Shown here one piece after another: positions 1 through 37,968 of a stretch of DNA of 37,968 nucleotides. The stretch comes from a virus, in IMG/VR virus record IMGVR_UViG_3300020185_000122, positions 1 to 37,968 of that record. One strand, 5' to 3'. The number at the start of each line of letters is the position of its first letter. The first letter of the stretch is position 1. The notes beneath the pieces were generated by a model. That model did no database searches, was not told where the DNA came from, and worked only from the letters and a program-made list of their open reading frames with translations. A program made the position numbers and the translations under genes.

Positions 1-417
1 TTAGGTGATGCTTTCAAAGGAACAATCAAAAGAACAGGAAATCAAGCTGAAAAATTTGGTAGTGGTAGAGTTGTAACAGTTGATGCTATGACAGAAACAG
101 CATTAGGTTCATTAGAAACAATCAAAAAACTAGAAAAAGCATATGAAAATAATCCTTTAGTTAATATTAAAGTAGTAGACAATTCAACTGATGTTCCAAA
201 AATAATTACAACAAAAGATTTACCCAAAGTAAAAACTAAAGCAGAAGCTGAAAAAGAACTATTTAAAATATTAAGAGAAGAAAGAAAAAAACCAGATACA
301 AAAATAACAGATGAAGTTTACAATAGAATTATGAGAGGTAGAAAAGACCCAATTGCAGAACAAGAAGCATTTGATAATTCTGGAGAAATACTAGGGGATA
401 TAATCTACGGATATTAA
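1..417 (+). CDS. Zeta-toxin-like kinase protein, 3' fragment (second copy)
   Basis: An open frame runs from base 1 (LGDAFKGTIKRTG...) to a stop at 415-417. It is the last 138 codons of the gene read in full at 36351-37733, cut by the window edge and not an independent short gene. Compared with the full copy it has seven amino-acid changes (K/R, D/E, K/Q, K/A, N/S, Q/K, I/V) and six silent changes, so both variants look functional. It carries the segment after the P-loop, with an arginine-rich stretch (FKGTIKRTGNQAEKFGSGR) resembling the substrate/nucleotide-binding arginines of zeta-type kinases. Confidence 0.9.
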   Translation, partial: LGDAFKGTIKRTGNQAEKFGSGRVVTVDAMTETALGSLETIKKLEKAYENNPLVNIKVVDNSTDVPKIITTKDLPKVKTKAEAEKELFKILREERKKPDTKITDEVYNRIMRGRKDPIAEQEAFDNSGEILGDIIYGY

Positions 418-440
418 AAAAGCTCCCTTTTGAGGAGCTT
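414..440 (-). terminator. Rho-independent terminator for the leftward operon
   Basis: A 7-bp stem AAGCTCC/GGAGCTT (420-426 with 434-440) has a 7-base loop. On the minus strand it is followed by a run of T (the A-run at 414-420), so it fits termination of the leftward transcript ending with the gene at 457. The same hairpin recurs at 37736-37756. It may also stop rightward late transcription. Confidence 0.8.
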
Positions 441-456
441 GATTAACCTAGTTAGT

Positions 457-1038
457 TTACCTACCATAACCAATGGCTGTTTCGTGTAACTCATGACCAT
501 TGTATTTAGAAGCATAAGAATAACTAGCTATTTTGACACTGTTTGTTTCACCATTTACAATTTTAGTAAAAGGTTTTCCAATAACATTACCACTATTAGC
601 TGTTATTTTCTCATACCCACCTGAAAGTTCTGAACCATAATTCTTACCAACTTCAACTAACTCAATTTTTCTTTTACCTAGTTTTTTTAAGACTTTGTAA
701 AATTCAATGTGAGTTTCATCATATCCCCAACTAGTGTAAAGTAAATCTCCAATTTCAAGATTATGCTCACTTTCTCTTTTTGCTTTTCTTTCTGCTTTCC
801 ATTTAATATCAGACTCAATTGATTCTACAGTCTCTTTAATAAAAGCATCTAACTTTTCAGTAGTCTTAAATCTATAATACCATCTACTTTTTTTACTATT
901 TCCAACATAAGCAATGCCAGAAGTTTTTTCTTTATTAGCATAGACAATCAGATTTTTAAGAGACTCACCACCTTCAAAGTAAACCTCGTAACCATCTGGA
1001 ATAAATCTAGCATTAATATATTCTTCAAACTTTGTCAT
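457..1038 (-). CDS. Conserved phage protein of unknown function, 193 aa
   Basis: Leftward gene, last of its operon, with its stop just inside a terminator. The N-terminal half is basic and probably helical (residues 60-95). The C-terminal half has GDLLYTSWGYDETHIEFYKV and a terminal GYGR, a combination I recall from many phage and plasmid accessory proteins of unknown role. The start at 1038 follows the upstream gene after two bases and has GGAG about ten bases upstream. Two base differences between the terminal repeats fall in this gene and are both silent, which supports real coding. No catalytic motif is evident. Confidence 0.8.
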   Translation of the reverse strand: MTKFEEYINARFIPDGYEVYFEGGESLKNLIVYANKEKTSGIAYVGNSKKSRWYYRFKTTEKLDAFIKETVESIESDIKWKAERKAKRESEHNLEIGDLLYTSWGYDETHIEFYKVLKKLGKRKIELVEVGKNYGSELSGGYEKITANSGNVIGKPFTKIVNGETNSVKIASYSYASKYNGHELHETAIGYGR

Positions 1039-1040
1039 AT

Positions 1041-1223
1041 CTACTCTCCTTTTTTTACTGGAACTCTGATTGTACTGCCATCAGGATTAACAATTATGTC
1101 GTAACTACCTTCTTCCTCTATTGCAATCACTATGCCACTTTTTTCAAAAACCTTTTCGGCATGAACAATGGCTTTTTCAAGACCCTCAAAAACTTTTCCA
1201 TCACCACTCACAAATTTTTCCAT
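1041..1223 (-). CDS. Small hypothetical protein, 60 aa
   Basis: The start codon at 1223 overlaps the stop of the upstream 28-aa gene (TAATG), indicating coupled translation. The protein looks soluble: a helical N-terminal half (EGLEKAIVHAEKVFEK) followed by probable beta strands (IVIAIEEEG, SYDIIVNPDG, TIRVPVK). I do not recognise the family. It is the middle gene of the three-gene leftward operon 1309-457. Confidence 0.7.
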   Translation of the reverse strand: MEKFVSGDGKVFEGLEKAIVHAEKVFEKSGIVIAIEEEGSYDIIVNPDGSTIRVPVKKGE

Positions 1224-1309
1224 TACACAGCTCCCAAACTAATTGCAAAACCAACCCAAAGTCCACCCAGAACACCCCAAAAAACCACCAACTCTCTCAA
1301 TCTTTCCAT
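1223..1309 (-). CDS. Tiny single-span membrane protein, 28 aa
   Basis: The start at 1309 is preceded by AGGAGACAG. The peptide begins MERLRELVVFWG and continues as one hydrophobic helix with Gly and Trp, ending ISLGAV. Its TAA overlaps the next ATG. The basic N-terminus followed by one span suggests N-in topology. First gene behind promoter 1343-1370. Function unknown; very short membrane peptides of this kind in phages may modulate the host envelope or lysis. Confidence 0.6.
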   Translation of the reverse strand: MERLRELVVFWGVLGGLWVGFAISLGAV

Positions 1310-1342
1310 CTCTGTCTCCTTTGTTATTAACCCTACATACAT

Positions 1343-1370
1343 ATAATAGCAAATCTACAGTAAATAGCAA
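1343..1370 (-). promoter_or_regulatory. Extended -10 promoter, family member 1
   Basis: On the minus strand, -35 TTGCTA (1370-1365), a 16-base spacer ending TGC, and -10 TATTAT (1348-1343). It is preceded by the shared GTAAAAAGAC block and followed by the shared leader GTATGTAGGGTTAATAAC and AGGAGA. It drives 1309-457. Four further copies of the design lie at 2178-2205, 2483-2510, 2528-2555 and 11703-11730. Confidence 0.75.
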
Positions 1371-1393
1371 GTCTTTTTACAAGTATTTTTAAG

Positions 1394-1612
1394 TTATAAA
1401 ATACCATCATCATAGTCATCTTCAGGATAATATGGCATACCATTGGAATATTTTTTGTCCCATTCAGCTTCACATTTTCCACAGAAAACTACATCACCAT
1501 TCCAACCTGTGCTACCACATTTAAGTTTAGGTTCTGTTTCGGAAGGTCTGCCACTCCAGACCTTCTCCTCACAAACACCACTTGATTTATTAATGTCTCT
1601 CATTGGGTTCAT
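1394..1612 (-). CDS. Small putative zinc-binding protein, 72 aa
   Basis: Four cysteines suggest a zinc ribbon or knuckle: single Cys in GVCEE, KCGS, then the pair in VFCGKCEAEW. The C-terminus is acidic (PEDDYDDGIL). The start overlaps the stop of the upstream gene (TAATG at 1612), so translation is coupled. Last gene of the operon 2144-1394. No family recognised; it could be a nucleic-acid or regulator-binding protein. Confidence 0.7.
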   Translation of the reverse strand: MNPMRDINKSSGVCEEKVWSGRPSETEPKLKCGSTGWNGDVVFCGKCEAEWDKKYSNGMPYYPEDDYDDGIL

Positions 1613-1812
1613 TATGCAATCTCCTTTTCTTCTTCCATTTTTGCAAAGATTAATTTCTTTGCATTGTTAAGAACTTTAGTAGCCATTTCAGCATTGTTCG
1701 GTGCAACCCAACCCTCGTTATCTTCACCATTGAGTTCTTTACCAAGTAACTCTTGTACATCAGAAAGCATCCCTGCAATGTACATTAAACTTTTTTCGTA
1801 TTCTCTATCCAT
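1612..1812 (-). CDS. Small hypothetical helical protein, 66 aa
   Basis: Mostly alpha-helical in character (EKSLMYIAGMLSDVQELLGK; EMATKVLNNAKKLIFAKMEEE) with no Cys, signal or membrane segment. The start at 1812 overlaps the stop of the upstream gene, and its own stop overlaps the next start. Middle gene of the three-gene operon behind promoter 2178-2205. Function unknown. Confidence 0.7.
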   Translation of the reverse strand: MDREYEKSLMYIAGMLSDVQELLGKELNGEDNEGWVAPNNAEMATKVLNNAKKLIFAKMEEEKEIA

Positions 1813-2144
1813 TATTTTTCTCCTTTGTTTAAATATTTTGCAATTTCAGGGTCAAGCTCGTTGTTCACAAAAACATTACCTAATACAAAGTCATTGGTAT
1901 AGTTTTTAAAGTAACTTGCTCCTGAACTTCTTCTTGCTGAATCTTCTGTGTCCAAGATTAGACCCTTGTTTAATAATGATGTAAACACACCACCTACTTG
2001 TTGTTCTGTTAAGCCTAATTTTTTAGCAACATCATTAGCGTTGTTGTAACTCATGTTTTGGTCTTCAGTACACTCGCCAGTACAGTCAACAGTTTCATCA
2101 TAAAAAACTTGTAACACTTGTGATTCTAATTTTGTGATTTCCAT
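1812..2144 (-). CDS. Probable winged-helix DNA-binding protein, 110 aa
   Basis: Residues about 30-65 read as a helix-turn-helix (NNANDVAKKLGLTEQQVGGV followed by FTSLLNKGLI), the pattern of MarR/winged-helix domains in which a second helix is followed by a short wing. An acidic Cys-containing insert (DCTGECTEDQ) precedes it. The start is supported by AAAGGAGAT. First gene behind promoter 2178-2205, so a plausible early regulator. The DNA-binding role is inferred from pattern only. Confidence 0.7.
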   Translation of the reverse strand: MEITKLESQVLQVFYDETVDCTGECTEDQNMSYNNANDVAKKLGLTEQQVGGVFTSLLNKGLILDTEDSARRSSGASYFKNYTNDFVLGNVFVNNELDPEIAKYLNKGEK

Positions 2145-2177
2145 TTTTATCTCCTTTGTTATTTAACCTACAAATAC

Positions 2178-2205
2178 ATAATATCAGATTCAAACAACAA
2201 TGCAA
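2178..2205 (-). promoter_or_regulatory. Extended -10 promoter, family member 2
   Basis: Minus strand: -35 TTGCAT (2205-2200), a 16-base spacer ending TGA, and -10 TATTAT (2183-2178). The upstream block AAAAGAC and the leader ending AACAAAGGAGAT match the other members. It drives 2144-1394. Confidence 0.8.
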
Positions 2206-2236
2206 GTCTTTTGTTAAAATCTTTTATATTATCTCC

Positions 2237-2449
2237 TTATGAGGAAGCCGAAGCTTCCTCTCTCTTTTTACCAATCAAAGCAATTCTGTAAGGAATCACA
2301 AACTTTTCATCACACTTCTTACAACACCTACCCTCACTGTTCCACTTTCTAAACTTTGTTGGAATCGGCTCAACATTGTTTCCCCAACCCCACTCAATAT
2401 CACCACACAAACAACAAGCAATGTAACCTCTTTTTTCAATCTTTTCCAT
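2237..2449 (-). CDS. Small cysteine-rich, probably zinc-binding protein, 70 aa
   Basis: Cysteines at about 12, 13 and 15 (ACCLCGD) and 43, 44 and 47 (RCCKKCDE) suggest one zinc site formed by two CxxC-like knuckles. The region between is Trp- and Gly-rich and the C-terminus is basic and then small residues (EEASASS). Single-gene unit behind promoter 2483-2510. A nucleic-acid binding or inhibitor role is possible; the family is unknown to me. Confidence 0.7.
   Translation of the reverse strand: MEKIEKRGYIACCLCGDIEWGWGNNVEPIPTKFRKWNSEGRCCKKCDEKFVIPYRIALIGKKREEASASS
2241..2260 (-). terminator. UUCG-type hairpin inside the 3' end of the Cys-rich gene
   Basis: On the minus strand, GAGGAAGC-TTCG-GCTTCCTC forms a perfect 8-bp stem with a UUCG loop. 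It encodes the final residues EEASAS of the gene at 2237-2449. There is no following T-run on that strand, so it may stabilise the mRNA 3' end or weakly terminate. The plus strand does have T-rich sequence after it. Confidence 0.55.
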
Positions 2450-2482
2450 CTCTATCTCCTTTATTAATCAACTTACATATAC

Positions 2483-2510
2483 ATAATAGCAAACTGAATA
2501 ATAAATGCAA
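2483..2510 (-). promoter_or_regulatory. Extended -10 promoter, family member 3 (leftward)
   Basis: Minus strand: -35 TTGCAT (2510-2505), a 16-base spacer ending TGC, and -10 TATTAT (2488-2483). It is preceded by TTGTAAAAAGAC and leads to AAAGGAGAT before the ATG at 2449. It is divergent from the promoter at 2528-2555, only 17 bases away. Confidence 0.8.
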
Positions 2511-2527
2511 GTCTTTTTACAAATTAC

Positions 2528-2555
2528 TTTACTTTTATATTTAAGCTGTTATTAT
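2528..2555 (+). promoter_or_regulatory. Extended -10 promoter, family member 4 (rightward)
   Basis: TTTACT (2528-2533), 16-base spacer ending TGT, TATTAT (2550-2555), then GTATCTGTTGTTAATAAAT and AGGAG before the ATG at 2586. Same spacing and extended -10 as the leftward copies, with a weaker -35. Confidence 0.7.
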
Positions 2556-2585
2556 GTATCTGTTGTTAATAAATAAGGAGAAATT

Positions 2586-2813
2586 ATGAAAGTTACAGTT
2601 TTTGAAAAAACAGAGCCAACACTAGAAGAAGCACAAAGTTTAGTTGAGGGTTATGTTGAAAAAATTGCTTTGGAAAATGGAGATGTTTTACTAGTCAACG
2701 AAGAAGGCAGATTAGAAAATCTTGATTTAAATTTTGAAGCAAGTAAATTAGTTGGAATTCCAATCGTTGGAAACGCAGTAGTTATTAAAAACGAAATTGT
2801 TAAAAACTGGTAA
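2586..2813 (+). CDS. DUF3846-like protein, 75 aa
   Basis: The layout of DUF3846, found in phage and plasmid accessory regions, is visible: a YVEKIALENGDVLLVNEEG segment, then LENLDLNFEASKLV and GNAVVI at the end. The function of the family is not established. The start follows AAGGAG at good spacing. First gene of a two-gene rightward operon embedded among leftward genes, followed after ten bases by the next start. Confidence 0.75.
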   Translation: MKVTVFEKTEPTLEEAQSLVEGYVEKIALENGDVLLVNEEGRLENLDLNFEASKLVGIPIVGNAVVIKNEIVKNW

Positions 2814-2823
2814 AGGAGAAATT

Positions 2824-3165
2824 ATGGATATTAAAAAAAACGCTGAAGTGATTAAAGACCAACTAGCTTTTGCTAGTCAGTTTAGTCAGGAAAGATATTT
2901 TGAAGAACATGGCGAACCTGCATATTGTGGGTTTGCTTGGGTAGAAGTTCCTGTGACTAGGACTAACAGTAAACTTGCTAAAGATTTAATGGCAATAGGT
3001 TTTAAGAAAAGTTGGAAACCAAAAATTGTAGATTTAAATGTACATCAAGTTGTTGGTCACTATGGTCAAAGCATGGATTTAAAGATTCAAGGTGCTCAAG
3101 CTATAGTTGATGAACTTAAAAAGTTAGGCATTGAAAATGCTTATGTTCAAAGTAGAGCTGATTAA
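2824..3165 (+). CDS. Conserved phage protein of unknown function, 113 aa
   Basis: I chose the ATG at 2824 rather than the in-frame ATG at 2797 because it has AAAGGAG seven bases upstream and does not overlap the previous gene. The protein has EHGEPAYCGFAWVEV, GFKKSWKPKI and QSMDLKIQGA. I recall this set of motifs from many phages, always without an assigned function. No signal peptide or membrane span. It ends just before a strong terminator. Confidence 0.8.
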   Translation: MDIKKNAEVIKDQLAFASQFSQERYFEEHGEPAYCGFAWVEVPVTRTNSKLAKDLMAIGFKKSWKPKIVDLNVHQVVGHYGQSMDLKIQGAQAIVDELKKLGIENAYVQSRAD

Positions 3166-3181
3166 CTAACTAGGAAAAATT

Positions 3182-3205
3182 AGAGAGCTTCGGCTCTCTT
3201 TTTTT
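3182..3205 (+). terminator. Rho-independent terminator
   Basis: AGAGAGC-TTCG-GCTCTCT (3182-3188, 3193-3199) with a UUCG loop and a run of T at 3199-3205. It ends the rightward operon 2586-3165 and faces the leftward gene ending at 3204, so it probably serves both directions. Confidence 0.9.
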
Positions 3206-3530
3206 ATGCGTAAATTCTTTGTCCTACTATTGTTAATAAATTATCCATTGCTAAATCTAAATTTTTTTCATAAAACATAGGTTTTTTTCCTTTAAGAAAC
3301 CGATAATAAATTGCTGATTTTTGAGTATCAGGAAGTCCATCAATAACAGCATCAACAACTTTAATATTATTCATATCAGTTTTAGATACCATATCTTCAA
3401 ACACTTCTGAAGTAGACTCACCACCAGATGAAAAATAACTTGTGCTAGTTGGGTAACCTAACCCATGTTTATCTACTTTCATCCACCTAGACCAATCATC
3501 TAGGATAGACATAAGCCTAGTTATTCTCAT
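3204..3530 (-). CDS. RinA/antitermination-like regulator, 108 aa
   Basis: It begins MRITRLMSILDDWSRWMKVD and has HGLGYPTSTSYFSSGG in the middle. The C-terminal part reads VVDAVIDGLPDTQKSAIYYR followed by DLAMDNLLTIVGQRI. That layout (a D-x-LP-x-x-Q segment then a helix-turn-helix-like end) recalls small sigma-like or antiterminator proteins (RinA or Q-type) of phages. The start overlaps the upstream stop by four bases (ATGA). Last gene of the operon from 4502. A role switching on late genes is a plausible inference. Confidence 0.65.
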   Translation of the reverse strand: MRITRLMSILDDWSRWMKVDKHGLGYPTSTSYFSSGGESTSEVFEDMVSKTDMNNIKVVDAVIDGLPDTQKSAIYYRFLKGKKPMFYEKNLDLAMDNLLTIVGQRIYA

Positions 3531-3949
3531 TCACCACCTTCATAGATAGTGTTAACAGTTCCATACATATGAGGGGTAGATTGTGGATAAGATATATTTT
3601 TACCTTCATCCATCTTGTGAGATTTTTTACTTTTAACTTTAAAGTTATCTAATATTGTTTTTGGGTAAAACATTGTAGCTAATGCACAATCAATTTTCTT
3701 GGAATAAACAGTGTTTCTTTGTGTTTTTCTTCTGACCAATAAATCTTTAATACATAAACTTCTAATGATATGAGCAGATGTCACTTCCTCAATACCTACA
3801 TCTTCTGCCACGTCTTGAATAGTCAACTCTTTTCCACCATCAAACAAAGCATAAATCATTTCTGATATTTGATATCTTTGTAACTTTCTACCATCTTTTA
3901 AATCATACCAATGTAAATTAGTTTGATTTTTTAATTTTTCGTATTTCAT
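3527..3949 (-). CDS. Probable winged-helix protein, 140 aa
   Basis: Residues about 27-75 (ISEMIYALFDGGKELTIQ, DVAEDVGIEEVTSAHII, RSLCIKDLLVRR) look like a winged-helix domain. The basic, low-complexity tail (KVKSKKSHKMDEGKN) is probably disordered. The start overlaps the stop of the 52-aa gene upstream (ATGA) and the end overlaps the next start. Adjacent to the RinA-like gene, which suggests a small regulatory pair. DNA binding is inferred, not shown. Confidence 0.65.
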   Translation of the reverse strand: MKYEKLKNQTNLHWYDLKDGRKLQRYQISEMIYALFDGGKELTIQDVAEDVGIEEVTSAHIIRSLCIKDLLVRRKTQRNTVYSKKIDCALATMFYPKTILDNFKVKSKKSHKMDEGKNISYPQSTPHMYGTVNTIYEGGE

Positions 3950-4104
3950 AATTTCCCCTTTGTAACAATCTTACCTGTAAGTTCATGAACAATATGAAAT
4001 TCATTTTTCTTGCTCATTAAAAAATATGTATAACCCTCCCAAATAAATTTATGTTCTTTCCATTCGTCTTTATTTTTCTTTAGTGTTTCTTGTCCCTTTG
4101 TCAT
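3946..4104 (-). CDS. Small hypothetical protein, 52 aa
   Basis: Found by reading the minus strand between the two larger genes. AAAAGGAGTTTGTA precedes the ATG at 4104. The product is charged (MTKGQETLKKNKDEWKEH...) with a short aromatic stretch (FIWEGYTYFLM) and ends KIVTKGKL. Its TGA overlaps the ATG of the next gene, which supports translation. Function unknown. Confidence 0.65.
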   Translation of the reverse strand: MTKGQETLKKNKDEWKEHKFIWEGYTYFLMSKKNEFHIVHELTGKIVTKGKL

Positions 4105-4219
4105 TACAAACTCCTTTTAAATATTTATCGTGCCCACACCACCATTTTTTATAAAAAAACTTTCCTTCTTTTTTACATATATGGCATAAGTGAGGTTTGT
4201 TTAAATTAATCTTCGTCAT
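4070..4219 (-). CDS. Small zinc-finger-like protein, 49 aa
   Basis: Overlapping the end of the DUF3310 gene (by 14 bases) and the start of the 52-aa gene (by 35 bases), this frame encodes MTKINLNKPHLCHICKKEG and later WWCGHDKYLKGVCND. The spacing CxxC...CxH...C is that of a small zinc finger. There is no clear ribosome-binding site and the overlaps are long, so confidence is moderate; the cysteine pattern is the main support. Confidence 0.5.
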   Translation of the reverse strand: MTKINLNKPHLCHICKKEGKFFYKKWWCGHDKYLKGVCNDKGTRNTKEK

Positions 4220-4502
4220 GCAGTTCGTCATCAATCCATTCGTCTTGCTTGGCTTTGACTTCTAAAACCTTTAATTCTGTTTGATGAACTTTAATCATTT
4301 GCTCAAGATACCATATTGCTTTTTTACAGTCATCAATTTTATCAAGTAACTTTTCTGACTTTAATCCTTCTCTACTAATATACTTGAGAGCATTGCCTTT
4401 TATAAAACCATAAAATTCTTCTGGTGTCATCTTGGCTTTTATAAAATCTATAGTCTCAACACCACCTTTTGTATAATGGTCTGGGTTTATATTATCTTCC
4501 AT
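4206..4502 (-). CDS. DUF3310 protein, 98 aa
   Basis: The N-terminal half has the DUF3310 signature: INPDHYTKGGVETIDFI, then FYGFIKGNALKYISR, followed by DDCKKAIWYLEQMI. These proteins are common in phage early regions and are often labelled nucleotide kinase-like, without firm biochemical proof. The C-terminal 35 residues are charged and acidic (WIDDELHDED). GGAGAAATT precedes the start. First gene of the leftward run to 3204. Its promoter must lie in the short stretch shared with pqqA, but I could not assign it. Confidence 0.8.
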   Translation of the reverse strand: MEDNINPDHYTKGGVETIDFIKAKMTPEEFYGFIKGNALKYISREGLKSEKLLDKIDDCKKAIWYLEQMIKVHQTELKVLEVKAKQDEWIDDELHDED

Positions 4503-4569
4503 AATTTCTCCATAAAATCATTAGTTAAAAATCATACATTCTTTTCTATTTAAAATTTCTTTTTCAAAC

Positions 4570-4575
4570 TATAAT
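4570..4575 (+). promoter_or_regulatory. -10 box of the putative pqqA promoter
   Basis: A perfect TATAAT lies 33 bases before the pqqA start. The region where a -35 should lie is AT-rich (TATTTA at 4547-4552 with a 17-base spacer), so it is weak or activator-dependent. It is the only rightward promoter-like element between the surrounding leftward genes and would give a leader of about 27 bases with AAGGAA as ribosome-binding site. Confidence 0.5.
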
Positions 4576-4608
4576 GCAATTTCTATCAACCTACAAGGAA
4601 CATAAATT

Positions 4609-4680
4609 ATGTGGACTCAACCAGTTGCAACTGAAATGCGTTTTGGTTTTGAAGTAACAATGTACGTCTGTAACAAATAA
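4609..4680 (+). CDS. pqqA: PqqA, coenzyme PQQ precursor peptide (23 aa)
   Basis: An isolated rightward gene inside a leftward block, with AAGGAA upstream and a hairpin downstream. The peptide begins MWTQP and ends FGFEVTMYVCNK. Length (23), the MW start, the Arg-x-Gly-Phe step, and Glu15-Val-Thr-Met-Tyr19 match PqqA of the Klebsiella/Pseudomonas type. In that pathway the radical SAM enzyme PqqE, with the PqqD chaperone, links the side chains of Glu15 and Tyr19; PqqB, PqqC and a protease then finish pyrroloquinoline quinone. Both key residues and their spacing are intact. No other pqq gene is in the genome, so host PqqB-E would be needed. Cys21 is unusual. Too short for ordinary gene callers, but I see no better explanation of the sequence. 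Confidence 0.9.
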   Translation: MWTQPVATEMRFGFEVTMYVCNK

Positions 4681-4682
4681 GG

Positions 4683-4702
4683 AAAAGGGGAGTTACCTCC
4701 CC
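4683..4702. terminator. Hairpin after pqqA, shared with the leftward operon
   Basis: GGGGAG-TTAC-CTCCCC (4687-4692, 4697-4702) starts six bases after the pqqA stop. On the minus strand it is followed by TTTTCC, so it also fits termination of the leftward operon ending at 4715. It isolates pqqA as a single-gene unit. Confidence 0.8.
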
Positions 4703-4714
4703 TATCCCATCCCC

Positions 4715-4948
4715 CTAGTAACAAATACTCCCATTAGCTGTAGGCTGACATACTGTTAATTTATCAGTTCCATAAATAAATGTAGATTCATCATTAGATA
4801 TTTCTGCTTCATAATTTACTGAACCTTCATCATCTATATATAAAGATACATCATCTGAACCATCAATAATTACTAAACTCCCATCATCTGTCCAAATACT
4901 TTGTGCACTTATAGAACCACTTAACAACATTAATAATAATAATCTCAT
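4715..4948 (-). CDS. Small exported protein, 77 aa
   Basis: It starts with a classical signal peptide: MRLLLLMLLSGSISAQS, with likely cleavage after SISA. The remaining ~61 residues are very acidic, beta-rich (SLVIIDGSDDVSLYIDDEG) and hold two cysteines (TVCQPT, SICY) that could form a disulfide near the C-terminus. Last gene of the recombination operon, one base after the upstream stop. A periplasmic or surface role, such as exclusion of competitors, is possible; the family is unknown. Confidence 0.75.
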   Translation of the reverse strand: MRLLLLMLLSGSISAQSIWTDDGSLVIIDGSDDVSLYIDDEGSVNYEAEISNDESTFIYGTDKLTVCQPTANGSICY

Positions 4949-5182
4949 TTAAGTCTCCAGTTTATATTCTGCAAAATGACATTTTTCGCCAAATTTATTT
5001 TTTTTAGCAACTCTATTAGTTTTTATATCACAACCTTTTTCTTTTAAATTAAATATTACAGCACTTAATCTATAAACTCCACAAAATCTCCAAGAGCTTA
5101 ATGGGTTAATTTTGCCTTTTAATTTTAAATAATCTAGCACTCTATTTTCTTGGTTAGTTAATTCATTTCCACTTTGTAACAT
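4949..5182 (-). CDS. Probable winged-helix protein, 77 aa
   Basis: The ATG at 5182 has AAAGGAG at proper spacing, so I prefer it to the TTG two codons upstream. The sequence NQENRVLDYLKLKGKINPL, then WRFCGVYRLSAVIFNLKEKG and a basic wing (KTNRVAKKNKFG), is the pattern of a small winged-helix domain seen in many phage genomes. Probably binds DNA. It sits between a membrane peptide and the exported protein at the end of the leftward operon. Confidence 0.7.
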   Translation of the reverse strand: MLQSGNELTNQENRVLDYLKLKGKINPLSSWRFCGVYRLSAVIFNLKEKGCDIKTNRVAKKNKFGEKCHFAEYKLET

Positions 5183-5297
5183 ATGCAACTCCTTTATTAA
5201 TTAATAAAAATACAAACAAAAACATCCAACATAAGATAGATACAGCTCCCAATATTAAGAGAGCTAAACCTAAAACTACATTAAAAAGGGATGTCAT
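5163..5297 (-). CDS. Small membrane protein overlapping the SSB tail, 44 aa
   Basis: The frame begins with an ATG inside the last codons of the SSB gene (MTSLFNVVLGLALLI...), runs through about 28 hydrophobic residues, and ends NKGVAYVTKWK, overlapping the next start by 20 bases. It fills what would otherwise be an empty gap, and the charge pattern (hydrophobic helix then basic tail) is typical of a real single-span protein. There is no clear ribosome-binding site, so translation would be coupled to SSB. Confidence 0.45.
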   Translation of the reverse strand: MTSLFNVVLGLALLILGAVSILCWMFLFVFLLINKGVAYVTKWK

Positions 5298-5580
5298 CTT
5301 TTAATTCTTCAAAACTGTTAGCCTGTTTAGGACTAGAGCCTTGTTTAGATTCACCTTGATAAAATACTTTTGTATTTCCAAGAATAACTCCACGAGTACC
5401 TGCTTCCCTTTCCTCTTGTGTAGTTGATTGTGTCACCATACCATTGTTGTCATATTGGTCTTTGTTTTCTGTATCTACAAAAGCCGTAATGTTTAGGTAT
5501 GTACCTTTTTTGCCTTTGACAAGTTTTTCTTTGTCAATCTTACTTACATCTATACTTGCACTAATTCCTACTACTGACAT
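5281..5580 (-). CDS. ssb: Single-stranded DNA-binding protein, 99 aa
   Basis: The start at 5580 (MSVVGISASIDVSKIDKEK) with AAGGAGAAATAAA upstream is chosen over a longer in-frame extension that would overlap the nuclease gene. The central GTYLNITAFVDTENKDQYD resembles an OB-fold strand pair. The C-terminus ends ELKDDIPF, the acidic tip through which SSB proteins recruit partners. It forms a recombination set with YqaJ and ERF immediately upstream. It should coat single strands made by the exonuclease. Confidence 0.85.
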   Translation of the reverse strand: MSVVGISASIDVSKIDKEKLVKGKKGTYLNITAFVDTENKDQYDNNGMVTQSTTQEEREAGTRGVILGNTKVFYQGESKQGSSPKQANSFEELKDDIPF

Positions 5581-5581
5581 T

Positions 5582-6139
5582 TTATTTCTCCTTGTTAAAA
5601 TTAAATACTGGTTTCCTCTTATAGCGAGGGGGTTCTTTATCATCAGATACATAAGACAAAAACTCTTGAGCCTTTGGTATGTACCATTCAATAAATTCTT
5701 TATCATATTGCACCAACTCCGTATGTAAATCTTCTGGAGTCCATACAACAAAGTGTGCTGCTGCTGTTTTACTTACAAACATTTGAATCTGCATTTGGAC
5801 ATAATACCTGTCTGGAATAGTCGGGTATATTTTTTGTGTAAACGGACATTTTATTTCTACAGGTATGCCATTTAAAAATGCATCAGCACTTGCACCTATA
5901 GGTAAATCTGAATGCACAATTAACTTATTACCATTCTCACAAATGTCATTCATATATCTTTCAAAATCTCTTAAAGCTATTTCTTCATGGTCATTCCCCC
6001 ATTGGGTCATTTCATTACCCTCAAAAGGTTTTTCCCTAAACGTCTTTTCTCTCCATAACTTTTGTCTTTCATAAACTGCCCCCCATGCTTGGGATGCAGT
6101 TATGATATTGTGTCGCCTGTTGTCAGTAAGGTGCTGCAT
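5582..6139 (-). CDS. YqaJ/lambda-exonuclease-type recombinase nuclease, 185 aa
   Basis: The PD-(D/E)XK nuclease fold is visible: WGNDHEEIAL (helix with Glu, residues about 47-56), GASADAFL (Asp, about 82-89) and PVEIKCP (E-x-K, about 93-99), then the downstream helix with YYVQMQIQMFV. This is the YqaJ family, which resects double-stranded DNA 5' to 3' so that an annealase can load. The start at 6139 overlaps the ERF stop, so the pair is translationally coupled. Length is on the short side for the family, but all catalytic residues are present. Confidence 0.9.
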   Translation of the reverse strand: MQHLTDNRRHNIITASQAWGAVYERQKLWREKTFREKPFEGNEMTQWGNDHEEIALRDFERYMNDICENGNKLIVHSDLPIGASADAFLNGIPVEIKCPFTQKIYPTIPDRYYVQMQIQMFVSKTAAAHFVVWTPEDLHTELVQYDKEFIEWYIPKAQEFLSYVSDDKEPPRYKRKPVFNFNKEK

Positions 6140-6678
6140 TAAGTCGTCCTTTTGAGCTCATTAGCAAAGTCCCTTAATTCAGATTGTTGTATATCTGGCA
6201 ACTCAAAAAATGCTTGTTTAAGTGCACCATCTTCATGAGCTTCTTCTAAAGTTTCTTTTGCCTTCTTTAGTTCATCTGGAGTAGATGGTTTATTGACAGC
6301 ACTATTATCTTTGCTGTCTGCATCTTGTGTATCATCCAGAAGGAAAAGGTTTCCTAATGCATATTTTTTTGAATAGCTACTGCTAGAACCAAAACTCTGA
6401 CTGATATCCATACCTTTACGAGTTGGATTAATACCTGCCTGTGCTTTAACGCTAATAGCATTTTCACCTATCTGAAAAACTGCTGTAGCTTCTACATACA
6501 TATAATTACCTACCTCTTTAACTTCGTCAGTAAGTAATAACAATGCATTGTGTTTAGCTAGTAAAGGCTTTACTGCTTCTAATATATCTTCTGCACTTCG
6601 GTAATTGTAATTACCAAATTTATTTAACTGACCTTTTGGTGCTTTAAGTTCTTGCTGAATTTCAATTAGTTCTTTCAT
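6139..6678 (-). CDS. erf: ERF-family single-strand annealing protein, 179 aa
   Basis: ERF motifs are clear: FGNYNYRSAEDILEAVKPLL (residues about 21-41), an alternating beta region, and SYSKKYALGNLFLLDDTQDA (about 101-120), the Rad52-like core that forms rings on single-stranded DNA. The C-terminal 60 residues are a charged linker and a small helical domain. With YqaJ and SSB it makes a Red-like recombination system that probably also generates concatemers for packaging. AGGAGATATAA precedes the start. Confidence 0.9.
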   Translation of the reverse strand: MKELIEIQQELKAPKGQLNKFGNYNYRSAEDILEAVKPLLAKHNALLLLTDEVKEVGNYMYVEATAVFQIGENAISVKAQAGINPTRKGMDISQSFGSSSSYSKKYALGNLFLLDDTQDADSKDNSAVNKPSTPDELKKAKETLEEAHEDGALKQAFFELPDIQQSELRDFANELKRTT

Positions 6679-6843
6679 TTATATCTCCTTTGTTTGTGAT
6701 GCCATAATTAATTCTTGGTAGGCATCAAAGTTAATTTGTTTAATCATACTCAAAACTGAATGAGCTCCCGAATCCAGAATAATATCTGAAAAAGTATTTA
6801 TTGCAAATATTTGACTAGCTTCTTCCATCACTTTTTGTTCCAT
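6679..6843 (-). CDS. Small early protein, 54 aa
   Basis: First gene of the leftward recombination operon. AAAGGAGATAAATA precedes the ATG at 6843. The product is acidic and helical (MEQKVMEEASQIFAINTFS...), with no Cys or membrane span, and ends QELIMASQTKEI. Its 3' end contains the ribosome-binding site of erf. No family recognised. Its position matches early accessory genes next to lambdoid pL. Confidence 0.7.
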   Translation of the reverse strand: MEQKVMEEASQIFAINTFSDIILDSGAHSVLSMIKQINFDAYQELIMASQTKEI

Positions 6844-6873
6844 TATTTATCTCCTTTGTTATTAATATTTATA

Positions 6874-6902
6874 ATACTATAGACATATTTTAGAAATGTC
6901 AA
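6874..6902 (-). promoter_or_regulatory. Leftward early promoter (pL-like)
   Basis: Minus strand: a consensus -35 TTGACA (6902-6897), then after 17 bases TAGTAT (6879-6874), or TATAGT with a 15-base spacer. It lies 31 bases upstream of the first leftward early gene. No TGn element, unlike the five-member promoter family. Probably the main early leftward promoter. Confidence 0.7.
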
Positions 6903-6917
6903 ATTCTTACTTAATAG

Positions 6918-6946
6918 TTGTTGCAAATATTTTGAAAGTATATTAT
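6918..6946 (+). promoter_or_regulatory. Rightward early promoter (pR-like)
   Basis: TTGTTG (6918-6923), 17-base spacer, TATTAT (6941-6946), divergent from the leftward promoter. It reads into the Cro-like gene at 6992 through a leader of about 38 bases that holds a perfect palindrome. Confidence 0.55.
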
Positions 6947-6957
6947 TCTTTGTTCAA

Positions 6958-6969
6958 TGCAATTTTGCA
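6958..6969. promoter_or_regulatory. Candidate operator palindrome
   Basis: TGCAATTTTGCA is a perfect inverted repeat (TGCAA-TT-TTGCA) just downstream of the rightward -10 box. A TTGCA half-site also lies at 6921-6925 within the promoter. The position suits autorepression by the Cro-like protein encoded immediately downstream. Confidence 0.4.
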
Positions 6970-6991
6970 GAAATTGTTTATGGAGAATTAA

Positions 6992-7204
6992 ATGACTTAT
7001 AACGAAGCAATAAAATTGTACAATGGTAGTAGAAGAAAAATGGCAGAAAGTTTAGGAATATCAGTTCAAGCCGTTGCGTTTTATGGAAAGAAACCAGATG
7101 AAGAATTACCACCACACAGAGTATTTATGATTAATGCACTTCATGGTGATGTAGGAAAACCAAAAAGTGGTTACAGGGAAATAGTGGAAGAACAAGGAGA
7201 GTAA
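6992..7204 (+). CDS. Cro/YdaS-like DNA-binding protein, 70 aa
   Basis: The N-terminal 40 residues form a compact helix-turn-helix: YNEAIKLYNGSRRKMAES followed by LGISVQAVAFYGKK. This is the YdaS/Cro pattern, in which the protein senses its own promoter. The following part (PPHRVFMINALHGDV) is the dimer strand/helix seen in such proteins. First gene of the rightward early operon, with GGAGA upstream. There is no opposing CI-type gene, so it probably tunes early transcription and does not maintain lysogeny. Confidence 0.8.
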   Translation: MTYNEAIKLYNGSRRKMAESLGISVQAVAFYGKKPDEELPPHRVFMINALHGDVGKPKSGYREIVEEQGE

Positions 7205-7206
7205 CA

Positions 7207-7404
7207 ATGACAACGAAAAAAAATTTAGTGGGTAATCAAGAGATTATTTGTATTGATTATTTTGATAATAATTATGTCATAACAGAAAAAGACCCGTTTG
7301 GTGATGAAGATAGAAGTTTTTATATACATGAAGATAATTTAACTTTATTTATTAACAGACTAGAACAGTTTAGAAATGATGTTTTAGAAGAAAGGGGGGA
7401 TTAG
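7207..7404 (+). CDS. Hypothetical early protein, 65 aa
   Basis: Acidic protein with alternating strands (EIICIDYFDNNYVITEKD) and a C-terminal helix (LTLFINRLEQFRNDVLEER). It starts two bases after the previous stop, with AAGGAGAG inside the previous gene. No family recognised. It sits between the Cro-like regulator and the replication initiator. Confidence 0.7.
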   Translation: MTTKKNLVGNQEIICIDYFDNNYVITEKDPFGDEDRSFYIHEDNLTLFINRLEQFRNDVLEERGD

Positions 7405-7406
7405 CA

Positions 7407-8108
7407 ATGCACTACTACCCTAAAAATATTGGTGATTATCGTAGAGACACCATGAACTTATCATTACTAGAGCATGGTGTTTATATGACTTTGATTGACC
7501 ATTACGTCTTAAATGAAGAACCTTTTCCATTAGACCATTTAGATGTATGTTGGAGCATTGGAGCTAGGACTGACAATGAAAAAACAGCAGTGTGTTTAAT
7601 TTTAAGTAAGTTTTTTATTAAAACTGATAAAGGTTATACACACAAACGCTGTGATGAAGAAATAGCTCAATATAGGTTGAGAGCTGATACTGCAAGGGAA
7701 AACGGAAAGAAAGGTGGTAGGAGAAAACCCAACCCTAACCCAACCCTTACCCAACCCCTAGCTAACCAAGAACCAAGAACCAATAACCAAGAACCAAGAA
7801 CCAATAACCATAAACCAATAAAGTCAAAACCTTTGTCCGATTCTAGGGCAGAATTAGATGATGGTTTTAATTTGTTCTGGAATGCTTATCCTAAAAAAGT
7901 TGGTAAAGGTAAAGCTAAAGAATCATGGGAAAAACAAAAACCTAATTTAGACACTGTGTTAAAAACTTTACAATGGCAAATTCATTCTGACCAATGGGTA
8001 AAAGAAAATGGTGCATTTATTCCAAACCCTGCTACTTACATTAATCAGCAAAGATGGGAAGATGAAAAGCAATTAAGTTCAATTCAAAAATTAGTTAATG
8101 CAATTTAA
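7407..8108 (+). CDS. DUF1376 replication initiator-like protein, 233 aa
   Basis: Residues 2-110 match DUF1376: HYYPKNIGDYRRDTMNLSLL, EHGVYMTLIDHYVL, and a basic end (ENGKKGGRRK). A proline/asparagine-rich linker (about 110-140) follows, then a C-terminal module FNLFWNAYPKKVGKGKAKES and NPATYINQQRWEDE, shared with many phage O-like initiators. The linker is encoded by direct repeats (7764-7805) that may be the replication origin, as in lambda O. It is followed by a helicase-loader-like gene, which completes the O/P arrangement. Confidence 0.8.
   Translation: MHYYPKNIGDYRRDTMNLSLLEHGVYMTLIDHYVLNEEPFPLDHLDVCWSIGARTDNEKTAVCLILSKFFIKTDKGYTHKRCDEEIAQYRLRADTARENGKKGGRRKPNPNPTLTQPLANQEPRTNNQEPRTNNHKPIKSKPLSDSRAELDDGFNLFWNAYPKKVGKGKAKESWEKQKPNLDTVLKTLQWQIHSDQWVKENGAFIPNPATYINQQRWEDEKQLSSIQKLVNAI
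7764..7805 (+). repeat. Tandem 21-bp direct repeats, candidate origin
   Basis: AACCAAGAACCAAGAACCAAT occurs twice in perfect tandem (7764-7784, 7785-7805), with a partial third copy after it and a C-rich, G-poor stretch just before (ACCC repeats from about 7727). It encodes a seven-residue repeat NQEPRTN inside the initiator linker. Iterons inside the initiator gene are the lambda-type origin layout. The replication role is inferred. Confidence 0.5.
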
Positions 8109-8119
8109 GGGGAGATGTT

Positions 8120-8587
8120 ATGAAGGATTTAGATAAAGAAACTTTTACTAGAATTATGTCTACAACTTGTAAGCAATATAGCAAGGGTGAGTTTGATGAA
8201 AATGTTAACAGGCTTTGGTATCACTCATTAAAGATATTTGAGTTACCAATTATAGTAAAGTCTGTTGAGAAATGGATTGTTAGCAATAAATTTATGCCAA
8301 CAGTTTCAGACATTGTTAAACTTTGTAGGCTTGAAGTTCAACAACAAAACCAAAATAACCAAATAACTTACAAAGTAGATAAATCTAAAAAACAAGAATT
8401 TCAGAAAAAATTAAAGGAAGCAATTAATAATGCTAAATTAAAAACTTTTAAACATCCCAAACTTTGGGCAGTTAAGATTCTTAAAAGGCATGATGAGAAT
8501 AACTACGATAGCACTGTAGGTTTAGAAATGGCTAGAGAAGTGGTTGATAGTTTATCTTCAAAAGAGAGGTCTGAATTAGGATTATGA
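8120..8587 (+). CDS. Replication protein, P/helicase-loader-like, 155 aa
   Basis: The N-terminal 75 residues (KDLDKETFTRIMSTTCKQYS, LWYHSLKIFEL, KWIVSNKFMPTVSDIVKLC) resemble the conserved domain of phage P-type helicase loaders. The rest is basic and helical. GGGGAG precedes the start. It lies directly after the O-like initiator and overlaps NinB by four bases. It probably brings host DnaB to the phage origin. No ATPase motif, so not a DnaC type. Confidence 0.65.
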   Translation: MKDLDKETFTRIMSTTCKQYSKGEFDENVNRLWYHSLKIFELPIIVKSVEKWIVSNKFMPTVSDIVKLCRLEVQQQNQNNQITYKVDKSKKQEFQKKLKEAINNAKLKTFKHPKLWAVKILKRHDENNYDSTVGLEMAREVVDSLSSKERSELGL

Positions 8588-8955
8588 ATTTTAAATTAAA
8601 CAAAAACAATCTGGATGGGTTAGTTAGTAAGTTAAAAGATTTAGACCAAAACAAACTTTGGTCAGTAACTGTTAAGCCATACAAATCTACAAGGTCACTA
8701 GACCAAAACGAATATTATTGGAAATTGGTAACCGAGTTAGCAGATTACTTTGGACTAAAATCTAAAGATGAAATGCATGAGGTGTTACTATACAAGTTAC
8801 TATCTGAAGAAAAGCAGATAAAAAATTTAAAGGTAATAACTATTAACAGCACTACTAAATTAAATGTAAAACAATTTAACGAGTACCTAGAAAGTGTTAA
8901 AGAGTTTGCGAGAGGATATGGGTTTAAGCTTGGCGAAGAAGAAATCAAAGACTAA
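8584..8955 (+). CDS. ninB: NinB-like recombination protein, 123 aa
   Basis: Contains the NinB features W-x-V-x-V-x-P-x-K-x-x-R-S-x-x-Q-N-x-x-Y: here LWSVTVKPYKSTRSLDQNEY, residues about 23-42, followed by helices and a strand-rich end. NinB binds single-stranded DNA and affects RecBCD/Red pathway choice in lambda. The start overlaps the upstream stop (ATGA). Together with the HNH protein it forms the rightward recombination accessory pair. Function by family resemblance. Confidence 0.75.
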   Translation: MNFKLNKNNLDGLVSKLKDLDQNKLWSVTVKPYKSTRSLDQNEYYWKLVTELADYFGLKSKDEMHEVLLYKLLSEEKQIKNLKVITINSTTKLNVKQFNEYLESVKEFARGYGFKLGEEEIKD

Positions 8956-9226
8956 AGACGAAAAAAATTGGCTTAACAGAATTAGCAATTTTGGTTGTGT
9001 TATCTGCAAAAAGCATTATGAGATTGATGATGCACCACCTGCTAACTGCCACCATATCCGACAAGGAGTTGGGGTTGGACAAAAGAACAGCCACTACATG
9101 GTGCTACCACTTTGTTGGGAACACCATCAAGGTCAGGATGGATTTCATCATGCACCAAAGACTTGGCAAGATAAGTATGGAACTGAAACAGAACTTTTAG
9201 AATGGGTATTGGAAAAATTAGAATGA
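8918..9226 (+). CDS. Ref-like HNH nuclease, 102 aa
   Basis: CVICKK near the start and the pair CHHIRQGVGVG... and LCWEHHQGQDGFH give a zinc-bound HNH-type fold, as in P1 Ref and similar phage nucleases. HH, the following H and the HH of WEHH are the catalytic and metal ligands. The start is uncertain: ATG 8918 (used here), TTG 8930 or ATG 8894 are all in frame, and the first two overlap NinB. Cleavage of recombination intermediates is the likely role. The gene ends overlapping the next ATG. Confidence 0.75.
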   Translation: MGLSLAKKKSKTKDEKNWLNRISNFGCVICKKHYEIDDAPPANCHHIRQGVGVGQKNSHYMVLPLCWEHHQGQDGFHHAPKTWQDKYGTETELLEWVLEKLE

Positions 9227-9564
9227 AAATAACATTAATTAAAAAAATTGTAGATAATTTGTCAGACGATTTACTCAAAAAAGAATATAGGTCTATACCA
9301 GATAAAAATAAATTTACAGGTCATTGTTATGTAGCAAGTGAAACGTACTATCATTTAAGTAATGATGATTTAAAGGTTTATCATATTAGACATGAAAATA
9401 GTGTTCATTGGTTTTTAAAAGATATTGATAATAACGTAATTGACATTACCAAAGAACAATTTAAAACTTCTGTACCTTATGAAAAAGCAAGACGAGGGTT
9501 TTTTTTAACAAAGACACCAAGCAAAAGAAGTTTAAAATTAATAAATAGGATAAATAAAATATGA
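9223..9564 (+). CDS. Conserved protein encoded with Mom, 113 aa
   Basis: I start it at 9223, overlapping the HNH stop (ATGA). Motifs TGHCYVASETYYHLS, then HENSVHWFLKD, NVIDITKEQF, and RRGFFLTKTPSKRS recall a family I know from phages and bacteria without assigned chemistry. The Cys in GHCYVAS, the His of HWFL and the Asp of VID make a Cys-His-Asp set, the layout of a papain-like (YunG-like) fold. It is directly upstream of, and overlaps, the mom-like gene, so a joint role in base modification is an inference. Confidence 0.7.
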   Translation: MKITLIKKIVDNLSDDLLKKEYRSIPDKNKFTGHCYVASETYYHLSNDDLKVYHIRHENSVHWFLKDIDNNVIDITKEQFKTSVPYEKARRGFFLTKTPSKRSLKLINRINKI

Positions 9565-10217
9565 AAGTGCTTTCAATAAATCCTAAAGAAACATACGATT
9601 GGTTACTCAATGTTCATTATGCAAAACGCATTCCTCAAATTATTAAAGCATTTGGGTTGTATGATGATGATAAACTTGTTGGAGTAATTACATATGGCAT
9701 ACCACCATCACCAAGTTTGTGTATGGGAGTTTGTGGCAAAGAATATTCGGAAATAGTTTTAGAGTTAAACAGACTTTGTCTTTTAGACAATCACAAAAAC
9801 CAAGCAAGTAAATTAGTTTCTGGCTCTATAAAGCTATTACCTAAACCAACCATTGTAGTAAGTTACGCTGATAACGAACAAGGTCATGTAGGTTATGTTT
9901 ACCAAGCAACAAATTTTTTATACACAGGATTATCGGCAAAAAGAGTTGATTGGGCAGTCAAAGGTTTAGAACATAAACATGGTAAAACAATTAGCAATGG
10001 TATGACATTAGAAAAAATAAAAGAAAAATATGGAGATGATTTTTATTACACAGAAAGAAGTCGTAAACACAGATATATAATTTTTCATGGCTCAAAGAAT
10101 GATAAAAAAATATTAAAAAGTAAATTAAAATATACAATACAACCTTATCCAAAAGGCGAAACAAACAAATATGAAATTACCCATACACCATCAACGCAAG
10201 TAATAATGAATTTTTAA
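9561..10217 (+). CDS. mom: Mom-like DNA adenine modification protein, 218 aa
   Basis: Resembles phage Mu Mom. The diagnostic region SYADNEQGHVGYVYQ followed by ATNFLYTG lies at residues about 101-123, within an acetyltransferase-related (GNAT-like) fold. The N-terminal half has NVHYAKRIPQIIKAFGLYDD then VGVITYGIPPSPS. Mom converts a fraction of adenines in phage DNA to an N6-modified form (an acetamido/carbamoylmethyl adduct), blocking many host restriction enzymes. The ATG overlaps the preceding stop. The C-terminal 60 residues are basic (RKHRYIIFHGSKNDKK) and may contact DNA. Confidence 0.85.
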   Translation: MKVLSINPKETYDWLLNVHYAKRIPQIIKAFGLYDDDKLVGVITYGIPPSPSLCMGVCGKEYSEIVLELNRLCLLDNHKNQASKLVSGSIKLLPKPTIVVSYADNEQGHVGYVYQATNFLYTGLSAKRVDWAVKGLEHKHGKTISNGMTLEKIKEKYGDDFYYTERSRKHRYIIFHGSKNDKKILKSKLKYTIQPYPKGETNKYEITHTPSTQVIMNF

Positions 10218-10229
10218 CGGAGGAATAAT

Positions 10230-10490
10230 ATGATTGAGTTTGCATTTGTTTTATTGGTAAGTAACACAAGTATGGATGAAGCTTATATAGGAAACTTTAA
10301 GAGCTGTGAAGTTGCTCAAATTCACTACTTTCTACACAACGCTGATAAGTATAATGGGTTCAGGTGCATACCTAAAGAGTATGCATACCTACCCGACCAT
10401 GTGGACATTATTAATGTTGATATGAGTACAGGGACATGGAGATATAAGGATACAAAAGATGTATGTAAATTTAGGAGAGATTGTATATGA
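10230..10490 (+). CDS. Small hypothetical protein, possibly exported, 86 aa
   Basis: A short hydrophobic N-terminus (MIEFAFVLLVSNTS) could be a weak signal or anchor. Four cysteines follow (KSCEVAQ, RCIPKE, VCKFRRDC). GGAGG precedes the ATG at good spacing. The CEVA...C...C spacing recalls the small Cys-pair proteins at 12869-13462. Function unknown. Confidence 0.7.
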   Translation: MIEFAFVLLVSNTSMDEAYIGNFKSCEVAQIHYFLHNADKYNGFRCIPKEYAYLPDHVDIINVDMSTGTWRYKDTKDVCKFRRDCI

Positions 10491-10636
10491 GTAAAGGTTC
10501 AGGACGTAGAAATGAAAACACAAAATTAGTAGAAGCTAACTGGGATAAAATTTTTAAAAAGAAAATAGACCCAGAAGAAAAAAGTGAAGATGATGGTTAC
10601 GGAAACTTACTGGAAAAAGACAATGGCAAAGACTAG
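10487..10636 (+). CDS. Small basic/acidic protein (SGRR-type), 49 aa
   Basis: The start overlaps the preceding stop (ATGA). The protein begins MSKGSGRRNENTKLVEANWD and continues KIFKKKIDPEEK, then an acidic end. I recall small MSKGSGRR proteins in many phages, without known function. It overlaps the next gene by 14 bases, in keeping with tight early packing. Confidence 0.75.
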   Translation: MSKGSGRRNENTKLVEANWDKIFKKKIDPEEKSEDDGYGNLLEKDNGKD

Positions 10637-10946
10637 TCCAACCCAGAGAACTTTAGCTAGGTTAAGAAAAGAGAACTACGATTTGGTAGAGGTCACTGAA
10701 AAATGGTGTGCTTTTAGTAGACGAAGGAAAGACCTCTTTGGGATAATAGACATCCTTGCATTACACAAAGGTGACACCATAGCCATTCAAGTAACAAGCT
10801 ATAGCAACATTGGTGCTAGGGTAAAGAAAATTTCTGAAAGTCCCTCTATCGGCTTTATACGAGATGCAGGGTGGACAATTTTAGTAGAAGGTTGGAAGAA
10901 GGAAAAGAATGGTAGATATACTTCCAAGATAGTTGATTTAAGTTAA
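10623..10946 (+). CDS. PD-(D/E)XK-like nuclease or resolvase, 107 aa
   Basis: I start it at ATG 10623 (MAKTSPTQRTLARLRKEN) rather than at an upstream ATG inside the previous gene. The core RRKDLFGIIDILALHKG and AIQVTSYSN fits a small PD-(D/E)XK fold: Asp in KDLFG/IID, then I-Q-x-T/S in place of E-x-K. This matches small Holliday-junction-resolvase-like phage proteins. GWTILVEGW makes the final strand. The altered third motif leaves catalysis uncertain. It ends just before a hairpin terminator. Confidence 0.65.
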   Translation: MAKTSPTQRTLARLRKENYDLVEVTEKWCAFSRRRKDLFGIIDILALHKGDTIAIQVTSYSNIGARVKKISESPSIGFIRDAGWTILVEGWKKEKNGRYTSKIVDLS

Positions 10947-10971
10947 AAAAAGGGAGCAATTAAGCTCCCTT
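10944..10971. terminator. Bidirectional terminator between converging genes
   Basis: AAGGGAGC-AATTAA-GCTCCCTT (10950-10957, 10964-10971). On the minus strand a run of T follows (the A-run 10944-10951), giving a clean terminator for the leftward gene at 10975. It also stops the rightward early operon. Confidence 0.85.
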
Positions 10972-10974
10972 AAA

Positions 10975-11346
10975 TTACTTCTTAATATAGTAACCCTGAA
11001 CTATAGCTTTTTCTTTCCATAATCCCCATATAGGTTTACCTTGTTTTGCTACAAACAGATGACCTCTAACACTAACAACAATTGGGTCTTTTAAAAATTC
11101 TGCATCTTTCAAAAAGTTTTTAGATTGCATCCTTTTATAAGGAACATATTTCATTTTAAACTTTGTTGCTAATTTCTCTGTAACAGACCAACAAGTTCTA
11201 TGTCCTTTTTTTCTACCAAGTTTGTAACTTAACTTTGCAACAGATTTATAATCCTTACCTGATGCTTGAGCAAATGAAACAATTGCACAATCTCTATTTT
11301 CATTTAACTCTTTTCTTTGCTCTTGTAATTCTTTTAATGATTGCAT
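10975..11346 (-). CDS. C39/papain-like cysteine peptidase-fold protein, 123 aa
   Basis: NRDCAIVSFAQASGKDY (Cys about residue 20) and VVSVRGHLFVAKQG (His about residue 97) are the Cys and His of a papain/C39-type fold; between them is a basic GRKKGHRTC segment. Such proteins are common in phages, with unproved substrates. AAAGGAAAAA precedes the ATG. Second gene of a leftward island inside a rightward region, behind a hairpin that could attenuate it. Could cleave a host or phage peptide; I see no wall-binding domain, so an endolysin role is unlikely. Confidence 0.65.
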   Translation of the reverse strand: MQSLKELQEQRKELNENRDCAIVSFAQASGKDYKSVAKLSYKLGRKKGHRTCWSVTEKLATKFKMKYVPYKRMQSKNFLKDAEFLKDPIVVSVRGHLFVAKQGKPIWGLWKEKAIVQGYYIKK

Positions 11347-11366
11347 TTTTTTTCCTTTGTTAAAAC

Positions 11367-11384
11367 AAGGGGGTTTCCCCCCTT
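11367..11384 (-). terminator. Intercistronic hairpin (attenuator-like)
   Basis: AAGGGGG with CCCCCTT, four-base loop (GAAA on the minus strand, a GNRA-type loop), followed on the minus strand by GTTTTAAC. It lies between the two genes of the leftward island and could reduce read-through into the peptidase-like gene. Confidence 0.65.
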
Positions 11385-11386
11385 AT

Positions 11387-11569
11387 TTATTTAGTTAAAG
11401 TAACTCCGATACTAGGGTGTCTCTTTACTATGTCAATCATTAGCAACCTTTGTTGCACCTCAATCTCATTTAACAATGATTTAGAAACTCTAGTAAATTT
11501 TCCGTTTCTATATTCTTGAGACATTTGCAAGAGTGCTGCTTTTGTATTTGCTTTATTTATTAAAGCCAT
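11387..11569 (-). CDS. Conserved small phage protein, 60 aa
   Basis: I place the start at 11569 (MALINKANTKAALLQMSQEY) because AGGAG lies seven bases before it; a longer in-frame extension would overlap the promoter. The motif KFTRVSKSLLNEIE and an end KRHPSIGVTLTK recall a widely distributed small phage protein without known role, probably helical and nucleic-acid associated. It has the strongest promoter in the window (11632-11660), implying high expression. Confidence 0.75.
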   Translation of the reverse strand: MALINKANTKAALLQMSQEYRNGKFTRVSKSLLNEIEVQQRLLMIDIVKRHPSIGVTLTK

Positions 11570-11631
11570 TTGTTTCTCCTTTGTTGTTAAAGAACTGTAA
11601 AACTGCAAGTAGGATTCCCACTTACAAAAAC

Positions 11632-11660
11632 ACTCTAGCACATATTAAAACCTTTGTCAA
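11632..11660 (-). promoter_or_regulatory. Near-consensus leftward promoter
   Basis: Minus strand: TTGACA (11660-11655), 17-base spacer ending TGC, TAGAGT (11637-11632). The leader contains a dyad (AAGTGGGAATCCTACTT). It drives 11569-10975 and lies back to back with the rightward promoter at 11703-11730. Confidence 0.8.
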
Positions 11661-11702
11661 GTTATTTGTATTGATAGATGTTTAAAGGATTTGTAAAAGA
11701 AC

Positions 11703-11730
11703 TTGCATTGTTGTTTAATTATGTTACTAT
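11703..11730 (+). promoter_or_regulatory. Extended -10 promoter, family member 5 (rightward)
   Basis: TTGCAT (11703-11708), a 16-base spacer ending TGT, TACTAT (11725-11730). Upstream TTTGTAAAAGAAC and downstream GTATATGTAG...AACAAAGGAGA are shared with the leftward family members nine kilobases away. It drives the small-protein operon from 11768. Confidence 0.75.
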
Positions 11731-11767
11731 GTATATGTAGTTTTGATTAACCAACAAAGGAGACCAA

Positions 11768-11863
11768 ATGAAAAAAGATTCAGGTAGTGCGTTATTTTGG
11801 GTTGTTATAGTTTTTATAATTGCATGGAGAGCAGTTAGGTCTGCCAAAGGAGACTTTTCATAA
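11768..11863 (+). CDS. Tiny membrane protein, 31 aa
   Basis: AAAGGAGACCAA precedes the ATG. The sequence begins MKKDSGSALFWVVIVFIIAW and ends RSAKGDFS: one transmembrane helix with a short basic N-terminus. The stop overlaps the next ATG (TAATG). First gene behind the promoter at 11703-11730. A role in lysis or envelope modulation is possible. Confidence 0.7.
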   Translation: MKKDSGSALFWVVIVFIIAWRAVRSAKGDFS

Positions 11864-12090
11864 TGGACATATTAAAAAAAATTGAATTAAATGTTACAGC
11901 AATGAAATTAGCAAAAGCCAGAAATGTTAAAAATGTTTTATTAGCTAGTAGTTGGATTGACAAAGTTAATAAAGAAGCTAGTAAGTTAAGTTCAGAAGAA
12001 GCTTCTTATTTATTTGAGTCTATAAATAAAATAAATGAACAAAGCGAATTGGAAAAAGTAAAAGAAAAACAATTGCATTATCAATATTAA
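11863..12090 (+). CDS. Small helical hypothetical protein, 75 aa
   Basis: Lys-rich and almost entirely helical (MDILKKIELNVTAMKLAKAR...), with a Ser/Glu-rich middle (SKLSSEEASYLFESINK). Start coupled to the upstream stop. No motif or family recognised. It lies in the rightward run of very small genes. Confidence 0.7.
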   Translation: MDILKKIELNVTAMKLAKARNVKNVLLASSWIDKVNKEASKLSSEEASYLFESINKINEQSELEKVKEKQLHYQY

Positions 12091-12105
12091 CAAAGGAGAA
12101 ATAAT

Positions 12106-12252
12106 ATGAATAAAGAAAGAGCAGAAGCATTAGCAAGATGGAAAGAAGACCACTTTGGTAGTAGTGAAGGTTTTTCAGAAGCATATGATGTTAAAACTGA
12201 TTACAAAGAAAACCCTAGAGCAACTTACAATTATGGAGAAGATTATGAATAA
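12106..12252 (+). CDS. Small acidic hypothetical protein, 48 aa
   Basis: AAAGGAGAAATAAT precedes the ATG at 12106. The product begins MNKERAEALARWKEDHFG and ends NPRATYNYGEDYE; it is aromatic and acidic. It overlaps the next gene by eight bases. Unknown function, but placement and ribosome-binding site support it. Confidence 0.65.
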   Translation: MNKERAEALARWKEDHFGSSEGFSEAYDVKTDYKENPRATYNYGEDYE

Positions 12253-12442
12253 AAAACATGGCTCACCATTTGATAGAGGTGGTTCTGATAGTTGGTATCG
12301 TAGACCTAGAGAACCACACAAATGGGATTTTACTAATTCAACTTTAGGAACTGTTGTAATAGATTTGACAGAGAAAGAAATAGCAGAGTATCATAAAGGT
12401 TATGATGAGAACGAAGAAGATGGGGGACACAAAGAATGGTAA
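12245..12442 (+). CDS. Conserved small phage protein (HG-PFDRG type), 65 aa
   Basis: Start at ATG 12245 with GGAGA upstream. The N-terminal part, MNKKHGSPFDRGGSDSWYRR followed by P-x-E-P-H, resembles small proteins I recall from many phages and prophages with an HGG-x-x-DRG-SADxYY pattern; their role is unknown. The C-terminal half is acidic. It overlaps both neighbours by a few bases. Confidence 0.75.
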   Translation: MNKKHGSPFDRGGSDSWYRRPREPHKWDFTNSTLGTVVIDLTEKEIAEYHKGYDENEEDGGHKEW

Positions 12443-12525
12443 TTTTTGACTTGTTTGCAGTAATTGGGTTGCTTGGATTAATTGCTTGTATTGTAGAGCA
12501 TTTTGTAGTAAAATCGGAAAGTTAG
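12436..12525 (+). CDS. Tiny membrane protein, 29 aa
   Basis: Begins MVIFDLFAVIGLLGLIACIV and ends EHFVVKSES: one transmembrane helix. It overlaps the previous gene by seven bases and lies before a terminator. One of several very small membrane peptides in this region. Confidence 0.6.
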   Translation: MVIFDLFAVIGLLGLIACIVEHFVVKSES

Positions 12526-12565
12526 GATAAGTTCGTCCAGAATTTGTCATAACACTCCTTTGTAA

Positions 12566-12594
12566 ATGCCATCTTAACGGGTGGCATTTTTTTT
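12566..12594 (+). terminator. Rho-independent terminator
   Basis: ATGCCA...TGGCAT (12566-12571, 12582-12587) followed by eight T (12587-12594). It ends the operon from 11768 and separates it from the next small genes. Confidence 0.85.
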
Positions 12595-12615
12595 ATCTAT
12601 TATAGGAAAATTATC

Positions 12616-12774
12616 ATGTGGTCATGGCATATATTTTATGGAATACATTTTGGGTTTGAATGGTATGAAGATACCAAGATAGATGATTCAAAAAATCACA
12701 AACATTATGATTATTTTATTATGGATTTTGGATGTTTAAGAATCCAACATTGTGCACAGAAAGAAAATGTGTAA
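12616..12774 (+). CDS. Small hypothetical protein, 52 aa
   Basis: TAGGAAAA precedes the ATG. Begins MWSWHIFYGIHFGFEWYEDT and contains HYDYFIMDFGCLRIQHC; rich in aromatics and His, with two Cys. The pattern reads like a compact beta protein. No family recognised with confidence. The stop overlaps the next ATG (TAATG). Confidence 0.65.
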   Translation: MWSWHIFYGIHFGFEWYEDTKIDDSKNHKHYDYFIMDFGCLRIQHCAQKENV

Positions 12775-12854
12775 TGAAGCCAATGAAAAAACCAATGAAG
12801 AAAAAACCAATGAACAGAGACAAGAAGAATTACGCAGATGGTTTGAGTCTGTAG
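12774..12854 (+). CDS. Tiny Lys/Met/Pro peptide, 26 aa
   Basis: Starts at the TAATG overlap. MKPMKKPMKKKPMNRDKK is a repetitive cationic sequence, followed by NYADGLSL. Coupled translation supports it; the low complexity and short length leave it uncertain. Confidence 0.4.
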   Translation: MKPMKKPMKKKPMNRDKKNYADGLSL

Positions 12855-12868
12855 GTGACTGTGTTTAA

Positions 12869-13024
12869 TTGGATGCTTATAAATCAATCATTATTCATGT
12901 AGTAACAGTAACCCTAGCAGTGTTAGGTGGTGACTATATAGACCCATTGGCATTAGATGATGATGATGCAATTAAAATAATTACAGAGGAATGTACAGTC
13001 ACAAGAGAAATTAAAAAACACTAG
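12869..13024 (+). CDS. Small exported Cys-containing protein, TTG start, 51 aa
   Basis: No ATG fits; a TTG at 12869, ten bases after AGGTGA, opens a frame to 13024. The first 20 residues are a possible signal peptide (DAYKSIIIHVVTVTLAVLGG), then an acidic stretch (DPLALDDDDAIK) and EECTVTREIKKH. It resembles the next two genes in size, leader and Cys content. Confidence 0.5.
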   Translation: MDAYKSIIIHVVTVTLAVLGGDYIDPLALDDDDAIKIITEECTVTREIKKH

Positions 13025-13039
13025 GAGGTAGGTAATGTA

Positions 13040-13249
13040 ATGACGATAATAACTCTACTGTATTTAAGTGGGGCTGTCACAGGCACTGTGGTAGGGGAAG
13101 CCTTTAAGCCTTTATCGTTACCTATAAATGAGAATAAAGAATGCGTAACATATTCAAAGAAAGTGAAAGAATATAATTTTGAGATTAATGATTATATTGA
13201 GAACGAAGTATCAGAGCAAAGATGTAATTGGAAACCACAAAACAATTAA
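13040..13249 (+). CDS. Small exported protein with two Cys, 69 aa
   Basis: AGGAGG precedes the start. A hydrophobic leader (MTIITLLYLSGAVTGTVVG) is followed by a charged domain with Cys at KECVTYS and QRCNWK, likely a disulfide in the periplasm. Third of a set of similar small proteins. No family recognised. An envelope role is inferred from the leader. Confidence 0.65.
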   Translation: MTIITLLYLSGAVTGTVVGEAFKPLSLPINENKECVTYSKKVKEYNFEINDYIENEVSEQRCNWKPQNN

Positions 13250-13270
13250 AACAAACAAGGAGAGAGACTG

Positions 13271-13462
13271 ATGCAAGTAATAGCAATAGTAGCTTTATTA
13301 GGTGGTATGGGATATGGTTTTGAGAATGACTGGAAAGTAGCTAAAGGCTATAAGTCTTATAAAGAATGCCGAGCTGAAAACCCTAAACATCACAACACTA
13401 TGACATCATGGAAATATGACCCTTGCAATCTAGCAGCGTACCATGTAAAAAATGTTATATAA
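13271..13462 (+). CDS. Small exported protein with two Cys, 63 aa
   Basis: AGGAGAGA precedes the ATG. A leader (MQVIAIVALLGGMGYGF) is followed by a Lys/Tyr-rich region and Cys at KECRAEN and DPCNLAA, the same two-Cys layout as its upstream neighbour. Last gene before the terminase pair. Possibly a paralogue or functional partner of 13040-13249. Confidence 0.65.
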   Translation: MQVIAIVALLGGMGYGFENDWKVAKGYKSYKECRAENPKHHNTMTSWKYDPCNLAAYHVKNVI

Positions 13463-13505
13463 TTATTAATTAACTAGTAACGACCCGTAATGGAGTTGCA
13501 TAACA

Positions 13506-13817
13506 ATGGATATAGAAGAAAGAAAACAGTTAGCTGCTAAACGCAGTTCAGAAGTAAACAAGGGCAACAAAAATTCTAGTAAAAAGAATAGGTTGCTTAC
13601 CGATACACTTAAGCGAAGATTAATTCAAGATGAAGCAAAGAGAGCTAACAATGTTATCAATGCTTTACTGAACAAAGCTGAAGATGGTGATGTTCATGCT
13701 ATCAAAGAAGTGTTAGACAGAAGTGATGGTAAAGTCCAAACCGATACTAAAATATCTGGTGACAGTGATGAACCATTAATGATTAAAGTTGTTACTGGAA
13801 TAAATGACAACGATTAA
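13506..13817 (+). CDS. Small terminase subunit-like protein, 103 aa
   Basis: Placed immediately before the large terminase, overlapping it by 14 bases. N-terminal basic helix (MDIEERKQLAAKRSSEVNKG), then TDTLKRRLIQDEAKRANNVI and a helical core NALLNKAEDGDVHAIKEVLD with DRSDGK, the pattern of many phage TerS-like proteins. It would recognise the packaging site and regulate TerL. Assignment rests on context and the DRSDGK-type end. Confidence 0.75.
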   Translation: MDIEERKQLAAKRSSEVNKGNKNSSKKNRLLTDTLKRRLIQDEAKRANNVINALLNKAEDGDVHAIKEVLDRSDGKVQTDTKISGDSDEPLMIKVVTGINDND

Positions 13818-15066
13818 CACAGGTTATACTCCCAGAGAACCACAAAGACAAATACATAAGTCTGTTAGGAATAATAGATTTACAGTTGTTGTGGCACACA
13901 GAAGAATGGGAAAAACTGTAGGTGCTATAAATCAATTAATACATAGTGCTTTAAATTGTGACTTAAATAGTCCTAGATTTGCTTTAATATCTCCAACATA
14001 TTCACAAGCAAAAAGAATTGCATGGGATATGCTGACCGAGTTTACTAGACCATTAAAAGCTGTAAACAACATTGCAGAGTTGAGGTCAGACTTCATGGGT
14101 CGCAGAATAAGTTTATATGGTGCTGATAACATTGATGCACTTCGTGGTATATATCTTGATGGAGTAGTCATAGATGAGTACGCACAAATCAACCCAAGTT
14201 TATTTAGTGAAATTATCCGACCTGCTATAGCAGACAGAAAAGGTTGGGTTATGTTTATTGGAACACCAAAAGGTAAAAACCATTTTGCAACATTGCGAGA
14301 TAAAGCAATGTCTGGTGAGGACAATTGGAATCTATTAGAATTTAAAGCAAGTGAAACAGGATTAGTAGACCCAGAAGAACTAGATGCAGCTAAAAAAGAA
14401 ATGGGGGAAGACAAATATTCACAAGAGTTTGAAGTTAATTTTTCAACTCCAGTTGAAGGTGCTTACTACGGAACTATGATTAATGACCTAGAATTTAAAG
14501 GTCAGATATCAGACAGCGTACTTCGTGATGACATATGCAAAACATATGTATCTTGGGATTTAGGTATGGGTGATAGCACTGCAATGTTTGTAGCACAAGT
14601 AGTTGGACAAGAAATACACATCATAGACTTTTTAGAGAATCATGGTCAGGGATTAGATTATTATATTAGTTGGTTGAGGGATAACCGATACGATACAGCA
14701 GAACAGCTACTCCCTCATGATATACAAGTTAGAGAACTAGGCACAGGTAAATCCAGACTAGAGGTATTACAAGAAGCTAGGTTAAATTGTAGGGTTGTAG
14801 CAAAGTTAGGTGTAGATGATGGCATACAAGCTGTTAGAAGAATACTACCCAGATGTTGGTTCAATACAAAAGTAAAAGATGCAGTAGATTTATTAAGAAA
14901 CTATCGTAGGCAATATGATGAAAAACGAGATGTTTTCTTTGATAAACCTGTGCATGATTTTACAAGCCATGCTGCTGACTCCTTTAGATATTTAGCTGTA
15001 GGATTAAATGAAACAGATGATGGATGGGATAAACCATTAGAGATTAATAAATCATGGATAGTATAA
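13804..15066 (+). CDS. terL: Terminase large subunit, 420 aa
   Basis: Walker A is HRRMGKT (residues 32-38) and Walker B GVVIDEYA with D124/E125, giving the ATPase motor. The C-terminal RNase H-like nuclease shows D252 in VSWDLGMGDST and D392 in HAADSFRY. It is compact for the family (about 420-550). It cuts concatemers and pumps DNA into the prohead through the portal encoded next. The one-base step to the portal start shows an operon. Confidence 0.95.
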   Translation: MTTINTGYTPREPQRQIHKSVRNNRFTVVVAHRRMGKTVGAINQLIHSALNCDLNSPRFALISPTYSQAKRIAWDMLTEFTRPLKAVNNIAELRSDFMGRRISLYGADNIDALRGIYLDGVVIDEYAQINPSLFSEIIRPAIADRKGWVMFIGTPKGKNHFATLRDKAMSGEDNWNLLEFKASETGLVDPEELDAAKKEMGEDKYSQEFEVNFSTPVEGAYYGTMINDLEFKGQISDSVLRDDICKTYVSWDLGMGDSTAMFVAQVVGQEIHIIDFLENHGQGLDYYISWLRDNRYDTAEQLLPHDIQVRELGTGKSRLEVLQEARLNCRVVAKLGVDDGIQAVRRILPRCWFNTKVKDAVDLLRNYRRQYDEKRDVFFDKPVHDFTSHAADSFRYLAVGLNETDDGWDKPLEINKSWIV

Positions 15067-17259
15067 ATGGCATACGAAAATAAAAAAACAGATTCAGAAG
15101 ACGATAGAGAAATAACTAATATTGTTGAGTCTTATATTAGCGACAGTTTAGGGTTTATTGAAACTGAAACATCAAGAGATAGACAAGTAGCTCTAGAGTT
15201 CTATTTAAGAGAACCTTATGGCAATGAGGTAGAAGGTCGTAGCCAGATAGTCACAGGTGAAGTTGCTGAAGTCGTTGATGGGTCGTTGCCACAAATTATT
15301 AAAGTGTTTACACAATCTAATAATGCTGTTGTGTTTGAGCCAGTAAATGAAGGTGATTCTGAATTGGCAGAACAAGCCACTATAATGGCTAACCATGTAT
15401 TTTATAAAGACAACAATGGTTTTGAAATTATGCATGACTGGTTTTGGGATGCACTGTGTCAAAAAGTGGGAGTGGTAAAAGCATTTTGGGATGACAAAAA
15501 AGACACAACAAAAGAAAAATATGAGATGCTTACTGAAGATGAGCTGACTATGATTATGCAAGACGAGGAAGTAGAAATCGTTGAGCAAGAAGAATACGAG
15601 GAAGTAGAAGAACAAGACCCACAACCATCACTAGACCCAATGACAGGTCAGCCTATGATGGATGAGATGGGTATGCCAATGATGATGGAGACACCTCCAA
15701 TCATTAATGTTTACTACAATATAAAATGTAAAAGAACCAAAGAATATTCTAAAATCAAGATAGAAAATGTAGCTCCAGAAGAATTTTTAATTGATAAGAG
15801 AGCAACAACAATTGAAGATGCTGACTTTGTTGCACAAAGAAAGTTAGTAACTCGTTCAGATTTAATAGCAATGGGATATGACAAAGACCTTGTCTATACA
15901 TTACAGACTGGGGATGGATTAGACTTTACTCCAGAAAGGGTAGCGAGATTTGGAGATGGTGAATCACCATACAACACTGTTGATGCTAATGATGAATCAA
16001 TGGAAACAATTGAATACTTTGAGTGTTATGTAAAAACTGACATGGATGGTGATGGAATAGCAGAGCTTCATAGAGTTTGTTATGCAAGTAATAAAATATT
16101 AATGAGTGAGGAATGTGATTATGTTCCTTTTCATAGTGTTTGCCCTTTCCCAATACCTCACAAGTTCTTTGGTCAGTCTATGGCTGACAGAGCAATGGAT
16201 TTACAGTTAATCAAGTCTACAATTACCCGACAAATGCTAGACAATTTATACTTGACTAACAACTATAGAGTAGGAGCAGTAGAAGGTCAGGTTAACTTGG
16301 ATGACTTACTGACATCTACAGCAGGTGGTGTGGTTCGTATTAAAAATCCTAATGCATTAGTACCTCTAGCCGTACAATCTAGTGCAGGACAATCATTCCC
16401 AATGCTTGAATATTTAGATGGACTACAAGCTAAACGAAGTGGAGTAACAGAAGCATCACAAGGGTTAGACCCAAATATCCTTCAGAATGTGACAGCCACA
16501 GCAGTTGCTGCAATGAGTTCAGCAGCAGGTGGAAAAATTGAACTGATAGCCAGAGTATTTGCTGACACTGGAGTTAGTTCTCTTATGAAAGGTATCTTGC
16601 ATTTACTTTGTAAGTACCAAGACAAAGAAAGAATCATCAAAGTAAACAATAAATATGTACCTATGAACCCTAGAGAGTGGGACACAGAATACAATGTCAC
16701 AGTTAATGTAGGTCTAGGAACTGGTAGCAAGACTGAACAGCTAGGTGTAATGCAAATGATTTTAGAGAAACAAGAGCAGATGCTACAGCAGTATGGTTTA
16801 AGCAACCCATTAGTCAGCATTAAACAATATAGAGACACACTTGCTAAATTTGTAAACATGGCAGGGTTTAAAGATGAGTCTGGATTTATTAAAGATGTAA
16901 CACAAGAGGAATCAGATGTTTTAGCTAAACAACAAGCTGAAGCACAACAACAGCAATCAGACCCAAACACTGAATCAGCTAAAATACTTGCACAAGTAGA
17001 GAAAGAAAAAGCAGAGATGAAGATGCAATCAGAAATGGCTAAACTTGAAATGGAAAAACAAGAGCTAGAACTTAAAGTGCAAAAAGAAATGCTAGAACTA
17101 CAACAGAAACAAATGCAGTTTGAAAAAGAGATGGCATTAAAAGAAATGGATTTAGCACAAAGAGCAAACAATGATGCACAAAAAAATGATTTAAATAAAA
17201 CAAAAGAAATTATAAATTCTTTAGAAAAAATACAAAACATAACTACACCTAAACTATGA
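15067..17259 (+). CDS. Portal protein, P22-like, 730 aa
   Basis: Residues about 30-150 carry the P22-type portal N-terminus: EVVDGSLPQIIKVFTQSNNA, ATIMANHVFYKDNNGFEIMH, and WFWDALCQKVGVVKAFWDDK. Two acidic insertions (EDELTMIMQDEEVEIVEQEE; MTGQPMMDEMGMPMMME) are unusual. The central part has CPFPIPHKFFGQSMADRAMD and LDNLYLTNNYRV. The last 110 residues are a Gln/Glu/Lys/Met-rich coiled coil that would project into the barrel. It forms the dodecameric channel at the capsid vertex. It overlaps the next gene by four bases. Confidence 0.9.
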   Translation: MAYENKKTDSEDDREITNIVESYISDSLGFIETETSRDRQVALEFYLREPYGNEVEGRSQIVTGEVAEVVDGSLPQIIKVFTQSNNAVVFEPVNEGDSELAEQATIMANHVFYKDNNGFEIMHDWFWDALCQKVGVVKAFWDDKKDTTKEKYEMLTEDELTMIMQDEEVEIVEQEEYEEVEEQDPQPSLDPMTGQPMMDEMGMPMMMETPPIINVYYNIKCKRTKEYSKIKIENVAPEEFLIDKRATTIEDADFVAQRKLVTRSDLIAMGYDKDLVYTLQTGDGLDFTPERVARFGDGESPYNTVDANDESMETIEYFECYVKTDMDGDGIAELHRVCYASNKILMSEECDYVPFHSVCPFPIPHKFFGQSMADRAMDLQLIKSTITRQMLDNLYLTNNYRVGAVEGQVNLDDLLTSTAGGVVRIKNPNALVPLAVQSSAGQSFPMLEYLDGLQAKRSGVTEASQGLDPNILQNVTATAVAAMSSAAGGKIELIARVFADTGVSSLMKGILHLLCKYQDKERIIKVNNKYVPMNPREWDTEYNVTVNVGLGTGSKTEQLGVMQMILEKQEQMLQQYGLSNPLVSIKQYRDTLAKFVNMAGFKDESGFIKDVTQEESDVLAKQQAEAQQQQSDPNTESAKILAQVEKEKAEMKMQSEMAKLEMEKQELELKVQKEMLELQQKQMQFEKEMALKEMDLAQRANNDAQKNDLNKTKEIINSLEKIQNITTPKL

Positions 17260-17486
17260 CAAAATCAGAAGCATTTAGAAACCTCCTTCAAAGTGAAGAA
17301 TTAAATACTGAAGTAAAGGAAATGAAAAAAGAATTAATGGATACGATTATTAACTCTGATGATGATGAATCAAGTGTAAGAGAATTGGCTTATGTCAGAA
17401 TCAGGACTATTAACGAACTCATGACTCGTTTTGAATCTATCGCAAAAGATGATGAGATTAAAGACAAGGCATGGAAAATAATATAG
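17256..17486 (+). CDS. Small protein between portal and scaffold, 76 aa
   Basis: Starts at the portal stop overlap (ATGA). Helical and acidic (EELNTEVKEMKKELMDTIIN; SSVRELAYVRIRTINELMTR). Small helical genes occur here in many relatives and may be head-assembly accessories. No named family recognised. A gap of 53 bases to the scaffold start follows. Confidence 0.7.
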   Translation: MTKSEAFRNLLQSEELNTEVKEMKKELMDTIINSDDDESSVRELAYVRIRTINELMTRFESIAKDDEIKDKAWKII

Positions 17487-17539
17487 GCATATAGCCTGTA
17501 TGGGAAAGCCACACCTAGATGGCATAAAGGTAAAGAAAA

Positions 17540-18544
17540 ATGAATGATGAAACCATGACTTCCGATACAACGGAAAGTGGAAATCTAACAGTAACAGATG
17601 CGGCTTCACAGATTGAAGGTATGTTATCTGCACCAGAGGACTCCACAGAGCAACCAGAAGTTGTAGAAGAACAAACCGAAGTAGTTGAAGAAGTAGAGGA
17701 AACTGAAACTGAACCAGAGGTTGAAGAAGAAGTAGAAGCCGAAGAAGAAGTTGAAGAAGAACCCGAAGTTGAAGAAACAGTTGAGGAAGAACAAACTTTC
17801 ACTATCAAAGCAGCAGGTGAAGAAAAAGAAGTTACCCTTGATGACTTAAAAAAGTCTTATCAACTCGGCTCTGATTATACTAAAAAGACTCAAGAAGTAG
17901 CTGAACAGCGTAAGGTCATTGAGCAAGAAGCTAAAGCTATTATTGAAGCTAGACAAGTTAGAGATGAATATTCATCAAAATTACAAGCAGTTGAAAATTT
18001 CTTAATGAGTAACAATGACACTCCAGAAGATTTAGCTGCTATGAGTGAGAACGACCCAATAGGATATGCTAAAGTCGTAGCAGATATGACTTTAAATAAA
18101 GAAAAGTTACAAACAATACAAGCTGAAAAGCACCGACTTGCCCAAGAGCAACAATCGGAAAGAGCAAATCAGCTACAACAGTTTGTACAATTAGAAGCAC
18201 AAAAATTAGCAGAATCCTTTCCAGAGTTTTCAGACAAAGTTAAAGGCGAACAAGTCCGTAATGACATTCGTAACTATGGCAAAAAGATGGGATTCACAGA
18301 CCAAGAGTTATCTCAAGTCTATGATTCACGTCAGGTAGTGGTATTACATAAAGCAGCACTGTATGACAAGTTAGTAGCAGGTAAAGCTGGTGTTAAGAAA
18401 AAGGTAGCGAAAGCTCCTAAAACAGTCAAGGGTGGTGCAAAAGTAAAACAAACTACTACAGATATCAAACGGAAACAAATGAAAAGGCTACAGGAAACTG
18501 GCACAGCCAGAGATGCCGCAGCCTTATTTGAAAACTTTTTATAA
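17540..18544 (+). CDS. Capsid scaffolding protein, 334 aa
   Basis: Low-complexity acidic N-terminus (residues about 30-90, Glu/Val/Thr repeats), a long coiled coil (about 105-235; KKTQEVAEQRKVIEQEAKAI, LNKEKLQTIQAEKHRLAQEQ) and a basic C-terminus (GVKKKVAKAPKTVKGGAKVK) suited to binding the capsid protein. This layout and the position just before the capsid gene mark a scaffold that is absent from, or processed in, the mature head. A motif FPEFSDKVKGEQVRND precedes the basic tail. Confidence 0.85.
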   Translation: MNDETMTSDTTESGNLTVTDAASQIEGMLSAPEDSTEQPEVVEEQTEVVEEVEETETEPEVEEEVEAEEEVEEEPEVEETVEEEQTFTIKAAGEEKEVTLDDLKKSYQLGSDYTKKTQEVAEQRKVIEQEAKAIIEARQVRDEYSSKLQAVENFLMSNNDTPEDLAAMSENDPIGYAKVVADMTLNKEKLQTIQAEKHRLAQEQQSERANQLQQFVQLEAQKLAESFPEFSDKVKGEQVRNDIRNYGKKMGFTDQELSQVYDSRQVVVLHKAALYDKLVAGKAGVKKKVAKAPKTVKGGAKVKQTTTDIKRKQMKRLQETGTARDAAALFENFL

Positions 18545-18557
18545 GGAAACTTAAACA

Positions 18558-19529
18558 ATGGCAACATATACAACTTACATCCCTGAAAATGGGGCAGTCG
18601 GACAACGTGAAGATTTAAGCAATACTATCTACAACATTGCACCAACAGAAACACCAGTAGTTTCATCTATTGGTAAAACTAAAGCAACAGCAACTTTCCA
18701 TGAATGGCAAACTGATGATTTATCAGCTGCTAACACTGATGGTTTAATTGAGGGTGCAGATGCAGCAGCAGCTTCAGCTACTCCTACAGTTCGTGTTGGT
18801 AACAGAACACAAATTCAAGGTAAAACAGTTCATGTATCAGGCACACTAGATGTAGTTGATAAAGCAGGTCGTAAGACTGAAACTGCTTACCAACTAGCAA
18901 AGAGTGGTCAAGAACTAAAACGAGACATGGAAAAAACTATTCTTTCTAATATAGCTCAATCAGCAGGTACAACTACTACTGCTAGATTACTTGCTGGTAT
19001 TCAAACATGGTTGAAGACTAACTTCGTAACTATGACTGATGGTGTTGCACCAACTACAGCAGATGGTAATAACACTCGTACAGCAGGTGCTACTGCTGCT
19101 GCATTTACAGAAGCTAAACTAAAAGAGTGTGTTAAATCTGTGTTTGAAAATGGAGGTACTCCAACTTTATTAGTTGTACCACCAACACAAAAGCAAGTAG
19201 TATCAGAATTTACTGGTATTGCAGCACAGCGTTATGAAGCTCCAAAAGCAAAAGCAACTACTATTATTGGTGCTGCTGATGTTTATCTTTCAGACTTCGG
19301 TACTTTATCTGTTGTTCCTGATAGATTCATGACTGCTGATACAACTCCAGATGCAGAACAAGCTTTAGTGCTTGACCCAACTATGGCATCTATTGCTACT
19401 CTACGTCCATTCCAGTCACAGCTATTGGCTAAAACTGGTGACAGTGAGAAGCATCAAATGCTTGTGGAATATACACTTGCAGTTAATAACGAGAAAGCAC
19501 ATGGTATCGTTGCTGACTTGGCAGTTTAA
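18558..19529 (+). CDS. Major capsid protein, SU10/DUF5309-type, 323 aa
   Basis: N-terminus TYIPENGAVGQREDLSNTIY, NIAPTETPVVSSIGK and FHEWQTDDL match the DUF5309/SU10 HK97-fold capsid family. KTETAYQLAKSGQELKRDME, near residues 110-130, begins the long spine helix. LVVPPTQKQVV and VPDRFMT follow. It has biased codons and AAGGAAAC upstream, as expected of the most abundant protein. A strong UUCG hairpin follows the stop. Confidence 0.9.
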   Translation: MATYTTYIPENGAVGQREDLSNTIYNIAPTETPVVSSIGKTKATATFHEWQTDDLSAANTDGLIEGADAAAASATPTVRVGNRTQIQGKTVHVSGTLDVVDKAGRKTETAYQLAKSGQELKRDMEKTILSNIAQSAGTTTTARLLAGIQTWLKTNFVTMTDGVAPTTADGNNTRTAGATAAAFTEAKLKECVKSVFENGGTPTLLVVPPTQKQVVSEFTGIAAQRYEAPKAKATTIIGAADVYLSDFGTLSVVPDRFMTADTTPDAEQALVLDPTMASIATLRPFQSQLLAKTGDSEKHQMLVEYTLAVNNEKAHGIVADLAV

Positions 19530-19548
19530 TTTAGGTTAAACATTATAT

Positions 19549-19564
19549 TGCCCCTTCGGGGGCA
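19549..19564 (+). terminator. UUCG hairpin after the capsid gene
   Basis: TGCCCC-TTCG-GGGGCA is a perfect 6-bp GC stem with a UUCG loop 20 bases after the capsid stop. There is no T-run (GTATTATTTA follows), so it may act as partial terminator or 3' stabiliser that raises capsid mRNA over downstream genes. Confidence 0.75.
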
Positions 19565-19585
19565 GTATTATTTATTGAGAATAAA

Positions 19586-19873
19586 ATGAGACAATTCAAA
19601 AAGCATAATACAGATAATGGCTATGTCATAGAGACGAAGCAAGATGTCACTGACATTATTGAAAAGAATAAACAAGAATACAATAACAGCTCAACAAAAT
19701 GGGGTGAGGATGTCTTTGATAACAAGATAGCTTCTATACCTTTGACTGTTGTTGATGATTTTAACAAGCAAGGAATAATGAGAGGGTTTCATGTATTAGA
19801 CCAAAAGAAGTTCTTTGCATGGTTAAACGACCCAGACAATAGATTTTTTAGAACAAAACAGGGCAGAATCTAA
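19586..19873 (+). CDS. Conserved head-region protein, 95 aa
   Basis: Follows the capsid gene. Contains DITDIIEKNKQEYN-like helices (here DVTDIIEKNKQEYN), SIPLTVVDDFNKQGIMRGFH and FFAWLNDPDNRFFRTKQGRI. This ending is shared by a small protein I recall between capsid and adaptor in podoviruses; its role is unknown. It ends directly at the next start. Confidence 0.75.
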   Translation: MRQFKKHNTDNGYVIETKQDVTDIIEKNKQEYNNSSTKWGEDVFDNKIASIPLTVVDDFNKQGIMRGFHVLDQKKFFAWLNDPDNRFFRTKQGRI

Positions 19874-20497
19874 ATGGCATTTTTTTCAGACTACACTACA
19901 CTACAGGCTACTATCGCTAGTTACTTGGCTCGGACTGATTTAACATCAGAGATTCCAGAGTTTATTAGACTAGCAGAAGATAGACTGTTAAGGGACTTAC
20001 GCATAAGAAACTTAATTAAAGTTGCTACAACTAAAACAACAGCAGGAGATGCAACAGTATCTTTGCCTTTTGATTTTGTGTCTATGAAAGATTTACATAT
20101 ACAAGGTAACCCAACACAGACAGTTAAATTTTTATCTACAAGCAATTTCTTTAGAAATGCACAAACATCAATTTCTGGATTGCCTGACCGATACACACTA
20201 CTTGGTTCAGAGTTTCAATTTGCTCCAATCCCTGATAGTGTTTACACATTACAAATGGTTTATTTCCATAGACCACCATATTTAAGTGATACTAATTCAT
20301 CTAACCTTTGGTTAGCTAACACACCTGATTTGTTGCTATATGCATCACTAGGTGAAGCAGAACCATATTTGATGAATGATGAAAGAATTAACACATGGGC
20401 AAGTATGTATGACAGAGCAGTCACAGCTCTACGCAAGAGTGATGATGAATCTGAATACCCAGCTCAACCACTTACTATAACAAACTCTTTAAGGTAA
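19874..20497 (+). CDS. Head-tail adaptor protein, 207 aa
   Basis: MAFFSDYTTLQATIASYLAR, FIRLAEDRLLRDLRIRN and LPFDFVSMKDLHI, followed by FQFAPIPDSVYTLQMVYFHR, are typical of phage adaptor proteins (P22 gp4/adaptor-like) that attach under the portal. YASLGEAEPYLMNDERI and a C-terminal helix complete it. Its place after capsid fits. Length is typical of the family. Confidence 0.8.
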   Translation: MAFFSDYTTLQATIASYLARTDLTSEIPEFIRLAEDRLLRDLRIRNLIKVATTKTTAGDATVSLPFDFVSMKDLHIQGNPTQTVKFLSTSNFFRNAQTSISGLPDRYTLLGSEFQFAPIPDSVYTLQMVYFHRPPYLSDTNSSNLWLANTPDLLLYASLGEAEPYLMNDERINTWASMYDRAVTALRKSDDESEYPAQPLTITNSLR

Positions 20498-20502
20498 ATA
20501 AA

Positions 20503-20892
20503 ATGTCAGAATTTAGTAATTATTCAGAAAATTTAGTAATAAATGTATTATTGAGAGCAGCATCTCATACAGGGGCAACTACTATTTATGTTGGTTTATA
20601 TACATCAGACCCTACAGATGGCAATACTGGTGATGAACTTCCATTTACTAATGCTTATGCTAGAACAGCTGTTACTTTTGTTGCTCCAGTTGATGGTGTT
20701 TCGTCTAACATTGATGCAATAGAGTTTCCACAAGCAACAGGAAATTGGGGTACAGTAGGATGGATAGGAATTCTTGATGCAGCTACAAGTGGTGATTTAA
20801 TTGCCCATTCACCATTAGATGTTAGTAAAACTATTGATACAGGCGATATATTTAAGATTGCAACAGGTAATCTTACAATAACAGTATCTTAA
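20503..20892 (+). CDS. Fibre/decoration-like protein (Gp80 family), 129 aa
   Basis: TTIYVGLYTSDPTDGNTGDE, ARTAVTFVAP, EFPQATGNWGTVGWIGILDA and GDIFKIATGNLTITVS are the features of the small beta-sandwich family often called phage tail fibre or head decoration (Gp80). It begins after a short gap from the adaptor. It might sit on the head or at the fibre base. Confidence 0.75.
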   Translation: MSEFSNYSENLVINVLLRAASHTGATTIYVGLYTSDPTDGNTGDELPFTNAYARTAVTFVAPVDGVSSNIDAIEFPQATGNWGTVGWIGILDAATSGDLIAHSPLDVSKTIDTGDIFKIATGNLTITVS

Positions 20893-20917
20893 TTAGATAA
20901 ATTAGAGGAAAAGTAAT

Positions 20918-23380
20918 ATGTCAACAATAGTATTAAGGTCAGTTAAAGGCTCTCCACTTACCCATAATGAGGTAGATGATAATTTTAATAATTTAAATGT
21001 AGATAAAATACAAAGTGGTGATACTGTTGCAGCTTTAACAATTACATCTCTTGTAACTACTAATGATGCAACTATCAACGGAGTTACTGTTGGTAAAGGT
21101 CTTGCTAGTGGCTCTCTAAACACAGCATTAGGTGTTAATGCTATGAACGCTATTACATCAGGTAACGCTAATACTGGGCTTGGTAATGAAGCACTAGGAG
21201 CAGCAACCACAGGAGGTAACAATACAGCAGTAGGTTCTTTCTCACTTGGAGCTGCAACACTTACAGGTTCTGAAAATACTTCAGTAGGTTCTTCTGCTTT
21301 AAGAAATACTACTTCTGGTGCTAACAATGTAGCAGTAGGATATTTAGCTTTAAATGCTAATACCACAGGTACTAATAATGTAGCAATTGGACATAATGCA
21401 GGAAAAAGTAATATTTCAGGTGGTGTTAATGTATTTGTAGGTAGAAATGCAGGTGATGCAAATACTACAGGCGAAAACAATACAGCTATAGGTAATAGTG
21501 CTTTAGGTGCAAATACTACAGCTTCAAACAATACTGCTTTAGGTTCAAGTGCTTTACTTGCAAATACTGTAGGTAGAGAAAACGTAGCTGTGGGTAAAGA
21601 TGGTTTAGTTACTAATACAACAGCTAGTTATAGCACAGCAGTAGGTTATCAAGCTCTTTATACTAATAATGGAACAACTAACACAGCAGTAGGTCACAGT
21701 GCTTTATTTAATAACACTTCAGCAACTTCAAACGTAGCTATTGGGTCTGCTGCTTTATATTCAAACACAACAGCATCTAACAACACTGCCGTAGGTACAA
21801 ATTCTTTATTAGCTAATACTGAAGGTTTTAAAAATACTGCTATAGGTCAAGGTGCTTTAGAAGATAATACAACAGGTGATAACCTTACTGCTATAGGTCA
21901 AGGTGCTTTAGGAGATAATACTACTGCCAATAATAATACTGCTGTAGGCAAATCTGCTCTGCGTGTAAACACCACAGGAACACAAAACACAGCTGTTGGT
22001 TCTTTTTCATTAGTTACTAACACAATAGGAGCTAACAATACAGCAGTAGGTTTTCAAGCACTGCTTGATAATAGCACAGGTGATTTTAATGTAGCATTAG
22101 GTAAAAATGCTCTTTATGCAAATACTTCAGCAAGTTTTAATACAGCTATAGGAACAAATACTTTACAGGCTAATTTAACAGGTAGTAGTAATGTAGGTGT
22201 AGGTCACAGTGTTTTATTTAGAAATACTACAGGAGATAACAACACAGGACTTGGTCAAAGTAGTCTGTTAGATAATACAACAGGTAGTAGTCTTACAGCT
22301 GTGGGCAAAAATGCTTTACTAGCTAACACGATTGGAATTCAAAATACAGCAGTAGGTAATAATGCTTTAGCAGCTAATTTATCTGCAGATTACAACACAG
22401 CAGTTGGTTCTAGTGCTTTACTAGTCAACACCACTGGAACTCAAAATGTAGCAGTTGGTACTAGTGCTTTAGCTACTAATAATGGAACTTCAAATGTTGC
22501 AATAGGTATAAGTGCTTCATTAAATAATACATCAGGGGGTAACAATACAGCTGTTGGTGCAAATGTTTTACGCACAAATACAACGGGTACAGATAATGTT
22601 GCTGTTGGCTATAATGCTTTATATACAAATAATGCAATTTATAACACAGCGTTAGGTGCTCAAGCTTTACAAGCTAATACAACTGCGGCTCAAAACACAG
22701 CAGTAGGCAGGGCTGCTTTACTTCAAAATACAACAGGTCAATATAATACTTCTATAGGTTACAATGCTCTTGGTGAATTAACTACAGGACAACAAAACAC
22801 TGCTATTGGTAGACTTGCAGGGAGTGCTTCTACTACAGGCAATTACAATACATTTTTGGGCTATTTTGCAAGACCATCATCAGCAGGTCAAGATAGTACT
22901 AATGTTATTGGGCATAGTGTAGTAGGAGCGGCTGGATATACTACTCTTGGTATAGGTAATTCCGAAATTCGTGCACTTCATGGCAATACAACATGGGCAG
23001 CTGTATCAGATAGACGATATAAAAAAGACATTAAAGATTCAACAGCAGGACTTAAATTTGTTAATGACTTAAAACCACGAACTTTTAAATACAAAAATAA
23101 AGGTGACTTACCTACTACTTTTAGAGCTTATGAAAAAGATTCAGATACAGTTTATAAAGATTCAAAAACTCAACATGGTTTTATAGCTCAAGAAGTTAAA
23201 GATGCTATTGATGCAAACCCTGAAATTAAAGATGGATTTAAAATGTGGGATAGTCGTGATGATGGCTCTCAAGAAGTTGCAGAATCAGCAGTTATTCCAG
23301 TTTTAGTAAAAGCAATACAAGAACTCTCTACAAAAGTAGAGGAATTACAAACTGAAATTAAAACTTTGAAAGGAAACTAA
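20918..23380 (+). CDS. Repeat-rich tail fibre/spike with self-cleaving S74 chaperone, 820 aa
   Basis: Residues about 1-40 (STIVLRSVKGSPLTHNEVDD, FNNLN) form an attachment tip. From about 65 to 670 I count 35 copies of an N-(T/V)-x-(V/I/L)-G-x-x-(A/S)-L unit spaced about 17 residues, a YadA-head-like trimeric beta-roll. The C-terminus is a peptidase S74 intramolecular chaperone: SDRRYKKDI, with S697-D698 as the cleavage dyad, then GFIAQEVKDAI, and a final coiled coil (IQELSTKVEELQTEIKTL). It would fold the trimer and then cut itself off. This is the probable receptor-binding protein. Confidence 0.9.
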   Translation: MSTIVLRSVKGSPLTHNEVDDNFNNLNVDKIQSGDTVAALTITSLVTTNDATINGVTVGKGLASGSLNTALGVNAMNAITSGNANTGLGNEALGAATTGGNNTAVGSFSLGAATLTGSENTSVGSSALRNTTSGANNVAVGYLALNANTTGTNNVAIGHNAGKSNISGGVNVFVGRNAGDANTTGENNTAIGNSALGANTTASNNTALGSSALLANTVGRENVAVGKDGLVTNTTASYSTAVGYQALYTNNGTTNTAVGHSALFNNTSATSNVAIGSAALYSNTTASNNTAVGTNSLLANTEGFKNTAIGQGALEDNTTGDNLTAIGQGALGDNTTANNNTAVGKSALRVNTTGTQNTAVGSFSLVTNTIGANNTAVGFQALLDNSTGDFNVALGKNALYANTSASFNTAIGTNTLQANLTGSSNVGVGHSVLFRNTTGDNNTGLGQSSLLDNTTGSSLTAVGKNALLANTIGIQNTAVGNNALAANLSADYNTAVGSSALLVNTTGTQNVAVGTSALATNNGTSNVAIGISASLNNTSGGNNTAVGANVLRTNTTGTDNVAVGYNALYTNNAIYNTALGAQALQANTTAAQNTAVGRAALLQNTTGQYNTSIGYNALGELTTGQQNTAIGRLAGSASTTGNYNTFLGYFARPSSAGQDSTNVIGHSVVGAAGYTTLGIGNSEIRALHGNTTWAAVSDRRYKKDIKDSTAGLKFVNDLKPRTFKYKNKGDLPTTFRAYEKDSDTVYKDSKTQHGFIAQEVKDAIDANPEIKDGFKMWDSRDDGSQEVAESAVIPVLVKAIQELSTKVEELQTEIKTLKGN

Positions 23381-23381
23381 A

Positions 23382-23627
23382 ATGACTGACCAAATTACAA
23401 CAGCAGATATAAAAACAGCAGAAGCAATAGCACAAGACTATTCTGCAATGCTAGATTCTGTAAACTTAATTGATAAGATGAAAAATAACCCACCTAAAGA
23501 TATGATGACTGACGAAGAAATAGCAGATTGTATCTCTAGGAATGTAGAACATCTTGAAATTATGTTAACACGAGACTACTGGACAGATGAGGATATGACA
23601 GCAGTAAATGCAGCAATCGTTGAATAA
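23382..23627 (+). CDS. Hypothetical protein after the fibre gene, 81 aa
   Basis: Acidic helical protein (IKTAEAIAQDYSAMLDSVNL; MTDEEIADCISRNVEHLEIM) with a C-terminal EDMTAVNAAIVE. It starts one base after the fibre stop. Small genes of this sort next to fibres may be assembly chaperones; the family is not recognised. Confidence 0.75.
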   Translation: MTDQITTADIKTAEAIAQDYSAMLDSVNLIDKMKNNPPKDMMTDEEIADCISRNVEHLEIMLTRDYWTDEDMTAVNAAIVE

Positions 23628-23652
23628 TTTTAACTAACTAAAGGAAAACATA

Positions 23653-23889
23653 ATGGCAAAAAATAAACAAGAAACCATTAAAACAAATATTAAAATAGAT
23701 GATGTTGATTATCAATATGAAGATATGAAGCCAGAGCAACAAACAATGGTTAACCATATTGCTGATTTAGATAAAAAGCTTAATGGCATAAAATTTAATG
23801 CTGACCAACTGCAAGTTGGCAAGGATGCTTTTGTAAATATGTTAAAAACATCTTTAACATCTACAGAAGAAAAAGAAGTACAACAATAA
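23653..23889 (+). CDS. DUF6447-like protein, 78 aa
   Basis: IKIDDVDYQYEDMKPEQQTM, VNHIADLDKKLNGIKFN and ADQLQVGKDAFVNMLK match my memory of DUF6447, which is frequent in marine phages near fibre genes; function unknown. A beta hairpin followed by a coiled-coil pair. AAAGGAAAACATA precedes the ATG. Confidence 0.7.
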   Translation: MAKNKQETIKTNIKIDDVDYQYEDMKPEQQTMVNHIADLDKKLNGIKFNADQLQVGKDAFVNMLKTSLTSTEEKEVQQ

Positions 23890-23905
23890 TTACTAGGAGT
23901 AATCA

Positions 23906-24448
23906 ATGAGTGGTGCAAATTATGTTGATTACGATTATTGGGATTATGGCTACTGTGTAGGCGATATAAGAGCTATTGAGTTTGGTTCAGCAGATATTAA
24001 TGCCAGTGTATCGTTAACAATAAATGGTGGAGTTGTTTATAGTTCAGAAGCAGCCATTACAGTCACTGGAACTGTTTCTGCTAATGGAGCAAGAGTTCAA
24101 TTCAATGGTGCTGACATTACAGCGTTTGCAAATGTAACGGCATTAGGTGGTGTTCTATTTGATGGTATTGCTGATATTAACGCAAAAGCTGTTGTTACAG
24201 CTAGTGCTTTTTCTATACATACTGGTAGTGCAGATATAAATGCTTTTTTATCTGTTACTGTTGATGGTGAGGTTCTGGGCAAAAATTGGATTACTTCTCC
24301 AGTCAGTAGCGATACATGGACAGTCATACCTGATAGTGCATTATTAAGATATGTTGTTCCAATATATTGGGAAGAAGGATATGTATTAGAAAAAGAGGGA
24401 ATATGGACAGATACAAAACCTGTAGAAAATAAATGGTTATTGCACTAA
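23906..24448 (+). CDS. Beta-repeat structural protein, 180 aa
   Basis: Four units of the form A-D-I-x-A-x-x-x-V-T with about 30-residue spacing (ADINASVSLTINGG; ADITAFANVTALGG; ADINAKAVVTASAF; ADINAFLSVTVDGE) cover residues 25-120. A non-repeat C-terminus follows (WTVIPDSALLRYVVPIYWEE). AGGAG precedes the start. Likely a small tail or fibre component; the family is unknown. Confidence 0.75.
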   Translation: MSGANYVDYDYWDYGYCVGDIRAIEFGSADINASVSLTINGGVVYSSEAAITVTGTVSANGARVQFNGADITAFANVTALGGVLFDGIADINAKAVVTASAFSIHTGSADINAFLSVTVDGEVLGKNWITSPVSSDTWTVIPDSALLRYVVPIYWEEGYVLEKEGIWTDTKPVENKWLLH

Positions 24449-24468
24449 TAAAATTTTAAGGAAAAACA

Positions 24469-25608
24469 ATGGCAAAGACTAAAGTATCACAATGGGATAG
24501 TGTTGCAGCTAATAACACTGATATAAATGCAATAAACATAAATGAGGGATGTCCCCCTTCTACCATCAATAATGCTATTCGTGAAATGATGGCTCAAATT
24601 AAAGATTGGCAAGATGGTTCTAGTGGAGACAGTTGGACTAGTACAGGCACATTAGATATTACAGGTTCATTAAAATTAGATGGAGATTTAGGTCTTGCTG
24701 GACAGGTAATAGAATCTCGTGGCTCTACAGATACACCTAGATGGAAAAGTTTAGGCACAATGTCTTTACAAAATTATACTACTGTAAATATTACAGGTGG
24801 TTCAATAACAACTACTGGTTCTTTAGATGTAACTGGTGCATTAAAGTTAGATAGTTCTGTAGGAACATCAGGACAAGTTTTAGTCTCTAGTGGTACATCA
24901 GCAACTCCTACTTGGGGTGATGCTTTTGTCACAGGCATGATAATGTTATGGTCAGGTAGTATAGGGACTGTGCCTAGTGGTTGGAGATTATGTGATGGTG
25001 GTGGTGGCACTCCTAATTTAATGAATAGGTTTGTAGTAGGTGCAGGTTCTAGTTATGCAGTAAATGCAAAAGATGGTAGTGCTGATGCAACATTAGTAAG
25101 TCATTCTCATACTTTATCAGGAACAGCTGCTGCTAGTTCTATATCAGGAACAGCTGCTGCTAGTGCTGTAACTGGCTCAACTGGAGGAGGTGGTGGTCAT
25201 AACCACACAGCATCTACAAGTGTAGCTACCAAAACAGGATTAAACGGAACATTAACTCTAATTAATAGGGGTGGTACTTCTGGTGCTCAATCTTTAATGA
25301 GAGCTTCAACAGGTTCTATTACAAGAGCAACAAGTGGTCAAGGCAACTTTGCTCAAGGTTGGGAAGGTGAAGGTGGCTCTAACTCATCTAAAGCAACATT
25401 TGCATTAGACCACAATCACATTGCTACAACTACTAACGTAGCTGTTGGAAATCATACGCACACTTTGTCTGGAACGGCAGCAGCAAGTTCTATATCAGGA
25501 ACGGCAGCAGCAAGTTCTATATCTGGTACAGCAGTTGCAACTGGTTCATCAGCAACTAACGCTAACTTACCTCCTTACTATGCTCTTGCATACATAATGA
25601 AACTATAA
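24469..25608 (+). CDS. Tail fibre with collar domain, 379 aa
   Basis: A phage tail collar domain lies near residues 155-195: GMIMLWSGSIGTVPSGWRLC, then PNLMNRFVVGAG. After it come histidine pairs of H-x-H form (SHSHTL, GHNHTA, DHNHIA, NHTHTL), which in T4 gp37-type fibres coordinate metal along the trimer axis, and SGTAAAS/SIS repeats encoded by near-identical DNA. The N-terminal part holds TSTGTLDITGSLKLDGDLG and a second similar block. Likely a short trimeric fibre. Confidence 0.85.
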   Translation: MAKTKVSQWDSVAANNTDINAININEGCPPSTINNAIREMMAQIKDWQDGSSGDSWTSTGTLDITGSLKLDGDLGLAGQVIESRGSTDTPRWKSLGTMSLQNYTTVNITGGSITTTGSLDVTGALKLDSSVGTSGQVLVSSGTSATPTWGDAFVTGMIMLWSGSIGTVPSGWRLCDGGGGTPNLMNRFVVGAGSSYAVNAKDGSADATLVSHSHTLSGTAAASSISGTAAASAVTGSTGGGGGHNHTASTSVATKTGLNGTLTLINRGGTSGAQSLMRASTGSITRATSGQGNFAQGWEGEGGSNSSKATFALDHNHIATTTNVAVGNHTHTLSGTAAASSISGTAAASSISGTAVATGSSATNANLPPYYALAYIMKL

Positions 25609-25609
25609 T

Positions 25610-27046
25610 ATGGCAACTCAAAGATTACAATTTACCGAATGGCTACCAGACCAACCTGCTAATGCAGGTAGCTTAAATGATGCTAAAAATGTATATCCTA
25701 CTGGTGTAGGGTACGCACCATTTCCTAGTTCTTTAGACTTTTCTAATTCTGCTAGTGAAGATTTAAATAGTATCTTTGTAGCAAAGTGGAATGATGATGT
25801 GCAAGTGTTTGTAGGTAGTAGCACTAAAATATATAAACTTAATAACACCACATTAAATTTAGAAGATGTATCAAAATCAGGTGGATATGGTGGTAATAGT
25901 GTATGGAGATTTGAACAATTTGGTAGAGCTGTAATAGCAACTAATGGCTCACAAAAAATACAATATTGGACTGTTGGACTTTCTGCAAATTTTAGTGATT
26001 TAGCAGTAGCAGCACCTATTGCAAAAGACATTGCTGTGGTTCGTGATTTTGTTTTTGCAGGAAATTTATTAACTGGTGATGAACCTGATAAAGTGCAATG
26101 GTCAGATATTAATGATGAAACAGATTGGACTTCTGGAGCTACAAGCCAAAGTGACTTTCAAATAATTCCTGATGGTGGCAATGTTCAAGCTATTACAGGT
26201 GGTGAATTTGGTATGGTATTTTTAGAAAAGGCTGTGGTCAGAGCCAGTTATATAGGAAGCCCCCTTTTCTTCCAATTTGATACAATATCAAATGGTTTGG
26301 GATGTTTAGAAGGTAACTCTGTTGTCAGGTATGCTAACACTAGCTTTTTCTTATCAGATGATGGTTGGTATGCTACTGATGGACAAACAGTAACAAACAT
26401 AGGATTAGAAAAAGTAGATAGATATTTTTTTAGTAATGCAGATTTAACAAAAATAAATACTATTAGTGCTGCCGTAGACCCAGTTAAAAATTTAGTGGTA
26501 TGGAACTATGCTAATGTAGATGGTAACAGAAGTCTTATTATGTATAATTGGCAACTACAAAAATGGTCAAGAGCTGAAACAACATCAGATGTAATAGGAA
26601 CAATTGCTTCAGTTGGTGAAACAATAGAAAGTTTAGAAACTAAACTAGGATATACAGACCTAGATACAGTCCCTGCATCACTAGACTCAAGGTTATGGGT
26701 TGGTGGTAAATTCTTGTTTGCTGGAACTAAAGGGAATAAAATTATTACATTTACAGGAACGTCTATAACACCACAACTTATTACTACAGACATAGAGGTT
26801 GGTTATAACTCTGTAGCAACATTAGCAAGACCACAAATAGATAATGGAACAGCACAGGTTGCAGTAGCTAGTCGCAGAGAACTAGATGACACAATTGGAT
26901 TTAGTCCATTTGTTCTTGCTACAAAAGAGGGTAGATGTAGTTTAAGAAGTGCAGGTAGGTATCATAGATTTAATGTTCAACCTACAGGCAACTGGACAAC
27001 GGCTATGGCAGTAGATGTAGATATAAAATTACAAGGTAATAGATAA
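25610..27046 (+). CDS. P22 gp10-like packaged-DNA stabilisation protein, 478 aa
   Basis: MATQRLQFTEWLPDQPANAG, VYPTGVGYAPFPS, FGRAVIATNGSQKIQYW, DFVFAGNLLTGDEPDKVQWS and SPLFFQFDTISNGLGC are those of the gp10-like tail hub family. Internal repeats suggest a beta-propeller. It closes the portal channel after packaging and links to the tail needle or fibres. It starts two bases after the collar fibre and its stop overlaps the next ATG. Confidence 0.85.
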   Translation: MATQRLQFTEWLPDQPANAGSLNDAKNVYPTGVGYAPFPSSLDFSNSASEDLNSIFVAKWNDDVQVFVGSSTKIYKLNNTTLNLEDVSKSGGYGGNSVWRFEQFGRAVIATNGSQKIQYWTVGLSANFSDLAVAAPIAKDIAVVRDFVFAGNLLTGDEPDKVQWSDINDETDWTSGATSQSDFQIIPDGGNVQAITGGEFGMVFLEKAVVRASYIGSPLFFQFDTISNGLGCLEGNSVVRYANTSFFLSDDGWYATDGQTVTNIGLEKVDRYFFSNADLTKINTISAAVDPVKNLVVWNYANVDGNRSLIMYNWQLQKWSRAETTSDVIGTIASVGETIESLETKLGYTDLDTVPASLDSRLWVGGKFLFAGTKGNKIITFTGTSITPQLITTDIEVGYNSVATLARPQIDNGTAQVAVASRRELDDTIGFSPFVLATKEGRCSLRSAGRYHRFNVQPTGNWTTAMAVDVDIKLQGNR

Positions 27047-27366
27047 TGTCGCATCATAGAATGTATCGTACACTTCCCTATCAAGGTGGTGACCCCAGAG
27101 CTGTAGCAGAAGTAGTTAATAATGCTATGAATGGTAAAACTAATAATAGTGGTACTTTTACTTTATTAACATCAGTGACAGAAACTACAGTCAGTAACGA
27201 AAGAGCAGGTTTTGATTCAGTGATTATATTTTCGCCTACATCAGTAACGGCTGCAGAAGAAACACATTACACATATATTAAAACAAAAGCAAAAGGTAGT
27301 TTTACTGTAGGGCATAGAAATACATCTAATACTGATGTAACATATGATTATATCATTGTTGGATAA
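27046..27366 (+). CDS. Hypothetical structural protein, 106 aa
   Basis: HHRMYRTLPYQGGDPRAVAE then VVNNAMNGKTNNSGTFTLL, followed by paired strands (TTVSNERAGFDSVIIFSPTS, GSFTVGHRNTSNTDVTYDYI). All-beta C-terminus and no Cys. A short protein in this position is common in related podoviruses, without known function. Coupled to the gp10-like gene. Confidence 0.75.
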   Translation: MSHHRMYRTLPYQGGDPRAVAEVVNNAMNGKTNNSGTFTLLTSVTETTVSNERAGFDSVIIFSPTSVTAAEETHYTYIKTKAKGSFTVGHRNTSNTDVTYDYIIVG

Positions 27367-27371
27367 ATTTT

Positions 27372-27782
27372 ATGAAGCTCTATGTAGTGCCTACGAATCA
27401 AGTGCAAAGATTTTGGTATCTTGCAGAACCTTTATTACAAAAAGCATTAGAAAAAGGTAACGGAGAATTTACAGCAGGACAATTAAAACTGCTAGTTACT
27501 CAAGGTCAGCAACAATTGCTATTAGCTATGCAAGAAAATATTTGTCATGGGGCAACAACTGTACAGTGGATTAATTACCCTAATGACAGAGTTGCTTATA
27601 TAACTTATTTAGGTGGTAAAGATATCAAAGAAGTTGCAGATGAGTTTAAAGAATGGGTTAGGCAAAATGGTGGGACTTCAATTCAATGCTCTACTAAATA
27701 CGAAAGTATTGCAAAACTGTTAGTTAAGAAACATGGGTATTATAAAAAATATCAATTGCTAGAATTAAAATTAAGTGAATAA
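27372..27782 (+). CDS. GNAT-like protein in the structural cluster, 136 aa
   Basis: The order VPTNQVQRFWYLAEPLLQKA, LKLLVTQGQQQLLLAM, TTVQWINYPNDRVAYITYLG and KKHGYYKKYQLLELKL follows the pattern of truncated GNAT acetyltransferase-like proteins in phage structural modules. The acetyl-CoA loop is not clearly conserved, so it may be structural only. It overlaps the 2OG-oxygenase gene by eight bases, suggesting a functional pair. Confidence 0.6.
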   Translation: MKLYVVPTNQVQRFWYLAEPLLQKALEKGNGEFTAGQLKLLVTQGQQQLLLAMQENICHGATTVQWINYPNDRVAYITYLGGKDIKEVADEFKEWVRQNGGTSIQCSTKYESIAKLLVKKHGYYKKYQLLELKLSE

Positions 27783-28368
27783 AGAAGATTTTTATTTTGA
27801 AATACCTTTTGTATCTCAAATTGCAAAAGATATGTATTATCGTGCTGCAAATGCTCCTGAAAGTGAATGGGTAGATTATTACGCATTTAAAGCATTAGAA
27901 GCTAAAAGTGATTGGGTTGTAGATACTTGGTGGGAACATCTTTATAAGTTGCATCCATTTAAAGCAGGTATATTAAGAATGGAAGCAAATTCTTATTATG
28001 ATTGGCACGTTGATACTAATAGAGGTGCAGGTTTAAATCTTCTATTAAATAATTGGGAATCAAGTCATTGTTTATTTGATAGCAACCCAAACACCAGAAA
28101 CAAAAAACAATTAAGTAAGGATGCAATAGCAGAACATGATTCGCTAGATGATTTTCGTGTTACAAGCAAGTTTACAGAACTAAAATATAAGCCTGACACT
28201 TATTACTTATTTAACGTGCAAGAAGCTCATTCGGTATATAACTTTTCAGGGGCAAGGTATTTATTAACTTTGGAATTTTTAGAAGATAGAACTAAACTTA
28301 ACTATCAACAGCTTTTAAAAGAAATAAAACAATTAATCAAAAGGACTAACAATGATATTGAAACTTAA
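27775..28368 (+). CDS. 2-oxoglutarate/Fe(II) dioxygenase-like protein, GTG start, 197 aa
   Basis: H78-x-D80 in DWHVDTNRG, H152 in QEAHSVYNF and R161 in GARYLLTLEF form the HxD...H iron site and the 2-oxoglutarate-binding Arg nine residues later. Strands ILRMEANSYYDWHVD and YYLFNVQEAH frame them. Length suits a minimal double-stranded beta-helix hydroxylase of the Asp/prolyl type. The GTG start overlaps the previous gene. It sits within virion genes, so the substrate could be a virion protein or a host protein. Enzymatic activity is inferred from the motif. Confidence 0.8.
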   Translation: MNKEDFYFEIPFVSQIAKDMYYRAANAPESEWVDYYAFKALEAKSDWVVDTWWEHLYKLHPFKAGILRMEANSYYDWHVDTNRGAGLNLLLNNWESSHCLFDSNPNTRNKKQLSKDAIAEHDSLDDFRVTSKFTELKYKPDTYYLFNVQEAHSVYNFSGARYLLTLEFLEDRTKLNYQQLLKEIKQLIKRTNNDIET

Positions 28369-29740
28369 AGTATGGCTACTTAAAAAGCTATTAAAAGATG
28401 TAGCAGGATATGGGGTTGAAGGAGACACCAGACTTGCTCACATTAATAAATTTGAAGATAAGCTTCTTAAAGCTGTAGGGGCAGAAGGTTCTATTAATAT
28501 TAAAACAGGATTGATACAGTATAAAGGGGGTGGAGGTGGTGACTCTAAAACTACACAAACTATTGACCCTGCTATCTTGCCATACATAACCTATGGTTTA
28601 GATGAAGCAAAAGGGTTATATGAGGGAGAAAGTCCAAGCTATTACCCTGATGACACCTACGTTCCAGCATCTACACAATCAACTAATGCTATGCAAATGG
28701 CAGAAGCCAGAGCAAGAGCTGGAAGTCCAATGATTGGTCAAGCTCAAAATACTATTAGTGGTATGCAGTCAGCAATAAACCCTGCTTTATCTGGTTATAA
28801 ATCATTGCAAGGAAATAATATTACCACTGGCAACAACGAAGCACTTGGTGGATATAGAGGTTTACAAGGAAATAATATTACTACAGGTACAAATGAGGCA
28901 CTTGCTGGGTACAGAGGTTTACAAGGTGGTAATGTAAATAGAGCATTAGCTGGAACAGAAGCAACAGCAAGAGGAGGTTATTTATCAGCAGGTAATCCAT
29001 ATTTTTCTAGTATGATGGCAAGTGCAGCAAAACCAGCAGTAGACCAATTTAATACAGCTATTAGAGATATTGGTAGTAGAGCATCAGCTGCTGGCAGATA
29101 TGGGTCAGGTGCAATGGGTGAAATGGAATCACAAGCATCACAAAACCTTGCAGATTCTTTAACTGACAAAGCATCTCAATTAGCTTATAGCAACTATGGT
29201 GCTGAAAGAGGAGCACAAGAAAATGCTATTGCTAGATTAGGTGATATTAGTAATAATCAATTTAATCAACAATTACAAGCAACACAAGGATTAGGTGCTT
29301 TAGGCGAATCACAATATGGCAGAGATATGAGTGCTCAACAGAATACTTTTGCAAATCAATTAGCAGCTACGCAAGGGTTAGGTGCATTAAACGAATCACA
29401 GTTTGGAAGACAAATGAGTGCACAACAAAACAACTTTGCAAACCAACTTGCAGCAACACAAGGTCTTGGTAGCTTATCAGAGCAACAAGCATCAAGACAA
29501 ATGAACGCAGCTCAACTAGCTCCACAAATGGCAGCAGCAGATTATCAAGATATTAATCAATTAGCTAAAGTAGGTCAAACACAAGAAGCATATTCTAAAG
29601 ACAAATTAAATGCAGACATTTCAAGATTTGAATTTAATGAAAACAAACCTTACAACAAATTAAACTCATATCTATCTGCTGTTTATGGTGCTCCTACACC
29701 AGTTAATTCAACTACATCTTCATCAGGTGGGGGTAAATAA
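28352..29740 (+). CDS. Ejection/internal virion protein with repeats, 462 aa
   Basis: A basic N-terminus (MILKLKVWLLKKLLKDVAGY), a Gly linker, then three 19-residue repeats (GYRGLQGNNITTG type, residues about 145-195) and a second set of three 29-residue repeats (ATQGLGALxESQxGRxMSAQ type, about 305-385). Ala/Gln-rich long helices predominate. Typical of P22-like ejection proteins that form a channel through the envelope. The ATG overlaps the oxygenase gene by 17 bases. Confidence 0.75.
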   Translation: MILKLKVWLLKKLLKDVAGYGVEGDTRLAHINKFEDKLLKAVGAEGSINIKTGLIQYKGGGGGDSKTTQTIDPAILPYITYGLDEAKGLYEGESPSYYPDDTYVPASTQSTNAMQMAEARARAGSPMIGQAQNTISGMQSAINPALSGYKSLQGNNITTGNNEALGGYRGLQGNNITTGTNEALAGYRGLQGGNVNRALAGTEATARGGYLSAGNPYFSSMMASAAKPAVDQFNTAIRDIGSRASAAGRYGSGAMGEMESQASQNLADSLTDKASQLAYSNYGAERGAQENAIARLGDISNNQFNQQLQATQGLGALGESQYGRDMSAQQNTFANQLAATQGLGALNESQFGRQMSAQQNNFANQLAATQGLGSLSEQQASRQMNAAQLAPQMAAADYQDINQLAKVGQTQEAYSKDKLNADISRFEFNENKPYNKLNSYLSAVYGAPTPVNSTTSSSGGGK

Positions 29741-30501
29741 TGGGTGCACCAGTGATGGCAGGGATGGGAGTTGGAGCATTAACTGCTTTGGCTACAGGTA
29801 AAGACCCATTTATGGGTGCAGCAATGGGTGGTGCAAGTGGTGGTATGTTTGGTGGGGCAGATGGATTTGGCTCTGGATTTGGATTTGATTTAGGAAGTGG
29901 TGCATTAGCAAGTACAGGTGCATCAGGCATGGCTAGTGCTGGTACAGCATTGGGGCAAGGTGGTATGAATACAGCAGCAGGACAAGGCTTACTAGGAACA
30001 GCACCTACAATGGGAACACTTGGAGCAGCACAATTTGGTAGTGTAGTAACTCCAGAAAATACACCTAATTTATTAATGGATTCTGCTACTAATGCACCGA
30101 TAGCACCTACAGATGTTTACACAGGTGATTTAAGCATGATGACTGCTGACAATTTAGGAGCTACACAAACAACTGGTTTAGACAATCCTGATTTATACAC
30201 AGGTGGTGGCTATGACCCCACTTTGAGTGCAGAACAATTAGATTTCAGACCTGACTTTACACCAATAGCAGGAACAAATGAAGGGGGTGGTGGATACGAA
30301 TACGGGTTGCTAGACAACTTTAAAGTTTCTGATTTTGCACCTAGTAATGAGTTTATGGGTCAAACAGCATTTAGCATGGGAATGAACGCATTAACACCAC
30401 AGCAACAACAACAAGTAGCAACACAACAAGCTCGTTTAGCAAGAGGGCAAATGCCAGAACTAGAACAAGGTTATGGTGGTCAATTTATATCAAGGGCATA
30501 A
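29740..30501 (+). CDS. Gly/Ala-rich internal virion protein, 253 aa
   Basis: Residues 1-70 are rich in Gly, Ala and Met (GAPVMAGMGVGALTALATGK; GSGFGFDLGSGAL), like membrane-active segments of ejection proteins. The rest is acidic with threonine-proline stretches and a Q-rich end (LTPQQQQQVATQQARLARGQ). The ATG overlaps the upstream stop. It may be part of the DNA-delivery conduit; no named family recognised. Confidence 0.7.
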   Translation: MGAPVMAGMGVGALTALATGKDPFMGAAMGGASGGMFGGADGFGSGFGFDLGSGALASTGASGMASAGTALGQGGMNTAAGQGLLGTAPTMGTLGAAQFGSVVTPENTPNLLMDSATNAPIAPTDVYTGDLSMMTADNLGATQTTGLDNPDLYTGGGYDPTLSAEQLDFRPDFTPIAGTNEGGGGYEYGLLDNFKVSDFAPSNEFMGQTAFSMGMNALTPQQQQQVATQQARLARGQMPELEQGYGGQFISRA

Positions 30502-30510
30502 GGGAAAAAA

Positions 30511-31746
30511 ATGAATTTATTTGATTATTTTGGAAACATGAATATGTTTGGAGCAGCTCCAAATGCACAAGTACAAAGCTTATTAGAAAATAAGTTAATT
30601 ACCCAAGATACAATAGACAAAGCAAACAAACAATCTATTGGGTCAGGTCTTATTACTGGGTTAGCTAGTTATCTTGCACAACCACAAAATGAAGGATATG
30701 GGACTGCTACCCCTTATATTGCTAAAGCATTTTTAAATGCAAACAAAGCAGCACAAGTGCCATTTCAAAACATCCCACAAGGGTATGCAATGGACACACA
30801 GATTGAAGAAGATAAATTAAAAATAAAAAATCAACAAAGAGATGAAAGCTTAAAACAAGAATTATTAAATGACCCTAGAGTTAAAAATAATCCTGTATTA
30901 AGAGCTGCTGTTTTCTCTAAACCAGAAAAAGTATTTGAAATTTTAAATACACCAAAAAAACCATTAGGTCAAAAAGAAAGATTAGCTCAATTAATGACTA
31001 TGGATTCTGACCCAAATCAAATATTAACAAATACGCAAAGAGCAGAGATGAACGCAATAAAACAAATTTTAAGTGTTGGTTCACCTACAGGGCAAACATT
31101 TGGTGGTCTAAATTTACCTTCTGCACCTGATGGTTACTATTACGACAAAGATGAAAATGGAACACTTAAATTAAATGAAGATGGAAAACCTTATGTAGTT
31201 CCAGTTGCAGGTTCAGCAGAAGCAATAAAAAGAATAAAAGAGGATAAAAAGGAAAAAGTAGGAAAAGAAAGTAAAGCAACTATTGCATCAACTGTTGTTG
31301 TAGATGCACAAAGAGCACTAGATTTAATAGACGAAGATGGCACAACTACAGGAGCTGATGCATTTGCATTAAGATTGGTTCCGGGCACAAAAGCATATGC
31401 TTTAGACCAAATGGTTAAATCAATACAAGCAAACATTGGTATTGATAAATTGTTAGATATTAAAGCAAGTGGTGCAGGTTTAGGTCAAGTACCACAATCA
31501 CAATTAGAAATGTTAGCTTCTGTTTTAGGTCAATTAAACACAGCACAAGATAGAGAAACAGTAAGATATAATGTACAAAGAGTTTTAGATTTATATTCAG
31601 ATATTGTTGCTCAAGCAGGTGGTAAAGAAGCACTAGCTAATGCAATAACACAATCAACAAAAACACCAGAAAGAGATAGATTAAAGTCTAAACAAAAAAT
31701 TAGAACACAAGAAGAACAAGATTTGTTAAACAAATACAAAGGGTAA
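30511..31746 (+). CDS. Internal virion/ejection protein, 411 aa
   Basis: Helical, charged and without Cys. N-terminal NLFDYFGNMNMFG and SIGSGLITGLASYLAQP; a repeated hinge (LGQKERLAQLMTMDSDPNQI), and a C-terminal helix-rich domain (MLASVLGQLNTAQDRETVRY). Located between other ejection genes and translationally close to them (2-9 bases). Predicted to be released with DNA; function from context. Confidence 0.7.
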   Translation: MNLFDYFGNMNMFGAAPNAQVQSLLENKLITQDTIDKANKQSIGSGLITGLASYLAQPQNEGYGTATPYIAKAFLNANKAAQVPFQNIPQGYAMDTQIEEDKLKIKNQQRDESLKQELLNDPRVKNNPVLRAAVFSKPEKVFEILNTPKKPLGQKERLAQLMTMDSDPNQILTNTQRAEMNAIKQILSVGSPTGQTFGGLNLPSAPDGYYYDKDENGTLKLNEDGKPYVVPVAGSAEAIKRIKEDKKEKVGKESKATIASTVVVDAQRALDLIDEDGTTTGADAFALRLVPGTKAYALDQMVKSIQANIGIDKLLDIKASGAGLGQVPQSQLEMLASVLGQLNTAQDRETVRYNVQRVLDLYSDIVAQAGGKEALANAITQSTKTPERDRLKSKQKIRTQEEQDLLNKYKG

Positions 31747-31748
31747 AT

Positions 31749-33821
31749 ATGACAGATAAAGAAGAAATAATGGAAGCTCTGAAAAAAGCAGATGCAGCAG
31801 GTAATATTGAAGATGCTAAAACCCTTGCAAGAATGTATGAAGAAGCAGATGATGTAGTTGCACAAAAGCCAAAAAGGTCTGTTCCTGATGAATTAACAAG
31901 ACAATTAGGTTTAACAGGAAGATATGCTTTAGAAGGTGGTGGCTCAATACTAGATTTATTAGCAACACCAATTAGGGGTGGTATTAATATGGCTTCTGAC
32001 GCTGTTGGCTCTGATTACAGAATACCTGAAATGTCTATTGGCAAAAAACTATCTGATATGGCAGGACTTCCTAATCCAGAAACACCAACAGAAAGAATAG
32101 TTGGTGAAGGTAGTAAGTTTTTAAGCTCTGTAATGACTCCAGCAGGTGCTTTAAAATATGCAATGCCACAATCTAAAACAGGACAAGCTACTAAAAATCT
32201 ATTGACCGAATCTATAGGTAAACAAGGGGTAGCTGCATCAAGTTCAGGTGTAGCAATGCAAGGTGTAGAAGAAATGGGTGGTGGTACAGGAGCACAATTA
32301 GCTGTAGGTTTACCTACTGCATTAATAGCACCTAAAACATTTGAAAAAACAGTCGTTAAACCTGCATCAGCTTTATACAAAAAATTTACTACAGCAAAGC
32401 AATCTGTTAATCAAAGCCAAGCTACAAACAATGTATTAGAAGAAGTGCTTACAAACAACAATGTTAAATTGTCTGATTTGTCTGAAGGTGTTGTAACACA
32501 AATAAAAAGAGACATAGATGAAGCAATAAAAGTTAATCCAAATATTTCATCAGAAGCATTAAAAAGATTAGTTGATTATAGAGTCACAGGTGCTACACCA
32601 AAACAAGGCACTATAACTTTAGACCCTGCTAAAATTACTAAAGAAAAAAATACAGCAAAACTAGGTGCTAATAGTGATGACCCTAATGCACAAAGATTAG
32701 GACAGATTGAAAATGAAAATAATCAAATATTACTTAAAAATTTAGATGAAATGGGTGCTGATAAATCAGTAGAGTCACAAACCTTTGGTAGAATTTTATT
32801 TAATAAACTAGATGATTTTAACAATAACCAAAAAGAAACTATAAGTAATTTGTATAAACAAATAAAAGATGATGGTGGGTTATCTGCTAGATATGACTCT
32901 AAACTTTTTTTAGATAAAACTGATGTTGCATTGACTAGATATAAAAGATTTTTACCAACAGAATTTAAAGCAATGTTAAACGAATATAAATCAGGCAAAA
33001 TTGTTTTAGATGTTAATGAAGCTGCACAATTAAAAACTCAATTAGCTACGGCTATGAGGTCAACTGCTGATGGCAATGTTAAAACAGCATTAAGAATAGT
33101 TAGGGAGCAAATAGAAAATGCAAATCTCTTACCTAATCAAAAGCTTGGTAAGGCAGCATTAAAAGCTGAAAAAGAAGCAAGAAGATATACATATGAATAT
33201 AAAAAATTAATAGATAGTGTTCCTGCTCTTAAACAAATAAATAATAGCAAAAAGGCAGTAAATCAAGATACTTTTTTTGAAAAAATTATTATGGGAAGTA
33301 CGGCAGATGAGCTTGAAAAAACTTATAGGTTACTAGACCCTAGCTTTAAAGAATCAATAAAACAAAATGTAATTGCATATTTAAAATCTAAAGCATCTGG
33401 TGGTAGACCAAACGAAATAGCAAATTTAAGTGGGTCAACACTACAGAAAGAATTAAGAAATTTGGGTAGTAAAAAACTTAATTTAATATTTACAAAAGAA
33501 GAAATAGCTAAATTAAAATCTATTGGTAATGTAGCAAGTTATGAACAAGTAATACCAAAAGGCTCTGCTGTTAATACATCTAACACAGCATCAGCATCAA
33601 GAGGAATAGCTGAAAAATTAGGTGAGTCTACTTTGGTAAATAGATTACCATTAGGTAATTTAGTTATTGGTTCTCCTGCAAGAAATATTGCATTAAGAAA
33701 AAACTCTTTAGAGCCATTAAATATTTCTTCTGCAATGCAAGGTGCATCTCCAAATAGAGTTAGAACAAGAGATTTACTATCGCCTTATACATCCAGTGCA
33801 TATGGATTATTAGATGAATAA
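31749..33821 (+). CDS. Large ejection (DNA-transfer) protein, 690 aa
   Basis: Residues about 40-190 form a hydrophobic module: GRYALEGGGSILDLLATPIR, GGINMASDAVGSDYRIPEMS, GLPNPETPTERIVGEGSKFL, which is typical of DNA-transfer proteins (P22 gp16-like) in podoviruses. Residues 200-640 are helical and charged (DNLYKQIKDDGG-type coils), ending PLNISSAMQGASPNRVR. It probably enters the host with DNA. The N-terminal module resembles those of 35172-36341 and 36351-37733. Confidence 0.8.
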   Translation: MTDKEEIMEALKKADAAGNIEDAKTLARMYEEADDVVAQKPKRSVPDELTRQLGLTGRYALEGGGSILDLLATPIRGGINMASDAVGSDYRIPEMSIGKKLSDMAGLPNPETPTERIVGEGSKFLSSVMTPAGALKYAMPQSKTGQATKNLLTESIGKQGVAASSSGVAMQGVEEMGGGTGAQLAVGLPTALIAPKTFEKTVVKPASALYKKFTTAKQSVNQSQATNNVLEEVLTNNNVKLSDLSEGVVTQIKRDIDEAIKVNPNISSEALKRLVDYRVTGATPKQGTITLDPAKITKEKNTAKLGANSDDPNAQRLGQIENENNQILLKNLDEMGADKSVESQTFGRILFNKLDDFNNNQKETISNLYKQIKDDGGLSARYDSKLFLDKTDVALTRYKRFLPTEFKAMLNEYKSGKIVLDVNEAAQLKTQLATAMRSTADGNVKTALRIVREQIENANLLPNQKLGKAALKAEKEARRYTYEYKKLIDSVPALKQINNSKKAVNQDTFFEKIIMGSTADELEKTYRLLDPSFKESIKQNVIAYLKSKASGGRPNEIANLSGSTLQKELRNLGSKKLNLIFTKEEIAKLKSIGNVASYEQVIPKGSAVNTSNTASASRGIAEKLGESTLVNRLPLGNLVIGSPARNIALRKNSLEPLNISSAMQGASPNRVRTRDLLSPYTSSAYGLLDE

Positions 33822-33828
33822 ATTATTT

Positions 33829-33918
33829 ATGAAAAGAATGACAATCTTGCTAGGTATATTAATAGCATTGCCTATTACACCTATAATAGCTTGTGTACTT
33901 TATGCTTGGGTTTATTAA
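33829..33918 (+). CDS. Tiny membrane protein, 29 aa
   Basis: MKRMTILLGILIALPITPII followed by ACVLYAWVY: a basic start, then one hydrophobic helix with a Cys. Starts seven bases after the ejection gene. Overlaps the next frame by 17 bases. With its neighbour it is my best lysis (holin or pinholin-like) candidate by position and hydropathy, but this is speculative. Confidence 0.55.
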   Translation: MKRMTILLGILIALPITPIIACVLYAWVY

Positions 33919-34024
33919 AACAAATAAATTTAAAAGACTTGTAAAAACAACAGTTATACTATTAATGATAACTTTTACTTTAATTCTTTTTTATTTTATT
34001 TTGTTGTACAGGTTTTTTATATGA
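33902..34024 (+). CDS. Tiny membrane protein, 40 aa
   Basis: ATG at 33902 opens MLGFIKTNKFKRLVKTT (basic, cytoplasmic) followed by one hydrophobic helix (VILLMITFTLILFYFILLYR) to FFI. It overlaps both neighbours, the exonuclease start by four bases (ATGA). A positively charged N-terminal segment plus one span is a holin-like or envelope-peptide layout. Role unproved. Confidence 0.6.
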   Translation: MLGFIKTNKFKRLVKTTVILLMITFTLILFYFILLYRFFI

Positions 34025-34761
34025 AGATACTTATATTAGATATTGAAACAAGTCCACACACAGGATTTCATTGGGGATTATTTCAGCAAAACATTAGCTT
34101 GAGTCAATTAATAGAATCATCTACAGTTTTATGTTGGGCAGCAAAATGGCTAAATGAAAAGAAAACATTTTTTTCTAGCATTTACGATACAACACCAAAG
34201 AAGATGATAAAAGAAATACATGAGTTAATTAATGAAGCAGATGCCATAATAACTTACAACGGCAAAAGATTTGATATGCCAACGCTGAACAAAGAATTTT
34301 TAATACACAAACTACCACCACCAAGTCCTTATAAAGATATAGATTTATTGACTACAGCAAGGGGAAAGTTTAGATTTGCTAGTAATAAGTTAGATTATGT
34401 AGCACAATTGCTTGGTATAGGGATGAAGACCTCCCATGAGGGTATGCCTTTATGGATTGAGTGCATGGCAAAAAATCCTAAAGCTTGGAAGTTAATGAAG
34501 AAATATAATGTTAATGACGTTAAGCTTACCGAAGAAGTTTACGAGAAACTCAAGGGTTGGATTAACATACATCCAAATCATAACCTAGAAACTAAAGAAG
34601 CTTGTTGTCCAAATTGTGGCAGTTTTCATTTACAAAAAAGAGGAGTTATATTATCTCTGACGAACAAGTATCAAAGATTTCAATGCCAAGATTGTGGGAA
34701 GTGGTCAAAGGGGAAAAAACCAATAGAAAAGATACAATCAGAGTCGGCTTTACCCACATAA
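34021..34761 (+). CDS. DEDDy exonuclease with C-terminal zinc ribbon, 246 aa
   Basis: Motif I LDIETSP (D7, E9), motif II ITYNGKRFDMP (Asp about 87) and motif III YNVNDVKLTEEVY (Y-x3-D) define a DEDDy RNase H-like 3'-5' exonuclease of the DnaQ/proofreading type, without a polymerase. Residues about 198-224 add a zinc ribbon (CPNCGS...CQDCGKW) likely to grip nucleic acid. There is no DNA polymerase in the genome, so it may act on host DNA or on recombination ends. It starts at the four-base overlap with the membrane peptide. Confidence 0.85.
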   Translation: MKILILDIETSPHTGFHWGLFQQNISLSQLIESSTVLCWAAKWLNEKKTFFSSIYDTTPKKMIKEIHELINEADAIITYNGKRFDMPTLNKEFLIHKLPPPSPYKDIDLLTTARGKFRFASNKLDYVAQLLGIGMKTSHEGMPLWIECMAKNPKAWKLMKKYNVNDVKLTEEVYEKLKGWINIHPNHNLETKEACCPNCGSFHLQKRGVILSLTNKYQRFQCQDCGKWSKGKKPIEKIQSESALPT

Positions 34762-34772
34762 GGAAAATAGAA

Positions 34773-34934
34773 ATGGATGTACACACAATAGCATTGCATA
34801 TGCAAGATAAGACTATAGATGCTGTTGATATAGTACAAGGTGAATCAGAAATGATATTACACCTATCAGATGGTAGTTCAGTAGAGCTGATTGTAGACAG
34901 CATTCATATGAACATACAAGACCTTGATGACTAA
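34773..34934 (+). CDS. Small acidic hypothetical protein, 53 aa
   Basis: I start it at ATG 34773 with AAGGAAAA upstream; a longer in-frame version would lie inside the exonuclease gene. MDVHTIALHMQDKTIDAVDI is followed by SEMILHLSDGSSVELIVDSI, an all-beta small domain with an acidic end (DLDD). Family not recognised. It overlaps the next gene by eight bases. Confidence 0.7.
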   Translation: MDVHTIALHMQDKTIDAVDIVQGESEMILHLSDGSSVELIVDSIHMNIQDLDD

Positions 34935-35175
34935 TCAAGACCTCTTTGCACCTAAAACAAATAAAAGTCGCACCACGAAGCTTATAACACTTCCTGACGG
35001 CACAGAAACAGACAATTATAGCAAGGATTATATGGTCTATTGTGAAGCATTAAATTTGTCTAAAAAGACTTTGGCATTTAGACAAACATTTTTAAAAAAA
35101 ATAGATAAACCACATCAACAAGAAAGATTAACTAAATTAAAATATTGGCTAACATTTATTTGGAATAAAGGATGA
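34927..35175 (+). CDS. Small basic hypothetical protein, 82 aa
   Basis: MTNQDLFAPKTNKSRTTKLI at the start; a C-terminal helix pair rich in Lys and aromatics (ALNLSKKTLAFRQTFLKKID; KLKYWLTFIWNKG). ATG 34927 is preferred over TTG 34924. It overlaps the next gene by four bases. Function unknown. Confidence 0.7.
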   Translation: MTNQDLFAPKTNKSRTTKLITLPDGTETDNYSKDYMVYCEALNLSKKTLAFRQTFLKKIDKPHQQERLTKLKYWLTFIWNKG

Positions 35176-36341
35176 CAGATATATATAGAAGATTAGGTGG
35201 GTTTAATCCTATAGAAGATTTTGGTGCTCCTAGAGAAAATATAGCCATTAATCCATTTACTGGAAACCCTATTGCAAGTGCAGCAGGTCAAGTAGCAACA
35301 TCTATGACTAGGGGTATTCCACAGTTAGCAACAGGACTAATTGATTTAGCTTCCTTACCTTTAACTATGACTGAAAATGTAAAACCAGAAAATGTTTTTG
35401 GTTCAACAGCACAATTAACTAAACAAGGATTTTTACCACCTGCACAAACAGGTTTAATAAATCAAGGTACAGAAATAGCTAGTTCTATGTTAAATCCAGC
35501 ATCATTAGCAAAAGGTGGTGCTGTCGCTTTAGGTGGAATATTAAGAAGTACAACAAAAGATTTAAGTGAGTTTACTCCTGAAGCTGCCGAAGTTTGGAGA
35601 AAAACAAACTCTATACCAAAAGACAAACAACTACAAAATTTACCACAAGACCCTAGAGCTAGACAATCTTTTAAAAATTATTTAGATGGAAAAATATCAC
35701 AAACTGATTATATTAAAAATATACAAAATTTTTATCCATCAACTAAAATAACAGAAATTCCAAATTATCCATCTGGTGCAGAAATTGTTTATGGGTTAGG
35801 AAAGAAAGCAGATGGTGGAAAAAGTGTTGTAAATTTTGGAGCTAAATTTGATGAAGGTGATAAAGTTTTATCTAGGTTAGATATTCCTGCTTACAATAAT
35901 TACAATGTATGGTCAGCATCTTTACAAGGTGCAGATGGAAAAACTGTTTATGGTCAAACAGTTCATTTAACAGACAAAGGTGGAAAGATTAAATTTAATA
36001 TAAATCCAAATGATGCTATTAGGATTGCAAAAGGAAAAGAACTAGGTGGGTCTAATAAATTTCCTATGGCAAAGATAGAGGGTAGTTGGAAAAATACTTC
36101 ACCTGATGATGTAAAAAAATTAGCTAAAAAATATCTTAATGACCCAGAGTGGAGTCAGGTAGGAATGAACCCTAAAAGATTTGGATATTTTTATAATAAA
36201 GCAGACAATATGCCTGTAAGTGAAGCAGACGAAGTAATACAAATTGGTGCATTAGTATTAGCAAAAAATATTAAAACATTTAACCCAAGTAAATCTGTAA
36301 CAACAACTAAAACACCTAGTGGTGGATTATTAAGTTTTTAA
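35172..36341 (+). CDS. Polyvalent-like virion protein with a conserved C-terminal domain, 389 aa
   Basis: N-terminal residues 1-125: hydrophobic module NPIEDFGAPRENIAIN, GIPQLATGLIDLASLPLTMT, ASSMLNPASLAKGGAVALGG, resembling those of the other ejection proteins. The C-terminal third has GMNPKRFGYFYNKADNMPVS and EADEVIQIGALVLAKN, a signature seen in large polyvalent phage proteins whose payload domain is not characterised. It probably enters with DNA or acts in the host soon after. Payload activity is unknown. Confidence 0.7.
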   Translation: MTDIYRRLGGFNPIEDFGAPRENIAINPFTGNPIASAAGQVATSMTRGIPQLATGLIDLASLPLTMTENVKPENVFGSTAQLTKQGFLPPAQTGLINQGTEIASSMLNPASLAKGGAVALGGILRSTTKDLSEFTPEAAEVWRKTNSIPKDKQLQNLPQDPRARQSFKNYLDGKISQTDYIKNIQNFYPSTKITEIPNYPSGAEIVYGLGKKADGGKSVVNFGAKFDEGDKVLSRLDIPAYNNYNVWSASLQGADGKTVYGQTVHLTDKGGKIKFNINPNDAIRIAKGKELGGSNKFPMAKIEGSWKNTSPDDVKKLAKKYLNDPEWSQVGMNPKRFGYFYNKADNMPVSEADEVIQIGALVLAKNIKTFNPSKSVTTTKTPSGGLLSF

Positions 36342-36350
36342 GGATAAAAG

Positions 36351-37733
36351 ATGACAGAACAACAAATTAGAGAAATGCTTGAACAATCAGAAATACAAAA
36401 GCTTTTAAGTGAAGGCATTACTAGAGAAACAAGACCTGATGGAAGGTATGATTCTACTGGGCAAGAAATTATTTCAGAGGTTAGAGAAAATGTACCTAAT
36501 CCATATCTTAAAACAGCAGCTAATGCACTAGAATATAACAAAGATGCTTTAAATTTATTAAGCTCACCAATAAGTAAAGGTTTAAAAGCAGCTAATGTTC
36601 CAATGTTTACAGGCGAAGGTTTTTTAGGTGATTTAATGTATGGTGGTAGTAATAAAGCATTAGATAAAATGGCTTATGGTCATAAAGCAGATAAACAAAA
36701 TATGGCTGATTTAGGATTACTTGGTGTAGCTCCATTAATAGGTGGTGTAAGAGTAGCAGCAAAAGCCGTTCCAAAAGCAAAAGAAATATATAGTTTCATG
36801 AAACCAAGCGATAATATACCAATAGATGATATGAATATGTTAGCACAAGACAGAGCTAAATTTTTAGAAGGAGATATGATTGCAACTTACAAAAACAGAC
36901 CAGATACAATGGGTGGTCGTAAAATTGATACAGATATAGTAAGAGAGCAATTTCCAGAATACAATAACCCTGATACTTTAGTTAATCAATTATTTGGGAC
37001 AACAGGAAGTAGATATAGGTCTCCTGATATTCATGAAGGTGCTTCAGATTTATCTAAACAAATGTATAAAGATTTATTAGATGCACCAATTCCAAAAGGA
37101 GTAACTGATAAAGTAACATTTACAGCAGGTTCAGCAGGTGCAGGTAAAGGTAGAGTAATGTCTTTATTAAGCAAAAAAGATGCTCCTGATGCAAACTCAA
37201 AAGCATTTTATGATACTAATTTATCTGGATTTGATTCAGCTAAAAAGAAAATAGATATGGCTATTAAATCTGGAACAGGAAAAACACCAGTAGATATATT
37301 TTATGTATATAGACCATTAGGTGATGCTTTCAAAGGAACAATCAAAAGAACAGGAAATCAAGCTGAAAAATTTGGTAGTGGTAGAGTTGTAACAGTTGAT
37401 GCTATGACAGAAACAGCATTAGGTTCATTAGAAACAATCAAAAGACTAGAAAAAGCATATGAAAATAATCCTTTAGTTAATATTAAAGTAGTAGACAATT
37501 CAACTGAAGTTCCAAAAATAATTACAACAAAAGATTTACCTCAAGTTAAAACTAAAGCAGAAGCTGAAAAAGAACTATTTAAAATATTAAGAGAAGAAAG
37601 AGCAAAGCCAGATACAAAAATAACAGATGAAGTTTATAGTAGAATTATGAGAGGTAGAAAAGACCCAATTGCAGAAAAAGAAGCATTTGATAATTCTGGA
37701 GAAATACTAGGAGACGTTATCTACGGATATTAA
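36351..37733 (+). CDS. Zeta-toxin-like P-loop kinase protein with ejection-type N-terminus, 460 aa
   Basis: Residues about 40-160 carry a hydrophobic ejection-like module (LNLLSSPISKGLKAANVPMF; MADLGLLGVAPLIGGVRVAA). The C-terminal half has the P-loop VTFTAGSAGAGKGRVMSLL (G260-R268, Lys266), a later Asp in FYDTNLSGFDS, and an Arg segment FKGTIKRTGNQAEKFGSGRV, the order found in zeta toxins, which phosphorylate UDP-sugars of the wall pathway. Gly-Arg replaces the usual Ser/Thr after the Lys, so activity is uncertain. No epsilon-type antitoxin is next to it. The last 417 bases recur, with changes, at 1-417. Confidence 0.75.
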   Translation: MTEQQIREMLEQSEIQKLLSEGITRETRPDGRYDSTGQEIISEVRENVPNPYLKTAANALEYNKDALNLLSSPISKGLKAANVPMFTGEGFLGDLMYGGSNKALDKMAYGHKADKQNMADLGLLGVAPLIGGVRVAAKAVPKAKEIYSFMKPSDNIPIDDMNMLAQDRAKFLEGDMIATYKNRPDTMGGRKIDTDIVREQFPEYNNPDTLVNQLFGTTGSRYRSPDIHEGASDLSKQMYKDLLDAPIPKGVTDKVTFTAGSAGAGKGRVMSLLSKKDAPDANSKAFYDTNLSGFDSAKKKIDMAIKSGTGKTPVDIFYVYRPLGDAFKGTIKRTGNQAEKFGSGRVVTVDAMTETALGSLETIKRLEKAYENNPLVNIKVVDNSTEVPKIITTKDLPQVKTKAEAEKELFKILREERAKPDTKITDEVYSRIMRGRKDPIAEKEAFDNSGEILGDVIYGY

Positions 37734-37756
37734 AAAAGCTCCCTTTTGAGGAGCTT
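37730..37756 (-). terminator. Second copy of the leftward terminator
   Basis: Identical to the hairpin at 414-440: AAGCTCC/GGAGCTT with the T-run on the minus strand, placed between the converging kinase-like gene and the leftward 193-aa gene. Confidence 0.8.
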
Positions 37757-37772
37757 GATTAACCTAGTTAGT

Positions 37773-37968
37773 TTACCTACCATAACCAATGGCTGTTTCG
37801 TGTAACTCATGACCATTGTATTTAGAAGCATAAGAATAACTCGCTATTTTGACACTGTTTGTTTCACCATTTACAATTTTAGTAAAAGGTTTTCCAATAA
37901 CATTACCACTGTTAGCTGTTATTTTCTCATACCCACCTGAAAGTTCTGAACCATAATTCTTACCAACT
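37773..37968 (-). CDS. Unknown 193-aa protein, 3' fragment (second copy)
   Basis: The C-terminal 64 codons plus stop of the gene read in full at 457-1038, cut by the window edge. The encoded residues are identical to the full copy; both base differences are silent. It ends with the same GYGR terminus. Confidence 0.85.
   Translation of the reverse strand, partial: VGKNYGSELSGGYEKITANSGNVIGKPFTKIVNGETNSVKIASYSYASKYNGHELHETAIGYGR

Follow-up and report, generated by a model that had tools for sequence, protein, structure and literature searches.

A 23-codon pqqA gene in a Venkman-related phage and its occurrence among methylophages

Can a phage gene of only 23 codons encode PqqA, the precursor peptide of the cofactor PQQ, and what would a phage gain from a precursor that only host enzymes can finish? 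This question is raised by a short reading frame in a stretch of viral DNA (hereafter the window), 37,968 bases long and forming an entire IMG/VR virus record. The frame runs on the plus strand from an ATG at 4609 to a TAA ending at 4680. Its product, MWTQPVATEMRFGFEVTMYVCNK, has the MW start and the Glu15-x3-Tyr19 spacing (codons at 4651..4665, plus strand) exactly as the original prediction described, and these Glu and Tyr residues are the ones that PqqE cross-links on the way to PQQ. Comparison with PqqA profiles, the check proposed at that time, gave matches well above the cut-offs and over the full profile for both Pfam PF08042 (E=4.8e-9, 36.4 bits; cut-off 21.1 bits) and the NCBIfam equivalog TIGR02107 (E=1.8e-9, 37.2 bits; cut-off 20 bits). 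The length also agrees with that of its relatives (22-26 residues), and the peptide is free-standing, with its own start and stop. A loose PqqA regular expression found 6 matches in 200 shuffled windows. No solved structure of a relative was found. Together with the intact copies at the same site in relatives and the purifying selection described below, the profile matches rule out a chance frame, and the 72-bp gene is confirmed, at the level of sequence, as a genuine phage pqqA.

The carrier is a bona fide phage related to the OM43 phage Venkman. The window encodes terminase, portal, and head genes, and Venkman matches most of its head, packaging, and tail genes with ~35-88% protein identity, as well as several early genes and the DUF3310 gene next to pqqA (87% identical to Venkman gp27). 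At both ends of the record there is an imperfect duplication, in which the first open reading frame (88-417) nearly repeats, with a few substitutions, the C-terminal part of the last one (36351-37733; MTETALGSLETIK...). No tyrosine integrase was found in the window, in seven named phage genomes, or in 15 other records, using a search for this integrase type whose control detected the enzyme in 14 of 14 genomes. It is general knowledge that phages often carry the end of the gene into which they integrate, and pqqA could in principle be such an attachment-site copy, by which a temperate phage restores the host gene upon integration. However, the absence of a tyrosine integrase from all of these genomes makes this explanation hardly credible.

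As predicted, pqqA stands alone on the plus strand among leftward genes, between the divergent DUF3310 gene (4206..4502, minus strand; PF11753, E=1.5e-20), used here as the anchor of the site, and a small convergent gene with no Pfam or PHROG match (4715..4948, minus strand). The gene had also been credited with a ribosome-binding site, a TATAAT, and a hairpin of its own, of which the first two are present and the third belongs to the opposing operon. A Shine-Dalgarno sequence, AAGGA, lies at 4595..4599 (plus strand), and such a motif precedes 139 of 148 unique phage pqqA copies, as compared to ~10 in shuffled sequence. The TATAAT at 4570..4575 (plus strand) may form the -10 box of a promoter for pqqA; it is kept in most of the same-site relatives shown, and a sigma-70 scan of the plus strand reported no promoter-like site and no consensus -35 for it. 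The T-run of the hairpin at 4686..4703 is on the minus strand, and the hairpin is retained in relatives that have no pqqA (e.g. L492 and L478). It therefore terminates the leftward operon, which faces pqqA, and a role as pqqA's own terminator is ruled out. No Rfam RNA was found near pqqA in the window.

When 75 relative loci were fetched by the neighbouring DUF3310 gene, 49 of them were found to contain an intact pqqA at the same site, mostly divergent from that gene and ~110 bases away, so that the frame is intact in most near relatives, as expected of a real gene. In two others (L470 and L471) the contig end cuts inside pqqA. The remaining 24, a few of which are distant DUF3310 relatives, have no pqqA, and the absence is clean where the site could be read. 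A related terminase retrieved 24 longer contigs, none of which has pqqA. The gene hence does not track terminase descent, and relatives fetched by the neighbouring gene are the better test. Thus, pqqA is a small cassette subject to gain and loss, and its absence from both sets of 24 indicates that some related phages can do without it.

Because retrieval by sequence pattern is biased to conserved copies, all conservation figures were taken from the neighbour-retrieved set. For its 24 unique copies, the window included, dN/dS is 0.087 (pS 0.61, pN 0.10), and 46% of the differences from the window change the protein as compared to 78% expected. No broken pqqA frames were seen at the same site, and the Glu and Tyr are invariant in all phage PqqA peptides found, those retrieved through neighbouring genes among them. 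Judged by these substitutions, pqqA is under strong purifying selection, unlike non-coding DNA. Relatives sharing an ERF gene encode two divergent PqqA peptides, MWVKPEATVLRFGFEVTCYIFNHSD and MNKNVWTKPVANEMRWGFEICMYVLNK, one just above and one just below the Pfam cut-off, which keep E-x3-Y with changed surrounding residues. A host pqqA copy gained by recombination and carried along with no benefit would fit the many dispersed host copies, the small size of the cassette, and its presence or absence among relatives. Yet such a neutral passenger is very improbable given a dN/dS of ~0.09, the lack of broken frames, the retained Shine-Dalgarno sequence, and the occurrence of the gene in several distinct phage groups.

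The gene is also found in cultured methylophages. When 50,697 phage records were searched in translation, PqqA was detected in all nine Methylophilales or Methylophilaceae phage records found there, namely Venkman, P19250A, MEP301, MEP401, MEP402, and four Melnitz records, and one Manatee Spring contig also matched; MEP431-434 were not among the matches. Three PqqA queries (from the window, from another phage type, and of the Acinetobacter type) agreed on this set and added no further true phage. The matches in 'Acinetobacter phage MD-2021a' (H31 and H32) were rejected as a further PqqA phage, since they sit in a bacterial-looking pqqABCDE operon; the records under this label (L008, CAKLQF020000010.1, and CAKLQH020000055.1) look like misfiled host contigs. 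A frame of this length had been expected to escape most gene callers, and indeed pqqA is unannotated or mis-annotated in all nine methylophage records; its place is either blank or given to a hypothetical protein, which in the cases inspected is drawn on the opposite strand. The omission is partly due to the PHROGs database, which has no family for the PqqA peptide. The papers on Venkman (PMC8163748), MEP301 (PMC8024684), MEP401/402 (PMC10580990), and Melnitz (PMC9004378) leave the gene unmentioned, and P19250A has been said to carry none of the auxiliary metabolic genes of the Baikal phages (PMC7678222), contrary to the pqqA found in it by our translated search.

Among uncultured viruses the gene is widespread. 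When IMG/VR was scanned with a general DNA pattern for PqqA, all of the 120 matches listed proved to be free-standing PqqA frames, and two narrower patterns, built on codons present in 10 and 7 of the 120 matches listed, each have at least 120 matches of their own. Assuming that the codon shares do not vary along the collection, on the order of 2,000 or more IMG/VR stretches would carry pqqA. In all, 403 loci with PqqA were seen, some contigs being counted twice, on contigs of up to 356 kb. The neighbours of pqqA in IMG/VR include terminase, portal, head, tail or tail-fibre, and endolysin genes, and the 356-kb record with pqqA also encodes terminase, primase, and helicase. When 128 loci were compared by gene content, 15 groups were obtained at a threshold of two shared genes (65, 21, 13, 9, 7, and smaller), and nearly all 128 loci joined at a threshold of one. 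By this measure the phage groups appear distinct, rather than demonstrably wholly unrelated. Nine loci (L013, L020, L022, L028, L035, L039, L046, L054, and L061) carry another type of phage PqqA, similar to RLGFEVTMYFKNR, which probably comes from phages of other PQQ-making hosts.

In bacterial genomes, the peptide pattern MRFGFEVTMYV retrieved records whose titles name Methylophilaceae or broader lineages that include them. In these host-family genomes pqqA is present in 22 of 22, in 1 to 12 copies and usually several, and PqqE scores over the cut-off in 21 of 22. Several dispersed pqqA copies and a single pqqBCDE set have been reported for Methylophilaceae (PMC4109929). A single residue separates the window PqqA from the product of the first gene in an OM43 tandem pair, the two genes sharing 65 of 72 bases (7 differ), and 43 of 194 phage PqqA peptides are identical to a host peptide. 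The OM43 tandem pair itself (host genomes L253, L251/L147, L252/L150, and L254) is spaced by ~200 bases with a conserved short ORF of ~30 residues in between (e.g. MKLQRRRHTDITFWPFHNWQCTCPICSAKSFN). Its first pqqA is preceded by a conserved leader that could be a regulatory RNA. Like the phage gene, the orphan pqqA copies of Methylophilaceae (PMC4109929) are free-standing 23-codon genes away from pqqBCDE; the phage copies differ in being located in lytic phages and having different flanks.

The original prediction was of a phage that supplies a cofactor precursor and no enzyme, and this holds for the window, which has no gene for PqqE or for a PQQ alcohol dehydrogenase. Among 50 phage records tested, PqqE exceeded the cut-off in none and 49 had no PQQ alcohol dehydrogenase. 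Most IMG/VR records being fragments, the lack of enzymes is well established for the window and for the cultured phages whose complete genomes were tested, and less so for the other records. These phages thus supply only the precursor that is consumed, and host PqqB-E must finish the cofactor. The one exception is the 72-kb record L737 (G023:C1:32500-45000), in which pqqA occurs with genes for a PQQ methanol/ethanol dehydrogenase, a formate dehydrogenase alpha subunit, and a quinoprotein-associated SoxYZ-like carrier. This record elsewhere encodes ribonucleotide reductase and GroEL, and looks like a phage methanol-oxidation island.

Taken together, we consider it likely that phage pqqA is an auxiliary gene for a stoichiometric precursor, which sustains host PQQ and methanol oxidation; its expression, its processing by host enzymes, and the benefit to the phage are inferred. 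During lytic infection of OM43-like Methylophilaceae, pqqA would be transcribed from its own promoter, apart from the leftward early operon, and the resulting 23-residue PqqA would be bound by host PqqD. Host PqqE would then cross-link Glu15 to Tyr19, and a host protease, PqqB, and PqqC would complete PQQ, the cofactor of periplasmic methanol dehydrogenases. Since one PqqA is spent per PQQ and PqqB-E are reusable, the precursor would be the first to run short once host transcription fades, and a small, highly expressed phage copy could keep methanol oxidation and the energy supply running. In Methylovorus MP688, which belongs to the Methylophilaceae, PqqA availability has been described as the rate-determining factor (Ge 2015, cited in PMC11317620). 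In M. extorquens AM1, pqqA has been reported to be nonessential, a result that does not extend to its orphan copies (PMC11317620). As PQQ is stable, a benefit inside one lytic cycle is not self-evident. The medium described for H5P1 (PMC9004378) includes PQQ, by which an effect of phage pqqA could be masked.

The same peptide could act in the opposite direction, as a decoy that occupies PqqD and PqqE, lowers PQQ synthesis, and throttles methanol oxidation by the host. Phages do make inhibitors of host enzymes, and a full-length match to the PqqA family makes competition for PqqD and PqqE possible. However, the Glu and Tyr, which are needed only for processing, are kept in every copy, more than a fifth of the phage peptides are identical to one from a host, and L737 pairs pqqA with its own methanol dehydrogenase, all of which make a decoy improbable. 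Somewhat less improbable, albeit still unlikely, is that phage PqqA or PQQ serves lanthanide handling, antioxidant defence, or signalling rather than the filling of methanol dehydrogenase. Orphan pqqA genes of M. extorquens respond to the lanthanide form and have tentatively been connected with lanthanide uptake (PMC11317620), but nothing in the phage sequence points to such a role, and the concentration of pqqA in phages of methanol oxidisers is directly explained by the cofactor role.

Whether precursor supply extends to methylophages as a class is a matter of even odds in our judgement. On that wider reading, different lytic phages (the 38-kb Venkman type, MEP401/402, the T4-like Melnitz, and the 356-kb huge phages) would have repeatedly acquired host pqqA because PqqA, and not PqqB-E, limits PQQ during infection, and precursor supply would be the core metabolic strategy of methylophages. 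pqqA would then be among the commonest and most overlooked phage metabolic genes, with divergent forms (e.g. L738 and L739) showing its diversification in phages.

Phage copies of host genes that top up a fast-used part of host energy metabolism are known from cyanophages, which carry psbA and others. The product of phage pqqA is different in kind, being a cofactor-precursor peptide that is consumed, not an enzyme or a protein subunit. The original prediction left open whether a phage PqqA had been published. Viral PqqA has in fact been described, in VP_266, a virus population from Lake Baikal (Coutinho et al. 2020, PMC7678222). Its predicted hosts are Methylophilaceae, and its PqqA was proposed to support methanol oxidation. 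VP_266 was a single representative and combined PqqA with a phage methanol dehydrogenase, whereas the window and 49 of the 50 records tested here have pqqA in the absence of that enzyme. A 2026 survey of reservoir sediment also lists virus-encoded pqqA, pqqD, and pqqE (PMC13188868), filed under phosphate solubilisation and, in the parts of the article available to us, with no analysis of pqqA at the gene level. Neither report describes pqqA in the cultured methylophages. Thus, although viral PqqA is already known, its nearly universal presence in methylophages, the precursor-only form it takes there, and the systematic failure of annotations to include it appear to be unreported in the open-licence literature.

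In summary, the OM43 and LD28 methylotrophs are abundant methanol oxidisers of coasts and lakes, and the near-universal presence of pqqA in their phages, if true, would mean that methylophages commonly act on methanol oxidation via an overlooked gene of 23 codons. Phage pqqA offers a cheap host marker for uncultured methylophages, and a directly testable case of a virus that supplies a stoichiometric precursor rather than an enzyme.
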